Shown piece by piece: positions 1 to 51,441 of a stretch of 51,441 nt of DNA. Under the pieces are notes generated by a model. That model saw only the letters and a list, made by a program, of their open reading frames with translations. It was not told the origin of the DNA and made no database searches. This DNA comes from a virus. Positions within the stretch are counted from its first letter, which is position 1; the number at the start of each line of letters is the position of its first letter. A program made the position numbers and the translations under genes. The stretch is from IMG/VR virus record IMGVR_UViG_3300030399_000020, positions 1 to 51,441 of that record; one strand, given 5' to 3'.

Positions 1-86
1 TCGGTCAGAACCGTGTTGTAATCATCGTATGGCCTCTCCGTAAGTGCGAGAAGTTCGGAAACTAGCGGGATTTGTTTGGCTGGCAT
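1..86 (-). CDS. Unknown protein, 5' part only (runs off left edge)
   Basis: Only the first 28 codons lie in the window. The start is ATG at 86-84, with AAAGGGG five bases upstream, and it overlaps the end of the preceding gene by 25 bases. The N-terminus reads MPAKQIPLVSELLALTER and has no stop before the window edge. It is the last visible gene of the leftmost minus-strand operon. Function unknown. Confidence 0.6.
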   Translation of the reverse strand, partial: MPAKQIPLVSELLALTERPYDDYNTVLT

Positions 87-262
87 TTGACCCCTTTGAT
101 CCATGTGAATTCAATATGTTCTAGTTGGAGAAAGTCGTAGAGCGTCCGCGTAACGGTCGCCTCTCCACGACGGACATGCCCCATCATGTGGTTGTACCAT
201 GGCAGTCCTGCGGCACTGATTTTCTTACCGCAGCGGCACGTTCGCTGGCTGTAAGTTCTCAT
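62..262 (-). CDS. Small basic protein, unknown (66 aa)
   Basis: The start ATG overlaps the stop of the upstream gene (ATGA), so translation is probably coupled. An N-terminal C-x-C-G-K-K motif (residues 9-14) is the only recognisable feature; there are too few Cys/His for a complete zinc site. Basic composition, no membrane segment. Function unknown. Confidence 0.6.
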   Translation of the reverse strand: MRTYSQRTCRCGKKISAAGLPWYNHMMGHVRRGEATVTRTLYDFLQLEHIEFTWIKGVKCQPNKSR

Positions 263-681
263 TGGGCTCCGTACTTGGCTTGAAGCGTAGCCAACTGCTG
301 GCGCTCGCGCTCCTCGGTGTCCCGTTTCTGCTTGGCTGCGGTTCGATTCTCGGACTCGAACTTCTGACGCTGGAAATCATTTTCTTTGATAACGTAAAGC
401 GCCGTAGCTTCCAGCGTTAGCTCTTTCTTGAGGGCATCCATCTCCCAAGCGATTTGATCGACATCGTTGTATTCTTCGCCGTTGAAAAGGAAAGTGATTT
501 CGTATCCGCTCTCGCCCGTGTCAAGGTGCTTGTTGTCGAACATGAGCCCCGCGAGGAACTCTTCGATCTCTCCTCGGTCCATGGACGATTTCCATTTGAA
601 GTCCGAGGAATAGTGGGCCATGGTACAGCCTCGACAAACGTCCGTGGAGTCTGACTTGTACGCCAAAATGGTGATTATCAC
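259..681 (-). CDS. Unknown protein with charged helical C-terminus (140 aa)
   Basis: ATGA overlaps link this gene to both neighbours. Residues 1-80 are mixed alpha/beta with a CRGC motif near residue 16. Residues 80-140 are very rich in E, K, R and Q and probably form a long helix or coiled coil. No family recognised. An antisense reading frame (454-654, plus strand) is a shadow of it. Confidence 0.7.
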   Translation of the reverse strand: MIITILAYKSDSTDVCRGCTMAHYSSDFKWKSSMDRGEIEEFLAGLMFDNKHLDTGESGYEITFLFNGEEYNDVDQIAWEMDALKKELTLEATALYVIKENDFQRQKFESENRTAAKQKRDTEERERQQLATLQAKYGAQ

Positions 682-1589
682 TGGATAGCCTTCACTTTCT
701 TGCCCGACATCCGTTCATGGTAATCGATCACCTGAGCAGGCGACATCGGAATCGGACCCCTGTCATCCGCCCATTCGCGGAGTTGATCCAGCGTGAAGTA
801 GCCGTAGTTGACCTTGTGCTGGTCGTAGGGATTCAGCCAGAACTTGATCGAGCCGTCCTCCCAACGCTTCGGAGACAGGGCGAAATACCCCTTGCCCTTC
901 GCTTTGAGCAGTTCACGAATCCCGCTCTTCACCACGAATTTCTCGATCTCGTGGGTTTCCTTATCGGCCTTCGCGAGCATGTCGGCGACTTCCTTCGGCA
1001 TCCGATTCGCGATGGCGATGATGAGACCCGGATTCTCAAAAGCGGGGAGGGCGTTCGAGAACGTGAAGATGATGTTTTTCTTCTGGAACTGGTCGAAAAT
1101 CTCGCGAAGATATTTGATGTCGGTGGGATCAGAAGACATGCAGGCGAAATCGTCATCGCTCCACGCACAGCACAACTGGACGGGGTTGGCCTTCATCTTG
1201 CGCTTCTCGCGGTCGAATATCTCATACGATTTGAGATCACTGTCGTCAATGAGACTTACTTCCGCCGACTTAAACCAATAGCTTCGGTACGCGAAGCCCT
1301 GCCGCCCGTCAATCAGTTTCACCCAAACGAGGGACTTGGGCACCTTGCTGATCTTGCGTTTCTTGATACCGTAGGTGCCGACCTCGAATTTGACGCCGAA
1401 AGCCTCATACAGCTTCTTGATGCCCCACTCGTGCTCCGCACAGTAGTCGGCACCCAGATTGACGGCAAGGGTGCGGGTGGTTGGGTCGAGGTCGAGGACG
1501 GCGCTCTGCTCGCGGTTTCGTTTATCGGGGGCGAGGATCAGTCCATCGGCGGCTACATGGATAAATACGGGATTGCTGCCTCTTCGCAT
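678..1589 (-). CDS. Unknown protein, 303 aa
   Basis: The largest gene of the leftmost operon. It starts at ATG 1589 with GAGGAG eight bases upstream and a candidate -10 element (GGTAGGAT) before that. The sequence is globular, with no membrane segment and no known nuclease, ATPase or polymerase motif. It overlaps the next gene by four bases (ATGA). A 360-codon plus-strand open frame over the same DNA (717-1799) is judged a shadow because this frame has the ribosome binding site and fits the operon. Function unknown. Confidence 0.75.
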   Translation of the reverse strand: MRRGSNPVFIHVAADGLILAPDKRNREQSAVLDLDPTTRTLAVNLGADYCAEHEWGIKKLYEAFGVKFEVGTYGIKKRKISKVPKSLVWVKLIDGRQGFAYRSYWFKSAEVSLIDDSDLKSYEIFDREKRKMKANPVQLCCAWSDDDFACMSSDPTDIKYLREIFDQFQKKNIIFTFSNALPAFENPGLIIAIANRMPKEVADMLAKADKETHEIEKFVVKSGIRELLKAKGKGYFALSPKRWEDGSIKFWLNPYDQHKVNYGYFTLDQLREWADDRGPIPMSPAQVIDYHERMSGKKVKAIQ

Positions 1590-1612
1590 ATTGTCTCCTC
1601 AATATCCTACCA
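1590..1612 (-). promoter_or_regulatory. Candidate promoter with short leader before the 303-aa gene
   Basis: On the minus strand GGTAGGAT ends 14 bases before the ATG and is followed by GAGGAG. The 14-base spacing equals that of the elements before the genes at 24979 and 45164. The hexamer TAGGAT is a weaker match than others in this window, so this is a tentative member of the GTATnAT family. Confidence 0.4.
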
Positions 1613-1615
1613 CGA

Positions 1616-1987
1616 TTACAGGCTGTCCTCAAGTCTCAACTTGCGGTGGTCAATGCGGACGAAACCGAACTTGCGGAGCGCATTACGAACCGCAGGCACG
1701 TTCGCCTTCTTCTCTTCGGGCGTCCAACCGCCGAACAAACCCGAGCCGCTCTTCACGAAAGTCTGCTCGGTAATCAAGGTCTTGTCCCCCTTGGCGTAGC
1801 CAGCCGCATAGCAGAACTCAGCGGGGATCGGCGGTGCTGGCGGAACTTCATCCGCCGTGAAGCCCACTTTCTCCAGAGCCGCGTACATCTCGGTCGGCTC
1901 GTTGTTGGCGTCGGCCCACACTTTCAGGAACAGGGTGTTGTGCGGGTTCTGCGATTGGAATTGAATGCGAACGCTGTCTAGGTTCAT
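1616..1987 (-). CDS. Unknown protein, 123 aa
   Basis: The start is taken at ATG 1987, preceded by AAAAGGACAACTAATC. A longer frame from 2032 would overlap the upstream gene and has no better signal. Sequence begins MNLDSVRIQFQSQNP, has a Pro/Ala-rich stretch (VPPAPPIPAEF) in the middle and a basic C-terminus. No known family. Confidence 0.65.
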   Translation of the reverse strand: MNLDSVRIQFQSQNPHNTLFLKVWADANNEPTEMYAALEKVGFTADEVPPAPPIPAEFCYAAGYAKGDKTLITEQTFVKSGSGLFGGWTPEEKKANVPAVRNALRKFGFVRIDHRKLRLEDSL

Positions 1988-1989
1988 GA

Positions 1990-2214
1990 TTAGTTGTCCT
2001 TTTCCCCGAGTTGCCGCCTGCAAGTGGTGCACCCGTAGTCGGTGTCCTCGTAAGGTGGGTGGTCAGAGTTGTAGTCGAAACAGTTGCCTCGCCCGTCAGG
2101 ACCGTCGCCTGTCTTAACGGTGTTGGCATAGCGTGCCTCGGCGGTCTTCTCGCCGGGGAAGCAACGCTTGCAGAAATCGAGTGGGTCGCTGGCTGAATCG
2201 TAGATTCTCGGCAT
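1990..2214 (-). CDS. Probable small zinc-binding protein (74 aa)
   Basis: Two CxxC pairs, CKRC near residue 15 and CTTC near residue 63, could bind one zinc ion. The stretch between them is rich in Gly, Asp and Asn. Start taken at ATG 2214 (TAATATG junction with the upstream gene); a GTG 12 bases earlier is possible. Several genes in this operon encode similar Cys-rich peptides. Function unknown. Confidence 0.6.
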   Translation of the reverse strand: MPRIYDSASDPLDFCKRCFPGEKTAEARYANTVKTGDGPDGRGNCFDYNSDHPPYEDTDYGCTTCRRQLGEKDN

Positions 2215-2215
2215 A

Positions 2216-2458
2216 TTATTTCGCACGCTCCCTGAGTGCCCAAACTACTTGGTTTGCTTCGTTGGCGTTGTAGCCGTACCATTGCAACCGTTCGTGCACC
2301 TTCTCGACGCAAACAGCATCGTAAGGATGCTCGGTGATCCCCAGATCGCTCAGGCTGCGGATGATGTCCAACACCGACTCGGGGCGGAACGTCTTTCCCA
2401 GAAGAGCCGCCAGCATGATCTCGGACGGCGTGAAGATGGTTATGGTTTCGGTCGCCAT
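2216..2458 (-). CDS. Small helical protein, unknown (80 aa)
   Basis: Starts at ATG 2458 in a TAATG junction with the upstream gene, preceded by GAGGGAATA. The sequence (MATETITIFTPSEIMLAAL...) is mainly helical and acidic to neutral, with no membrane segment and no known motif. A longer frame reaching 2668 runs out of phase through the preceding small gene and is not used. Confidence 0.6.
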   Translation of the reverse strand: MATETITIFTPSEIMLAALLGKTFRPESVLDIIRSLSDLGITEHPYDAVCVEKVHERLQWYGYNANEANQVVWALRERAK

Positions 2459-2625
2459 TATTCCCTCCCGCAATCTGTGCAAACTATCGCCTTCGGGTCG
2501 TCCACTTGCTCCGGTCCTATGTGGTCTGGGCAAATGTCCTTGCCGCATATCTGGCAGCAATCGGTAGCCTCTTGAGAGCAGCTTCGACCGTTGCCGCCTT
2601 TGCATTCTGGGTAATCTGTTGCCAT
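2458..2625 (-). CDS. Cys-rich probable zinc-finger peptide (55 aa)
   Basis: Starts in a TAATG junction at 2625 and ends in a TAATG junction at 2458. It has eight cysteines and a histidine in 55 residues, including CCQICGKDICPDH and CTDCGRE, an arrangement expected of one or two structural zinc sites. Function unknown; a protein- or nucleic-acid-binding adaptor is a guess. Confidence 0.6.
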   Translation of the reverse strand: MATDYPECKGGNGRSCSQEATDCCQICGKDICPDHIGPEQVDDPKAIVCTDCGRE

Positions 2626-2978
2626 TATTGCCCCTTTGAGGCGAACATCGCCTTGAGCGCCTTACCACGGCGGACTTCTTCCTTGATGTCCTTGACCGTC
2701 AGGCGATTCGCGTACTGGAAGTGCCACGCATCGTAGACGGGCAGGTGAATGAGTTGCAGCGGCTTGGACGAGAATACCACGTACTGAGCGTAGCCGTCAG
2801 CCACGTGGAAGCGAACGATCTCGCCTGCGAGTTCACCCGAGCCATTCTTCTTGGCGTGGTCAACGACCGTCTTGATCCACTTGTCGGTCGCGGTGGTGTA
2901 CTTTTTGAAGTCGCCATCGCAATCGTGAAATTTGGGTTGAGGACCAACTTCTGCCGGAACTGAACAAATTCGTGCCAT
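2625..2978 (-). CDS. Unknown protein, 117 aa
   Basis: Starts at ATG 2978 with a GGGGGATATC ribosome binding site and ends in TAATG. Mixed alpha/beta globular protein with a basic C-terminal helix (residues 92-117). No known family. Separated from the upstream gene by only 15 bases, so probably in the same transcript. Confidence 0.65.
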   Translation of the reverse strand: MARICSVPAEVGPQPKFHDCDGDFKKYTTATDKWIKTVVDHAKKNGSGELAGEIVRFHVADGYAQYVVFSSKPLQLIHLPVYDAWHFQYANRLTVKDIKEEVRRGKALKAMFASKGQ

Positions 2979-2993
2979 GATATCCCCCTTGAA

Positions 2994-3347
2994 TTAGTCT
3001 CTCTGAAAATCTCGTGCTGCCCTACGGTCCCGCCAATCCTCGCGAAGCTTGGCTTCGGCTTTCACGGTCGGCCAATCTTTCTTCGGCTGAGTCGCGTGCA
3101 ACTCCATGCTGTATTCGGGGTCTTTCTCGCAACACGGCTCACAAGGGTAGGTGCACACATGCCCTGCGTGCCTCGCCGCGTTCGCCAGTTCGTCATCCCC
3201 CGCCAGACGGCGGATCACGTCGGCGGCGTCGTACAGACCAAGCTTGTTGGCAGCCGCCATCGCTAGGCGAAGCTGATCGTCGGTGCCGTACTGCCGCTGA
3301 GCCTGCTGAGGAATCGCTCGAATGACATCTAAGAGGACGTTATCCAT
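2994..3347 (-). CDS. Unknown protein, 117 aa
   Basis: Starts at ATG 3347 in a TAATG junction with the promoter-proximal gene. The N-terminal half is helical (DVIRAIPQQAQRQYG...); the middle contains CTYPCEPCCEKD, a possible metal-binding cluster; the C-terminus is basic and Arg-rich. Function unknown. Confidence 0.65.
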   Translation of the reverse strand: MDNVLLDVIRAIPQQAQRQYGTDDQLRLAMAAANKLGLYDAADVIRRLAGDDELANAARHAGHVCTYPCEPCCEKDPEYSMELHATQPKKDWPTVKAEAKLREDWRDRRAARDFQRD

Positions 3348-3682
3348 TACTCGGGCCTCCCAAAACGGTGGACGGACGCCATTTCAGCTTTGATCTCACG
3401 ACGCATTTCGCGGTCGCGAACGTGATCGCGGAAGGTCATCACGCGGTATTTGCCGTTGTCGAGGATGATTTTGTCGCCGCAGATGGCGTTGAGGTTGGTA
3501 ACGAAGAAATCTTCTGGTGTGCCGTGAAACCATTTTCTGATTTGGCTGTAAGTCACGGGGTTCTCACGACGGCCACGGATGCCGAGGACGAACAGGTAGA
3601 TGGCGTTCTGGAGTTTTTTCGAGCCGTCAACGACGGCTGAGTAATCGACCATGCGGCTGTGATGTGCGCGTGAGCAATTCAT
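3347..3682 (-). CDS. First gene of left operon, unknown, probably leaderless (111 aa)
   Basis: Starts at ATG 3682, exactly six bases after a perfect TATAAT, with no ribosome binding site. A longer frame starting at 3751 would extend across the promoter and is rejected. The protein has a C-x-HH-like start (MNCSRAHH), then a probable winged-helix or helix-turn-helix-like stretch (PVTYSQIRKWFHGTPEDFF) and a basic C-terminus. It could bind DNA, but no family is recognised. Confidence 0.65.
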   Translation of the reverse strand: MNCSRAHHSRMVDYSAVVDGSKKLQNAIYLFVLGIRGRRENPVTYSQIRKWFHGTPEDFFVTNLNAICGDKIILDNGKYRVMTFRDHVRDREMRREIKAEMASVHRFGRPE

Positions 3683-3720
3683 GTCGCTATTATACCAATA
3701 AAAATGGGAAAATCGATAGG
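3683..3720 (-). promoter_or_regulatory. Strong promoter placing +1 at the ATG of the 111-aa gene
   Basis: Minus strand reads CCTATCG, 19 bases, TATAAT, AGCGAC, ATG. With -10 at -12 to -7, the first transcribed base is the A of the start codon. The same 17-base string GGTATAATAGCGACATG and the same CCTATCG-N19 spacing occur before the gene at 21372 on the other strand. Confidence 0.75.
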
Positions 3721-3945
3721 TTTTTCCGGGTATTTTGAGTCTTGTTTTCAACGACTTGCAGATATGGCGGCTTCGGTCCTACCCTCGATTTTCGCAATTT
3801 TGTCCGCGAAATGAAAACCTATTTCCAGACACATAGATAGGAGTTGACCCCAACCACAAGGCAACTTCTGAGCATGAACAGTAGTCGTAGTACGTCTGCG
3901 CCTTTGCGTCGGCGTGCGTCTGCGTTCAGCTAAACTCGGAGCAAA
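3721..3945. other. Intergenic region between divergent operons
   Basis: No convincing gene: a 68-codon minus-strand frame (3748-3954) overlaps the start of the plus-strand gene and has Arg/Thr-rich, gene-unlike composition. The right half has GCGTC/GTCTGCG repeats (3885-3930) and a GGAG ribosome binding site for the gene at 3946. The left half has CTTGTTTTCAAC (3739-3750), which also occurs in reverse orientation at 21303-21314 in the other divergent promoter region. A plus-strand promoter must lie here, but I cannot point to one; TTGACC at 3843-3848 is a possible -35. Confidence 0.4.
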
Positions 3946-4935
3946 ATGGCGCATAAGTACGGGTTCCAGCTAAATACGACTATCCACGCCGCATTCTGGA
4001 TTTACAAACCAGACCGTACACTGGAGCCAACTGGACGCGAGACCATAGTCGAGGTCAACAGCCTCCAGTACATCGAATCCAATCTCCCCGTATATCTCGT
4101 CGAAGATGTAACAGGCGTCACCATCGCTGGCGGCGTGCTTACGCTCAGCGGTGGGAACAGCTTCGGTGTCCTCAAACCCGGCATGATCGTAATCCTCGAC
4201 GGATTCGACAACGCCTTTTTCCTCAACGGAGAGGTTTTTAGGGTAGGAACCGTAACTCCCACCAGCGTCACCTTCACCAATTACAAGCTTACAGCCGCCA
4301 TCACTGCGTCGTCGATTGTGAACAACGTTGTGACCATCGTAGGGGACAACGCTTTCGCTACTGGCGCGACCGTGACTCTTAGCGGGATGAATGAACCGTT
4401 TCTAAACGGTCAGACCGTCACCGTACTGTCGGCTACCGATGAACAGTTCACCACAACGTCCCCCTTCAACTTTACCCTGACGATGGTTAATGCCTCCACG
4501 GGCAGCCCGCCGTCTTCGACCGTCTACATTGGCACAATCGCGGGTGGGGCGGGGAACGCTTACGCGGGATACTATTTCACGATTACTGGTTTTGCAAGCC
4601 CAACAAACAATGGCACTTTCTTGGCTATTGCGAGTACAGCCACAACCCTGACTCTCGTCAATGCTATGGGCGTGAACGAGACCAACACGGGGAACGCGAG
4701 CGGAAGCTACCCGAACCCAACCTACGCCTGCGAAACGTCGCCCGACACGGGCACGGCAACCCTTGTAGCCTACAGCACCACCGAACTCCACGGCAAGATT
4801 ATTGACCCCAGCACCCGTAAGGTCTGGCTATTTTACGCTGAATCGAACATCTCCCCCTCACAAGCTCCTCGAAATTTAGAGGGAGTTGGTGCGTCGAAGT
4901 TCATGCTGGATATGGAGGCCCTGTTCGAGAAGTAA
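3946..4935 (+). CDS. Modular virion/adhesion protein (329 aa)
   Basis: First gene of the plus-strand structural block, with GGAG five bases before ATG. Rich in T, V, S, G and N, as is typical of beta-rich fibre proteins, and no membrane segment. Residues about 115-165 and 190-260 form two modules (a G-x-x-V-x-L-S-G...LNG..V-x-V unit and a Y-x-GTI-x-GGA-x-NAY...NNG.FL unit) that recur in the same order near the C-terminus of the 1712-residue protein at 45192-50330. Probably part of the tail tip or a fibre; exact position in the virion unknown. Confidence 0.65.
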   Translation: MAHKYGFQLNTTIHAAFWIYKPDRTLEPTGRETIVEVNSLQYIESNLPVYLVEDVTGVTIAGGVLTLSGGNSFGVLKPGMIVILDGFDNAFFLNGEVFRVGTVTPTSVTFTNYKLTAAITASSIVNNVVTIVGDNAFATGATVTLSGMNEPFLNGQTVTVLSATDEQFTTTSPFNFTLTMVNASTGSPPSSTVYIGTIAGGAGNAYAGYYFTITGFASPTNNGTFLAIASTATTLTLVNAMGVNETNTGNASGSYPNPTYACETSPDTGTATLVAYSTTELHGKIIDPSTRKVWLFYAESNISPSQAPRNLEGVGASKFMLDMEALFEK

Positions 4936-4947
4936 CGGGATGATTGA

Positions 4948-6579
4948 ATGGCGACTCAATGGTCAGTAATAGCAAATCGAAAAGATAAGCGCGGGCAGGT
5001 TGCTCGGACAGAATACCGCATTGATGCCGTAACTGCGGGCGGCTGTCCAGCGCAGGCTGGCGCTCTCGTTTTGCTCGATTCTTGTGGGAAAATTGACTCG
5101 TCGCTCCTACCTCCTATCCCATCATCTTCATGCTGCATCGAGCTTGAAGTCAACGGCGTCAAAGTACCCGACCAGAACACCGCCAATTTCATAGCCCAGA
5201 ACAACATCGAAATCACCTACGACAACGCAGGTGGGATTTACTTCAATGTCACGGGCACACCATCGTCTTGTGCGGAGTACCTCTGTACGCCAAGCGGCTG
5301 CCCCATCGACGTTGGTCTCAGTGCTCCAACTCACCCGGGCATGATGCTGATTTCACAGCCCGGTAACTGCTCGGCGATCTGGGCCGATCCACAGGTACAA
5401 GGTCTCTATCCCGCTGGCAGCCCGATCTGCCCTGCGCCCGCGTATGTCGCCCCAACTTGCATCCAGCCTATCGGTATCGGCATACAGGACGCGAACGGCG
5501 ACCTTCAATGGTTGCAAGGAAGCTTCGCAGGCAGCCCCGCCGTATTCGCGCTCGACGTAAACGTCGTCAACCCCCTGACGGTGACGTTCTCCGAGTCTTC
5601 GATCTGCGTCACTCAATGCACCACACCATGGGTTGTGAGTGGGGCGGTCTCCGTAACCGGAACCGTCGTCGTCACCAACACAGGGACATTTGCCGTACAG
5701 GATGCGGCAGCCGAGGCTTCCCTCGCCACGCTTGCCGCCGACCTCGCCTCTGTCATCGGCTTGTACGGTTCCCCTGCGGTTCCTGTGCTTCAAGTCGAGG
5801 TGGTCAATCAGACCAGCGGCACCTCTTGTGTAACACAGTGCACGTCGCCTTGGGTCGTAAACGATCCGATTGCCAACGCTTATTTGGCGGAACTCGTAGC
5901 CGCTCTTACCTTTGTGGGCTCACCAGCCGTACCCGCCATCAACGTCAACGTTGCGAGCGGCGATGTTACAGTCTCAGAAACCTACAACGCTATTCCGCCC
6001 TCACCGCCGAACGGTTCCACTCTTCCGCTGCAATCCGACAGCGCGGGCAGCCTGTACGTAGACCCCACGGGGCGTATCCCGACCTACCATGGGACTGAGA
6101 GCGCCTTCGCACCGCTTGCCAATGCCACTACTCCTTTCTTCACGATTCAGGGAAGTGCGACAAAAGTTATAAGGGTTCGCCGAGTCCAGATCACTTGGGC
6201 TTGCACAACGGGCAACTCGGCACTCAACTTAATTCGCTTCCGCCGCTTTTCAGCTATTAGTGGAGGGGCGTTTAACGCTATAACGCCAGTACCCGACGAT
6301 ACTCTCAACCCCGCTGCAACCGTTGCTATCAGTCAGTACACGACGTTGCCCACGGTTGCCACAGCTTTCAACCTCGGCTCCATCGAGTCGCAATACATGC
6401 AGTGGACGACAAACACTTCGTCCTTAGTTGGGCCTCCTGCCATTGTGTGGGAGTTCGGCACCGATGGCGGGCAAGCGGCAACGCTGCGTGGCGTTAACGA
6501 CTGGTTTGGAATTGAAATCTCGGCTGTCGCGGCTGCTGGTGCGCTGATGACAATCAAAGTTATGTGGACAGAGGAATAA
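4948..6579 (+). CDS. Repetitive fibre-like protein (543 aa)
   Basis: Begins 12 bases after the previous stop. Residues about 200-345 contain repeated CVTQCTxPWVV and V-x-V-x-G-T units also found in the 758- and 1257-residue proteins. Residues about 374-543 form a C-terminal domain (GR-x-PTY start, GSATKVIRVRRV core, ending WTEE) that is clearly related to the C-terminus of the 1257-residue protein. A conserved C-terminal domain after variable repeats suggests a trimeric fibre with a common cap or attachment end; this is inference. No enzymatic motif seen. Confidence 0.65.
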   Translation: MATQWSVIANRKDKRGQVARTEYRIDAVTAGGCPAQAGALVLLDSCGKIDSSLLPPIPSSSCCIELEVNGVKVPDQNTANFIAQNNIEITYDNAGGIYFNVTGTPSSCAEYLCTPSGCPIDVGLSAPTHPGMMLISQPGNCSAIWADPQVQGLYPAGSPICPAPAYVAPTCIQPIGIGIQDANGDLQWLQGSFAGSPAVFALDVNVVNPLTVTFSESSICVTQCTTPWVVSGAVSVTGTVVVTNTGTFAVQDAAAEASLATLAADLASVIGLYGSPAVPVLQVEVVNQTSGTSCVTQCTSPWVVNDPIANAYLAELVAALTFVGSPAVPAINVNVASGDVTVSETYNAIPPSPPNGSTLPLQSDSAGSLYVDPTGRIPTYHGTESAFAPLANATTPFFTIQGSATKVIRVRRVQITWACTTGNSALNLIRFRRFSAISGGAFNAITPVPDDTLNPAATVAISQYTTLPTVATAFNLGSIESQYMQWTTNTSSLVGPPAIVWEFGTDGGQAATLRGVNDWFGIEISAVAAAGALMTIKVMWTEE

Positions 6580-6580
6580 C

Positions 6581-7324
6581 ATGCTACGTCAAGTAGTCCC
6601 CATTTCGATTTCGTTGCAGGGTGATGGGAATTCCTCCGTCTTCACGTTCCCGGTAGAGTACCTGTTCCAGAGCACGACTGGCTCCACGCTGGTGATGTCG
6701 CCAGTGGGATTGATCCCCACATCCGCGTTCATCACGAGCATCGACCCGCCAGCCACAGCAGCAATCGACCAATTTGGTAACCTCGTCATCACACTGTTCT
6801 CGCCACTCCCTGCGGGTCAGATTTCTGCCTTTGACGTTCTGTTAACGTTCGACAGCGGGACGCCCAATCCTGAGGATTTGGAGCCCATCTCACGCTTTGC
6901 GGCGACTACAGGGTTGACGCTGGTGCAGAATTCGACGGGCGGGCTCGTGCCCATGCTGAGCATTACTCCTCAGATCGACGCTGATGGGGCTATCGTCTTC
7001 ACTTTCAGAGGTTTGGACATTTCCAGTGCTGGGCAGATATGTCATTTCCAGCTTCTCCTCAATGCGACATTGACGGGAGCTAACTTCGTGAGCGTAGACC
7101 CTGCGTCTAGTATGACTTACGACGTTTCAGCCACTTCGTACTCTGGCGGAACGCTGCTCGACGCCGGGTTTATCGGCATGAATCCATACAAAAATGATTA
7201 CAAGTTCAAATTTGGGTTTACGGGGTCCCCCGCTCAGCCGTCCGTAATAACTATCGTCTTTGCGCCCACCACGGGAGGCAGGTGTGCTTCCGCTGGGGCC
7301 TCGTTCGCTTGGGACGAACAATAA
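6581..7324 (+). CDS. Beta-rich structural protein (247 aa)
   Basis: Starts one base after the preceding stop, with GAGGAATAAC as ribosome binding site. Composition (T, S, V, F, P rich, few charges, no cysteine until the C-terminus) matches the neighbouring virion proteins and it ends SFAWDEQ, resembling the WTEE and RWSEQ ends of its neighbours. No repeats and no named family recognised. Likely a virion component by context. Confidence 0.6.
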   Translation: MLRQVVPISISLQGDGNSSVFTFPVEYLFQSTTGSTLVMSPVGLIPTSAFITSIDPPATAAIDQFGNLVITLFSPLPAGQISAFDVLLTFDSGTPNPEDLEPISRFAATTGLTLVQNSTGGLVPMLSITPQIDADGAIVFTFRGLDISSAGQICHFQLLLNATLTGANFVSVDPASSMTYDVSATSYSGGTLLDAGFIGMNPYKNDYKFKFGFTGSPAQPSVITIVFAPTTGGRCASAGASFAWDEQ

Positions 7325-7415
7325 GGGAGATTTCTCAACTTCCCCTATCTAAGGGTAGAGGGCTCTTTGGGGTGGTGCGTCCACCAATTTATCTTCGGAT
7401 TCACTAGGAAACCAC
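7325..7415 (+). other. 91-base spacer within structural block
   Basis: Contains a short hairpin GGTGG-TGCGT-CCACC (7370-7384) followed by AATTTAT, at best a weak terminator, and an AGGAAACC ribosome binding site for the next gene. No gene seen. Confidence 0.35.
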
Positions 7416-9692
7416 ATGCCAGAAAATTGCCAATCATGCGCGGGCGGGCAGTACACGGGAATCTCCGTCTTCGGTATCTACGACGATACTACGGGTTGTC
7501 CCCTCATAACAGTCTCGGGTAGCCCTGCTGTTGCCTCGATCAATGTCGGCGTCATCAACATCCCCGAAGTCACCATCAGTGGCGTCGGAACAACCTGCAC
7601 GGGTGGAGTCTCTCCAACTCTCGCTCAGCTTGGCTCTGCGGCAGCCTATGCCCTCCTCGGCTACAGCGGCGTAACGAACTCTGGTTCCTCGGTCATCTCG
7701 GGCGGTAACGTCGGTTCGTACCCGACAAATTCAATCACGGGATTCCCTCCCGGCGTAATCGTTCCGCCTGCATCTGAAGTCACGGCCTCCGCTGGAGACC
7801 AGACCGCAGTCGCGGCAGCCATCACTTACTACCAAGGTCTGGGACCGGGAACGGCACTCACGACAGTGGACATGGGCACCCAGAACTCTATCGGTGCTCC
7901 AGTCGGCACGTACTACCCGGGTGTTTACTCAAGTGCCTCAAGTCTGGCTATCGACACGCCGATCACCCTTGATGCACAGGGCAACCCTGACGCAACCTTC
8001 GTATTCCTCGCTGGCAGCACCATCACCCAGCAAATCGCTGGAACGATCCTATTGGCTAACGGAGCACAGGCGTGCAACATCGTCTGGGTCGCTGGTAGCT
8101 CTTGGACATCCATCGGGCCGGGTGCAGTCACAGTCGGCACCATCCTTGCTGTCGCAAGCGTCACGCTCGGCGGCGGAACTCTTACTGGTCGCGCACTTGC
8201 CAACACTGGTGCGGTCACCATCTCGACTGCGGAAATCGTCAACACCCCAGACTGCGCTACCGTTCAGGTATGCGGTCTCAACACCTTCGTCACTGGCGGC
8301 GAGATTTGCGTAACGCAGTGCACATCACCGTGGGTTGTTAACCTCACGGAAGTTGGCGGCGTTCCAATCGGAACGACCATCTCTGGCAGCCCTGCTGAGG
8401 CATCACTCAATGTCTTCGTCACGGGCGGCGACGTTACCCTCACCTCGAACACCCCATCGACCCCGATTTACGTCGATGTTACCAACTTCTCAGCTTGCGT
8501 CGAAGTGTGCGGAGCATCCTTCACGTCCGCAGGCAGCCCAGCAGAGAATGGGCTCAACATCTTCAGCTTGGGCGGCACGGTATGTGCCACGCAGTGCGGT
8601 ACTTGGACAGTTGAGTCCGTACAGTCGGGCGCTTGGACCGTATCGGTCAGCGGCACCGTAGCTGTCACCCAGAGCGGCACTTGGACAGTCGGCATCACGG
8701 GTGCGACCTTCACATCCGCTGGAAGCCCTGCGGAATCCTCGCTCAACGTTTTCGTTACGGGCGGCGATGTCACTCTCACTTCGAACACTCCGACCACGCC
8801 GATCTACGTTGACGTTACAAACGCTTGCATCAGCGTATGCGGATTTAGCTTCACGTCCTCTGGTAGCCCAGCGGAGAATTCGCTCAACACCTTCATTACC
8901 AACGACTTCTCGTCCCCGGTAGTTGTCGAGGTGGCTGGTGGCACGGTAAGCGTCACGGGTACGGTGAGCGTCACTGGCACCGTAACGGTCACGAACACCC
9001 CTTCAACACCGATCTACGTCTGCCCCGGCGATTGCTCTACGCCGTTCAACATCAACCTCACGGATATCGCAGGCACCCCAGTTGGCTTCACGATCAGTGG
9101 CAGCCCAGCAACGGCGGCTCTGGACGTTTACGTCACCAACGGCCTCACCGTCGATATCGCAACGGTCACCTGCGGACCCGAGACTTTCTCGCTTGGCACG
9201 TCGCAGGTACTCCAGCTTGCTCCATCGGGCGCACTCATCACCATCCCTGCGGACGAGCAGTTTGCTTGCTCCATCCAATACTACACCTACGACAGCGGTG
9301 CAGCATTCGACCAGCAGATCATGACGACTGCGTTCGTCCCACTGTGGTCGATTCAAGGCAACGGCGTCGGAACCATCGTACAGCTTCTCCGCGAGATTCA
9401 GGTCCTCACGGACGGCTCGACCGTTCTGTTCCAGCTTATCGAGGGCGGTGCGCTCACGGGCGCTGCGTTCGCGGCTGGTCCGGGCAACGTCAATGTGGAT
9501 ACCTCGGCGTCGGCTGTCACTGGCGGCACAGTGGTTTGGAGCGGCTACGCTGCGGCCTTCCCACGCAACTTCGACGGTCTCATGGACTGCTTGAACGGCA
9601 AGACTTACACGATTGCTGGCAAGAGCTTCAAGGGATGCGCCAAGGCTGTTGCACAGATTCGCTGGTCCGAACAGACGAGCATCTGCGGCTAA
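7416..9692 (+). CDS. Large fibre/adhesin with ice-binding-like DUF3494 domain (758 aa)
   Basis: Domain order: about 65 N-terminal residues; residues about 66-280 a full DUF3494 ice-binding-like domain (hallmarks: LGYSGVTNSG..VISG start, GTYYPGVY, LDAQGNPDATFVF, NIVWVAGSSWTSIGPG, GRALANTGAVTI); residues 280-580 repeats of GSPAE..LN.FVTGGDVTLTSNTP and GTWTV/SVTGTV units; then a C-terminal domain ending AQIRWSEQTSICG. DUF3494 is a beta-helical fold known from bacterial ice-binding proteins and adhesins; many members are not proven to bind ice. Here it is probably an exposed virion domain. A second copy lies in the protein at 45192-50330. Followed by a strong terminator. Confidence 0.75.
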   Translation: MPENCQSCAGGQYTGISVFGIYDDTTGCPLITVSGSPAVASINVGVINIPEVTISGVGTTCTGGVSPTLAQLGSAAAYALLGYSGVTNSGSSVISGGNVGSYPTNSITGFPPGVIVPPASEVTASAGDQTAVAAAITYYQGLGPGTALTTVDMGTQNSIGAPVGTYYPGVYSSASSLAIDTPITLDAQGNPDATFVFLAGSTITQQIAGTILLANGAQACNIVWVAGSSWTSIGPGAVTVGTILAVASVTLGGGTLTGRALANTGAVTISTAEIVNTPDCATVQVCGLNTFVTGGEICVTQCTSPWVVNLTEVGGVPIGTTISGSPAEASLNVFVTGGDVTLTSNTPSTPIYVDVTNFSACVEVCGASFTSAGSPAENGLNIFSLGGTVCATQCGTWTVESVQSGAWTVSVSGTVAVTQSGTWTVGITGATFTSAGSPAESSLNVFVTGGDVTLTSNTPTTPIYVDVTNACISVCGFSFTSSGSPAENSLNTFITNDFSSPVVVEVAGGTVSVTGTVSVTGTVTVTNTPSTPIYVCPGDCSTPFNINLTDIAGTPVGFTISGSPATAALDVYVTNGLTVDIATVTCGPETFSLGTSQVLQLAPSGALITIPADEQFACSIQYYTYDSGAAFDQQIMTTAFVPLWSIQGNGVGTIVQLLREIQVLTDGSTVLFQLIEGGALTGAAFAAGPGNVNVDTSASAVTGGTVVWSGYAAAFPRNFDGLMDCLNGKTYTIAGKSFKGCAKAVAQIRWSEQTSICG

Positions 9693-9713
9693 CCTTAACA
9701 GTTGAAACAAATG

Positions 9714-9743
9714 GGGCGCAGGATTCACTCCTGCGCCCTTTCT
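9714..9743 (+). terminator. Rho-independent terminator after the 758-aa gene
   Basis: A perfect 10-bp stem (GGGCGCAGGA / TCCTGCGCCC) with a five-base loop is followed by TTTCTTTTT. It lies 22 bases after the stop codon of the fibre gene and directly abuts the promoter of the next gene. Confidence 0.9.
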
Positions 9744-9747
9744 TTTT

Positions 9748-9761
9748 GAGTATTATCCAAT
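9748..9761 (+). promoter_or_regulatory. Leaderless-type promoter (GAGTATTAT)
   Basis: TATTAT at 9751-9756 is five bases before the ATG at 9762 and only a few bases after the terminator, so this insert of three genes is an independent transcription unit. No ribosome binding site is present between the element and the ATG. Confidence 0.7.
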
Positions 9762-10055
9762 ATGAATCTCGCGCTTTTAGCCGAACTCGGCGTTGCCTGT
9801 GGAGCGATCAGTTTGGTCGTCGCCGAGGGGAAGATTTTCGCCAAACCCCACGACTGGTTGGCACCGAAATTCCCATTTTTAGACCAATTATTGTCCTGCT
9901 CATGGTGCGTCAGCCATTGGGTATCGGCGATGCTCGTGCTGGCGTACTACAAGGCAATCGGCGGGGGTTTCATCGATCACATCGTGCAAGGCTTTATCGT
10001 TATTGCGATCTCTCAAGTCGTAGCGGGCATCATGAGAAAGTGCATCGAACACTAA
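9762..10055 (+). CDS. Small membrane protein, DUF1360-like (97 aa)
   Basis: Hydrophobic segments at about residues 5-22, 50-66 and 70-90. The central LLSCSWCVSHWVSAML with C-x-x-C next to a membrane segment resembles the DUF1360 family of phage and sporulation-associated membrane proteins (usual pattern L-x-C-x-W-C-x-x-x-W). Starts in the leaderless position of its promoter and ends in a TAATG junction with the glycosyltransferase gene. A holin-like role is possible but not shown. Confidence 0.55.
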   Translation: MNLALLAELGVACGAISLVVAEGKIFAKPHDWLAPKFPFLDQLLSCSWCVSHWVSAMLVLAYYKAIGGGFIDHIVQGFIVIAISQVVAGIMRKCIEH

Positions 10056-10702
10056 TGCCCCCCCTCGTAAGTGCGCTGACACCGACCTTTAACCGCCGAG
10101 CTTTCTTCCCTCGGGCTATCCAGTGCTTCCTCGCACAAGATTACCCGAATCTGGAGTGGATCATACTGGACGATGGTGCGGACCCAATCGGCAGTCTTTT
10201 GCCGACCGATCCGAGGATCAAATATTACCATGAAAAGCCCAAAAAACACCATGGGGCGAAGATGAACCGCTGCTTTGAGTTATCGAGTGGCGAGTTCGGG
10301 ATTGTCTTCGATGATGATGATTGGTATCCGGCGAATCGAATCACCCGCCAGATCACGCCGCTCATCGAGAGGCCCGCGTTAGACCTCTCGGGAACGAGCA
10401 CTCTTTACTACTATCAGCACGGCACCCAAACAGCCTATCAGTACACGACTCCGAAAGGAATCGGTTGGCTCGCGTCCATAGCGGTACGCAAATCCGCTTG
10501 GGAGAAATTAAAGTTCGACAACATGGCGGGAGGAGCGGACTACAATTTTCAAAAGAAGACGCCTGTTTCAGCTAGGCTTGATCTGAACGACCCCGCCTTG
10601 GTTGTGGCGGCGATCCATCCGGCTAATGCGTGCAGAAAACATCTGAGCAAGGATTACAAACCTGAATCGTGGGAGACAATTCAAAGACTATGGCAAAAGT
10701 AA
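10055..10702 (+). CDS. GT2-family glycosyltransferase (215 aa)
   Basis: N-terminus has the GT-A nucleotide-sugar fold pattern (SALTPTFNRRAFFPRAIQCF, DYPNLEWIILDDGA) and the metal-binding acidic cluster FDDDDWYP near residue 87, followed by a GGAD motif near residue 165. It would transfer a sugar from a nucleotide donor. Encoded inside the fibre gene block, coupled by TAATG to a membrane protein, so it may decorate virion proteins or host surface glycans; which one cannot be told from sequence. A longer upstream frame (from 9032) is a read-through of the fibre gene in another phase and is rejected. Confidence 0.8.
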   Translation: MPPLVSALTPTFNRRAFFPRAIQCFLAQDYPNLEWIILDDGADPIGSLLPTDPRIKYYHEKPKKHHGAKMNRCFELSSGEFGIVFDDDDWYPANRITRQITPLIERPALDLSGTSTLYYYQHGTQTAYQYTTPKGIGWLASIAVRKSAWEKLKFDNMAGGADYNFQKKTPVSARLDLNDPALVVAAIHPANACRKHLSKDYKPESWETIQRLWQK

Positions 10703-10839
10703 TGTGTGCGTGCGGTCAACAAGCTCAATGGCGTGTCTACAACCACGATGGCAGTGTCACCTACCACTGCGCTGCATGTGCGAATGCCCGTGCAGCGACC
10801 ACCACTCGCAAAGAAAAATTGTGCAACTGCATGAGGTAA
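10690..10839 (+). CDS. Cys-rich peptide, probable zinc binding (49 aa)
   Basis: Overlaps the 3' end of the glycosyltransferase gene by 13 bases in another phase. It has C-x-C near residue 6, H-C-x-x-C near residues 27-30 and C-x-C near the end, consistent with a small zinc ribbon. Start ATG 10690; an internal ATG at 10702 is an alternative. Followed by 85 non-coding bases with a small AAAACT-AG-AGTTTT hairpin (10857-10870). Confidence 0.55.
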   Translation: MAKVMCACGQQAQWRVYNHDGSVTYHCAACANARAATTTRKEKLCNCMR

Positions 10840-10924
10840 CCTCTCATTTCCCCAATAAAACTAGAGTTTTTGATAGTCAGCAGGTTTTTTAGCTTTGCCA
10901 CTCGTTTATAGGGGATCAGATTGA

Positions 10925-11713
10925 ATGAGTCAGCACACTGAGTCACAATACACCATCAACGCAGTCCTGAGCGTTGGGGAAAACACCCAATGCGGTGCGA
11001 CATTTTCCCCGTGGGACTGTGGCACCCCCGTCCTCACGACAGCCACAATAGTCAACAACGACTACTCGTACAACACCCTGATCGTCACCCTAGACCAAGG
11101 CTGCGTCACAGGCGGGGCGGTCCAGTTTCAAGGCAGCACCGATGGCGTGAATTGGTTCCCGCTCACTGGCTACGTGCCGGGAATGGGTGGGGTGGTGGGC
11201 CCGACCTACACGCTGGAAGCTGACACGTTCCTCGCGGCAGAATTCAACCTCACCGCTATACCGTACTTTCAAGTCGTACTCGTCAGCCCGATCACTGGGA
11301 CGGCTTGCGGGAGCCCCGCTGTTTGCGGCTCCGTGGTCTTTGGGTACTCGGCGGACTCATTCGTCACTACGCCGCCGCCCTGTTGCCCGCAGACCGCCTC
11401 TGTCGCCAATGCGCCCGAGTCCATCTGCGTAGCGACGACTTCATCGGTTGTGCTGGCATCGAACCCTTCGCGAAAGGGTCTCAATCTGACGAACATGTCC
11501 TATGTCACGATGAGCATCTCCTTCGGCAGCAACCCAGCCATCCTCTTCGCTGGAATCACACTAGCACCCGGGGGTAGCTTTTGGATGGACAGCAGCGATT
11601 TCACGACCTCAGCGGTGAACGCCATAGCCGATGCTGGTCTTTCGTACACCGATTCTTGCTGCGGGAGCCCGCCCACTTTTTGTGCGCTGATGAGCATTCA
11701 GGAATTCCAGTAA
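10925..11713 (+). CDS. Virion protein with phage-type C-terminal beta domain (262 aa)
   Basis: Starts at ATG 10925 after GGGGATC. Residues about 1-150 are a beta-rich domain with several cysteines. Residues about 165-260 follow the pattern ASNPSRKGLNLTNMSY...GI-x-LAPGGSFWMD...AVNAIADAG, which I recognise from small phage tail or fibre proteins. Context and composition support a structural role. Confidence 0.6.
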   Translation: MSQHTESQYTINAVLSVGENTQCGATFSPWDCGTPVLTTATIVNNDYSYNTLIVTLDQGCVTGGAVQFQGSTDGVNWFPLTGYVPGMGGVVGPTYTLEADTFLAAEFNLTAIPYFQVVLVSPITGTACGSPAVCGSVVFGYSADSFVTTPPPCCPQTASVANAPESICVATTSSVVLASNPSRKGLNLTNMSYVTMSISFGSNPAILFAGITLAPGGSFWMDSSDFTTSAVNAIADAGLSYTDSCCGSPPTFCALMSIQEFQ

Positions 11714-11746
11714 AGGACTATGTAACTCCTAAACAGAGAGATAACA

Positions 11747-14700
11747 ATGCCAGTTCAAAACCCGTTCGGTCTATCATTTTCGGGCAATATAACACAGTGG
11801 GATAACACTCCGCTTAGCCCGCCATCCGCGTTCGGCACCTGCCCCGGTCTCGGCTGCTGCTCTACTGTCACCGCTGCAATTCCAGTCAATGCTTCGCTCT
11901 TCGTTGGAACCTGCACATCCCTCACCGCAACGCTTGCTGGAAGCCCGCCAGTTGAAGCACTGAACGTCAATGTGGTCAACCCGCTGACTGTCACGTTTAC
12001 GGAATCTTCGCTCCCCGTCACGCAAGGTACATCCCCTTGGGTTGTGAGCGGCACCGTCGCCATCAGCAACGCCTCGATCTGCGTCACCCAGTGCACATCC
12101 CCGTGGGTCGTAAGCGGGACGGTCGCTTTCAGCAACACAACCATCGCCGTCACAAACACGGGCACGTTCGCCGTACAAGCCACGATCCCGACGCCCACGG
12201 ACTGGGGCACTGCACCAGCCACGAGCGTATTGGTTCCCGCCGTCAATGCGGAAATGTTCGTTGGACAGAATGCGGTCAGTGGAACAAACCCAGTTCCCGT
12301 TTCCGCCACGACTGCGGCTAACAATGCTGGCAACCCCATTTACGTTGATGTCACAAACACCGTCCCGGTCACTCTGGCTTCAACCACGATCACTGGAACC
12401 GTAGCAGTCACCCAGAGCACGTCTCCTTGGGTGGTGAGCGGTACTGTCACCGTTTCTGGCACATCCACAGTGCAGGGAAACCTCACAAACAACAACGCCG
12501 CCCCGAACGCATTCAATCTTGGCGTCCTCCCAGCAATCGCTGAGACCGCATACACGACCATCACCTATACGACAGGCGATCAAGTTCTGCCCGTTACCGA
12601 TCTTCATGGTGCACTCAATGTGGATTGGCAGGCTCTCGCGGGCGCTGCCCTTGGTGGTCCCACCATTTGGGCTACGGCTCCAACTGGCGAGGAAGTTCAG
12701 GGCGTCAACGCTTACTGCTTCCAAGGCACTTCACCGTGGGTCGTTTCTCTTGCATCCACCACCATCACGGGTACGGTTGCCGTTACCCAGTCTGGAACGT
12801 GGACGGTACAGCAAGGCGGGGCTCCGTGGACATTCGTTGGAGCACTCACCAACAACAATGCGGCACCAGCCGCCACGAACATTGGCGTTCTGCCCGCTCT
12901 CGCTGAGACCGCGTACAACACCATCACGTACACCACGGGCGATCAAGTTCTGCCCGTTACAGACTTGCATGGCGCTCTCAACCAAGACCTTCAGGCCGTA
13001 GCTGGCGTTGCGTTGGGTGCCACAGCCGTCGTACCATACGGCTCTACACCCGCTGGCGTAAACGTGCCTGCGGTCAACGCTTTCATCACCAACACTGTCC
13101 CCGTAACTCTCGCTTCGACGACGATCACGGGCACCGTAGCTGTAACCCAAAGCACATCGCCTTGGGTAGTGAGCGGTACTGTAACCGCAACTATTGCAGC
13201 GCCTACGGACTGGGGCACAGCACCCGCGACTTCCGTTCTTGTCCCTGCGGTCAACGCAGAAATGTTTGTGGGTCAGAACGCCGTCTCGGGTACAAACCCT
13301 GTGCCGATCTCCGCTACCACTGCGGCGAACGGAGCGGGCAACCCAATCTACGTTGACGTAACGAACTTCCCAACGACCTTCGCGGTAACGCAAGGCACAT
13401 CGCCGTGGGTAGTCTCACTCACTTCCACAACCATCACGGGTACTGTGGCTGTCGATGGTGCACTGAGCAATAACACTGCGGCACCAGCGGCTACAAACCT
13501 TGGTGTTCTCCCCGCCATTGCGGAAACGGCCTACAACACCATTACTTACACCACGGGCAACCAAGTCCTGCCAGTCACGGACTTGCATGGTGCACTCAAC
13601 ATTGACTTACAGGCACTCGCTGGCACGGCTCTTGGAGCGGGAACCACTTGGGGCACCGCGCCTACAGGTGCGAACGTACAAGGCGTTAACGCATACTGCA
13701 TCCAAGGAACATCTCCTTGGGTCGTATCTCTAGCTTCAACCACAATCACAGGTACGGTTGCGGTCACGCAAAGCACGTCGCCGTGGATCACCGCTGGAAA
13801 CCTCACAAACAACAACGCGGCTCCGACTGCCACGCTCACGGGTACTCTGAACGCTATTGCTGAGTCTGCGTACACAAACTTGACTTATACGTCAGGCGAC
13901 ATGGTTCTTCCTGCCACGGACTTGCATGGTGCTTTGATGAGCGACCTCGAAGCCATTGCTGGTGTTGCGCTTGGTGCAACGGGCGTCACCGCATTTGGTA
14001 CTGCACCTGCGGCAGTCAACGTTCAAGGTGTCAATGCCTCATTGTTCTCGGGCACCACTGCCCTAACAAACACGGGCGGTGCATTGAATGTCAACGTTAC
14101 TGGGTTCTCGGGCGGCACGCTCTCCAACAACACAGCCGCCCCGATTGCCAACAACGAAGGCAGCCTGACCGCCCTTGCTGCGACCTCATACACGACCAAC
14201 ACTTACACCAACGGCTTCCAAGTTCTGCCTGTCACCGACCTTCATGGTGCATTGAACCAAGACCTTCAGGCCGTGGCGGGAATCCAGCTTGGAGCAACGG
14301 CTGTCACCGCCTACGGCACCACGCCTGCGGCTGTAAACGTCCCCGCTGTGAACGCTTTCGTAACGAATACCATCACGGTTGCTGGAAACAGAAGCAACAA
14401 CACCGCTGTACCGGGTGCGTTGAACATCGGCGCTCTTGTGTCTATCACGGCACCGTCCAACACAACGTTCCCGACCTACGTGGCGGGCAACGAAAGCTTA
14501 TTGGTCACGGACCTCTCTGGTAACCTCAACACAGACGTACAATACTGGGGCGGCTCCGACCTCGGACCTGCATCCAACTACGGTACTTCCCCGGGCGCTG
14601 TACTTGTTCCGGGCGTCAACGCCTTCGTCACCAACCCAGTCAGTGTCTATGGTTACTACACCAACAACAACGCCGCCCCGAACACGCAACTCCTGCCCGT

Positions 14701-15520
14701 AATCGGTGCTATCGCCGAAACCTCGTACACGACGATCACGTACACCACAGGCGACATGGTTCTCCCAGTGGTTGATTTACACGGTGCCACAAACACCGAC
14801 CTACAAGCTGTCGCTGGAACCGCTGTTGTCACGGTCGCGGCTGGTGTGCAGGAAGTTGGCATCGTCGGCAGCACTGGTGCCGCGATGGATACCCCAATCG
14901 GGGCAAGTACCGCCGCTGCGAATGCTCTCCAGATCGCCGCTGTAACGTTAACAACTGCACCTACTCTAACCAATGGTCAATCTGGAGCGGTGCAGGCCGA
15001 CACCACAGGCAGCATCTTTATCAACAATGATGGGCGCAAGGCTACCTACTCTTGCTATGCCTCATTCACCCCCGTCGCGGGTGATATTGCCGTACTGCCG
15101 GGTAGCGCAAGCAAGACCATCCGTATCCACCGCATTGAAGTGTCCCTCTCCACGACTGGCACCGCTGGCGTGGAGGCTGTTACGCTGGTCAAGCGTTCGG
15201 CGGCTGACACAGGCGGAACCTCCGCAGCGATGACCGCTGTGCCACACGACAGTGCCTTCGCCGCTGCCAGTGCCGCCCCACGCAACTACACGGCTGCCCC
15301 AACTTTGGGAGCCGCTGTTGGTACAGTTCGCGGTGCTCAGTTCTTTGACGAGTCAGCATCGACGACTGGTGCCAACACTTGGTTGTGGACATTCGGCGAC
15401 GGACGCGGTGGTGCCGCTGCTATCGTTCTTCGTGGCATTGCCCAGCAACTTGCAATCAACCTCAGTGGTGTCATAGCCACTCAAACTGTCTCCGTCAGCT
15501 ACGAGTGGACTGAGGAATAA
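11747..15520 (+). CDS. Giant repetitive fibre protein (1257 aa)
   Basis: Residues 1-245 contain CVTQCTSPWVV and SGTV units. Residues about 246-1025 hold seven copies of a roughly 80-residue unit (pattern NNxAAP..N.G.L.AIAETAY.TITYTTGD.VLPVTDLHGALN.DLQA.AG..LG...G..P..VNV..VNA), separated in part by V-x-V-x-G-T strands. A PTDWGTAPATSVLVPAVNAE unit occurs twice. Residues about 1096-1257 are a C-terminal domain related to that of the 543-residue protein, ending YEWTEE. The whole is low in charge and rich in T, V, A and N. Most likely a long fibre or adhesin; DLHGALN is a striking invariant core. No enzymatic motif seen. Confidence 0.7.
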   Translation: MPVQNPFGLSFSGNITQWDNTPLSPPSAFGTCPGLGCCSTVTAAIPVNASLFVGTCTSLTATLAGSPPVEALNVNVVNPLTVTFTESSLPVTQGTSPWVVSGTVAISNASICVTQCTSPWVVSGTVAFSNTTIAVTNTGTFAVQATIPTPTDWGTAPATSVLVPAVNAEMFVGQNAVSGTNPVPVSATTAANNAGNPIYVDVTNTVPVTLASTTITGTVAVTQSTSPWVVSGTVTVSGTSTVQGNLTNNNAAPNAFNLGVLPAIAETAYTTITYTTGDQVLPVTDLHGALNVDWQALAGAALGGPTIWATAPTGEEVQGVNAYCFQGTSPWVVSLASTTITGTVAVTQSGTWTVQQGGAPWTFVGALTNNNAAPAATNIGVLPALAETAYNTITYTTGDQVLPVTDLHGALNQDLQAVAGVALGATAVVPYGSTPAGVNVPAVNAFITNTVPVTLASTTITGTVAVTQSTSPWVVSGTVTATIAAPTDWGTAPATSVLVPAVNAEMFVGQNAVSGTNPVPISATTAANGAGNPIYVDVTNFPTTFAVTQGTSPWVVSLTSTTITGTVAVDGALSNNTAAPAATNLGVLPAIAETAYNTITYTTGNQVLPVTDLHGALNIDLQALAGTALGAGTTWGTAPTGANVQGVNAYCIQGTSPWVVSLASTTITGTVAVTQSTSPWITAGNLTNNNAAPTATLTGTLNAIAESAYTNLTYTSGDMVLPATDLHGALMSDLEAIAGVALGATGVTAFGTAPAAVNVQGVNASLFSGTTALTNTGGALNVNVTGFSGGTLSNNTAAPIANNEGSLTALAATSYTTNTYTNGFQVLPVTDLHGALNQDLQAVAGIQLGATAVTAYGTTPAAVNVPAVNAFVTNTITVAGNRSNNTAVPGALNIGALVSITAPSNTTFPTYVAGNESLLVTDLSGNLNTDVQYWGGSDLGPASNYGTSPGAVLVPGVNAFVTNPVSVYGYYTNNNAAPNTQLLPVIGAIAETSYTTITYTTGDMVLPVVDLHGATNTDLQAVAGTAVVTVAAGVQEVGIVGSTGAAMDTPIGASTAAANALQIAAVTLTTAPTLTNGQSGAVQADTTGSIFINNDGRKATYSCYASFTPVAGDIAVLPGSASKTIRIHRIEVSLSTTGTAGVEAVTLVKRSAADTGGTSAAMTAVPHDSAFAAASAAPRNYTAAPTLGAAVGTVRGAQFFDESASTTGANTWLWTFGDGRGGAAAIVLRGIAQQLAINLSGVIATQTVSVSYEWTEE
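12482..14820 (+). repeat. Seven tandem coding repeats in the giant fibre gene
   Basis: Unit starts are near 12482, 12845, 13463, 13802, 14120, 14390 and 14657. Copies 1-5 and 7 keep the DLHGA core; copy 6 has diverged to DLSGNLN. Spacing between units varies (about 270-620 bases) because shorter strand repeats are inserted. Such repeats are likely sites of recombination and length change. Confidence 0.85.
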
Positions 15521-15523
15521 TCC

Positions 15524-16264
15524 GTGCCATTCACCCACGTTCTAGGATCGGGCGCAACTGGATCAGGTGCGGGAAATACGGCTACTATCACACTAGGTGC
15601 TGCTCCAACGCAGGGAAACCTCGTCTGCTTCGGTATTGTCATTACGGCTGGCACCACTGCCATTCCAACGATCTCGGGTCTCGTAATCGAAGACAGCAAC
15701 GGCAACGTTTACACCGTCACACCCCAATCACCCTCAGCGGAAATCACACAGACTGGCAATACGTTTCCAACCAGCACGACTGGCGCAACCTACGCGGCCT
15801 ATCTACTTTCCGCTCCAGCGAATGCCAGCGCAACGATCACCGCTACTTGGACGGTGACAGGTGGGGGCGGCGGTATGCGGAGCACTCAGATTTTCGCTGA
15901 CGAATTTAGTTATACGGGCGGGAGTGCCGTATTTGATACCTCCGTTGCGGCAACTAACGTGGCTGGTGCAACCACAGTCACCACCCCAAGCATCACGCCC
16001 ACCCACGCGGGCTCACTGATCTACAACACCACTGGAAGCTGCAATACGATTACGGCGGTTGGTGGAACATGGGTAGCTGGGGGCGGTGGAGCGCAAAACG
16101 GCGACGAATCAGCCTACGTTCTGAGCCAGACTGGGGCGCTCGCGGCAGACTACACGCAATCGGGCTCTTACGGTTGGTCGGGGGTATCGATGGCATTTTT
16201 CATCGCCTCCGCTGGAAACCCCGGCGCGGGCTACAACCGAATGCCCGTGTTCATGTTGGGGTAA
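15524..16264 (+). CDS. Beta-rich virion/adhesion protein (246 aa), GTG start
   Basis: GTG at 15524 is three bases after the preceding stop and preceded by GAGGAATAATCC. Composition is Thr/Ala/Gly/Ser rich with a pattern (GNLVCFGIVITAG..., EFSYTGGSAVFDTS, HAGSLIYNTTG, GVSMAFFIA) resembling beta-sandwich surface or fibre domains found in soil bacteria and phages. No named family assigned. Confidence 0.6.
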   Translation: MPFTHVLGSGATGSGAGNTATITLGAAPTQGNLVCFGIVITAGTTAIPTISGLVIEDSNGNVYTVTPQSPSAEITQTGNTFPTSTTGATYAAYLLSAPANASATITATWTVTGGGGGMRSTQIFADEFSYTGGSAVFDTSVAATNVAGATTVTTPSITPTHAGSLIYNTTGSCNTITAVGGTWVAGGGGAQNGDESAYVLSQTGALAADYTQSGSYGWSGVSMAFFIASAGNPGAGYNRMPVFMLG

Positions 16265-16304
16265 TTTTCTGATTTCGTAAAGGATTAAATAGAGAGGGAC
16301 AATT

Positions 16305-16808
16305 ATGGCAAGAACATCGATCACGAACAACCCGATTCCCGGCCCATACGTCAGCAGCCCCGCTGCTGGTCAACTCATGCTGAATCTCGTTCCAGCCGAT
16401 CCAGCCAACGGAAACTGTTTCACAGCAACGGGTTCCGACTGTATTGCCCTGTATTGTCGCGAGTGTGACTTCGTTTGGAATGCCACGCAAGCTTACACCG
16501 TGGGTCAGTATGTGCAGATGGCTCAAGCTGAGCCCACGCAGCACTACATCTGCGCTATCGCGAACACTGGCATCAACCCCACCACAGACACGGGCGGCAA
16601 TTGGACAGTCTACGAAGGCGAGACTGCCACGCTTCACTCCACGGCGGACGCATTCGGTCGCACTGGTGACATCGTAAATTACCTCGTGTATCCCGGCACC
16701 ATCGCAACATACTATTTTGTGGAAGCTGGCTGGGTGCAGTCTGATGGGACGATCTACTTCAACTGTTCTTCGGCTCGTATGTTGGTCGCCGTCTGCCAGA
16801 CGCCGTAA
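16305..16808 (+). CDS. Last structural-block protein, unknown (167 aa)
   Basis: Preceded by AGAGAGGGA seven bases before ATG. Contains five cysteines, a segment that reads like a carbohydrate-binding WNATQAYTVGQYV motif (residues 58-70, resembling chitin-binding type 3 domains: W....Y..G..V......Y.C) and an aromatic-rich C-terminal half. The stop abuts the stop of the convergent HNH gene with no spacer. Probably a virion or host-surface binding protein. Confidence 0.6.
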   Translation: MARTSITNNPIPGPYVSSPAAGQLMLNLVPADPANGNCFTATGSDCIALYCRECDFVWNATQAYTVGQYVQMAQAEPTQHYICAIANTGINPTTDTGGNWTVYEGETATLHSTADAFGRTGDIVNYLVYPGTIATYYFVEAGWVQSDGTIYFNCSSARMLVAVCQTP

Positions 16809-17099
16809 TTACCGCTTCACTTCTTCGCCGGGGAATAGCATCGTTGCGGGCTTGACGAGTCCTCGCTGGTACGCGATCACCAAACGGAATTCTTCCAAGG
16901 TCAGACACCCTTTCAACTGGTTGCATTTACGGCAGGCATCTACGATGTTGCCCGTGCCGCCTGAACCATTGCGGCTCTTCGGCTGTTTGTGGTCACGGGT
17001 TTTCTTCTTCCTGCTCAAGGTCTTCCCGCAGTAGAAGCAGCAGAAGGTAGCCTGTTTACGCATGTGCTGAATTCGCGCTTTCTCGCTTTCGAGCTTCAT
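16809..17099 (-). CDS. HNH endonuclease (96 aa)
   Basis: CFYCGKTL at residues 20-27, a DHKQPKSRNGSGGTGNIVDACRKCNQ-type core (D-H, then N-I-V, then C-x-x-C) and a following K-G give the classical HNH metal-binding nuclease fold. Starts at ATG 17099 with AAGGAG upstream, overlapping the 3' end of the neighbouring HNH gene by 44 bases. Such free-standing genes in phages are usually homing endonucleases. Confidence 0.85.
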   Translation of the reverse strand: MKLESEKARIQHMRKQATFCCFYCGKTLSRKKKTRDHKQPKSRNGSGGTGNIVDACRKCNQLKGCLTLEEFRLVIAYQRGLVKPATMLFPGEEVKR

Positions 17100-17682
17100 A
17101 ACGCTCCTTCAAAGTTTGGAGTAAGCCCGAATCACGAAGCAGAATCATATCCGCGTATGTCAACAGGTTCCGCTTGAGTTGATTGCAAAAGGTGCAACAG
17201 ACGACTAGGTTTTCTTTTTCATACCCTTCATCGTTGTCTACCCTGTCGAGGTTGTAGCCGAATCCTCTACCATCTTTGAGAGCTTCCAGACGTGAATACT
17301 CTCGCCATACAATGCTCCCGTCACAGTAATGACAATCCTTAATTTTTGTGAATGTTAGAAACTCGTCGAACGACAAGAAATTCCAGTCCTTTCGTTTACC
17401 GCCTCTAGCAGGCCCCTTCAAAAGCATCATGCGGTAGACAGCCTCGTAGGGGCGTTTCGTCCATCTTTGGCGAGAACAAACTTTGCAAAGGCCAATCATC
17501 GCTGGCAACTGACACGCTCGTCCCGCTATTTCTCTCTTTTTGCAGTTGGAGCAGAGGAACACATAGCGGCTTTCTAGTGTCTTCTTCCGGCGAGGCCCGT
17601 GGCTGTAAAGTCTCTGTTCGATTCGGATTGCATCTTTAGGATCGAGCCCGATGGTGGGCTGGATTTGGGTTGTGTTAATCAC
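17056..17682 (-). CDS. HNH homing-type endonuclease (208 aa)
   Basis: Starts with GTG in a TAGTG junction with the preceding gene. N-terminal half has two CxxC pairs (CSNC, CKVC: residues about 44-70). The C-terminal half has the HNH core CHYCDG...NLDRVDNDEGYEKEN...CCTFCNQLK, with D-R-V-D-N as the active-site strand and C-x-x-C as structural zinc ligands. Lies next to a second, different HNH gene. Not within an intron that I can see. Confidence 0.85.
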   Translation of the reverse strand: MINTTQIQPTIGLDPKDAIRIEQRLYSHGPRRKKTLESRYVFLCSNCKKREIAGRACQLPAMIGLCKVCSRQRWTKRPYEAVYRMMLLKGPARGGKRKDWNFLSFDEFLTFTKIKDCHYCDGSIVWREYSRLEALKDGRGFGYNLDRVDNDEGYEKENLVVCCTFCNQLKRNLLTYADMILLRDSGLLQTLKERYEARKRESANSAHA

Positions 17683-17906
17683 TAGCTAGACTCCTGACGT
17701 TGAATCGCGTCCATATTGGCTAATACCAAAGCGGCGGACGTAAGGGCGTCCCAAATATGCGTGGGGTCTCCTTCAATCTCGAAATCGGTCGGAGAAAGCA
17801 GTTCGGGGTTGGTTTCGGTAATGCGGACGCGAACATGATTGTGTCCGAGAGCTTCAATGATGACATCGCACTTGTGGTGGATTTCCAGTACAAGCCTCTG
17901 GGACAT
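17682..17906 (-). CDS. Unknown small protein, 74 aa
   Basis: Start taken at ATG 17906, eight bases after GGGAGGG; a GTG at 17933 in the same frame is possible. Starts MSQRLVLEIHHKCDVI and is acidic, mixed alpha/beta. Coupled by TAGTG to the HNH gene downstream. Function unknown. Confidence 0.6.
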   Translation of the reverse strand: MSQRLVLEIHHKCDVIIEALGHNHVRVRITETNPELLSPTDFEIEGDPTHIWDALTSAALVLANMDAIQRQESS

Positions 17907-17954
17907 CAGACCGCCCTCCCGATCCAACCTCACTAATGAATCGGGAAGACGAAA

Positions 17955-18146
17955 TTATAGGCGGTAGGTTACGTAGTCGTTGTAGCCTTCGTTTGGGTCA
18001 AGCTCGTGCAGAGTCGGCCACTTCAAACGACCATCATTCGCAACATGCTGTCGCGTGGCGGCGTCCTTGTTTTTATCATCGTGACCCAACGGCTTTTCAC
18101 AGGGATACCCGTGATGCACTTCGGTGCAGAGAAAAATTGCTCCCAT
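17955..18146 (-). CDS. Unknown small protein with Cys/His cluster (63 aa)
   Basis: ATG 18146 follows AAGGAGGAATAGC, a very strong ribosome binding site overlapping the stop of the previous gene. C-T-E-V-H-H-G-Y-P-C-E and a nearby G-H-D form a possible metal site (residues 7-24), a pattern common in short phage proteins. Function unknown. Confidence 0.65.
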   Translation of the reverse strand: MGAIFLCTEVHHGYPCEKPLGHDDKNKDAATRQHVANDGRLKWPTLHELDPNEGYNDYVTYRL

Positions 18147-18147
18147 G

Positions 18148-18441
18148 CTATTCCTCCTTCTTGTAAAACTTTTTCGCGGCAGCCCATCCCGCCTTAAAAT
18201 CGGGATACTGCATCTTGACACTCAGGTTTGTGTAGCTGCCATATTCGTTGCGATCCAACGTATAATCGTTGAACATGTCCCCCGCCCTGTATTCCTCTTC
18301 GATGTGTTTCTCGAACGCCGCGTGGATCGCTTTGAGTTCTGCGCTCTCTTTACGCACGGATTCTTTTTTCCGCACTACTTTCTCTTTCTTGTGGATGTCT
18401 CTCGTGACGCCGAATTCTACCCAATCCTGTGACTCACTCAT
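18148..18441 (-). CDS. Unknown charged helical protein (97 aa)
   Basis: Starts at ATG 18441 in an ATGA overlap with the upstream gene. Rich in Lys and Glu, probably helical, with aromatic residues near the C-terminus (PDFKAGWAAAKKFYKK), a pattern seen in small phage proteins of unknown role. No membrane segment. Confidence 0.65.
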   Translation of the reverse strand: MSESQDWVEFGVTRDIHKKEKVVRKKESVRKESAELKAIHAAFEKHIEEEYRAGDMFNDYTLDRNEYGSYTNLSVKMQYPDFKAGWAAAKKFYKKEE

Positions 18442-18797
18442 CTGACTTCGCCTCTTTCGAGCTTGTCTCGGAACGCCTGCATCCGTTCTTCGCGTCCGAT
18501 CCAAAGTCGCTGGAAATCTTCCTCGGTGACCTCAGGCCTTACGCACTTCCAAGTCCCGTGGTGATAGATGACATCCTCACCCTTGACCGCCACGAAGCAT
18601 TTCTTACAGGGACCGTAAGCGGCAGGCACGAGCGACATGAATCCCGATTCAACCGCGCAACTCATGGAGCAGAATGCGTGAGAGCCATCCCAATTATCGG
18701 GGACCTCAACGAATCGCTGACCCCGGGGCTCGTCGGGGCGCTCATGGTGGATACGCCGCGACCAGCAGTCCGGGTTAAAGCACGGAACTTTCCTCAT
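18438..18797 (-). CDS. Probable zinc-finger protein, leaderless start (119 aa)
   Basis: Start ATG 18797 lies five bases after a TATTAT element and lacks a ribosome binding site. Cysteines are grouped as CFNPDC (residues 6-11), CSMSC (43-47) and CKKC (63-66), enough for one or two zinc sites; C-terminal third is helical and basic. Function unknown; nucleic-acid binding is plausible. Confidence 0.65.
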   Translation of the reverse strand: MRKVPCFNPDCWSRRIHHERPDEPRGQRFVEVPDNWDGSHAFCSMSCAVESGFMSLVPAAYGPCKKCFVAVKGEDVIYHHGTWKCVRPEVTEEDFQRLWIGREERMQAFRDKLERGEVR

Positions 18798-18812
18798 AGC
18801 CTATAATACCGC
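18798..18812 (-). promoter_or_regulatory. Leaderless-type promoter (GCGGTATTAT)
   Basis: Minus-strand TATTAT at 18808-18803 is five bases before the ATG at 18797. It follows a perfect hairpin at 18834-18865, so one unit appears to end and another to begin here. Confidence 0.65.
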
Positions 18813-18833
18813 ATTTCTTGGGAAATTCTTGTA

Positions 18834-18865
18834 CTCAAAATGGGTACGATTGTACCCATTTTGAG
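18834..18865. terminator. Perfect 14-bp inverted repeat, probable terminator
   Basis: CTCAAAATGGGTAC, four-base loop, then the exact complement. It lies six bases after the stop of the minus-strand gene at 18872-19198 and before the promoter of the next gene. There is no long U-run, so it may be a weak terminator, an mRNA-stabilising hairpin or an operator. Confidence 0.55.
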
Positions 18866-18871
18866 AGCAGC

Positions 18872-19198
18872 TTAGCGGGCGTCGAACCCGATGTTCACTG
18901 CCGTCGTCTTCAACGAGTCGGGGATGATCGGTGTGCGGTGCAGGGACATGGGATCGACTGTCAGTGCTTCCTTGGGTACGACCACCTTCTTGATGGTGAT
19001 ACGCGGGCGCACCGTCGTCCTGTTCTCAACCTTCACTTCGACAGGCTGGAAGACTACGGGAGCGGGCGTCACGGTGACCTGAACGGACTTACGTGTGGAC
19101 AACATGAGGGCACTGGCTACGACAGCGATGGCGAGGATCGCCGTTGGGAGCAGGCCCAGATTGATGCTGATGCTGTTATCGGGAGAGTTGTAGTTCAT
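18872..19198 (-). CDS. Single-pass membrane protein, unknown (108 aa)
   Basis: GAGGAAACC precedes ATG 19198. Residues about 13-33 are a single membrane helix (LGLLPTAILAIAVVASALML) followed by a positively charged flank, then a Val/Thr/Pro-rich tail with no cysteine. The tail is probably outside the cytoplasm if the N-terminus is inside. An accessory lysis or envelope protein is possible. Confidence 0.6.
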   Translation of the reverse strand: MNYNSPDNSISINLGLLPTAILAIAVVASALMLSTRKSVQVTVTPAPVVFQPVEVKVENRTTVRPRITIKKVVVPKEALTVDPMSLHRTPIIPDSLKTTAVNIGFDAR

Positions 19199-19210
19199 GG
19201 TTTCCTCTTT

Positions 19211-19528
19211 TTAAGCGAGTATGGCGTAAGCCATATCGAGATGTTCATCACGCTTCCTCTTGCTTTTCCACGTCGCACGGCAGTGGGCGGGATTGCAGTA
19301 GTAACGCCCTTGATGCCTGAAATAGTAGCGGTTGTCAACGCAGCCCGTGCGCTTGTAATACTGGATTGGGCTCTCGTTCTTCCGACGCGGCGGGCGGTAG
19401 ACGGTGTACAGCGAACTGTTGCCGTTAACTACGACAATGCTTTCCCCCGCCTTTAATTCGGACGCCTTGACTCGGCGGTTGCCGCCTAAGCGGTAGGTTC
19501 CATCCCCGTCATTGTAACTCAAACTCAT
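19211..19528 (-). CDS. Unknown basic protein with CHxxC-type site (105 aa)
   Basis: ATGA overlap with the upstream gene. N-terminal half beta-rich (YRLGGNRRVKASELKAGESIVVV); C-terminal half has YYCNPAHCRATWKSKRKRDEH with C/H residues spaced as in a small zinc finger and many basic residues, suggesting nucleic-acid binding. No named family. Confidence 0.65.
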   Translation of the reverse strand: MSLSYNDGDGTYRLGGNRRVKASELKAGESIVVVNGNSSLYTVYRPPRRKNESPIQYYKRTGCVDNRYYFRHQGRYYCNPAHCRATWKSKRKRDEHLDMAYAILA

Positions 19529-19719
19529 CGTGGCACAATCTTCATCGGCGGAACGATGGGCATCAACTTATCGAACTGTGCCCGCACGCCCAAATGGTCG
19601 GCGAGTCCGATTATCATCAGGCTCACTTCTAAATCCACCTTGCCCTGACTCTTGAAGTCCTTCAACAGGAGAAGCGCCAACGCGATTTCTTCTTTGCCAG
19701 CTTCGGATAACTCTCTCAC
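19525..19719 (-). CDS. Small helical protein, unknown (64 aa)
   Basis: GTG start overlaps the stop of the peptidase gene (GTGA). Helical, leucine-rich (EEIALALLLLKDFKSQGKVDLEV), not a membrane segment because of spaced charges. Its tight coupling to a secreted peptidase gene might point to a lysis-cassette role, but nothing in the sequence shows it. Confidence 0.6.
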   Translation of the reverse strand: MRELSEAGKEEIALALLLLKDFKSQGKVDLEVSLMIIGLADHLGVRAQFDKLMPIVPPMKIVPR

Positions 19720-20435
19720 TGCGGCGGCTCCTCTTCGGGTATCGTATCGACCGTCACGGGCGACTCAATCAATTGTACACCAGAATTGCCGTTTGGGTAA
19801 TCCCCATTGACAACAATGTGGAAACAGGGTTGCTTGAGTTCCTCTTCGACGATCACCAGCCCCAACGCATGGTAGTATTCGAGCCTGAATTCCAACCAAC
19901 GAATCTGTTCGCCAGTCAACGGTCGGCGGGCGATGTCTACGGCGATGCCCGCTATATGGACCGATTCGAGTTCCCCGTGCGCGGGGGCGGCGTTCTTGTT
20001 CCACCGTATGAGGCTCCGTTGAACCTTGACCGTTCGGACGGCCGAGTCTATGAGAAGGGGCTGGTGGTATTCCCGGTAGAAAGCATCGCTCAGATCGAGC
20101 AGGAAGGCGGCGACCCATGGGCGGCAATACCGCCGCTTCGGGTCCAGCCGCTTATCCACCGCCAAACTGACACTCAGGGGCAGGGGCACCAATTCTTCTC
20201 GCTCCACCGCCGCCGACAACGCTGTGTTGTCCGCATACCGCTCAAGTCCTAGACGGTTAGCCTCGGCATTCTGGAGCACGAGGGATTCATGGGAGGGCGG
20301 GAATGCGCGATAGGGGAGGGGCTTAGGCTTACGCTTGTGCTTGGAGTGGGCGGCGGCGACAGGGCGAACCGATTGCAGGGCACCAGCAAATGGCACCAGC
20401 GACAGGAGCACGAGCAACGTTAGGCCGCGTCTCAA
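19716..20435 (-). CDS. Secreted M15/DUF5715-like peptidase, candidate endolysin (239 aa)
   Basis: Starts with TTG (frame TTG-AGA-CGC) nine bases after GGAGG. Residues 1-29 are a signal peptide (RR, hydrophobic core, VAAA cleavage-like end). Residues about 85-215 match the DUF5715/peptidase M15-like fold: LLIDSAVRTVKVQ, then SVHIAGIAVDIA (H160, D167), the acidic stretch VIVEEEL and CFHIVV (H206), which would supply the zinc ligands and catalytic acid. Such enzymes cut peptide bonds in peptidoglycan. In a phage it is the best endolysin candidate here. I recall DUF5715 proteins as common in Acidobacteriota, which weakly hints at the host. Confidence 0.65.
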   Translation of the reverse strand: MRRGLTLLVLLSLVPFAGALQSVRPVAAAHSKHKRKPKPLPYRAFPPSHESLVLQNAEANRLGLERYADNTALSAAVEREELVPLPLSVSLAVDKRLDPKRRYCRPWVAAFLLDLSDAFYREYHQPLLIDSAVRTVKVQRSLIRWNKNAAPAHGELESVHIAGIAVDIARRPLTGEQIRWLEFRLEYYHALGLVIVEEELKQPCFHIVVNGDYPNGNSGVQLIESPVTVDTIPEEEPPQ

Positions 20436-20454
20436 ACTGGCTGACCTCCAGCGC

Positions 20455-20676
20455 CTACGCGATTCCGTGTTTCAGAACGTAGGCGACAACTTCTTCTGGG
20501 GCTATTCTACCATCGGCGGTGCCGTTTTGGATATGAATTACTGAAATATCTTTGGCTGCTTCTCGGTAAGCGTCGAACGAGGCTTCAACCCACTTACCAC
20601 TGGGCGGGATGATCGCAACTGTGTGGTTTCCAACGAGATAGGTGTAGTTTTTCTTGCCGATCTGTATCCGGTACAT
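20455..20676 (-). CDS. Unknown protein, 73 aa
   Basis: AGGAGGAAC precedes ATG 20676. Beta-rich first half (MYRIQIGKKNYTYLVGNHTVAIIPP), helical second half. No membrane segment or metal site. Function unknown. Confidence 0.65.
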   Translation of the reverse strand: MYRIQIGKKNYTYLVGNHTVAIIPPSGKWVEASFDAYREAAKDISVIHIQNGTADGRIAPEEVVAYVLKHGIA

Positions 20677-20708
20677 GTTCCTCCTGAAGCGGTCAGAGAT
20701 CGGAGGGC

Positions 20709-21140
20709 TTAAAAACCTCCCTCTAGTTTAATACCGAGATATTGCAGGACGGCTAGGAGTAGGGCGGGATTCTTTTCAAAATGCCCCAACAAAGCATTGC
20801 AGGAAATACACAACAGGCCGCGAACTTCACCCGTCTCATGGTTGTGATCTACGCATAGGCGCTTGCGCTTTTTACACATGGCGCAGCGGTGGTTTTGTTT
20901 TCGTAGCAACTCTTGGTATTTTTCTTCGGAGATGCCATAGTGCCATTTACGCATGTAACGCGAGATTTTGTCCTTATTTCGACCCCTGTAGGCACCATTC
21001 CCCTTGGCGGTACAGGCAAGACAGTGATTCGCTTTCCCGCTAAGGGTTGCTCGGTTATTTCCGAACAAGGCTAGGGTCAACCACGCTTCGCAGGCGGGAC
21101 ACCATTTCTCCTTGTCGTTGAATTTTCGGTTACGTCCCAC
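20709..21140 (-). CDS. HNH nuclease, recombination endonuclease VII type (143 aa)
   Basis: Residues about 70-143 follow the endonuclease VII (T4 gp49-like) pattern: YGISEEKYQELLRKQNHRCAMC, VDHNHETGEVRGLLCISCN, LGHFEKNP. D-H-N-H is the active site; two CxxC pairs bind zinc. An extra N-terminal zinc ribbon (CPAC...CLAC) precedes it. Such proteins may resolve branched DNA or act as homing endonucleases. Start taken as GTG 21140 after AGAGGAAGG; an upstream ATG (21194) would run out of frame through the small membrane gene. Confidence 0.8.
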   Translation of the reverse strand: MGRNRKFNDKEKWCPACEAWLTLALFGNNRATLSGKANHCLACTAKGNGAYRGRNKDKISRYMRKWHYGISEEKYQELLRKQNHRCAMCKKRKRLCVDHNHETGEVRGLLCISCNALLGHFEKNPALLLAVLQYLGIKLEGGF

Positions 21141-21297
21141 TAAAGACCTTCCTCTTGAATGATACCGCAAACAGCAGGAAAATCCCCACGGCAAACTCTG
21201 GCGACCCCATAAACGAGCCGAGAATGAACCCGATGATCCACCCCATCGCGTTGAACACGAGCAGCTTTACGATGAATGCGGTCATGGGGTAGTCCAT
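21130..21297 (-). CDS. Small membrane protein (55 aa)
   Basis: Two hydrophobic segments at about residues 6-28 and 31-46, with a basic C-terminal tail (FKRKVFSGT). Start ATG 21297; an internal ATG at 21285 is an alternative. Overlaps the HNH gene by 11 bases. Holin-like by size and topology, with a peptidase gene about 700 bases downstream, but unproven. Confidence 0.5.
   Translation of the reverse strand: MDYPMTAFIVKLLVFNAMGWIIGFILGSFMGSPEFAVGIFLLFAVSFKRKVFSGT
21141..21168 (-). promoter_or_regulatory. Candidate internal promoter for the endonuclease VII-like gene
   Basis: Minus strand GCGGTATCAT lies 18 bases before the GTG start, with AGAGGAAGG between them. The element lies inside the 3' end of the membrane protein gene. 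It belongs to the leadered class of GTATnAT elements. Confidence 0.4.
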
Positions 21298-21371
21298 AAA
21301 GTGTTGAAAACAAGCCTAATATAGTTGCATATTCCTATCGTTTCCGCCCCGCTTTTGGGTATAATAGCGAC
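21298..21371. promoter_or_regulatory. Divergent promoter region, strong rightward leaderless promoter
   Basis: Rightward: CCTATCG (21334-21340), 19 bases, TATAAT (21360-21365), AGCGAC, ATG at 21372, identical in -10-to-ATG sequence and spacing to the promoter at 3683-3720. Leftward: CTATATTAGG about 20 bases before ATG 21297 is a candidate -10. The motif GTTGAAAACAAG (21303-21314) is the reverse complement of 3739-3750. Confidence 0.7.
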
Positions 21372-22139
21372 ATGGAAACCGAAGACAAGCAGATCGAATT
21401 GCAGAAGTTCACCGACGCCCAAGTCATCCTGCAATACCTCTTTGGCGGCAAGAGCACGTTCACTCTCCAGAGTGTAGCATCTGGTGAGCGTTTCACCTAC
21501 AAGATTTCGGAATCCGCAAAGCGGGCGGGCGACAACCGTCCTCCAGTCTTCTTCGTCTCGGTCCTCACTGGACCCGACAACAGCGACAATTTCAGTTTCG
21601 TCGGCACCATCTTCGAGCGCAAGACCTTCAAGTTCAGCCCCAAGGCGGGGTATCGCGTGGACAGCCCCTCAGTGAAGGCGTTCTCGTGGGCGTTCTCGAA
21701 CTTCGTCGGCAACATCGTACCGGACAAACTCGAATTCTGGCCCTCGTCACACTGCGCTCGGTGCGGTCGCAAGCTGACAGTTCCGACCTCGGTGCACAAC
21801 GGCTTCGGTCCTGAGTGCATCACCAAGGTCGGCGTGGGCATGAACAATCAGCCTCTCAACAAACAAGCGGCGAGCGCCGAGGCATTCTCGGCGGCGGGCG
21901 GCACGCAGAACCCGTTGTTCCAGCAGGCGGCTACTCGACTGACGGACAGTTACAAGGTCGGTCATGTGGATGCCGATGCCGAGATTCGCCGCATGGTCAA
22001 CGCTCTTCGCAGCTTCTCCCCTGAGAACTTCACCATGGACGGCGAAATGACTCAGCAGGAAGCCACGAATTTCTGGTTCAAGCGTTACAAAAAGCAGCCC
22101 TTAACCTCTGCGGAACTCGCAGAAATGGAGGCCCGTTAA
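21372..22139 (+). CDS. DUF6011-like zinc protein, leaderless (255 aa)
   Basis: Begins at the A expected to be +1 of the TATAAT promoter. The centre has CARCGRKLTVPTSVHNGFGPEC (C-x-x-C...G-x-G-P-x-C), the signature of DUF6011-type small zinc domains common in phages and mobile elements. Residues 1-120 are a beta-rich region with many lysines and aromatic residues; the C-terminus is helical. Role unknown; first gene of an operon with a pilin and several small proteins. Confidence 0.7.
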   Translation: METEDKQIELQKFTDAQVILQYLFGGKSTFTLQSVASGERFTYKISESAKRAGDNRPPVFFVSVLTGPDNSDNFSFVGTIFERKTFKFSPKAGYRVDSPSVKAFSWAFSNFVGNIVPDKLEFWPSSHCARCGRKLTVPTSVHNGFGPECITKVGVGMNNQPLNKQAASAEAFSAAGGTQNPLFQQAATRLTDSYKVGHVDADAEIRRMVNALRSFSPENFTMDGEMTQQEATNFWFKRYKKQPLTSAELAEMEAR

Positions 22140-22141
22140 TC

Positions 22142-22300
22142 ATGAAGTCCCTCTGGAATGATGAACGCGGACAGGATGTAGTCGAGTATGCGGTGATGTT
22201 GGCCGTGATGCTCGTGATCGTGATCGGCGTAATTCGGCTGATCGGCAGCAACGCCAGCAACGTGTTCAGCCAGATCGGTAGCAAGATCGGCAGTCAGTAA
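22142..22300 (+). CDS. Flp/Fap-type (type IVb) pilin-like protein (52 aa)
   Basis: Full Flp-pilin layout: charged N-terminus WNDERG, then the prepilin-like cleavage site G-Q-D-V-V-E-Y with Glu at +5 and Tyr at +6, then a hydrophobic helix (VMLAVMLVIVIGVIRLIG) and a Ser/Gly/Asn tail with SNVFSQIGSKI. Length is as usual for Flp pilins (about 50-60). Flp pilins are processed by a TadV-type prepilin peptidase and assembled by Tad machinery, neither of which is in the window. In a phage operon it may be a host-derived gene altering host pili or a membrane peptide reusing the fold. A spurious match is possible, as short hydrophobic peptides can look alike, but the GxxxxEY motif is specific. Confidence 0.65.
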   Translation: MKSLWNDERGQDVVEYAVMLAVMLVIVIGVIRLIGSNASNVFSQIGSKIGSQ

Positions 22301-22322
22301 ATTTGCAGTTCAGGAGATCACC

Positions 22323-22637
22323 ATGACATACAAGGGAATGGAATTCGCCAGCAGCGTTACCGAAGACAGAGCGCAGTTTTCGGCGGGCAGCACACTCCAA
22401 CTTGCCCCGCACATTTCCGACCGGGTGAAAGAGGCGTTGAACGCCCTGCCAATTTTCCAAGGTGCGGAAATGCACGAGTTGATGGCGGAAGCCGAAGCGA
22501 AGATGGGCGGCAAGCGCAAGGTCAGCGACCGCTTCACAGCGATGCTGGTGATCGCCGGAACCCGCGACCTGAACCACCCCGCGTTGCAGCGCAAGCGTGT
22601 TACGCGGGACGTTGGAATGCCACAGTACGCAAAGTAG
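22323..22637 (+). CDS. Unknown protein, 104 aa
   Basis: AGGAGATCACC precedes ATG 22323. Largely helical, basic C-terminus (QRKRVTRDVGMPQYAK), no cysteine, no membrane segment. In the pilin operon. Function unknown. Confidence 0.65.
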   Translation: MTYKGMEFASSVTEDRAQFSAGSTLQLAPHISDRVKEALNALPIFQGAEMHELMAEAEAKMGGKRKVSDRFTAMLVIAGTRDLNHPALQRKRVTRDVGMPQYAK

Positions 22638-22674
22638 TTGCAGTCGTCCGATTCTAGTTGTGGAGAAAATTCAA

Positions 22675-22845
22675 ATGGGTACACGCAAGGTGAGAGACAA
22701 ATGGGGTCGTGAAATTGCGATCTACAACGACAACGGATTCTACATCGCGATGCATGGCGGTGTGCAGGTTGCCGCAGGCACGAATGAGCAGGTGACGTTG
22801 TGGTTGACTCGGACGGCGGACCCAATTTCGACTTCGACTTTCTAG
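22675..22845 (+). CDS. Small basic protein, unknown (56 aa)
   Basis: Start at ATG 22675 with GGAGAAAATTCAA. Sequence MGTRKVRDKWGREIAIYNDNG and following strand-forming residues suggest a small beta domain. A longer frame from 22597 has no support. Function unknown. Confidence 0.6.
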   Translation: MGTRKVRDKWGREIAIYNDNGFYIAMHGGVQVAAGTNEQVTLWLTRTADPISTSTF

Positions 22846-22854
22846 GGGGTTGTC

Positions 22855-23019
22855 ATGAACGGACTTCTGTTACCACTGTTGCTGGTTCTCCTGAATGTGC
22901 TAGTATTCATCAGGATCAAGGCGTACAGGACGTTTCTCGAATTCCTGCCGCTCCTCCTCCTGATCGTGGTCTTCGCCGCCGAATGGCGAGATCGATTCGT
23001 GGCTTGGAGAGTGCTGTGA
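22855..23019 (+). CDS. Small membrane protein, two helices (54 aa)
   Basis: Two hydrophobic stretches, about residues 3-19 and 28-42, separated by RIKAYRTFLEF. Ends GTGA-overlapping the next gene. GGGGGT precedes the start. Function unknown; size and topology are compatible with a holin. Confidence 0.6.
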   Translation: MNGLLLPLLLVLLNVLVFIRIKAYRTFLEFLPLLLLIVVFAAEWRDRFVAWRVL

Positions 23020-23234
23020 ACTTGGACCTCTTCACTTACGACGTGTACTGGTCGCCTGAGGGTCGCTGCATAGCGACTGTGTTGGCTCTCACCGCACAAA
23101 AAGCCATACGGAAGGCACCGAAGCCCTATCGCAAGTATCTGGGCGAAATGTACGCCTATCGCGTCCTTCGCCCCAAAGAACAGTGCAACGGGGAATGGAA
23201 TTGCAACCGTCACGCGGAGCATAGAAACCGATGA
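23016..23234 (+). CDS. Unknown protein, GTG start (72 aa)
   Basis: GTG at 23016 overlaps the preceding stop (GTGA). The frame extends upstream to 22800 but those codons belong to other genes. Basic, aromatic N-terminal strands, a CNGEWNCNRH element near the end that could bind a metal. Function unknown. Confidence 0.6.
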   Translation: MNLDLFTYDVYWSPEGRCIATVLALTAQKAIRKAPKPYRKYLGEMYAYRVLRPKEQCNGEWNCNRHAEHRNR

Positions 23235-23626
23235 AACGTTCTCCTCTCAAAAAGCAATTGAAAGCCAAAGCTGCCCGGAGCCGGGAGCGAGTCGCCAAGG
23301 GGCGCAATCGTAAGCTGGTGATCGGCGACGTGACCTTCACGTACTTCATTGGCAGAGCGTTCACCGACATCCGTGGGCCGCAGGAGAAGTGGTTGGTCGG
23401 ACACTGGACGATGAACAAGATGACGCAGGAGCAGTACGAAGACTTCCCCACGGCGAGCGTGGAGACGGGTTGCTTCTGCATGACCTGCGATTGCGGGGGC
23501 TGGCACCGCGACTCCTCACTGTGCATTACCCCAAGCAAGATTCGTGAATTCCTGATCGCTCACGGTGCCTCAACAAAGCTGGCGATGTCTCCAGCACGTA
23601 GGTCGCGAAAGTATGGGGCTGCCTAA
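23231..23626 (+). CDS. Probable zinc-binding protein with basic N-terminus (131 aa)
   Basis: ATGA overlap with the preceding gene. Residues 1-28 are strongly basic. The middle contains CFCMTCDCGGWHRDSSLC, a dense Cys/His cluster for one zinc ion. The rest is mixed alpha/beta, no known catalytic motif. Likely nucleic-acid binding. Function unknown. Confidence 0.65.
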   Translation: MKRSPLKKQLKAKAARSRERVAKGRNRKLVIGDVTFTYFIGRAFTDIRGPQEKWLVGHWTMNKMTQEQYEDFPTASVETGCFCMTCDCGGWHRDSSLCITPSKIREFLIAHGASTKLAMSPARRSRKYGAA

Positions 23627-23771
23627 CGTTCGTAGCCAGTTCTTGTGGTGGTGTGGGACGGCATCGGCGGTTGGTCTGATCGTAGCGTGGTTCGGATACC
23701 ACGCGAAGCCCGAGACACTCGGGTTCTGGTTGGTGGTGATGATTGTATTCTACGAAGGAGCATTCGAATGA
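23613..23771 (+). CDS. Small membrane protein (52 aa)
   Basis: Starts at ATG 23613 inside the 3' end of the preceding gene in another phase. Two predicted membrane helices: residues about 12-28 and 34-49. An upstream in-frame ATG (23565) would overlap the preceding gene more deeply. The second small two-helix membrane peptide in this operon. Function unknown. Confidence 0.55.
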   Translation: MGLPNVRSQFLWWCGTASAVGLIVAWFGYHAKPETLGFWLVVMIVFYEGAFE

Positions 23772-24079
23772 GATTCATCGACGAAGTTTGCAACCTATTC
23801 GACGTGGAAGTCATTTGCGACATTGAAGAGGTCGAACACGATCCCCTCGGCGTGGACTGGACGGGGTTACGCGAGCCCGAGACGCGAGTGCGGCCTGTCG
23901 TAGCAATTGGATCACGCGGAGAACCCGGCGCGGGGCTGGTGAGTTTCGTTATGACGCCGTGGTTCAACAACCTCGAACAACTCAATGCTTTCTTGCAGTG
24001 GCATATCGAACTTCTACGGAAGCTGGATGGGGCTGACACGCCCGCTCCCTGCATGATCGACTGGAGTATCCCCTACTAA
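23768..24079 (+). CDS. Unknown acidic protein (103 aa)
   Basis: ATG 23768 overlaps the preceding stop (ATGA). Acidic (FDVEVICDIEEVEHDPLG), mixed alpha/beta, no membrane segment. Its stop codon overlaps the stop of the convergent PTH2 gene by three bases. Function unknown. Confidence 0.6.
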   Translation: MRFIDEVCNLFDVEVICDIEEVEHDPLGVDWTGLREPETRVRPVVAIGSRGEPGAGLVSFVMTPWFNNLEQLNAFLQWHIELLRKLDGADTPAPCMIDWSIPY

Positions 24080-24387
24080 AAGTCCGGGTGACCCAAGTTG
24101 GGCTGTTCAGATTCGAACGGTACGTCTTCTTCCCACCAAGCCATAACAGTCTCGCTGCCTGCGGGAACCTCGGTGTATCCGGCATCGACCACGACGTAGT
24201 ATTCCGAGGGCTTACGAGCCGCCTTAGCCTCCTCGAACTTCTTGTCGCTGGCGTCCAGCACGATGCACTTGTGGTGCTCTTGCGGGTCTTTCTTGTACAG
24301 GCCGATGGCGGCATGACCGCACTGCCCGCCTATCTTGTTCGCGCTCATCTTGAGGTTCTTGCGAACCAGCAGCTTTAGCTTTTTCAT
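24076..24387 (-). CDS. pth2: PTH2-type peptidyl-tRNA hydrolase (103 aa)
   Basis: Matches the archaeal/eukaryotic PTH2 family almost from end to end: N-terminal VRKNLKMSANKIGGQCGHAA (family: VR.DL.M..GK.A.Q..HA), then VLDASDKKFEEAKAA, YYVVVDAGYTEVPAGSETVMA (family: DAG.T....G..T), and an acidic C-terminus. It would hydrolyse peptidyl-tRNA to free tRNA. Length is slightly short (family about 115-120). Bacteria normally rely on the unrelated Pth1, so a phage copy of PTH2 is notable. Its operon contains no other translation gene. ATGA overlap with the upstream gene. Confidence 0.8.
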   Translation of the reverse strand: MKKLKLLVRKNLKMSANKIGGQCGHAAIGLYKKDPQEHHKCIVLDASDKKFEEAKAARKPSEYYVVVDAGYTEVPAGSETVMAWWEEDVPFESEQPNLGHPDF

Positions 24388-24578
24388 CGCCCGTCCTGAT
24401 TCGACGTTGTTTCAGGGCACACTTTATGTTGCGTGATGCCCCACTTGGCGGCTATCGGCAGATGGCATTTGGTACAGTACACGGATGGCTCAGGTGCGTA
24501 CCTTCTCTTGATGTCCGCTTCTACGGAGTCGTAATCCTCGTCATTGTGTCGGCGTTGTCCTAATCTATCGACCCACAT
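24384..24578 (-). CDS. Small zinc-binding protein, unknown (64 aa)
   Basis: Starts at ATG 24578 in a TAATG overlap with the upstream gene. CTKCHLPIAAKWGITQHKVC gives a C-x-x-C...H...C site for one zinc ion, resembling short zinc fingers of phage proteins. Precedes and overlaps the PTH2 gene (ATGA). Confidence 0.65.
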   Translation of the reverse strand: MWVDRLGQRRHNDEDYDSVEADIKRRYAPEPSVYCTKCHLPIAAKWGITQHKVCPETTSNQDGR

Positions 24579-24979
24579 TATTTGTCGCTCCAGTCGCTCC
24601 AATTACCCGGGCAAGAGCATGGGTTATCGGGGCATTCAATGCAGCCGCTCGATGTCGGCTGCGTGGTTGGTGTAGTAGTGGATGGTGTGACGCTGCAACT
24701 AACTTCCGCCTGCGGGGTCTGGAACTCCCAAGCCGTCTTCGGCAGCACCGTGCACAGGGCGTGGCGTGCCTTATCGTAGACGACGTTCAGGCTTGTCTCT
24801 TGATGATCTACCTTCCAGAGTGTGCGGTTGTTGGACGTGCGGGATACGAAGTCGGCTTCCCCTGTCTGGATTTTCTGAACGATCTCACGGCGGGCTTCTT
24901 TATTCAGCACAATGCCGTACCGCTCTTCGGCGGCAGCCTTAGCGTGCGCTTCGAGAATCTTCTTGGTCTTCTTCGACAT
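24578..24979 (-). CDS. Unknown protein with Cys-rich tail (133 aa)
   Basis: Promoter-proximal gene with AAGGAACCCC before ATG. N-terminus lysine-rich helical (MSKKTKKILEAHAKAAAEERYG), then a central domain, then a Thr/Pro-rich linker (STTTPTTQPTS) and a C-terminal CIECPDNPCSCPG cluster. Linker plus Cys-cluster layout suggests two independent domains. Function unknown. Confidence 0.65.
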   Translation of the reverse strand: MSKKTKKILEAHAKAAAEERYGIVLNKEARREIVQKIQTGEADFVSRTSNNRTLWKVDHQETSLNVVYDKARHALCTVLPKTAWEFQTPQAEVSCSVTPSTTTPTTQPTSSGCIECPDNPCSCPGNWSDWSDK

Positions 24980-25003
24980 GGGGTTCCTTACTAAGGATAC
25001 CAG
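24980..25003 (-). promoter_or_regulatory. Candidate promoter with 14-base spacing and ribosome binding site
   Basis: Minus strand CTGGTATCCT ends 14 bases before the ATG at 24979, followed by AAGGAACCCC. Spacing matches the elements at 1590-1612 and 45165-45188. Confidence 0.5.
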
Positions 25004-25015
25004 AAAACCCCAAGT

Positions 25016-25183
25016 TTAGCCAAGATGGTCGTTCAGGAGGGTGACACCGAAATAGTCGCAGTTCTGCCGCAAAAAATCGATGCATTCATGGATAGCGGCT
25101 TCACGGATTTGTTCGGGTGTGGCGTCCTTCGGGACAGGACGCAGGTCGATGGGCGTGTCGTAGCGGTCGATCTCAGTGCTCAT
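25016..25183 (-). CDS. Unknown acidic protein (55 aa)
   Basis: Starts at ATG 25183 within the 3' end of the preceding 32-aa gene. Helical, acidic (KDATPEQIREAAIHECIDFLRQN). No membrane segment. A longer upstream frame from 25219 lacks support. Function unknown. Confidence 0.55.
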   Translation of the reverse strand: MSTEIDRYDTPIDLRPVPKDATPEQIREAAIHECIDFLRQNCDYFGVTLLNDHLG

Positions 25184-25271
25184 AGCTCTCCAGCCGTCGC
25201 AGCAACTTAAATGCCGCACGCTGCGAAGAGTCCATGGTAACGTATTTCAACCAATAACGCCAGTGTTTCAT
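25173..25271 (-). CDS. Very short basic peptide gene (32 aa)
   Basis: ATG 25271 overlaps the terminal bases of the upstream gene and the peptide MKHWRYWLKYVTMDSSQR... is basic and aromatic with an amphipathic helix. It is supported only by its position in the coupled operon; it may be a leader peptide rather than a functional protein. Confidence 0.4.
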   Translation of the reverse strand: MKHWRYWLKYVTMDSSQRAAFKLLRRLESYEH

Positions 25272-25780
25272 TACAGCTTCTTGGCTTCATCCTCAACGTC
25301 GGTGACGGCTTCCTTGGCGTCAGCCTCAACTACGGGGACGATCTTGGCAGCTTCCGCCTTGGCATCGGCGATGATCTTCTCGGCTTCGGCTTTCGCATCG
25401 GCCTTGATTCCATCAGCCACGACTTGAGCGTCGGCTATGGTCTTCGTGACCTGTGCCTTGGTGTCGTCAACGATCTTCTGAGCATCGGTCTTGGCGTCGG
25501 CGATGATACCCTTGGCGACTGCCTTGGCGTCCTTGTCCACATCGGCGATATCGGCCTTTGCCTTCGGAGCGATCTTCTCGACCTCAGCTTCGACCTTCGC
25601 TTCACCGTTCAGGAATGCGGCGTAAGCGTAAGCCAGCGCCTCACCGAAAACGTGGTTGTGGAATTGAACGAAGGTTACCGAGCCTTCGAGGGTGTGCTGG
25701 ACGCGAACTGCGTATACGCCGTCAGACTGCTTTTCGACGGTTGCGGGTACTGCCTGAGGTACTACTGTTGATGTTGCCAT
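25271..25780 (-). CDS. Helical protein with 11-residue (hendecad) repeats (169 aa)
   Basis: AAGGAG precedes ATG 25780. Residues about 1-60 are a small globular part; residues about 75-150 are six near-tandem 11-residue units of the type KAEAEKIIADA (also KTDAQKIVDDT, KAQVTKTIADA, QVVADGIKADA), rich in A, K, D and lacking P and aromatics. This periodicity is typical of right-handed coiled coils and amphipathic helices such as LEA-type or apolipoprotein-type proteins. Could be a virion scaffold or stress/stability protein. A longer frame from 26056 runs over the neighbouring gene and is rejected. Confidence 0.65.
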   Translation of the reverse strand: MATSTVVPQAVPATVEKQSDGVYAVRVQHTLEGSVTFVQFHNHVFGEALAYAYAAFLNGEAKVEAEVEKIAPKAKADIADVDKDAKAVAKGIIADAKTDAQKIVDDTKAQVTKTIADAQVVADGIKADAKAEAEKIIADAKAEAAKIVPVVEADAKEAVTDVEDEAKKL

Positions 25781-25788
25781 GATGCTCC

Positions 25789-26184
25789 TTAATTGATAAC
25801 GACGCCGCTGGACGGGCGAGTTTCGAGTGCGAGATTGTAATTCGTGACAACGTAGGCTGTTCGCTTTGTCTTCCGTGCAACCTGAATCGCACGCTTGACC
25901 TTCTTCTTCAGCAGTCTCACTTCCGAAGTCGGGATGCCGGGGGCGTTGATTGAAAGGAACTCGGTTTTTCGATCCCAGCACATGTTCACCATGGCGACAT
26001 CGTAGTTCGTGACGACGGTATATCTCGGATCGCTGAGCGCCTCCGCGTAGTGGCATTCCAGAGCCGTAACCTCCGAGGTTGGAATGTCGGGAGCGATAAC
26101 GAAGATGAGGTTGACGTAGTTAGAGGGCACAACAACGGCCTTCATGCCTTTGTCTTTGCGAACGGTCTTCTTGTTGGTTTGCAT
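25789..26184 (-). CDS. Unknown protein with internal duplication (131 aa)
   Basis: Start at ATG 26184 after AAGGACACC. Two related halves: one contains APDIPTSEVTALE... and VVTNYDVAM, the other APGIPTSEVRLLK... and VVTNYNLAL, spaced about 50 residues apart. The shared pattern is AP-x-IPTSEV ... Y-x-VVTNY-x-x-A. This is an intragenic duplication of an unknown beta/alpha module. No membrane segment. Function unknown. Confidence 0.65.
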   Translation of the reverse strand: MQTNKKTVRKDKGMKAVVVPSNYVNLIFVIAPDIPTSEVTALECHYAEALSDPRYTVVTNYDVAMVNMCWDRKTEFLSINAPGIPTSEVRLLKKKVKRAIQVARKTKRTAYVVTNYNLALETRPSSGVVIN

Positions 26185-26191
26185 GGTGTCC

Positions 26192-26851
26192 TTATGCCTG
26201 AGACGGATCATCTTCGAGGTCTGGCAGCAAAGCATCTTCTGCGAGACGTGTTACCCGTGGGTCTTCTGGAACACCATCCATATCGAGGATGTCCATGCCC
26301 GGAGTTTCGAGTTCGATTTCACCCACTTGAACTGTGTTGGGGCGGCGGCCAGCGGGATTCGTAACGGTAACTCCCGTCACAGGTGTCCTGCCGCTTACGG
26401 CTGCACGGCGGCTAAGTCCTGCTCCGCTGTGGTCGCGATTGACGGTGCGGACTTGGGTCGGGTCACGACGCGGACCAGCTTGAGGGGCGGGAACACCACT
26501 GCCGCCGCCAGACGCGGGAGCGACATGCACCCGAGCAGGACGACGAGCGATGGGAATGCTGGTGACTGTTTCACCGGACGAACCGTCGAGGGTTGTCGTA
26601 GTGGCGACTGGAAGAGGATGTAGGTGAACGGGTGTCGCCGAAAGGCTCTCAGCTTCGCGATTCACGTCCTCGACCAAGATCATGCCCATCATATCGGAGA
26701 GTTCTTTACTCGCCTTGTGTTTCTTGCAGGGTGAGTAAATGCCTTCGGCGATGGGGTCTTTGTACTGCGGGTCCTTGAACTCACGGACGGCCCTGCAACC
26801 ACATTCGCGTTCCACGCTTAGCCGATGTACGTTTGTCTTTTCGACCTTCAT
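26192..26851 (-). CDS. Unknown protein with disordered centre (219 aa)
   Basis: GAGGCACTT precedes ATG 26851. N-terminal part has a possible metal site (ECGCRAV...CKKH). The centre (residues about 80-170) is rich in Pro, Gly, Thr, Arg and probably unstructured; the C-terminus is acidic (DLEDDPSQA). May be a virion or scaffold-like protein; no family recognised. Confidence 0.6.
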   Translation of the reverse strand: MKVEKTNVHRLSVERECGCRAVREFKDPQYKDPIAEGIYSPCKKHKASKELSDMMGMILVEDVNREAESLSATPVHLHPLPVATTTTLDGSSGETVTSIPIARRPARVHVAPASGGGSGVPAPQAGPRRDPTQVRTVNRDHSGAGLSRRAAVSGRTPVTGVTVTNPAGRRPNTVQVGEIELETPGMDILDMDGVPEDPRVTRLAEDALLPDLEDDPSQA

Positions 26852-26865
26852 AAGTGCCTCTACCC

Positions 26866-27078
26866 TTACAATTCCGTAGTGGGGTCCAGAGAGGGCTGCC
26901 CCATCAGAGTGAGTGCGAAATTCAGTGTTTTTAGGGCAATTTCGCGCTTCCTATCGCCCGTCAAACGCTTCGCAAATTCATTCTGAAAACGAAGCTCCAA
27001 CATCGGGGCGTTCTCATCCTCGGCATCGCCAAGGTAGTAGAGCCGTTCCCCGATGGTTGGACAGAATTCCAGCTTCAT
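26866..27078 (-). CDS. Unknown small protein (70 aa)
   Basis: TAATG overlap with the upstream gene. Mixed alpha/beta (LEFCPTIGERLYYLGDAEDENAP then a helix). No motif. Function unknown. Confidence 0.6.
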   Translation of the reverse strand: MKLEFCPTIGERLYYLGDAEDENAPMLELRFQNEFAKRLTGDRKREIALKTLNFALTLMGQPSLDPTTEL

Positions 27079-27473
27079 TACGCCGTGACTTTCGCGTTCT
27101 TTTTCGCCTTCTTGACGGGCGCTGTCACTTGCGTGGCTGCTCCGTTGGTCGGCGCTGCTGTCGCTACTGGTGCGGGCGTTGCCGCAGGAGCAGCGGGCGG
27201 TACAGCGGGTGTGGCCTGAGCATCGACACCCTGTGCAATCACTGCCGGGGGTTCGGGCTTCTTCAGGTCGATGGGGAAGTTGATGATCTGGCGGAAGTAT
27301 TGCTGGTTCTCGCCCTTCTCATCCTTCTGCTCAAAAAGTACCCCAAGAGATGATACGCCGGGTTGAAGCTGGCGCAGGTTGAGCTTGTCGGGCGTGGTGA
27401 CAAATGGAATGGCCTCAGTTGCTACAACCTTCCCAGATTCGTCGGTTTGGTCAAAAAGAAATACGATCTTCAT
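27078..27473 (-). CDS. Unknown protein with Pro/Ala-rich tail (131 aa)
   Basis: GAGGAGAG precedes ATG 27473. Residues 1-75 are a beta-rich domain; residues 76-120 are an Ala/Pro/Val linker (QATPAVPPAAPAATPAPVA); the end is basic (KKAKKNAKVTA). The same linker style occurs in the 136-aa protein at 43679. Layout suggests a domain tethered to a nucleic acid or virion surface. Function unknown. Confidence 0.65.
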   Translation of the reverse strand: MKIVFLFDQTDESGKVVATEAIPFVTTPDKLNLRQLQPGVSSLGVLFEQKDEKGENQQYFRQIINFPIDLKKPEPPAVIAQGVDAQATPAVPPAAPAATPAPVATAAPTNGAATQVTAPVKKAKKNAKVTA

Positions 27474-27502
27474 GTTGTTGCTCTCCTCATTACCTAATAC
27501 CA
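27474..27502 (-). promoter_or_regulatory. Candidate promoter with 20-base spacing and ribosome binding site
   Basis: Minus strand CTGGTATTAG ends 20 bases before the ATG at 27473; GAGGAGAG lies between. It is the longest leader among the GTATnAT elements found. Confidence 0.5.
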
Positions 27503-27530
27503 GATTTTGTTGAAAAACTAGGGATTATTT

Positions 27531-28352
27531 TTACAGTCCCTTTGATGCCAAAAACACGTGGCTTACGAAGCCAGCGACGTAGCCAGCGATGAACCAGTGG
27601 CGCTTGGACTTGTTGAACTTGTCCGTCATCACTTTCTTCTCTTCGACACACTGGGCTTCATGATCGGTATCCAGTTTTGTCGCCCCTGTAACCGCCGTAT
27701 TGAGCGTGGCTACTTGGGTGCCGAGATCGAAGATGTTCTTGTTCTGCTGGACGATCAATAGATCGTCGTTCGTCTTCAACGTGGTCTCGTTGGCAAGCTG
27801 CGCCGTCAGGACGGGGACCTTCTCCAACTGCTGAACCGTTGCGAGAGCGTTTGACGGGGTTACCGTGACGTTGTTGCCCGAACCAATCGCTCCTGTGAAA
27901 TTCGTGCCGGGGGCAAGCTGTGCCCAACGGTCAACGAGTGCGGGAACGGGAAGCGTAGCGTCCGTGTGCTGTTGTTTCGTCAGAGCGGTCGCCAGTGCGG
28001 TGTTTGCCGCCACAAGCTGCTGGTTCTGAGCGGTTACCTTATCGGTGAGCGCCTGAAGTGCCAGCTTATCCTGTGCCGCCTGAGCCGCGTCCTTCTGGGC
28101 CTGAGCCGCGATAGCTGCGTTCTGTTGTACCTGTGCGGCGACAACGAGCTTCTGTTGCTGTAGGGCGGCACTGTCATGATCGAGGCGAATCTGGGCGTAC
28201 TTGCCGTAGCCCCACCACAATGTGATGGCAAGGATGACGACGATGAGAAGCTTTTCGTGGTCGAGCAGGAAGGAACGAATCTTGCCGATTTCCCCGCCGT
28301 GTACTGGGCTTACCGCTTTTGGGGCTGCACTAGATGTTGTCTGGTCTGACAT
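27531..28352 (-). CDS. Membrane-anchored coiled-coil protein, spanin-like layout (273 aa)
   Basis: One N-terminal membrane helix (residues about 33-52, LLIVVILAITLWWGYG), then a long Ala/Gln/Lys-rich region (QQQKLVVAAQVQQNAAIAAQAQ) with heptad-like spacing, a globular middle and a second hydrophobic stretch near the end (WFIAGYVAGFVSHVFLA). This layout is seen in i-spanins and other envelope-spanning phage proteins, but no small lipoprotein partner gene is nested here. The start overlaps the 3' end of the HNH/AP2 gene by 23 bases. Confidence 0.45.
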   Translation of the reverse strand: MSDQTTSSAAPKAVSPVHGGEIGKIRSFLLDHEKLLIVVILAITLWWGYGKYAQIRLDHDSAALQQQKLVVAAQVQQNAAIAAQAQKDAAQAAQDKLALQALTDKVTAQNQQLVAANTALATALTKQQHTDATLPVPALVDRWAQLAPGTNFTGAIGSGNNVTVTPSNALATVQQLEKVPVLTAQLANETTLKTNDDLLIVQQNKNIFDLGTQVATLNTAVTGATKLDTDHEAQCVEEKKVMTDKFNKSKRHWFIAGYVAGFVSHVFLASKGL

Positions 28353-28842
28353 ATCGATAACTCTCCCCTTGCACAGTTAATGGACAAAGTTGAAAATTCG
28401 TGCAAGCAAATTCTCGATCCAGCACACGCGAAATCGCATCGTACTCAACAGCGGCTCGAAGCTCACTATTCCAGTAGCTCACCCGTGCTTTACCGCTGCG
28501 ACTAATACGCGACATCCACTTCTTGGAGTGTTTGTGCCATTGCACTCCCTTAAACTTGCTGCGACCATTTCGATTTTTTCGACGGTTCGCCTGATTCTGT
28601 GCTGCGGTACAGGCTCGAAGATTTAACTTCTGACAATCAAGCCCGTTTTGGTTACGGTGATCTACTAGCACCGCTGGATCGGCCACATCTAACACCAGTC
28701 GATGCAGCTTCACCACAGCCACGGCATACGCCGTCTTCTTCCGCTTATGAATGGACACCCGCCAATTGAATCTGGACAGGCGTTCGTAGTCTTCATCATC
28801 CACTAACGCGGAATATCCTCCGTTGAGCTTGATTTCTCTCAT
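28330..28842 (-). CDS. HNH/AP2-type homing endonuclease, leaderless (170 aa)
   Basis: Residues about 60-90 hold the HNH-3-type core (KLHRLVLDVADPAVLVDHRNQNGLDCQKLNLR...NQANRR), with H-N-H-like ligands; the C-terminal half (RSKFKGVQWHKHSKKWMSRI, LRAAVEYDAISRVLDREFA) matches an AP2-type DNA-binding domain. This combination is typical of phage-borne homing endonucleases. Its own GTATTAC element five bases before ATG suggests it is transcribed independently. It ends inside the start of the next gene. Confidence 0.85.
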   Translation of the reverse strand: MREIKLNGGYSALVDDEDYERLSRFNWRVSIHKRKKTAYAVAVVKLHRLVLDVADPAVLVDHRNQNGLDCQKLNLRACTAAQNQANRRKNRNGRSKFKGVQWHKHSKKWMSRISRSGKARVSYWNSELRAAVEYDAISRVLDREFACTNFQLCPLTVQGESYRYVRPDNI

Positions 28843-28856
28843 ACAGAGTAATACTA
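28843..28856 (-). promoter_or_regulatory. Leaderless-type promoter (GTATTAC)
   Basis: Minus strand TAGTATTAC at 28855-28848 is five bases before ATG 28842. No ribosome binding site. It precedes only the HNH/AP2 gene. Confidence 0.6.
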
Positions 28857-28875
28857 CAATTTCAGAACGGCGTAA

Positions 28876-29085
28876 TCATTTCTCCAAAAATTCTCTGTTC
28901 AACTGTTTGTGCAGGAGATCGAGAGACTGAATCGATAGGTCCAGAGCAATCCTGTGGGTGACGCGGGTTTCCGCATCCCACTCGGACGCGCTGTCTCGGG
29001 CATCAATTAAGAGTTCGCAAGCTTTATCTTGCGCTTTAACTGCCCTTTTTAAGCGGGCAATTCTTTTGGTTTGCAGTCGTGTCAT
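28876..29085 (-). CDS. Unknown basic helical protein (69 aa)
   Basis: Start at ATG 29085 in an ATGA overlap. Very basic N-terminus (MTRLQTKRIARLKRAVKAQ), helical. A longer frame to 29178 has no signal. Possibly DNA- or RNA-binding. Function unknown. Confidence 0.6.
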   Translation of the reverse strand: MTRLQTKRIARLKRAVKAQDKACELLIDARDSASEWDAETRVTHRIALDLSIQSLDLLHKQLNREFLEK

Positions 29086-29339
29086 TTCTCTCTTCCCAAT
29101 TTGCGGCGAGACCACAACACCAACATACCGGGTAACATCGTGTCCTTGTTCGGATTTTCGAACTCCTCGCGAAGGCATTTCGGTAGCCGTTTGATTTCGC
29201 CGACATTAAGCGAAAGAATCTCCAATCCACCCGGCAGGCGGAAAGAAAATCGCCGTTCGAGCGGCAACCCCACGACATCGATCCCAAGCGTCAGACCATC
29301 GGCGATCTTCTTGACAAGTTGACGTTCTTCTCTCAGCAT
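29082..29339 (-). CDS. Unknown protein (85 aa)
   Basis: The start directly follows the stop of the NusG-like gene (TAAATG), so the two are co-transcribed. Beta-rich (RFSFRLPGGLEILSLNVGEIKRLP), C-terminus basic with SRRKLGREK. Might cooperate with the NusG-like protein, but there is no direct evidence. Confidence 0.6.
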   Translation of the reverse strand: MLREERQLVKKIADGLTLGIDVVGLPLERRFSFRLPGGLEILSLNVGEIKRLPKCLREEFENPNKDTMLPGMLVLWSRRKLGREK

Positions 29340-30662
29340 TTACTTCGTTGCCCTTTCCTTAAACCGAACGCAGGTGCATGGGCCTGAGTAATTCTTGGCG
29401 ACCCACGAATGAATCTTGTGGTTGCTGGTCCCACCGCACCGTCCCCAAGAGCCCTTGGACGTGACCTTGTGCTCTGACCGCGTGTGGTAGCAGGTGTTGC
29501 ATGTATCGGTGCCCAGCTTCTTGCGCTTCTTCGGGCCTCGGGTCTTTTTTTCGACGACCTTGACTTCAGTCGCGGCGACCTCTTTGATGTCCTTGCCTTT
29601 ACGGGCCTCTTTCGAACGCCCGTCTTTGCAGACTTCTTGGGTTAATACTGGGATTTTGCACTCAGTATCCAATTTAGCGATCTGATTGGCAGAAAACTTG
29701 AATTCCTTGCCGTGTTTGTGGATCACGTCACGGTAAGTGTTAAGCTCGGGGTCCTGTTTTTTGAAATAGTCCTTCATCAACCGATCCTTGATGATGCAGT
29801 AGATGATGAACAGGTTCTTCGGAGCCTTGATCTCCCCCGATTTGAGGTTTTGCATCACAACCTTAGCGATCTCAAGCGGGTTGTGCTTACCCTCAATCAG
29901 CACGAGCTTCTTGACCAGTGCGGTGACCGTGCGCTGGCGAGAATGGCGCTTGGGCTCCTCAGCCTTGGCTTGCTCTTCCAGAACTTCGACCGTGGGCATA
30001 GTCTCGTCTAGATGCAGGTCTTCCGCGATCAACGCCGACGCTATTTCTTCGCCCAGTTCATCGAATAACGCATCCACCATCGGGCCGAAGTAGTACACCC
30101 TTCGGTTCTCGGGGACATTGGGCAGGTTCAGGAGGTTGCGGATCGGGGTCTCTTGCAGGATGTACTTGGTGCGGAGGGTGATCCTGACCATCGCCGAACC
30201 GTCGCCGATGACCTCCACGACGCCGCAGAAGTCGCGGCATTCACCGTTCAGGATACGGACAAAGCTGCCAACCTCGATCCCGATAGCCCGCTGGCGATGC
30301 TCTTCTTCCGCCAGAGAGATAAGACTCTGCACGTAAGCGTCCTCTACGGAGATGGCCTTCGATGGGCGGTTACAATCGCCCTCGGTGACCAAGCCGCAGA
30401 TGCCTGTGATTTGTTTGAGCCGCAGGAGGGCGGGGAAGCTGGTGCTGCGAACGAACACGTACTGCACCGTGCCCAATTCGAAAACATCGAGATCACGCTT
30501 TTGGACAGGGATGAAGACTTCGAGAGGCTCATCACGAAAGATGCCCCCGACTTCTCTCCCCAGCCGCTTCATAGTGGGCTCGACGGTCTTGTCTGACCTA
30601 AGTTCCGCCATGTACCACTTTGTGTTTTTGAGCTTTTCGGTTGGGCCGTATTCGAGAACCAT
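29340..30662 (-). CDS. NusG-like transcription elongation factor, large form (440 aa)
   Basis: Residues about 14-115 resemble a NusG N-terminal (NGN) domain: KWYMAELRSDKTVEPTMKR start, PVQKRDLDV, VQYVFVRS, GICGLVTEG. Residues about 130-182 match a KOW domain: GSFVRILNGECRDFCGVVEVIG then a run ending ETPIRNLLNLP. After a charged region comes an extra domain and a C-terminal zinc-finger-like stretch (CNTC...CGG...C-x-C; about residues 385-432). Ordinary NusG is about 180 residues, so this is a long paralogue. NusG-family proteins bind RNA polymerase and change pausing or termination; host or phage transcripts could be targets. Its own TATTAG element lies five bases before ATG. Confidence 0.7.
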   Translation of the reverse strand: MVLEYGPTEKLKNTKWYMAELRSDKTVEPTMKRLGREVGGIFRDEPLEVFIPVQKRDLDVFELGTVQYVFVRSTSFPALLRLKQITGICGLVTEGDCNRPSKAISVEDAYVQSLISLAEEEHRQRAIGIEVGSFVRILNGECRDFCGVVEVIGDGSAMVRITLRTKYILQETPIRNLLNLPNVPENRRVYYFGPMVDALFDELGEEIASALIAEDLHLDETMPTVEVLEEQAKAEEPKRHSRQRTVTALVKKLVLIEGKHNPLEIAKVVMQNLKSGEIKAPKNLFIIYCIIKDRLMKDYFKKQDPELNTYRDVIHKHGKEFKFSANQIAKLDTECKIPVLTQEVCKDGRSKEARKGKDIKEVAATEVKVVEKKTRGPKKRKKLGTDTCNTCYHTRSEHKVTSKGSWGRCGGTSNHKIHSWVAKNYSGPCTCVRFKERATK

Positions 30663-30750
30663 GAAGGCTAATACTAGATATAGGGTAAAAATACTCTATA
30701 AACTGAAAATTATTTCCCTAGATATAGGTAAAAGTGGTATGATGGTCATG
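30663..30750. promoter_or_regulatory. Divergent promoters with a direct repeat (operator candidate)
   Basis: Leftward: CTAGTATTAG at 30675-30668, five bases before ATG 30662 of the NusG-like gene. Rightward: GGTATGAT at 30736-30743, just before ATG 30751. Between them the direct repeat CTAGATATAGG(G)TAAAA occurs at 30674-30690 and 30718-30733, repeat starts 44 bases apart (about four helical turns), each overlapping or flanking a promoter. A DNA-binding regulator could bind both copies; AT-rich composition differs from flanking DNA. Confidence 0.65.
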
Positions 30751-30975
30751 ATGCCACGAAAAAGGTACAAAAAGCCACCGACTCGAATCCATCTGGTGCG
30801 GTTCTTGCACCTTCTCTTGGAAGAGTGTGTGCCCGCACGGATAGAGGAACTGGTGAAACGTGTGGAGGGGGGAGAAACTGGAGAATCGGGACGTGCGTGG
30901 GAGATTGCCAACCGCCTTATGAAACCGACACCCGGACAAGAACGGGCAGCGGCAGGAGCGAGGGCAGCGATATGA
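30751..30975 (+). CDS. Small basic protein, possible regulator (74 aa)
   Basis: Starts at ATG 30751 (or 30748), seven (or four) bases after TATGAT, so probably leaderless. Basic N-terminus (MPRKRYKKPPTR) and two helices. Overlaps the next gene by four bases (ATGA). Being divergent from the NusG-like gene with direct repeats in between, it could be an autoregulatory DNA-binding protein; no helix-turn-helix is clear. Confidence 0.5.
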   Translation: MPRKRYKKPPTRIHLVRFLHLLLEECVPARIEELVKRVEGGETGESGRAWEIANRLMKPTPGQERAAAGARAAI

Positions 30976-31397
30976 GAGTTGTCTATTTGGTGGGGAACAA
31001 ACCGGAGAGGAAGTACAAAATCGGGGTGACCACCGACATCAATCAGCGGCTTCGGGGGCTATCTACAGCTTCCCCCATAAAAATCGAACTCATTACAGTG
31101 TGGTTTTACGAAGGATATCGAAAGCTGGAGAAATATCTCCACACCCAATTCCACGCCAACCGTCTGAACGGGGAGTGGTTTCAACTGTCGGAGGAAGACA
31201 TCAGCCGTTGCAACAATCTAGCGGTAAGGTACATGGCCGCGAACCCCATCGAGAAGCAAAAAGAAAAGTCTCGCCAAAAACGAATTGACAAGGCAGTCGG
31301 GGTGGTCGTCCTCGCTAAACTCAAAGCCCACCGAGCGAAATTACTGGCTGAAATCGAGCAGGTTAAGGGTGAGATCGCCGAAATTACCACCGCATAA
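30972..31397 (+). CDS. GIY-YIG-family nuclease (T5orf172/MUG113 type) (141 aa)
   Basis: Residues 1-80 match the T5orf172/MUG113 variant of GIY-YIG: VVYLVGNKPERKYKIGVTTDINQRLRGLSTASP, then EGYRKLEKYLHTQFHANRLNGEWFQL, which holds conserved Tyr, Gly, Arg, Glu and the GEWF signature. The C-terminal 50 residues are a charged coiled coil. Members of this family are phage or mobile-element proteins; nuclease activity is expected, but a regulatory DNA-binding role has been suggested for some. ATGA overlap with the preceding gene. Confidence 0.75.
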   Translation: MRVVYLVGNKPERKYKIGVTTDINQRLRGLSTASPIKIELITVWFYEGYRKLEKYLHTQFHANRLNGEWFQLSEEDISRCNNLAVRYMAANPIEKQKEKSRQKRIDKAVGVVVLAKLKAHRAKLLAEIEQVKGEIAEITTA

Positions 31398-31439
31398 TCA
31401 ATAACTTAGGAGGAACTAGCCAATTTTTCCTTATGCTCC

Positions 31440-31451
31440 GTATACTTGAGC
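31440..31451 (+). promoter_or_regulatory. Candidate leaderless-type promoter (GTATACT)
   Basis: TATACT at 31441-31446 is five bases before ATG 31452. Upstream there is AGGAGGA (31409-31415), which could instead serve a different ATG at 31434 in another phase, so the start choice is uncertain. Confidence 0.45.
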
Positions 31452-31604
31452 ATGACAACAAAAAAGCCACGCTGCAAGCACAAACGTATCAAGCGGTTTC
31501 GTTTTTCCACAGGCGAGAAAATCGCGTGCTGTCCCGATTGCACGCGGTTTGATCGGAAGCGTCGGCGGATTCTGTGCCGCGTTAGAGTGCCGATCCCACG
31601 CTGA
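31452..31604 (+). CDS. Small basic Cys-rich protein (50 aa)
   Basis: Basic peptide with CKHKR and CCPDC, a possible one-zinc finger, and Arg-rich tail. Its stop codon TGA directly abuts the TAA of the convergent dnaX gene. An overlapping alternative frame from ATG 31434 (39 codons) cannot be excluded. Function unknown. Confidence 0.5.
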   Translation: MTTKKPRCKHKRIKRFRFSTGEKIACCPDCTRFDRKRRRILCRVRVPIPR

Positions 31605-32987
31605 TTACATCGGATCGTCTTCGTACCCATCAGCATCGCCAGACGGCACAAAGACGTGCCGTTCGGCGGCTATGGGTTCATCCTCCGTCTCCTCGACTGG
31701 AATACCTGCGGCGGCGACCTCTTCCATATCTTTCACCAGACCGTCCAGCATAACCTCGGGCTCATCGCTGAGGAACTCCGCGACTTCCTGAGCCGCCACG
31801 ACGCTGCCGACTATCTCGGCGGGCTTGGCTGGGGGGATGTCTTCCACGGCTACGCCCTCAGGCGGTGCGACCAGCAAAAGCTCCTTGATTGTACCCATGG
31901 TGCTGCCAAATGCCCCGCCCTGCGCTTTCTGAGCCCGTACACGAGCCTTCCTCTCGGATGGGGTGCCGTGGAGCTTCAGAAGCTCGAACGCTACCAGAGG
32001 CATGATATTGGACGGCAGGTTGGGCGTGGTAGCCCATTTGATGAACAGGGCGGTGACATCGCCCGTTTCCGGCAGGCCCACGAAAATCGGTAGGATGCTG
32101 GGGTCAGTCTCGGCGAAAACCGCCCTGCCGTAGACCGAGAACATCATCTCAATTACCTTGGCTGGGCGGGCCTTCCTGCCCGCTTCGTCCGCCAGTTTGA
32201 TCGCCGCTGCTTGGTCCTTCGCCGCAATAGCCAGCATCAGCTTGACGCACACGTCTTCGAGGCTCGTATCGAGAATGACCTTGACGTGCTCGGTGCTCAC
32301 CAACCCGAGGGCGGCAGCCGAACCAAGAACGTTGACGGCATCCCTGATGATCCCTTTGGCTTGACGGGCGATCAGCCGCAAGGCGTCTAGCTCATAGGTT
32401 ATCTCGTTACGGTTGGCAACGTTCGCCAGCAGACCGACAATGGTATCGGGGTGGACTAACTCAAAAGGAATCTGGGTGCATCGACTGCGGATGGTGCCCG
32501 CGATACTGTCCGCCTTGTTGCTCACGAAGATGATGCTCGTGCAAAAGTTCCCCTGTTCCAGCGGCTTGAGAAACACGTCCCAAGCCTCGGAGCTAAGGCG
32601 ATGGGCCTCGTCGATCACGATGACCCGACGCTTGCTGTAATTGGGGGTTTGAGTGCCCCAAAGTTCCATGATCTCGCGAGCTTTGTCCACCCCCGAATAC
32701 AGGGCGGCGTCAATCTCCTTGAAGTCTGAATGGCTGTCGATTCCGCCCTCCGCTATCGTGAGGCAGGAATCACACTTGCCGCAACCCAACGGGTCTTTGC
32801 CTGTACACAAAAGAGCACGAGCCAACAAGTAGGACGTTGTGGTCTTCCCGACGCCAATGAAACCATAGAAAAGGAACCCTTTGAGCATTAGGTGCTTGTT
32901 GTTCAGGATGGCTTGGAGAACGGTGATCGCCCGTGGCTGTCCAACGACAGCGTTCCATTCAGACGGACGTTGGGCGATAAGGTTCAT
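31605..32987 (-). CDS. dnaX: DnaX-like clamp-loader ATPase (460 aa)
   Basis: N-terminal 240 residues are an AAA+ clamp-loader module: QRPSEWNAVVGQPRAITVL start, Walker A GFIGVGKTTTS (about residue 42), structural zinc site CGKCDSC, Walker B VIVIDEAH, sensor SRC motif GTIRSRC (arginine finger). Bacterial DnaX has a tau or gamma form; this one ends in an acidic tail (PSGDADGYEDDPM) instead of the tau C-terminus. It should load the sliding clamp on primed DNA. No delta or delta-prime gene is visible here. The TATCAT element five bases before ATG suggests leaderless transcription. Confidence 0.9.
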   Translation of the reverse strand: MNLIAQRPSEWNAVVGQPRAITVLQAILNNKHLMLKGFLFYGFIGVGKTTTSYLLARALLCTGKDPLGCGKCDSCLTIAEGGIDSHSDFKEIDAALYSGVDKAREIMELWGTQTPNYSKRRVIVIDEAHRLSSEAWDVFLKPLEQGNFCTSIIFVSNKADSIAGTIRSRCTQIPFELVHPDTIVGLLANVANRNEITYELDALRLIARQAKGIIRDAVNVLGSAAALGLVSTEHVKVILDTSLEDVCVKLMLAIAAKDQAAAIKLADEAGRKARPAKVIEMMFSVYGRAVFAETDPSILPIFVGLPETGDVTALFIKWATTPNLPSNIMPLVAFELLKLHGTPSERKARVRAQKAQGGAFGSTMGTIKELLLVAPPEGVAVEDIPPAKPAEIVGSVVAAQEVAEFLSDEPEVMLDGLVKDMEEVAAAGIPVEETEDEPIAAERHVFVPSGDADGYEDDPM

Positions 32988-33003
32988 AAGGTATGATACT
33001 CAG
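32988..33003 (-). promoter_or_regulatory. Leaderless-type promoter (GAGTATCAT) before dnaX
   Basis: TATCAT at 32998-32993 lies five bases before ATG 32987; the element overlaps the last codon of the gene upstream. No ribosome binding site is visible before the ATG. Confidence 0.6.
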
Positions 33004-33374
33004 CTTCCCCAAAGGTGCCGAGTCAGTATGATGCAAAGTGCGGAACCGCCCATGCCGCCGATAGTGAACGCCAAGATCGACGACCCGCTCCGTGCCTTCT
33101 CATTCTCGATCTGGAGCTTGTTGATGACTGTACTTTGCAGCACGATAAGACCATCGGTAATGACCGTCCAGACAATGAAGCCCTTGGCAAGAGCGCGAAA
33201 GTTCGTGGCGATGATAAAGAACGAGGTTAGCTCCATCATGGCGCAGAAAAAGAATCGAGCGACAGGGTTCTGGGGCACCTTGATCTTGGCGATCAGGTCG
33301 TCAAGACGCTGCGGTATCGCAAGCTCTCGAAAGAACTTCCCAAAGGCGGGGAACAGGCTAGAGATTAGGAACAT
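33000..33374 (-). CDS. Membrane protein (124 aa)
   Basis: Start ATG 33374 (GTG 33380 is an alternative), overlapping the preceding gene in another phase. Three hydrophobic segments at about residues 1-10, 40-58 and 98-118, with Lys/Arg-rich loops. No known family; could be a holin or membrane anchor. It lies between the dnaX unit and the 203-aa gene. Confidence 0.55.
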   Translation of the reverse strand: MFLISSLFPAFGKFFRELAIPQRLDDLIAKIKVPQNPVARFFFCAMMELTSFFIIATNFRALAKGFIVWTVITDGLIVLQSTVINKLQIENEKARSGSSILAFTIGGMGGSALCIILTRHLWGS

Positions 33375-33976
33375 GACCACCCTGCGTCTAAGGACGGATC
33401 GCTGTCAAACAGCACTCGCTCGTAATGCACGCCGTCGAGCGGGACCACAAAGTCGAGGTAGTCCACGATTCGCCTATGATATTTGTCGAAATGCTCAGCC
33501 GCAACTTGGTAATCGGGCTGATAACTTCGCACAGAGTAATAGTATACACCAGAATTCCCCACGTTGCGACTCCGCAGGAATCCCGGGTAGGCAACCGCAA
33601 ACTCTTCCAGTGCCAGTTTCCTGTTATCCACTGACGTTTTCGGGAACAAACCCATGCGCTGGATACCGAGGTCGAATTTCCAGTGGGCCTCGAAGTAAAT
33701 GCTCGGTCCTGCCATTAACGGCGATTCAACCTTCACACGAATCGGAGTCCACTTGGCGATCTCAAGGAAGCCCCTCGTGATGTCGCCCCACTCCAATGCT
33801 TCCTCATCAGTGTTGAGGATGCCCTTCTTGGCGAGCATCAGTTGCAGAGGGTATTTTCCTTGATTGAGTTCGATGAGGTTGGCTTTACAGAGGAGGGCTT
33901 TACTGCGACAGTGGTCGTTGAAGGCTTCGAGGCGGTCGTTTTCCGCGACGGTTATGTGCAGTTCATAATACGGCAT
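33365..33976 (-). CDS. Unknown protein (203 aa)
   Basis: Starts one base before the stop of the upstream gene (TAAATG/TTAGTACC region; ATG 33976 next to TAA 33977). Begins MPYYELHITVAENDRLEAF, a beta-alpha beginning; contains several aromatics and the segments FEAHWKFDLGI and HFDKYHRRIVDYLDFVVPLDGVHYERVLFD. The two H-x-T/H-Y elements in a 200-aa protein recall 2H phosphoesterases, but the HxTx motifs are not clear, so no function is given. Confidence 0.6.
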   Translation of the reverse strand: MPYYELHITVAENDRLEAFNDHCRSKALLCKANLIELNQGKYPLQLMLAKKGILNTDEEALEWGDITRGFLEIAKWTPIRVKVESPLMAGPSIYFEAHWKFDLGIQRMGLFPKTSVDNRKLALEEFAVAYPGFLRSRNVGNSGVYYYSVRSYQPDYQVAAEHFDKYHRRIVDYLDFVVPLDGVHYERVLFDSDPSLDAGWSCS

Positions 33977-34135
33977 TTAGTACCTGTTGAAATCGTCGAT
34001 AGCTTGGTTCATCGCTCGCTGACCTTCGGGCGTGCCGAGAGGATCGAGGCTGCGCTTCCACGCAGGCCACTGTTCGACTTCTGCACTGACCTCGTTCAAC
34101 AGGGCAGCGAGTTCCTTGCTTACCTTAAATGCCAT
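33977..34135 (-). CDS. Small helical protein (52 aa)
   Basis: ATG 34135 overlaps the end of the upstream gene. Helical, mixed charge (MAFKVSKELAALLNEVSAEVEQWPAWKRS). Ends directly at the start of the 203-aa gene. Function unknown. Confidence 0.5.
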   Translation of the reverse strand: MAFKVSKELAALLNEVSAEVEQWPAWKRSLDPLGTPEGQRAMNQAIDDFNRY

Positions 34136-34283
34136 TGAAGCCCCTCATTTGATCTTCGAACTTCTTAAAGAATTCTGCCTCTTCCTCGGGCAGCACAGGC
34201 GTCTCAATGTACTTGATGAGAGCAGCGGGGTCACCACCAGCCATGAGGTACGCACGCACGAGACTAGGCATCGGATCAGCCAT
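34125..34283 (-). CDS. Small acidic protein (52 aa)
   Basis: ATG 34283 lies within the 3' end of the preceding gene. Sequence MADPMPSLVRAYLMAGGDPAALIKYIETPVLPEEEAEFFKKFEDQ; helical, acidic. Overlaps the next gene by 11 bases. Function unknown. Confidence 0.5.
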   Translation of the reverse strand: MADPMPSLVRAYLMAGGDPAALIKYIETPVLPEEEAEFFKKFEDQMRGFNGI

Positions 34284-34470
34284 TGTTCACGCTCTGGGCA
34301 ATGGTGTAAACCCGTTCACTGAGCTTGCGGATTATATTCACCGCATCGCATATTTCCTTGGCGTCGGCCTCCGAGTGTGCGTCACAGAAGCGCCTCTCGC
34401 CGTCGTATACCCACCAACCTTGGCAATAGTATCCGTCGTCAACGTACTTGTAGGTCAACATCAGTTGCAT
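34276..34470 (-). CDS. Unknown protein (64 aa)
   Basis: ATG 34470 overlaps the 62-aa gene upstream by ten bases. First half is aromatic, beta-rich (LTYKYVDDGYYCQGWWVYDGERRFC), second half helical. Function unknown. Confidence 0.55.
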   Translation of the reverse strand: MQLMLTYKYVDDGYYCQGWWVYDGERRFCDAHSEADAKEICDAVNIIRKLSERVYTIAQSVNNG

Positions 34471-34649
34471 TCCTCGACGTGGAAGGGCACCGATGCTTGC
34501 GCTTCCTCGAAATGTCTGGCAAGGTTACGTGCTTGCTCCAGCCCCTTGACGAACGCCTTCTCAAACTCTTCGCCTTTGCCGCTCTCGCCGCGATGAGCTT
34601 CGTGCCACTTGATTTCCTTCGTGATGAGATCGGTGATGGGGGTGTACAT
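34461..34649 (-). CDS. Small charged helical protein (62 aa)
   Basis: ATG 34649 is in a TAATG junction with the Nudix gene. Strongly charged helix (KEIKWHEAHRGESGKGEEFEKAFVKGLEQARNL). A longer frame to 34802 lies within the Nudix gene and is rejected. Function unknown. Confidence 0.55.
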   Translation of the reverse strand: MYTPITDLITKEIKWHEAHRGESGKGEEFEKAFVKGLEQARNLARHFEEAQASVPFHVEECN

Positions 34650-35134
34650 TAGGCGCTCCCCTCGGGCTTGGGCTGTTGTGCCATCTCGCGCACTTGATGA
34701 GCCGCTTTCGCCCTCAGCACCATGCTGTATTTCATGAAAGCATCGATGGTCATATCGCTCATCTCGTGCTGGTAAAGGCCGAGATCGCGTGGGTCCACCC
34801 AACGAACTTCGCTGAGTTCGTCTTCCTCGGTGAAGGTCGAACGCAACACGCCGCCCTTAGCTTGCCCACTCACATAGATCACAAGACGATGCTCGTCAGG
34901 TGGGTTGACTTTTTCGGATAGGAAGAGCATCTCCTGATTGCCGACTTCGATGCCAGTCTCTTCCTTGATCTCGCGGGTGGAGGCTTCCTGAATGGTTTCG
35001 AACGGCTCGATCTTGCCGCCCGGAATGATCCACTGACCTTTGGTCTGTTCCTTGGTGGACTTTCCAAGCAGGACGTTGTGCCCCACGTTGATTACGATTG
35101 TCGCTACTCCGACACGGGGTAAATTTTCACTCAT
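34649..35134 (-). CDS. Nudix hydrolase (161 aa)
   Basis: A perfect Nudix box lies at about residues 40-62 (GGKIEPFETIQEASTREIKEETG: G-x5-E-x7-R-E-U-x-E-E-x-G-U, metal-binding glutamates E55, E58, E59). N-terminal strands VATIVINVGHNVLLGK and the following WVDPRDLG also fit. It hydrolyses a nucleoside diphosphate linked to another group; substrate unknown (damaged dNTPs, NAD-type or capped RNA are all possible). ATGA overlap with the upstream gene. Confidence 0.9.
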   Translation of the reverse strand: MSENLPRVGVATIVINVGHNVLLGKSTKEQTKGQWIIPGGKIEPFETIQEASTREIKEETGIEVGNQEMLFLSEKVNPPDEHRLVIYVSGQAKGGVLRSTFTEEDELSEVRWVDPRDLGLYQHEMSDMTIDAFMKYSMVLRAKAAHQVREMAQQPKPEGSA

Positions 35135-35541
35135 CTTCGATCAACCTCGATTCCTTTACTTTCTGGGAACACACAGCCACAGTACGTGCACTCAAACATC
35201 CGTTCGTCGGAATCGTGTGTACGGCACAGCGTTGCCACGTGGTATGCGGGAAATCCAATGCCGATGTGGTGCGGGCAATGCGAAACCCACTCACTCATCC
35301 GCCGACTGTACGGCAAGCCCTCTTTTGCCCAGCGTTGGTGCGTAACGGCGAAATCCTGACAGCAATTGGGAGCTTTCTCCACGATCTGTTGGAGAACCGC
35401 CAGCCAACCCCGCGAGGGGTCAACGGCCTGTGCATAGAAAGAGGCTATGCGGCTCTCCTCATCTTTGCCTTCATAGGCTTCAACGTGGAAATCCACCGTA
35501 CCATCTTTTCGCACGTGCTCCGGTTCAATTGCGAACTTCAT
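35131..35541 (-). CDS. Unknown protein with C-terminal zinc motif (136 aa)
   Basis: Starts at ATG 35541. Beta-rich N-terminus, helical middle, and a C-terminal CPHHIG...CRTH...CTYCGCVF cluster that probably binds one zinc. Downstream stop overlaps the Nudix ATG. Function unknown. Confidence 0.65.
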   Translation of the reverse strand: MKFAIEPEHVRKDGTVDFHVEAYEGKDEESRIASFYAQAVDPSRGWLAVLQQIVEKAPNCCQDFAVTHQRWAKEGLPYSRRMSEWVSHCPHHIGIGFPAYHVATLCRTHDSDERMFECTYCGCVFPESKGIEVDRR

Positions 35542-35695
35542 CGTGAGCCTTCAACGCCTTGCGGAACATCTTCGCCATCCACTCACACTGTGTCTTTGTC
35601 TCCGTGTAATCCAGCCGAAAGGACTGGACGCCCTGACTGACCTTCACGGTGAACTTCAACGGATCGTGGTATGACCGAACAACTTCAACTTTCAT
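35525..35695 (-). CDS. Small basic protein (56 aa)
   Basis: ATG 35695 overlaps the stop of the upstream gene (ATGA), and the end overlaps the next start by 17 bases. Beta-strand N-terminus (MKVEVVRSYHDPLKFTVKV), helical C-terminus. No motif. Function unknown. Confidence 0.55.
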   Translation of the reverse strand: MKVEVVRSYHDPLKFTVKVSQGVQSFRLDYTETKTQCEWMAKMFRKALKAHDEVRN

Positions 35696-36042
35696 AACTC
35701 CGTAACCTCAATGATCTCGGAGGTCACGATTCGCTGCGGGTGATCCACGGTGGTGAACTCCATGAACATGCCACGACCTATGAACTTGGTACGAATCATG
35801 CTACTTTCTCGTGTGTATATGGAGCCCACGATGCTGCCCTTTGTGGGGACGGGGCAGTACGTCGCGTTGCCCTGAATCAAGACCCCATCTTCAAGCTTCT
35901 CGATCTCGTACCTTGTGTTCTTGGTCTGGGCGATCACCTTGCCGCCGACAGGTAACTTGTTCAGATCACACCCGCCCTGAAGCTCACTCTCTGCATGAGC
36001 CCGGTTAAGCTCGGGAGCCCAATTTGGGTGCGGTTCGAACAC
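35692..36042 (-). CDS. Unknown protein, probable GTG start (116 aa)
   Basis: The frame is open up to ATG 36114 but 24 of those codons overlap the preceding gene. GTG at 36042, directly after the preceding stop (TAAGGTG) and seven bases after GAGG, is the better start. Contains a beta-rich middle (KVIAQTKNTRYEIEKLEDGVLIQG). Function unknown. Confidence 0.6.
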   Translation of the reverse strand: MFEPHPNWAPELNRAHAESELQGGCDLNKLPVGGKVIAQTKNTRYEIEKLEDGVLIQGNATYCPVPTKGSIVGSIYTRESSMIRTKFIGRGMFMEFTTVDHPQRIVTSEIIEVTEL

Positions 36043-36043
36043 C

Positions 36044-36313
36044 TTATGCCTCGGGTGCGTCCTTGGACATCTTTTGCATGATCTCCAACATCTTCTGGTA
36101 TTCTTCAGCCTCAAAAACTTCTGCGAGGAGCATCACATGAACATCTTCTTTGACGCTCATTTCTTTCAACTGCCGTTCCGCCGCCGCATCATCCCCCGCA
36201 ATAACGAAGTCGTAGAACGCGGAACGCATCGCTTCAAGGTCCTTCGCCGACCGCTCAAGGTACGCCTTGATCCAAACGAGAAGCTTCTCCTGATCTACTT
36301 CCGATGGCTTCAT
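36044..36313 (-). CDS. Helical acidic protein (89 aa)
   Basis: ATGA overlap with the upstream 400-aa gene. Almost wholly helical, acidic, Met- and Glu-rich. Function unknown; co-translation with the 400-aa protein suggests a related role. Confidence 0.6.
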   Translation of the reverse strand: MKPSEVDQEKLLVWIKAYLERSAKDLEAMRSAFYDFVIAGDDAAAERQLKEMSVKEDVHVMLLAEVFEAEEYQKMLEIMQKMSKDAPEA

Positions 36314-37512
36314 CCTACCTCCACGGTCTCTTTCGGCAAGCTCTCTTCCGCGAAGATACGCAGACCGAACTTTTTCTTGTCAAGGCCGAGGGTTTCGGTC
36401 ACATTATCCGTGAACATAAAGATCGCCGATTCCATCTCCACGAGCCACTGGCTCCAGTAGTAGGCGATCTCCAGCGGACCAGTCTGTGCCTTGGATGCCG
36501 TCTTGACCACCTTCTTGAACCCCGGCAGATCGAAGCCACGAAGCAGTCCTGCCCCGACTTCGAGCAGGTTGATGTTGTCGTTCAGGTCGAGAGTAAACAA
36601 ATCCTTACGAATCTGCTTTTCGCCGTTCTTGGTGAGCTTAGAATCGAGGGACTGGAAGATCACAGCCGATGCCGCCACTTCCGAATCCTCGGAGAGTCGC
36701 AACAGGCTGAACGTCAGGCTGGCTCCCGCTGTTCCAATGGGATCGGCGGGCTTGTACAGGCGGATACGGGCTGGCGTAGTAAGACCGCACCACTGCCCTG
36801 TATCCAGTTCGCTCAGGGCGTAGAAGTTGCTGACGATGGATTCCATCATCTTGTCGTCCATCTTCTCAATTTCGTCCTTGCGGAAACGCTGGAGTTCCTC
36901 GGCACGTTCCACCATCTCGTTGACGAATTTCGTGTTCTCATTGACGACGTTGAGGAACCTGTTCACCCAATCGTGGCTGCCGAATTGCCATACCACGGAG
37001 AAGGTCTCGCCGCCGAGTTCTTGCAGGATAGTCTGAGCAGTTTCTACGTCTTCCTCGGAGGCGGCTGCGACGTACACCCGTTCAGTCGTGAAGTTCACGA
37101 GCACGGGGAACTGTTTGCGCTCGACGACGGCGGTAGAAGTGACTGTCGTTTCGACGGCCTTCTTCTCGTCCTTGTTCAGGAACTTGAAGGGTTTGCCCAT
37201 ATCGTCGTAAGCGATCTGCTCTTTCTTCGAGGCGGCATGGGTCACGTCCTTCTGGTCATTCGTGCAGAGCCAGAAACCGATGGCGTGATCGCTCAGCTTG
37301 AAATCGGCACTGGAGGGATCGGTCAGATTGTTGTTTTCATCCGCACGAGGATTCGCAAACGGATTGATGCCAAAGGTTGGAATTTTTTCCTTCTTAGCTT
37401 TTGCAACGGCAACTTCTTGACTGAGATCATGGAAGTTGTCGAGACCGTCGATGACGGCCTGCTCCGTGGATTGCTTGATGCCGAATACTGCCCAATTGCC
37501 GCGACCAAACAT
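36310..37512 (-). CDS. Unknown protein, faint RdgC-like pattern (400 aa)
   Basis: The largest gene of the small-gene block, and not matched to a known family with certainty. One segment (FPVLVNFTTERVYVAAASEEDVETAQTILQEL around residue 150) resembles the middle of RdgC recombination-associated proteins, but N- and C-termini do not align, so this is only a hint. Contains a cluster of acidic and basic residues and a conserved-looking WQFGSHDWVNRFLN. A 444-codon opposite-strand open frame (36304-37638) is rejected as a shadow. Starts 3 bases before the upstream stop region. Confidence 0.55.
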   Translation of the reverse strand: MFGRGNWAVFGIKQSTEQAVIDGLDNFHDLSQEVAVAKAKKEKIPTFGINPFANPRADENNNLTDPSSADFKLSDHAIGFWLCTNDQKDVTHAASKKEQIAYDDMGKPFKFLNKDEKKAVETTVTSTAVVERKQFPVLVNFTTERVYVAAASEEDVETAQTILQELGGETFSVVWQFGSHDWVNRFLNVVNENTKFVNEMVERAEELQRFRKDEIEKMDDKMMESIVSNFYALSELDTGQWCGLTTPARIRLYKPADPIGTAGASLTFSLLRLSEDSEVAASAVIFQSLDSKLTKNGEKQIRKDLFTLDLNDNINLLEVGAGLLRGFDLPGFKKVVKTASKAQTGPLEIAYYWSQWLVEMESAIFMFTDNVTETLGLDKKKFGLRIFAEESLPKETVEVG

Positions 37513-37514
37513 GA

Positions 37515-37838
37515 CTACTCCTTATTCGCCTTCTCGATTAGTTCCTTGGGATTGGCAACCTTGTCCTTGCCCGAGAACTTGGGGGTTGACGCCAATGAAA
37601 CTCGCTCGTTCTCAAGTTGCCACTGCGTCTCGGTCTGAGCTTCATCCTCGGGGAGGATCAGAGCCCGCACCCTATCCGCACTGGTGCGATAGTTCTGAAT
37701 AACATCAGCCAGAGTCACTGAGACAGGTTTCCCGTCTTTCCGCGTGTGGCCGACCACTTTGTTTAGCTTGCCCTCGTATCGGAGAGCGAGATGATTGGCT
37801 TTCGCGTCGTATTGGTTGGCGATCTGCTGGAGTCCCAT
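37515..37838 (-). CDS. Unknown basic/helical protein (107 aa)
   Basis: Starts in a TAATG overlap with the 99-aa gene and stops two bases before the 400-aa gene. Helical, with a central loop (VVGHTRKDGKPVSVTLADVIQN). Its length and tight linkage suggest a partner of the 400-aa protein. No family recognised. Confidence 0.6.
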   Translation of the reverse strand: MGLQQIANQYDAKANHLALRYEGKLNKVVGHTRKDGKPVSVTLADVIQNYRTSADRVRALILPEDEAQTETQWQLENERVSLASTPKFSGKDKVANPKELIEKANKE

Positions 37839-38137
37839 TAGTTCACCGTCGATTTCTTGGATTTGAGTTTCTTGAGTTCTTCTTTGTTCGGGCTGGTGTA
37901 GGTGAATTTCTGGCCCTTGGCATTGGTGATGTCGATGCTGCCCCCACCGCCGTACTCACCACCCATGAATACCCAGTAAAGTTCCCTGAGAACAGCGAAG
38001 TCGGTCGGTCGTGAGGCATTGAGTTCGAGCTTACCGACCATCTTGGTCAGGCAAGGATCGACACCGAGAGCGGCGGCGATCTTCTTATCCGTGCCGCGTT
38101 TGAAAGCTTTGGATTTTACGGAACCTTCAATGTGCAT
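37838..38137 (-). CDS. Unknown protein (99 aa)
   Basis: ATGA overlap with the upstream gene. N-terminal basic region (MHIEGSVKSKAFKRGTDKKIAAALG) and a C-terminal Gly-rich strand-like segment (GGEYGGGGSIDITNAKGQKF). Function unknown. Confidence 0.6.
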   Translation of the reverse strand: MHIEGSVKSKAFKRGTDKKIAAALGVDPCLTKMVGKLELNASRPTDFAVLRELYWVFMGGEYGGGGSIDITNAKGQKFTYTSPNKEELKKLKSKKSTVN

Positions 38138-38328
38138 TACTGTCTCCCCCGCATGTATGGTGCCAACTCACGCGGAACGCCAGTCCCTAACCCGATGTGT
38201 CCGCTGTGCTTCTTACGACTCCACCAGTGCTCTTTAGGGCACGCCCAAAAGAACACGGAAGCTATGCCGCAGGAGATGTCGTCAATCAGCATTCGGTGCC
38301 CACAGATACAAACAGGGATGGTTTCCAT
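38137..38328 (-). CDS. Small Cys-rich protein (63 aa)
   Basis: GGAGAAAA precedes ATG 38328; ATGA overlap with the next gene. Five Cys/His positions (CICGHRM, CGIA, CPKEHW) in 63 residues could bind zinc. Function unknown. Confidence 0.6.
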   Translation of the reverse strand: METIPVCICGHRMLIDDISCGIASVFFWACPKEHWWSRKKHSGHIGLGTGVPRELAPYMRGRQ

Positions 38329-38354
38329 TTTTTCTCCGATGCTTCATTCTACCA

Positions 38355-38540
38355 CTATTTCGGGACGGACACAATAGTTTGGAAACATTGATGCTGTTGC
38401 GCGGCACTCGTGATGCTCAACGGCCCGCCGCAATCCGTGAACGTCATGCTCATCCCACACTCAGGGCAGAACACGACCACCGAAATCTGCTCCTGCGGAG
38501 TGATCGCGACATAATACGTGAAATCTGCCAGCTTCTTCAT
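38355..38540 (-). CDS. Small protein with CPEC zinc knuckle (61 aa)
   Basis: ATG 38540 overlaps the preceding stop (ATGA). Beta-rich, with CPECGMSM and a later CGG/C pair (residues about 25-52) as a likely zinc ribbon. Function unknown. Confidence 0.6.
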   Translation of the reverse strand: MKKLADFTYYVAITPQEQISVVVFCPECGMSMTFTDCGGPLSITSAAQQHQCFQTIVSVPK

Positions 38541-39031
38541 TTTAGTTTTTCAACGGATCGCAGCAACGGATCGCAGCTTGGCGCTTCGTTGCGGAGACTG
38601 CGGGTTTCCGGGGTCGGGATCAAACAGCCCTGACCGCTGGTCAAATTGTCGAACGCCTTCAGCCCGCCGCTCAGGATCGGGAACTCGGAAGACGACTTGC
38701 CAGCCAGCCGCTCGATGTCAGAGGAGCGACCATAGATCATCAGGCAACGAGTGAGCAACGAGATGACCTTGATGATGCGGATACGCACCGAGCCGCCATC
38801 TGGTGTAAAGCTCGCCATCGCGCTAGGGATTTCGTCGAAATACTTGGTCGCGAAATCGTGGAAATCGGCGACACCAAACGGCTGTCCCGCAGGCCCCGTG
38901 GTGCCCGAGTGAACATCGCAGTCGTCAATGCCCGGGACGACGGAAACCTTACGGCTGCCCTTGCCCCAACCACGGGCGTATTCGCTTTCCTTCTTGACGC
39001 ACTCCATAACCTGCTCGAATGTCATTGGCAT
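38537..39031 (-). CDS. Unknown protein (164 aa)
   Basis: Starts at ATG 39031 (an internal ATG at residue 3 is possible). Mixed alpha/beta, no clear membrane segment or motif. Stop overlaps the next start (ATGA). Function unknown. Confidence 0.6.
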   Translation of the reverse strand: MPMTFEQVMECVKKESEYARGWGKGSRKVSVVPGIDDCDVHSGTTGPAGQPFGVADFHDFATKYFDEIPSAMASFTPDGGSVRIRIIKVISLLTRCLMIYGRSSDIERLAGKSSSEFPILSGGLKAFDNLTSGQGCLIPTPETRSLRNEAPSCDPLLRSVEKLK

Positions 39032-39032
39032 A

Positions 39033-39272
39033 CTATTTTCCTACCTTCTTCATGATGAATTCACGAATCGTGTCGTTAATCAACTCGTTTAGGTCGTGTT
39101 GGTACAACGTGATGAACGCCTGCGCTTGGACAGAGGTAAAATCCGTTTTGCGAACGGACTTACCCAACTCACGTATCTGCCCGAGGGTTACTTCCGCCTT
39201 TAGAACGGGTTCGGGAGGATAGTGATGGCGGCTGTACTGCGTCTCGTCGTCAATTGGACATCCACGGCTCAT
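39033..39272 (-). CDS. Unknown protein, leaderless start (79 aa)
   Basis: ATG 39272 follows the TATTAG element by five bases and has no ribosome binding site. Mainly helical (LKAEVTLGQIRELGKSVRKTDFTSVQAQAFITLYQHD). Function unknown. Confidence 0.6.
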   Translation of the reverse strand: MSRGCPIDDETQYSRHHYPPEPVLKAEVTLGQIRELGKSVRKTDFTSVQAQAFITLYQHDLNELINDTIREFIMKKVGK

Positions 39273-39286
39273 AATGCCTAATACTC
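39273..39286 (-). promoter_or_regulatory. Leaderless-type promoter (GAGTATTAG)
   Basis: TATTAG at 39283-39278 ends five bases before ATG 39272. It lies in the 18-base gap after the RNA ligase stop. Confidence 0.6.
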
Positions 39287-39290
39287 CGTT

Positions 39291-40460
39291 TTACCGCGCC
39301 TTTTTCTCCAAATAAGCGTTGCTGACCATCTTGACCATGACACGTCCCAGCTTGTAGTGACGGCGTTCCAAGAGAGGTTTAATGACAATCCCCTCGCGCA
39401 TGTGGTTCGCCCCCAAAATAAGGGACGGCCCATCGGCGAGCTTCTGGAGCTTCTCAAAATCAAACGGCATGATCCCGAAATCAGGCACACGCTGATCGGG
39501 GTGGAAAGATGCCCTGAACTGTTCGGCACCCACCCACTCGCTGCCGTTCAAAATGTCGAAGGCACGGAACCAAAGCTCTCCCTGCTTGGAGCCGTACTTG
39601 AGGTCGCCCACCCAACCGAAGTTCTCCCCATACAGGACTTGCTCCTGATTGTCGAAGCACCACTTCGGAATCCATGGGTTCTGATCCTGCACTCTCCACC
39701 AGTTGGAGCCGCCTTCTTTCTTCTTCCATTCCTTGCGGGAGCCCGCGTGCATGTCCACGTCACAAACGGACTTCACCGCCCCACCGGGGCTTTCTTCCCG
39801 ACGCCATTCATTGTTACCCATCGTAGCGACAAAGCGGGCATTCCGTCCGTCCAACTTCTCACTCACATAGACCAACTCACCAGCCTCAAACAGGCTGGCG
39901 TACTTGTACACGCTCTCCACATCGTACATCGGGGCGTACACGCCTCCGGGCGGCGAAGCCACGTCGTCTCCCGCGTGCTTCCGTCCGCCTTCGATCTCAT
40001 CCATTGTCGGAGGCTCGTAATGTGTAATTCCCAGAAGCTCGGCTACGTCGTCGCCCACCTGTGCACCTTCGGGGCAGGGGAGTAGCATCCCCATGCTGAT
40101 AACGCCACGGAGCTTCCTCACAGCCACACGCAGGTACTTGGTGTTGGCGTCGATCTTGGCTTCGATCTCCGCGAAGCGTACTGCCGCCTGATCGGGAGTA
40201 AGGGTTCCAGACGTAACCATCTCCCTGACTTCATCGCGTTCTTTGCGGAGGTTAGCGGTTTCCTTTAGGAAGCGGAACTCGGGCTTGTCGGGCAGCACGG
40301 AATCGGGCTGCACGTATGCGGCCTTAGTCACACCTTCCCAGTCCGCTGTTCGCACAACGCACGTGAAGTTGTACACCCGCACAATGCTGAGTGAATCAGC
40401 ATCGGGGTGCTTCTCCATCTCAACATCGACTACTTCGACCTTGTGTGTATCAACGCCCAT
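39291..40460 (-). CDS. RNA ligase of the Rnl5/DraRnl type with N-terminal OB domain (389 aa)
   Basis: Residues about 1-130 resemble the N-terminal OB-like domain of DraRnl (HKVEVVDVEMEKHPDADSLSIVRV, ...YVQPDSVLP). Nucleotidyltransferase motifs follow: motif I EKLDGRN (K202, the adenylated lysine), YGENFGWVG (277-285), LWFRAFDI (296-303), motif IV EGIVIKP (356-362) and motif V VMVKMVS (K377). It seals nicks in RNA or RNA-DNA duplexes using ATP. A phage use in tRNA or RNA repair is plausible; the window has no partner polynucleotide kinase. Confidence 0.85.
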   Translation of the reverse strand: MGVDTHKVEVVDVEMEKHPDADSLSIVRVYNFTCVVRTADWEGVTKAAYVQPDSVLPDKPEFRFLKETANLRKERDEVREMVTSGTLTPDQAAVRFAEIEAKIDANTKYLRVAVRKLRGVISMGMLLPCPEGAQVGDDVAELLGITHYEPPTMDEIEGGRKHAGDDVASPPGGVYAPMYDVESVYKYASLFEAGELVYVSEKLDGRNARFVATMGNNEWRREESPGGAVKSVCDVDMHAGSRKEWKKKEGGSNWWRVQDQNPWIPKWCFDNQEQVLYGENFGWVGDLKYGSKQGELWFRAFDILNGSEWVGAEQFRASFHPDQRVPDFGIMPFDFEKLQKLADGPSLILGANHMREGIVIKPLLERRHYKLGRVMVKMVSNAYLEKKAR

Positions 40461-40475
40461 GTTTAGCCTCCCTTC

Positions 40476-40838
40476 CTATACGTTGCCATCGTCGTCATCC
40501 TTGTGGTATCCGTCGTTTCCCCACGTGGTATCTTTGGGGCCTTTACCCGCAGCTTTCAGAGCCTCTTGTGACGTGGAGATAAACTCCTTGATGCGCCCAC
40601 GAAATTTCCCACGGTAGACCGTGACGAGTCTGTCGAAAAAATCGGGGTCTTTGAAGCGAGAGCGGAACTGCTCCATGTACTCATCGACCTGATTGTCGGC
40701 TTCGTACAGGGCTATCTCACAATCAACTTCATCGAAGACGTGAATCTGGCGGGCGAAAGTGGGCCTGTTAGGGTCGTCTCGGACTTCCGCATTGACCTGA
40801 AAAAACGTGGTCACGTCCGTGCTAATATCGTCGCTCAT
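40476..40838 (-). CDS. Unknown protein, leaderless start (120 aa)
   Basis: Start taken at ATG 40838, five bases after TATTAT; upstream codons to 40853 belong to the promoter. Helical, acidic N-terminus (MSDDISTDVTTFF), basic C-terminus. Separated from the RNA ligase by 15 bases. Function unknown. Confidence 0.65.
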   Translation of the reverse strand: MSDDISTDVTTFFQVNAEVRDDPNRPTFARQIHVFDEVDCEIALYEADNQVDEYMEQFRSRFKDPDFFDRLVTVYRGKFRGRIKEFISTSQEALKAAGKGPKDTTWGNDGYHKDDDDGNV

Positions 40839-40853
40839 ATAGGATAATACCAA
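40839..40853 (-). promoter_or_regulatory. Leaderless-type promoter (TTGGTATTAT)
   Basis: TATTAT at 40849-40844 ends five bases before ATG 40838, with TTGG upstream (extended -10 like, TG-G-TATTAT). It starts a unit that includes the RNA ligase. Confidence 0.65.
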
Positions 40854-40861
40854 ACACCGCG

Positions 40862-41587
40862 TTAACGCAAGCCATTTAACAGCGTTTTAAGCTGCTGAGC
40901 AGTGTCATAATTCTTGAGAGCCTCGCTGGGGTCGGGTGCGGGACAGGGTAGGTTGTGGCACTTCATCATGGGGATGGATTGAAAATCCCGTGATTGATTG
41001 CGAGCAGCGGAATACCCCTTCAAGTCCAATTCGTTGTCGTACATGAAATACAGTGTGTGAATCCCGAGCAGCCGCAAATAGGCTTGATGCTCTTTCCCGA
41101 TACGCTTCGTCAAGGGACAAAGAACGGGAGCATCGGGAGACACGAGGCGGCAAGCCAAGAGATCGTGCGGACCTTCTACCAAAGCAGCCACGCCCGTTTC
41201 AACGATAGTTCGAATGGTACGCAGGCTGTTCCCCAACCATTGCGGGCCTGTGGGCTCTATGCCCAAACGGTAGTATTTCTTACCGTAGTATGGGCTGCCT
41301 TCGAGCGGGTTGCTCTGGGCGTAGTTATACTCACCCTCCGTGTCCATGATGGGGAACAGGAACATTGGTCCGGGGGACAGGACTTTGGGAATGTAGACGA
41401 CCTTGAGTTCGGTCAATATCCGATCAAAGTTAGCGTCAATGAAGCTGCTGGCAGGCTTCCAGCCACGCAGGTCGATGAGCTTGTCCCGAGTGGCACTCAG
41501 CTTGGTGAACGGCTTCCCACGTTTGACCGCATCCTCGTAGAGGGCGTCAACCCTCTCCATAAGCAGCGGGATGTTAACGGGTTCCAT
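40862..41587 (-). CDS. TOPRIM-domain DnaG primase-like protein (241 aa)
   Basis: Residues about 125-225 form a DnaG-type TOPRIM domain: VAALVEGPHDLLACR (E138, D142), YFMYDNELDLKGYSAA (D184, D188 metal ligands, G191) and CPAPDPSEALKN, comparable to the KDPDE element of bacterial primases. Residues 1-120 have no zinc-finger and no obvious RNA polymerase-like motif. It may be a primase with a minimal N-terminal domain or a TOPRIM nuclease. No helicase gene is fused. Starts in a TAATG overlap with the small membrane protein gene. Confidence 0.7.
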   Translation of the reverse strand: MEPVNIPLLMERVDALYEDAVKRGKPFTKLSATRDKLIDLRGWKPASSFIDANFDRILTELKVVYIPKVLSPGPMFLFPIMDTEGEYNYAQSNPLEGSPYYGKKYYRLGIEPTGPQWLGNSLRTIRTIVETGVAALVEGPHDLLACRLVSPDAPVLCPLTKRIGKEHQAYLRLLGIHTLYFMYDNELDLKGYSAARNQSRDFQSIPMMKCHNLPCPAPDPSEALKNYDTAQQLKTLLNGLR

Positions 41588-41805
41588 TACTTACTTGGTC
41601 CCTTGGGCACGACGGGACAATCTCGCATCAACTGACGAATAGTTGCTCTCTGCCCTGTTATAGTTTGGTTCTGGATCATCTGAATCCCGAGGCAGCACAG
41701 CACCGCCAGCATCAACAGGACGCTTACCACTTTGTACGTCGTCAGGCTGGACTTTAGCCGACTCACTTCGACTTGGGTTTGCAGCGGAACTTCCGGCTTC
41801 CACAT
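41587..41805 (-). CDS. Small membrane protein nested in the 3' end of another gene (72 aa)
   Basis: GGAGAAAAAAC precedes ATG 41805, a strong ribosome binding site. One membrane helix (residues about 26-45, VVSVLLMLAVLCCLGIQMI), charged N-terminus, no signal cleavage site. It is entirely in another reading frame within the last 215 bases of the 206-aa gene and ends in TAATG with the primase-like gene. Both frames look coding, so this is a nested gene pair. Function unknown; membrane anchor or inhibitor is speculative. Confidence 0.6.
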   Translation of the reverse strand: MWKPEVPLQTQVEVSRLKSSLTTYKVVSVLLMLAVLCCLGIQMIQNQTITGQRATIRQLMRDCPVVPKGPSK

Positions 41806-42211
41806 GTTTTTTCTCCACTTTAGAGACGATTTCCTCGTCTACTCGTTTTTCTTCGTCGAACGCGCCTAGTACCCAGAAGAATACTACCACATCTCGGTAG
41901 TCCCTGAGAAGGGTCCCCGGATCACGAAGCTCTTCGGCAAACTGAGCCGCAAGTTCTTCCTTGGAGTACGCTGGCTTGAACTTCTCGGGATGGATGCACT
42001 TGTTTGGGTCAATGGATTCACAGCCCGAGCAACCCGTGATCTTACGGCCCATCATTTCCGCCATGGCGCAATTTCCGGGGCAGGGATTGAGGTTCCGCGA
42101 GAGGAAGCGACGACGGTGCCTATGTATTAACTCTCTCGCTCTCGCTATAATTTCCTCTGGCGACTTGAGTTTGATCTTTTTGAGTAATGGGTCCATGTGG
42201 GCAATAGCCAT
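41591..42211 (-). CDS. Unknown protein with a Cys cluster and low-complexity C-terminus (206 aa)
   Basis: AGGAAAAT precedes ATG 42211. The N-terminal half has a CPGNC...CSGCESIDPNKC cluster (residues about 44-72; likely zinc or Fe-S site) and a helical middle. The last 70 residues are Ser/Asp/Arg rich and low-complexity, coinciding with the overprinted 72-aa gene. The 5' end overlaps the HNH gene by 92 bases. Function unknown. Confidence 0.6.
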   Translation of the reverse strand: MAIAHMDPLLKKIKLKSPEEIIARARELIHRHRRRFLSRNLNPCPGNCAMAEMMGRKITGCSGCESIDPNKCIHPEKFKPAYSKEELAAQFAEELRDPGTLLRDYRDVVVFFWVLGAFDEEKRVDEEIVSKVEKKHVEAGSSAANPSRSESAKVQPDDVQSGKRPVDAGGAVLPRDSDDPEPNYNRAESNYSSVDARLSRRAQGTK

Positions 42212-42719
42212 ATTTTCCTAACGAGAAGTTGCAGTTCATGCACAAAACCCTAAATCCTTGAGGATAATTGTTTCTCTTCAACCAATTGTAAATCGTCGTT
42301 CGAATTTCCTTGCGGTGTTTATTCCCACCGCCGTGTGGATGGTCAATGGTCAAAAATTCAAAATGATTTTCGCCACAACACTGACATATACTACCGTAGT
42401 GATCCAGCACTTGTTGTTTCAAATGATGGCGACTTACTTTCGCTGTTTTAGCGTCAGACCTCTTCCTGTGAGGCTGATTCCGCAGGTCTCTCTGGCAGGA
42501 CTTACAGATTCGTTGATTCTTGTGGAACTCAATATCGTCTTTATGGCATTTACGACAGATCGTCCAGTCAACAAATTTACGTCCCTTGTTCCACGCTGGA
42601 TGTCCTGTTCTCCCTTTCAAGGGCGAAACACGCCCCTGATTCGCCAAACCGATTTTACGCCGCGTTCCTTCAAAGCATCGAGCACAATGACACCCTTTCT
42701 CATGTTTAAGATGGGCCAT
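42120..42719 (-). CDS. HNH homing-type endonuclease (199 aa)
   Basis: N-terminal CHCARC and RKCHKDDIEFHKNQRICKSCQ zinc ribbons; the core YGSICQCCGE...FEFLTIDHPHGGG...LCMNCNFSLGKYGYCPH matches HNH homing endonucleases of phages, with C-x-x-C and I-D-H. Only 14 bases overlap the SMC-like gene upstream, but 92 bases overlap the downstream gene in another phase. A recent insertion between operon genes is a good explanation. Confidence 0.85.
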   Translation of the reverse strand: MAHLKHEKGCHCARCFEGTRRKIGLANQGRVSPLKGRTGHPAWNKGRKFVDWTICRKCHKDDIEFHKNQRICKSCQRDLRNQPHRKRSDAKTAKVSRHHLKQQVLDHYGSICQCCGENHFEFLTIDHPHGGGNKHRKEIRTTIYNWLKRNNYPQGFRVLCMNCNFSLGKYGYCPHGPITQKDQTQVARGNYSESERVNT

Positions 42720-43455
42720 CTATGGGTTCACCTTCAGCAGCGGATCGTTCATGGAGGAAACTCTTCAACGTTTCTAGCTCCAACCCCTCGACCTTGCGGA
42801 GAATTGGGGGCTTGCCGCCCTTCTTGGGGCAGCCGCATTTGTCTCCCGACCCGCACGCACCGCAAAGCACCTGATAGATCGAGTCCGCAGCGTCCGCGAG
42901 AATGGGCTGGTGGGTTACTGCCAGTATAGTGTATCCGTGCTTATCGGTCAACGTCTTAAGCAAGGCCGAGACGGTGGGCAGATATTCGGCGGATACGTTG
43001 CTGAACTGCTCGTCCAAGATCATCAGCTTGGCGAGTTTGAACCGTTTGATGAGGATCAAACGAAGTAACAAGGCGATGACGTTAACTACGCCGCCGCCAT
43101 AGGATTTCATTGGGTCGTAGGGCTCGCCGCCGTCCTTACTGACCAGCAGGCTGTAGGTGTTGCCTCGTGCTCCCGACTTCTTATCGACCACGAGGGTTAG
43201 GGTGGGATCGTCAAAGACCCGGCGTAGGCCATCGCTCACGATACTCTCGATCTTGCCGATGCCGTTCGCTGAGATGACTTGGATGCAACGGTCAATGAGT
43301 CCGACCGCTTTGACAAGCTGGGTCTTCTCGTCCTCCAACTGTTTGATGCGCCCGCCGAGCCGAACTATGGTCTGAGACTCATAGTCAAGCTGTTGGTCGA
43401 GGCGTTCGACAGTAGATCGAACGGAAGCAATACGCGAAACCAGTGCTGCATCCAT
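42706..43455 (-). CDS. SMC/SbcC-like ATPase, C-terminal half (249 aa)
   Basis: Residues 10-55 are a coiled coil; then SYGGGVVNVIALLLRLILIKRF, an ABC signature-like helix; LMILDEQFSNVS, Walker B with the D-loop; and LAVTHQPIL with the switch histidine. C-terminal region has CGACGSGDKCGC, a zinc hook-like cluster. No Walker A (GxxxxGKS/T) is present. It looks like the C-terminal half of an SMC/SbcC/RecN-type ATPase, usually paired with an N-terminal half carrying Walker A. Whether that half is encoded outside the window or absent cannot be told. Upstream neighbours do not provide one. Confidence 0.75.
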   Translation of the reverse strand: MDAALVSRIASVRSTVERLDQQLDYESQTIVRLGGRIKQLEDEKTQLVKAVGLIDRCIQVISANGIGKIESIVSDGLRRVFDDPTLTLVVDKKSGARGNTYSLLVSKDGGEPYDPMKSYGGGVVNVIALLLRLILIKRFKLAKLMILDEQFSNVSAEYLPTVSALLKTLTDKHGYTILAVTHQPILADAADSIYQVLCGACGSGDKCGCPKKGGKPPILRKVEGLELETLKSFLHERSAAEGEPIDGPS

Positions 43456-43463
43456 GCGACCCC

Positions 43464-43676
43464 TTAGGAGATGATCTTGCCCGAGTTGAGACGAACCTCG
43501 CTAACCTCATGGCGAAGATTGCTGTGTATTTCCACAGTCTCGATACCCTTGGGCTTTTCAGTACGGATTTTGAACGAAATGATCCCGTCGTTGCCGTACT
43601 TAACGTCGTCAACGTTATGGTGAACGTTGACACACGTACCGCCCGAGAACAACTTGACTGTTGTTGTCGCCGACAT
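43464..43676 (-). CDS. Unknown beta-rich protein (70 aa)
   Basis: Starts at ATG 43676, just after the stop of the preceding gene at 43679. Beta-strand rich (TTTVKLFSGGTCVNVHHNVDDVKYGNDGIISFKIRTE). No motif. Function unknown. Confidence 0.65.
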   Translation of the reverse strand: MSATTTVKLFSGGTCVNVHHNVDDVKYGNDGIISFKIRTEKPKGIETVEIHSNLRHEVSEVRLNSGKIIS

Positions 43677-43678
43677 GG

Positions 43679-44089
43679 TTAGGCCACTTTGACGGATACG
43701 ACAGCGAACGCGCCCATGATGCTCGATGAACCCGACACGGAAATCAAGGTCTGACCCTCTTCATTCACGATCTTGTCCAGATAAGCCTCAAGCTTGTTGC
43801 TGTCAACGGTCTGTACGTGATGCTTGCTCTTCGGTGCTGGGGCTGCTTTTGCCACGGTTGGTTTCCTCTTTGCTTTCGGTTTAGGCGTTGGTGCTGCCTG
43901 TGGTGCTGCAACGGCGGGTACTACTGCCGCTGCCTTCTTTGGCGCTCTGGGTGCCTTCGGTGCTTTGGCGGCAATGGTTGGCTTTACCTGCGGCGGGGCG
44001 TCGTCAAAGGTGATGTCCAGTTCTTCGCCATCCTGATCGTCAGGCTGCAAATCGGCTGGGTAATCCATGTCGTCTAGTTCGCTGCTCAT
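43679..44089 (-). CDS. Three-part protein: acidic, Pro/Ala/Lys linker, C-terminal domain (136 aa)
   Basis: Start taken at ATG 44089 with GGAGG five bases upstream; the frame extends to 44131 but that covers the promoter. Residues 1-35 are strongly acidic, residues about 36-85 a Pro/Ala/Lys-rich linker (APKAPRAPKKAAAVVPAVA), and residues 90-136 a beta-rich end. Acidic tail plus linker is seen in SSB-type and other DNA-metabolism proteins, but the domain itself is not recognised. Co-located with the clamp and SMC-like genes. Confidence 0.65.
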   Translation of the reverse strand: MSSELDDMDYPADLQPDDQDGEELDITFDDAPPQVKPTIAAKAPKAPRAPKKAAAVVPAVAAPQAAPTPKPKAKRKPTVAKAAPAPKSKHHVQTVDSNKLEAYLDKIVNEEGQTLISVSGSSSIMGAFAVVSVKVA

Positions 44090-44116
44090 AAAGCCTCCAT
44101 TGATGCTTAATACTCG
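44090..44116 (-). promoter_or_regulatory. Candidate promoter with SD leader (GAGTATTAAG)
   Basis: TATTAA at 44112-44107 ends 17 bases before ATG 44089, with GGAGG between. An ATG five bases after the element at the usual leaderless position is out of frame; the SD-led ATG is the better start. Confidence 0.55.
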
Positions 44117-44117
44117 G

Positions 44118-45164
44118 TTACGGGGAAACATTTACAGCAAAATTGCCACGGGTGAACCGAAGCAGTGGGGACGTGTCGTTTGGCACGTCGTAAAACACGA
44201 TTTTGTCATCTTGAGCCTGCTTGAGCGTGTTGACGATCAGCTTCGCCTGCCCGCCATTGATACGAAATTTCGGCCAGTCCAACCCCTCATCCAGAGTCCA
44301 CTGTGCGGGGTTCCCGAACTTGTCCTGAATCGTGATGCCATCTCTCGGGCCCATACCCACATATTCCGTATCCCCGATCAAGCCCGTGGCTGCCGATAAG
44401 CCCCAGAGCAATGCGCTGGCAGTAAACTGGCAAACCTCGGTGCCCGGAAGGGTCATACGACGAAATAGGCGTTCGTCAGGACCCTGACCCTTCATGTAGA
44501 CCGTCAAGCCTTCGACCGCAGCACGCCAGTAGCCGTTTTGAGAGACATACAGGTCTTCGACCACCGCCTCGCCGCTGATGAGCTTCAAGAATGAAAACTT
44601 GGGGCTAACATCCGCCGTGAGTGGCAGGAATTCAGCGGTTCCGCTATAGACGAGGGCTCCCACGTTCGTAGGAATCATAACCATCCCGTTCGAGATCGTG
44701 GGATGTCCCGAAAGGTTGGTGATATGGCGCACATCCAAACCTGAAAATGTGTTGGGCTTCAGTTCAAGCGACCGTCCCGTGGGCACGTGCCGTATTTGCC
44801 CCGCCTGCCCCCTTTGGACGGTATGGACAAACATGGTAGTGGGGAAGCCTCCATTGATCGCGTACAGGCGCAAGACGCCGTTCTGTGCCACGCTCAGGTC
44901 TACATTGTCTGGCAGGTATTTCAGGTATTCCAAGAAGTGTTGCAGGTCCACGAAAACCTCTTCAACCTGAAAATTCTTGGTGTGGGCGAATCCGTTGGCG
45001 CTTGAACGATAGAACTCGGGCTTCCCCTCGACGAATTGAACTGCAACGTAAGGCGACCCGATTGGGTCGAAAGATGACAGGAGTTTCAGGGTCTTTTGAA
45101 GCTCGGTCTTGTTAGACGAGACGGGAGTGGGCTCCGATACCGTCAATTGTGTGGCTGATTCCAT
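44118..45164 (-). CDS. Possible DNA sliding clamp (DnaN-like) (348 aa)
   Basis: Length, beta-rich pattern and C-terminal ending (DTSPLLRFTRGNFAVNVSP) resemble bacterial beta clamps, whose last strand ends P-[IV]-x-[ILM]-x-x. Internal segments such as TGRSLELKPNTFSGLDVRHIT and ALLWGLSAATGLIGDTEYVGM show the repeating beta/alpha layout of three clamp domains. It lies in the same block as dnaX. The match is by pattern only. Start at ATG 45164 with GAGGG upstream; the frame continues to 45188 through the promoter. Confidence 0.5.
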   Translation of the reverse strand: MESATQLTVSEPTPVSSNKTELQKTLKLLSSFDPIGSPYVAVQFVEGKPEFYRSSANGFAHTKNFQVEEVFVDLQHFLEYLKYLPDNVDLSVAQNGVLRLYAINGGFPTTMFVHTVQRGQAGQIRHVPTGRSLELKPNTFSGLDVRHITNLSGHPTISNGMVMIPTNVGALVYSGTAEFLPLTADVSPKFSFLKLISGEAVVEDLYVSQNGYWRAAVEGLTVYMKGQGPDERLFRRMTLPGTEVCQFTASALLWGLSAATGLIGDTEYVGMGPRDGITIQDKFGNPAQWTLDEGLDWPKFRINGGQAKLIVNTLKQAQDDKIVFYDVPNDTSPLLRFTRGNFAVNVSP

Positions 45165-45188
45165 GGCACCCTCTACCTTTAATACCAA
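45165..45188 (-). promoter_or_regulatory. Candidate promoter with 14-base spacing (TTGGTATTAA)
   Basis: TATTAA at 45184-45179 ends 14 bases before ATG 45164, with AGAGGG between. It follows the stop of the giant protein gene, so it starts the clamp unit. Confidence 0.6.
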
Positions 45189-45191
45189 GGT

Positions 45192-48100
45192 TTAGATGGA
45201 TATGGAGGCAACGTTTGAAAAATTCGAAGTGCCGTCCAGTGAGAACGCTTGGACGCGGAAGTAGTACGTTGACCCCGGTGCCAACTGGACGGTGATGCTT
45301 TGAATCGTGCCCGAACCTACGACCTGAAGCAGGGAGAAATTGATCCCATCCACGGAATACTGGACATTGTAGGAGGCAACGAGGTCTGGACGCTGCTGCG
45401 ACCAACTGATGGTGAGTATCGTAGTGTTCTGCGCGTTGAGCGAGGCCAATACCGTGACGTTGGTTGGCGCGAGCGGGTAGCCAGTGTACGGGCTGTTGGG
45501 ATTGAACAAAATTTCACCCGTATTCACGAACTGGTTTATCAATTTGGGTGCGTTCCATGTACCAATGATGACCCCATTAGCCAAGCTGATGAGGGTTTCA
45601 AATGTCTGTCCATCGTTCGTAGCGGTCGCAGTGCCCGTATCTGAGACAGCCAGCGTAACTACACCGAGTGATGGACCTTCGCTTATCGCCGCCGCGTTGT
45701 TGAACGTTATGGTGGTAACTGTGGAGGCTGAGCAGAGGAACACACCGTTGTTCTGAGGGTTTGTAAACCCTGTAACGAGTGCCATGAACCCGAAATAAGC
45801 ATTGTTAGCACCGCCAGTGATCGTTCCTGTATAGACGGCGCTATCGCCCGCTGAGGCGGCAACCGAGGTCAAATTCAAGGGTATTCCCGGGGCTGGTGGT
45901 ACTGGGTCGCAGGCAGTCGCCGTGGGGTAGACAATGGACGCTTGGAACCACTGACTTGTAGCCACGATGATTTGAACGCTGAGACCGTTCAAAGGTGAAG
46001 CAATCGGCGGCGAACCACGAGGGATGAGCCCGCTCAAAATCACATTGTCGCCAACCTTGAAATTGTTGGCACAGACCACCGTCAGGGTGTTATCGGCAAT
46101 CTCAATGTCCGTGATCGCTGCCTGTGCATTCAAGATGCTGCCGATCAGGATTTGACCCGACCGTAGACTTTCGACGCCTGCTGTACGGATAAACTGTACG
46201 TTATTGGCTCCGTACAATTGGTTCGATTCCGTGCTGATCTCCATCGTTCCCGTCGTCTGCAAGGTATCGTTCGCAACCTGTAGAAGCAGAACGCCATCGG
46301 GTCCGCCGAACATTAAGACGCGCTGGTTGGCATAGCTGTAGGTGCAGAGAATACGATTGAACGTGAAATCGGAAATGCTCGGCAGGCTGATCGTTGTGTC
46401 GGGATTGTCCGTGTAAATGAAAGTGGCTGTGGTGTAACGGAACACATTACCAGCATCGTCGAGCACCAACGTGTAGTCGTCCTCAGTGTGAACGGCGTCT
46501 ATAATCTGTGTCTGGTTGGGGGTGAGCAACTTCCGCAACAGGACCATGGGATTCTGACTGCTCAAATAGATGCCGCCGTACACGAGCACGGAGTATGGCG
46601 AGATCACGATGTAGCGGTCAGTACCATCATTCACCGAGTTCCGTTTGATGGCTTGGAGATCGTTGTAGAGGATCGAGATGTCCACGTTCCCCCACGTCCC
46701 CGCCTGATTACGCTGAGAAATGTTGCCCGAGTAAACGGATCGCGACAATTGAAGGGTGTCGATGAAGCATGTGAAATTATACGCAGCGACAGCAATCGTG
46801 AATTGAACGGTGATGGGGAGATTAACACCGTCGTTCACCGTAACGTCAAATATGAGGCTCTCACCCTGTATAGCTACGCCATTCGTCAGGAACTTGAACG
46901 TCGGTAGATTGGCGGCACCGACAATGGTGACTGGGGTGCCCGCTACCTGCACCCACGAGTAGGTGACAACATCGTCTGGATCAGTGATGCCCGAATATTC
47001 CACGGGGAACTGCGTCGTGGGGTCGGTGATCGTTAGCGGTGTGATGGTGATCTGGGTGTTTCGAGCGACCGTCACGGGCTCCACGAGGATGTAGCTTGGC
47101 GGCAAGCCAACGGCTTCCCATGCTGGGGTTGGAAACACTATCTCGGGTGGTGCGTTGTACGGCACTTCTACTGTAATCACGGAAAACTGGAACTGCGGGA
47201 TCGCATAACCAGTCACACTGATAACGGGGATCGGTGGTGGGCCGCTCGCTGGCACCGTAATGGTCTCAGCGGTCGAGATAGTCACTGCACCAGTGTTGGC
47301 AAGCGCCCTGCCTTCCAATGTACCGCCGCCAAGGGTGATACTCGAAACGGCGAGGATGTTACCCACGGTAACAGCACCCGGCCCGATGGATGTCCAAGAA
47401 CTTCCAGCAAGCCAAACCACGTTCGCAGCTTGTGCGCCGTTCGCAAGAGTAATTGTTCCTGCGATAGCTTGCGTGATGGTGCTTGCCGTCGCATAAAACA
47501 CGAACAGGGCGTCAGAATCCCCTTGGGCATCGAGAATGATTGGTGTGTCGATGGCAAGCGATGAACCACTCACGTACACACCTGCGTAGTAGGTGCCTGT
47601 TGGTGCACCGCCGCCAGACTGGGTTCCCATGTCCGCTGTGAGAAGTGTCTGCGTGGGGGTCAAGTTTTCGTAGTAAGAGATTGCCGTAGCCAGATCGGTC
47701 TGGTTCTGAGCGGTTGCTGTCACATAGGCCGCAGGCGATACAAACGTTCCCGGTGGGAATCCTGAAACCGAGTTAGTCGCGTATGAGCCAATGTTACCGC
47801 CCGCGATCACCGTGTTGCCCGTGTTCGTGATACCTGAGTACGCGAGGATGGCATAGCCTGCTGCCGATGCCAATTCCGTAGTGACTGGAGACGGTGGTGC
47901 TGGAGGCGTCGGCGGCGATGGTGGGCTACCCGATATGTCGCAGAGCGGCACCGCCGTGAAAGTCGTAGATGTTGATGCAACCACGTACCATACTTGGTCG
48001 TTCAGCGGCATGGCACTCGCTATGCCACATGCATTTTCTCCGCAAACTGGTAGTAGAACGGACGGACTAACGTTCCAAACCATGACCTCTTCGCCTATCG

Positions 48101-50330
48101 CCAGCGGCAAGGTTGGAATATCAACTGGTGGAGTCCCAACTGGGGTGTTCGTCACCGTGAACTCAACCAGCGGAGGGCAGTTGTTCAGTATTCGATAGCC
48201 CGTTACATTAAAAGGCGGGTGACGCTGTGTGATGAGATCGGGGTAAAGGTCTACCGCCGCGACTCCCACATTGAAAGTGCTGCAAGCTCCACCAATGGCG
48301 GGGCTAACTGTGAGGACGGAAGTGTCGCTGGGCGTCCAAGCTCCGCTGGGAACCAACGTCACAAATCCAGTCGAATCGTTGTCCGACCACCAATACTCGA
48401 TGGCATCCTGATCTGGGTCTACGGTTCCTGCCGCACTCAACGTGATGGGCTGACCGTATACTGGGGCTCCAGTATTGCGGTACACAAGTATCGGCGAGCA
48501 CGGAGGTAGGGGCGGCTCCAACGCAACGATGGGCGGCACGTTGAACAGCGAGACATACACGGGCAGGACGGAGCCGACATAGGTGTAGCTAACCTGAACG
48601 CCTGCGCCTACGTCCGCCAAATTGAACACGTACCGCCCGTTGGTGGGCTCGACCTGATACTGTCCTTGTGCGGGCGCTGTTTGAACTTCGACCAACGGCG
48701 TGCCAGTCTGCGAATAGATAACCCCCACGTTTTCCCAGAAGTTGGTGAATGGGGTATCGGAGAAATGATTTACCTGCACCACGCCTGAAGCTGGGATCGT
48801 CTGTGCTTCGTTGGTAACCGAGATGAGTTTTGCCGCTTCGCCGACAAAAGCCCACGTGGATGCATTGTCGAGAAGCGAGTTTGTCCCACGAAGCCACGTG
48901 AAGACCTGTTGGTTGTACCACCCTGCGGTGTTCGAGAGACCGAGTGCGGGGGAGACAGTTGCCACGAGGAGCGGGTATGCGGGCGCTGTTCCCTGCGCTG
49001 GGAGCGGGGTCACTAGATTGAATGGCTCCAGCAAATAGGCCAAGCTCACGGTGCCGAACTGCGTAACCGACAGGACTGCTTGAACAATCGAGCCGTTGAG
49101 CGAGGTGCCGTAAACGGGGCTAAAGAGCCACGGATTCCCAGCTTGCAGCGTACCGAGCATCACGTTCCCGATGAGACCCTCGGGGGTGGTGCTTTGATTC
49201 CAGAATGACCAGTTCAAATAGCGATTGCCGAATGCGTCAGCAATGACCGTCAGGCTATCGTCGGCGTAGCGAGCCGTGAACCCAAAGAGATTGGTCGCGG
49301 GAGCATCCCATGTCCCGGCTATGCGCTCAATGAAATTGATCGTGAACAACTGATCTTTGAAGGTGTAAACCTTCGGGTGCGCCCCGTAGTAAAGCTCGAT
49401 GTTTATTCCATCTGGGGTGACTAAACTCACGGCACTGAATGTGCTGCCTGAGCGGTCGGGAGAAGATGCGACGATGTAGAGCGAGCCCGGGACGTAATTG
49501 TCGTTTGTGTCCAATTCGAAGGCGATCAGGTTTTCGCCGGAGTAGTACAAAGTCGCCAACGCTGTTGGTGATGTCTCAGCAGCGGAGTAGTCGGGGTAGT
49601 TCGTGGTGTATGCCGCAGTGAATCCCGTTTGCGTGGCGGGGGAACCGAACATAACCACGCTCAGAACTTGCACCGTCAAACCGTTGAGGAACGTATTTCC
49701 ACCACTCAACCCCGCCAAGGTAACCAATTGACCGACCGAGAATGCGTTGTTGGCCGTAACTGTCAGTGTGGTTTCGGCAGGCGTCCCTGCGGTCGCGATC
49801 TGTACGGACGTGATCGGGGCTTGGAACAGGGGCGGGACTTCAGCCCCAATCATCGTAGCATCAACAACTGACACAGCGACAATGCGATGCCCATTATCGA
49901 GCACCACCATATCATACCCATCGCGTACCGCCGAGGCGGATGTCAAGGTGATCGGCCCAGAGAGGGTCTGGGCATTCGTGTCAAAAGTAAATTTAATCAG
50001 GTCTGAGTAGCGAGGATTGATCGCGTTGTTTTGCGCCCCGATAATGTGAAGCAGACCCGAGTTCGGGTCGTAGGCGACGACGGGATCGAAACCGCTGTTC
50101 GGTAGCGGAGGAGAGCCGTGAAAAGGGAAGGTGTATGTCGCCACGACAGTGAACGACGCGCCGGGGCCCGGAGCGGGCGGTACGGGGTCTGACTTGAAGA
50201 TAGCAAAGGAATTGTCCTGACGCACGTTGCTGACGACATAAAGCGTACCGTCAGCGACCTGTATAAACTGAGCCCCCCCAGTCAAAAGCTCCTTAGACCA
50301 CGAGACTTGATGATCCAATTGGGTAATCAT
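45192..50330 (-). CDS. Giant modular adhesion protein with DUF3494 and fibronectin III domains (1712 aa)
   Basis: Domain order from sequence: N-terminal ~480 residues beta-rich with possible propeller-type repeats; residues about 170-235 a module also in the 329-aa protein; a PKD/cadherin-like unit (GQPITLSAAGTVDPDQDAIEYWWSDND) near residue 620; a DUF3494 ice-binding-like domain at about residues 815-1025; further Ig-like units; residues about 1400-1600 the shared two-module block with the 329-aa protein; C-terminal fibronectin type III domain (PLAPTNVTVLASL...ISWSQ..., residues about 1612-1712). It has no signal peptide or membrane segment. Best read as a virion-attached or secreted adhesin. 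ATGA overlap with the GIY-YIG gene. Confidence 0.75.
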   Translation of the reverse strand: MITQLDHQVSWSKELLTGGAQFIQVADGTLYVVSNVRQDNSFAIFKSDPVPPAPGPGASFTVVATYTFPFHGSPPLPNSGFDPVVAYDPNSGLLHIIGAQNNAINPRYSDLIKFTFDTNAQTLSGPITLTSASAVRDGYDMVVLDNGHRIVAVSVVDATMIGAEVPPLFQAPITSVQIATAGTPAETTLTVTANNAFSVGQLVTLAGLSGGNTFLNGLTVQVLSVVMFGSPATQTGFTAAYTTNYPDYSAAETSPTALATLYYSGENLIAFELDTNDNYVPGSLYIVASSPDRSGSTFSAVSLVTPDGINIELYYGAHPKVYTFKDQLFTINFIERIAGTWDAPATNLFGFTARYADDSLTVIADAFGNRYLNWSFWNQSTTPEGLIGNVMLGTLQAGNPWLFSPVYGTSLNGSIVQAVLSVTQFGTVSLAYLLEPFNLVTPLPAQGTAPAYPLLVATVSPALGLSNTAGWYNQQVFTWLRGTNSLLDNASTWAFVGEAAKLISVTNEAQTIPASGVVQVNHFSDTPFTNFWENVGVIYSQTGTPLVEVQTAPAQGQYQVEPTNGRYVFNLADVGAGVQVSYTYVGSVLPVYVSLFNVPPIVALEPPLPPCSPILVYRNTGAPVYGQPITLSAAGTVDPDQDAIEYWWSDNDSTGFVTLVPSGAWTPSDTSVLTVSPAIGGACSTFNVGVAAVDLYPDLITQRHPPFNVTGYRILNNCPPLVEFTVTNTPVGTPPVDIPTLPLAIGEEVMVWNVSPSVLLPVCGENACGIASAMPLNDQVWYVVASTSTTFTAVPLCDISGSPPSPPTPPAPPSPVTTELASAAGYAILAYSGITNTGNTVIAGGNIGSYATNSVSGFPPGTFVSPAAYVTATAQNQTDLATAISYYENLTPTQTLLTADMGTQSGGGAPTGTYYAGVYVSGSSLAIDTPIILDAQGDSDALFVFYATASTITQAIAGTITLANGAQAANVVWLAGSSWTSIGPGAVTVGNILAVSSITLGGGTLEGRALANTGAVTISTAETITVPASGPPPIPVISVTGYAIPQFQFSVITVEVPYNAPPEIVFPTPAWEAVGLPPSYILVEPVTVARNTQITITPLTITDPTTQFPVEYSGITDPDDVVTYSWVQVAGTPVTIVGAANLPTFKFLTNGVAIQGESLIFDVTVNDGVNLPITVQFTIAVAAYNFTCFIDTLQLSRSVYSGNISQRNQAGTWGNVDISILYNDLQAIKRNSVNDGTDRYIVISPYSVLVYGGIYLSSQNPMVLLRKLLTPNQTQIIDAVHTEDDYTLVLDDAGNVFRYTTATFIYTDNPDTTISLPSISDFTFNRILCTYSYANQRVLMFGGPDGVLLLQVANDTLQTTGTMEISTESNQLYGANNVQFIRTAGVESLRSGQILIGSILNAQAAITDIEIADNTLTVVCANNFKVGDNVILSGLIPRGSPPIASPLNGLSVQIIVATSQWFQASIVYPTATACDPVPPAPGIPLNLTSVAASAGDSAVYTGTITGGANNAYFGFMALVTGFTNPQNNGVFLCSASTVTTITFNNAAAISEGPSLGVVTLAVSDTGTATATNDGQTFETLISLANGVIIGTWNAPKLINQFVNTGEILFNPNSPYTGYPLAPTNVTVLASLNAQNTTILTISWSQQRPDLVASYNVQYSVDGINFSLLQVVGSGTIQSITVQLAPGSTYYFRVQAFSLDGTSNFSNVASISI

Positions 50331-51241
50331 AGACTGCTCACCCCCGCTGTACGAGTCTTAGCTAGCTTCGCGGTAGTTTCCTTACGAATACAGCCGCAGC
50401 TTTTTGTAGCTAACTTCCTTAGACTCGCCCCGAGAACTACCTTTCTTGAACTACCACAGTCGCATTGAACGACCCACTGAGAACGTTTACCCGAGGAATT
50501 TTCTGAGCGAGCAACCACCACCAGCCTTCCAAACCTTTGTCCTATTGAAATTTTTGGGTGCTTTGGATGACAAGTGCCTTTACCACAACTCTTTGCATCT
50601 CCCGACAGCAAGGACTTTCTAATGACCACCTTCTCCGCGCCACAGTCACACTTGCAGAGCCATGCGCTATTTCGGTGGCGTCCGATACCTTTGAAAGCAA
50701 CAACTACTAGTTTGCCGAACCTTTTTCCAACCAAATCTAAAACAATTCCCCTGCAAACACCGCTGCCGCAACTTATGGTTTTGCCGCTTATCAAGCTAGT
50801 GCCCAACACCGTCATTTTCTTACCGCAGGCGCACTGCACGAGCCACGTAGACTGGCCCGAGGGGGATGACGGAAAGGGGCGTATGCCCGCAAACCCCAAA
50901 ACCGACAATTTCCCAAACGTCATTCCTACCAAGTTCAGTCGGCTTGGGATTGTGGCATTTATCCAGTCGAACCCACCTTCGCCGCCTTTCTTCAAGTTCA
51001 TACACAGCGGGTCGCTGACGTGGGCGTCAACGAGTTCCGCCTCCTTCTGGAATGCTGCTTTAGCGTCGGAGTAGACGAACAGAACATCTTTCCTGAAGCC
51101 CCCGATTCCGTATTTAGCGACGGCGTTCTTGAGGTATTTTCCTGACCCGAGGTAGGCGTCGTTCGGATCATCGGTTTTGTGGCAACCGATGTAGAATTTA
51201 CTGTTCTGGAGGTTCGTCGTCTTGTAAACGGTATGGAACAT
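50327..51241 (-). CDS. GIY-YIG endonuclease with three zinc-ribbon repeats (304 aa)
   Basis: N-terminal GIY-YIG-type domain (HTVYKTTNLQNSKFYIGCHKT, then KEAELVD with the conserved Glu). Residues about 110-300 carry three copies of a unit with GKRFGKLVVV, W-x-C-x-CDCG and SLLSG-x-x-SCG, as found in phage DNA-binding zinc ribbons. This gives DNA recognition by three ribbons and cleavage by GIY-YIG: a homing endonuclease design. Start taken at ATG 51241 (GGTAGGGA nine bases upstream); ATG 51250 is possible. Coupled by ATGA to the giant protein gene. Confidence 0.8.
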   Translation of the reverse strand: MFHTVYKTTNLQNSKFYIGCHKTDDPNDAYLGSGKYLKNAVAKYGIGGFRKDVLFVYSDAKAAFQKEAELVDAHVSDPLCMNLKKGGEGGFDWINATIPSRLNLVGMTFGKLSVLGFAGIRPFPSSPSGQSTWLVQCACGKKMTVLGTSLISGKTISCGSGVCRGIVLDLVGKRFGKLVVVAFKGIGRHRNSAWLCKCDCGAEKVVIRKSLLSGDAKSCGKGTCHPKHPKISIGQRFGRLVVVARSENSSGKRSQWVVQCDCGSSRKVVLGASLRKLATKSCGCIRKETTAKLAKTRTAGVSSL

Positions 51242-51441
51242 TGTGTGCATTCCCTACCAATAGTTTAGAAGTTGTTTTACCTCATCGCGGATGATGGAGG
51301 CAAAATACGGCGTAAAGTCCGTATTTTCAAGATTGTGTGTCGAGTGTGGTAAGCAAGTCGGTTGATCCCCTACCTAATACGGAGAAAAGCCGATTCTTTC
51401 TTTACATAGACGGTCACTCGTCTTCTCAACTTGAAGTTGGG
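51242..51441. promoter_or_regulatory. Upstream region with a hairpin and two promoter-like elements
   Basis: Minus strand: TCCGTATTAG at 51382-51374 is a GTATTA-type element; a hairpin AAAATACGG / CCGTATTTT with an eight-base loop lies at 51302-51327; GGTAGGGA then precedes the GIY-YIG start. If 51374-51379 is a promoter, the leader would be about 125 bases with the hairpin in it. An end-of-gene frame reaching the right edge is open in two phases (stops at 51370 and 51375), so a gene ending here is possible but undecided. The inverted repeat CAACTT-G-AAGTTG lies at 51426-51438. Confidence 0.45.

Follow-up and report, generated by a model that had tools for sequence, protein, structure and literature searches.

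The usual means of antitermination in phages are small unrelated proteins (N, Q, p7) or RNA (put). UpxY, LoaP, RfaH and ActX, like the phage protein described here, are divergent NusG-like proteins and are thought to serve particular operons. Such specialised NusG paralogues mostly have two domains and are associated with operons for polysaccharides, pili or other products (PMC7819879); the NusG protein of Thermotoga maritima carries an extra domain, DII (PMC7819879). Here, we analyse a NusG-like protein of 440 residues encoded by the 51-kb virus record IMGVR_UViG_3300030399_000020, which was studied over its whole length of 51,441 nucleotides (referred to as the window). A sequence-only reading of this DNA had described it as a phage protein more than twice as long as NusG, and its length is indeed 2.4 times that of Escherichia coli NusG (181 residues).

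The gene and its relatives

The NusG-like gene, delimited from its open reading frame and from the family alignment of its relatives, occupies positions 29340–30662. These coordinates stand as previously read, with the orientation being that of the minus strand (30662→29340): the reading frame starts at an ATG at 30662, and the plus strand of the same interval is interrupted by stops.

Relatives were found at about 30 loci (designated by L numbers), nearly all of them on phage contigs of up to 463 kb; iterated searches of viral contigs with full-length queries yielded 23 loci, and the others were retrieved with the C-terminal domain as a query. The sole isolate in the set is the Tunturiibacter phage Tunturi_5, a 309-kb myovirus (jumbo phage) of Acidobacteriota, whose gp25 is 46% identical over residues 1–343 and was annotated by its depositors as a 'transcription antiterminator'. 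Tunturi_5 was also the only clear relative in a protein search of annotated phages; at the nucleotide level, nothing closely related turned up among phages. The main text of the paper that describes this phage mentions neither NusG nor antitermination nor transcription (PMC11924767). In the open-access literature, which we searched for NusG proteins encoded by phages, including jumbo phages, and for inteins in NusG, there was no account of the family. The phage origin proposed for the gene is borne out. The window itself derives from a large soil phage, probably one with an acidobacterial host.

Two relatives call for a comment. In bacterial genomes, the search returned a single short contig, binned as Geobacteraceae: this relative (L033, positions 5158–6060) lies on a 6-kb contig of a metagenome-assembled genome, and since its closest kin are the phage contigs L019–L024, it is probably a misbinned phage contig. 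The relative in L015 (8001–9136) is split over two or three frames by an apparent frameshift, either a mutation or a sequencing error, and was excluded from the tree.

A divergent member of the NusG/Spt5 superfamily

When the window protein was scanned as a single sequence, the Pfam NusG model gave an E-value of 0.042, under threshold, and TIGR00922 (nusG) gave 0.0054 with 16.6 bits, the curated cut-off of 135.7 bits not being reached. Because these matches are weak, the question was decided by relatives and structure. TIGR00922 is matched by 15 of the 18 members (best E-value 2.5e-7), all far under the curated cut-off. The UpxY antiterminator model (NF033644) is matched weakly by 13 members out of 18, with a best E-value of 8.8e-7; Tunturi_5 scores 19.9 bits, under the curated cut-off of 100 bits, and the setting does not place the family with UpxY either, the adjoining genes being replication genes. 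Finally, phrog_6386 ('transcription antiterminator') is matched by 13/18 members (best 3e-5), the window protein not being listed among them.

An AlphaFold model of the window protein, built from an 18-row alignment, displays both an NGN fold and a KOW barrel with pLDDT values of about 83–94, in agreement with the two domains that had been recognised from the sequence, and a structural comparison with NusG, proposed earlier as a check, points the same way. In Foldseek, NusG and Spt5 are the top PDB matches of the protein (E-value 6.5e-7). The NGN domain, presumed to be the RNA polymerase-binding part (residues ~12–127; positions 30282–30629, minus strand), superposes in VIA on the NGN domain of E. 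coli NusG bound to RNA polymerase (6c6u_N; Z 9.8, 2.3 Å, 96/98 residues); the KOW domain (residues ~128–182; 30117–30281, minus strand), which contains the motif VGSFVRILNGE...CG, matches the KOW-type barrel 3c4s_A (Z 10.1, 1.3 Å over 55 residues). Some VIA matches to NusG cover the NGN and KOW domains together. The window protein belongs to the NusG/Spt5 superfamily. On sequence grounds it is to be regarded as a divergent NusG paralogue and not an orthologue, because the scores lie far under the curated cut-off. The paralogy proposed earlier holds in this divergent sense, and the specific tie to RfaH, LoaP or ActX does not, the closest models being the generic nusG and UpxY ones, all of them weak.

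The I-F-G-R stretch of the E. coli KOW domain, which we take to be the contact with S10 and Rho, is not conserved in the alignment of the phage family, so that coupling to the ribosome or to Rho may be lost or achieved otherwise. Loss of this loop may fit lost support of Rho, although it lends itself to no simple reading. Note that the model shows the KOW domain as a barrel, with no helical state, and is compatible with an RfaH-like switch all the same.

A conserved helical domain that hosts inteins

Most of the extra length of the protein consists of linkers and a compact domain of five helices (residues ~244–335; 29658–29933, minus strand), modelled with a pLDDT of about 90–96. This domain is present in all relatives of sufficient length and is fused to NGN–KOW in each further locus read. 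It has no Pfam family, no sequence relative in the PDB and no convincing PDB fold match in Foldseek or VIA, a weak match being no proof of a new fold. Several candidate identities were discarded: scattered weak matches to TCAD7, SRP54_N and HMG are attributable to chance, as is a ribosomal protein L21 match of residues 313–399 (E-value 0.014) that disappeared with a wider alignment, and an identity as a clamp-loader collar is unsupported (see below).

Compared with the homologous gene of L001, the helical domain displays 20 synonymous and no amino acid differences; over residues 244–440, 42 codons differ synonymously and no amino acid changes, and in the tail alone 16 nucleotides and no amino acids differ. 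The exclusively synonymous differences indicate that the helical domain and the tail are under purifying selection.

Inteins, recognised by LAGLIDADG features, interrupt the NusG-like protein in L009 (8001–10397), L010 (3847–6114), L011 (4737–7004) and L051 (from 2712). All are inserted at the same site of the helical domain, ...F-I-x-Y^C-(I/L), in three separate clades (L009, L010/L011 and L051), corresponding to three changes on the tree. Inteins tend toward conserved sites of important proteins, and the shared site suggests a conserved and functionally important position within the helical domain.

Clade-specific C-terminal tails

The Cys-rich, zinc-finger-like end of the protein had been noticed from the sequence, and its pattern, C-x2-C-x-H-x4-H...C...H-x-W...C-x-C-x-R-F, proved to be common to eight different family members. 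In the window it reads CNTCYHTRSEH...RC...HSW...PCTCVRF (29361–29501, minus strand), and its AlphaFold structure is of low confidence (low pLDDT). The Cys/His tail is limited to one clade of eight, having been gained once (a single change suffices on the tree, with support of 87/98). The sister clade (L044, L045/L046, L051) carries instead an AT-hook, PKRRGRPRK, followed by a basic helix, likewise gained once (one change, support 100/99), and the tails of the remaining members are short or basic. Judged from this distribution, the zinc-finger-like tail is a clade-specific add-on. This restriction, the helical domain, the inteins and the linkage to a clamp loader had gone unmentioned in the sequence-only reading.

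A conserved place among replication genes

Upstream of the NusG-like gene lies a gene for a clamp loader (DNA polymerase III gamma/tau-like AAA+; 31605–32987, minus strand), identified by Pfam and PHROG matches. It holds this position in 20 of the 25 loci, the window included. The two genes overlap, by 1–20 nt as read, in Tunturi_5 and in L019–L024; elsewhere a gap or an insert of up to 2.3 kb separates them. More generally, the order of the primase, exonuclease, loader and further replication genes is maintained around the NusG-like gene.

In the window, the interval is occupied by an inserted reading frame of the GIY-YIG type (30972–31397, plus strand; Pfam MUG113 5.5e-20, T5orf172 1.7e-12). 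Other phages carry different inserts there, and the interval is possibly an insertion hot spot. Downstream of the NusG-like gene, an HNH endonuclease reading frame (28330–28842, minus strand) starts behind the same GTATTA-N6-ATG arrangement as that described below.

Elsewhere in the window, a reading frame of 1712 codons (45192–50330, minus strand) contains an ice-binding-like domain (Pfam PF11999, E-value 9e-30) together with fn3 and PKD-like domains and ends in a PHROG minor-tail match; it is probably a phage structural protein with an ice-binding-like fold. ARAGORN called a tRNA-Phe with the unusual anticodon AAA at 10030–10125 (minus strand), possibly a false call.

A recurrent promoter-like motif

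No promoter emerged at the NusG-like gene when the sequence was scanned for the sigma-70 consensus. Comparison of the relatives brought out the element GTATTA, located 6 nt before the ATG (30669–30674, minus strand), whose promoter-like character is suggested by its recurrence in the window and in relatives. GTATTA is the most frequent hexamer at that distance ahead of window reading frames of at least 60 residues. The pattern GTATTA-N6-(A/G)TG occurs seven times in the window, against 0.22 expected and a maximum of two across 100 resampled sequences; the sites (9750+, 40850−, 39284−, 30674−, 28854−, 18809− and 17726−) are mostly devoid of a Shine–Dalgarno sequence. GTATTA is also found upstream of the relatives in L001 and L006, and variant forms in L005, L012, L016 and L038. 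Within the zinc-tail clade, in which inserts separate the two genes, the starts lack a Shine–Dalgarno sequence, and GTATTA or a variant lies 12–15 nt upstream of the ATG in seven of the eight members. From this spacing we infer that GTATTA could act as a −10-like element for transcripts that begin at the ATG or close to it and would thus be leaderless.

The motif supports the earlier suggestion that the gene stands behind its own promoter. The accompanying proposal of an operator fared less well as regards a conserved element: what is present is a 16-nt direct repeat, with one copy touching GTATTA (30674–30689, minus strand) and the other 44 bp away (30718–30733, minus strand), which was not found in the relatives, not even upstream of the 97% identical gene of L001. 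The repeat being confined to the window phage, an operator role is unproven. As a candidate phage-wide promoter element, CCTATATCTAG was discarded, its only exact copies being the two at the NusG-like gene.

Target polymerase and proposed function

If the NusG-like protein binds an RNA polymerase, the enzyme could be encoded by the phage or by the host. Pfam models PF00623 and PF00562 gave no match in ten phages, but PF00623 also missed the polymerases of phiKZ, so that this negative result says little, and the test was repeated with phrog_2986 and phrog_3148. These models match the phiKZ control with E-values of 1e-204 and 0 and have no match in the ten records, which include the complete Tunturi_5 genome, with the proviso that metagenomic records may be incomplete and that other or more divergent phage polymerases are possible. 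Given a working control and no phage polymerase found, host RNA polymerase is most likely the target of the factor. Sigma-70 region 2 was detected over cut-off in three of the ten records (Tunturi_5 and the phages of L005 and L012); in Tunturi_5 it is carried by gp211 (L002/L032; 151918–152616), annotated as a sigma factor. When 14 phage records were searched for nusG without bias, 12 of them gave a match, never more than one each and never over cut-off. Wherever coordinates could be compared, this match lay at the place of the NusG-like gene; a second NusG-like gene was not detected in these 14 records. An action on host polymerase elongation or against Rho, as put forward earlier, would be consistent with the lack of a phage polymerase, the sigma factors and the lack of a second NusG-like gene.

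We consider it fairly probable that the protein is a phage processivity or antitermination factor, a NusG paralogue acting on the host polymerase. According to this model, the NGN domain would sit on the β' clamp helices of host RNA polymerase after the phage (or host) sigma factor leaves, and the phage factor would replace host NusG on the elongation complex. The host polymerase would thereby become processive on phage operons, pausing less and resisting Rho-type termination. The KOW barrel, the helical domain and the tail, which is of a nucleic-acid-binding type, might recruit partners or hold the factor on phage templates.

Since the gene lies inside a replication cluster, a role in replication is possible. 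In such a scheme, NGN–KOW would bind polymerase and the helical domain would dock on the clamp loader of the phage or on its sliding clamp, coupling transcription to replication by a logic resembling that of T4 late transcription with other parts, or resolving conflicts between polymerase and replisome. The clamp-loader gene that precedes the NusG-like gene in most loci, overlapping it in some, and the maintained order of primase, exonuclease and loader speak for it, as do the polymerase-binding RpbA of T4, encoded beside the clamp gene, and weak matches between the helical domain and the RFC5 portion of clamp loaders (Foldseek E-value 4.6; VIA Z 2.0–2.5). These matches, however, are at noise level and RFC entries are abundant in the PDB, hhalign comparisons of the helical domain were negative with the neighbouring loader (probability 0.1%), T4 gp62 (probability 0.2%) and T4 RpbA, and gene order alone may mean co-expression; we therefore hold a replication-linked factor to be unlikely. 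That the helical domain itself ties the factor to the clamp loader or sliding clamp, making it a replication-coupled elongation factor, is an idea that rests on gene order and that we judge quite unlikely.

The factor could also compete with host NusG on the host polymerase and so uncouple or block host transcription. Phages often encode inhibitors of the host polymerase, and an NGN fold implies the same binding surface; yet a full NGN–KOW unit with a large conserved extra domain exceeds what an inhibitor needs, and the models that match the family are of the antiterminator type, which makes a shut-off factor very unlikely in our opinion. An RfaH-like recruitment of ribosomes to phage mRNAs, which would be important as this gene and others seem to be leaderless, would agree with the KOW barrel and with the starts lacking a Shine–Dalgarno sequence at GTATTA sites. 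Against it stand the S10-binding loop of E. coli NusG, which is not conserved, the failure to identify an ops-like element and the single, barrel state of the modelled KOW domain, and we give translation coupling hardly any credence. A processivity or antitermination factor acting on host polymerase is the reading that we favour.

Whatever its partners, a NusG paralogue has been retained across a broad group of large phages, including one that is in culture together with its host, and is enlarged by exchangeable tails and by a conserved domain whose fold was not recognised. It offers a testable system for phage takeover of elongation, beyond initiation, in Acidobacteriota, and makes a case for asking whether phage transcription couples to replication. 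If the replication-coupled reading were true, the family would represent a new way for a phage to couple the transcription of its genes with the synthesis of its DNA, unlike that of T4 gp33/gp55/gp45.

Comparison with known NusG-like proteins

NusG-like proteins of phages are already present in databases. Those with NGN/KOW-type matches, namely phrog_6386, the BFVD entries A0A6J5PZH6 and A0A6J5MAV8, and Gp272 of Bacillus phage G, have 146–211 residues and are too short to include the additional helical domain. Tunturi_5 gp25 shares with the window protein the helical domain and the adjacency to the clamp loader; unlike it, gp25 has 344 residues and no zinc tail. As far as the open-access literature shows, what is new is a three-domain architecture across large phages, with exchangeable tails, inteins and clamp-loader linkage.

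The order of folds, NGN then KOW, is that of bacterial NusG from E. coli and T. maritima. Compared to these proteins, the window protein is longer (440 residues versus 181 in E. coli), its NGN hairpin is shorter, the S10/Rho loop is not conserved, and a helical domain and a tail are added. The DII domain of T. maritima NusG is internal to the protein, whereas the extra domain of the phage family is C-terminal. Finally, the family differs from UpxY, LoaP, RfaH and ActX by its third domain, its tail and its linkage to a clamp loader.
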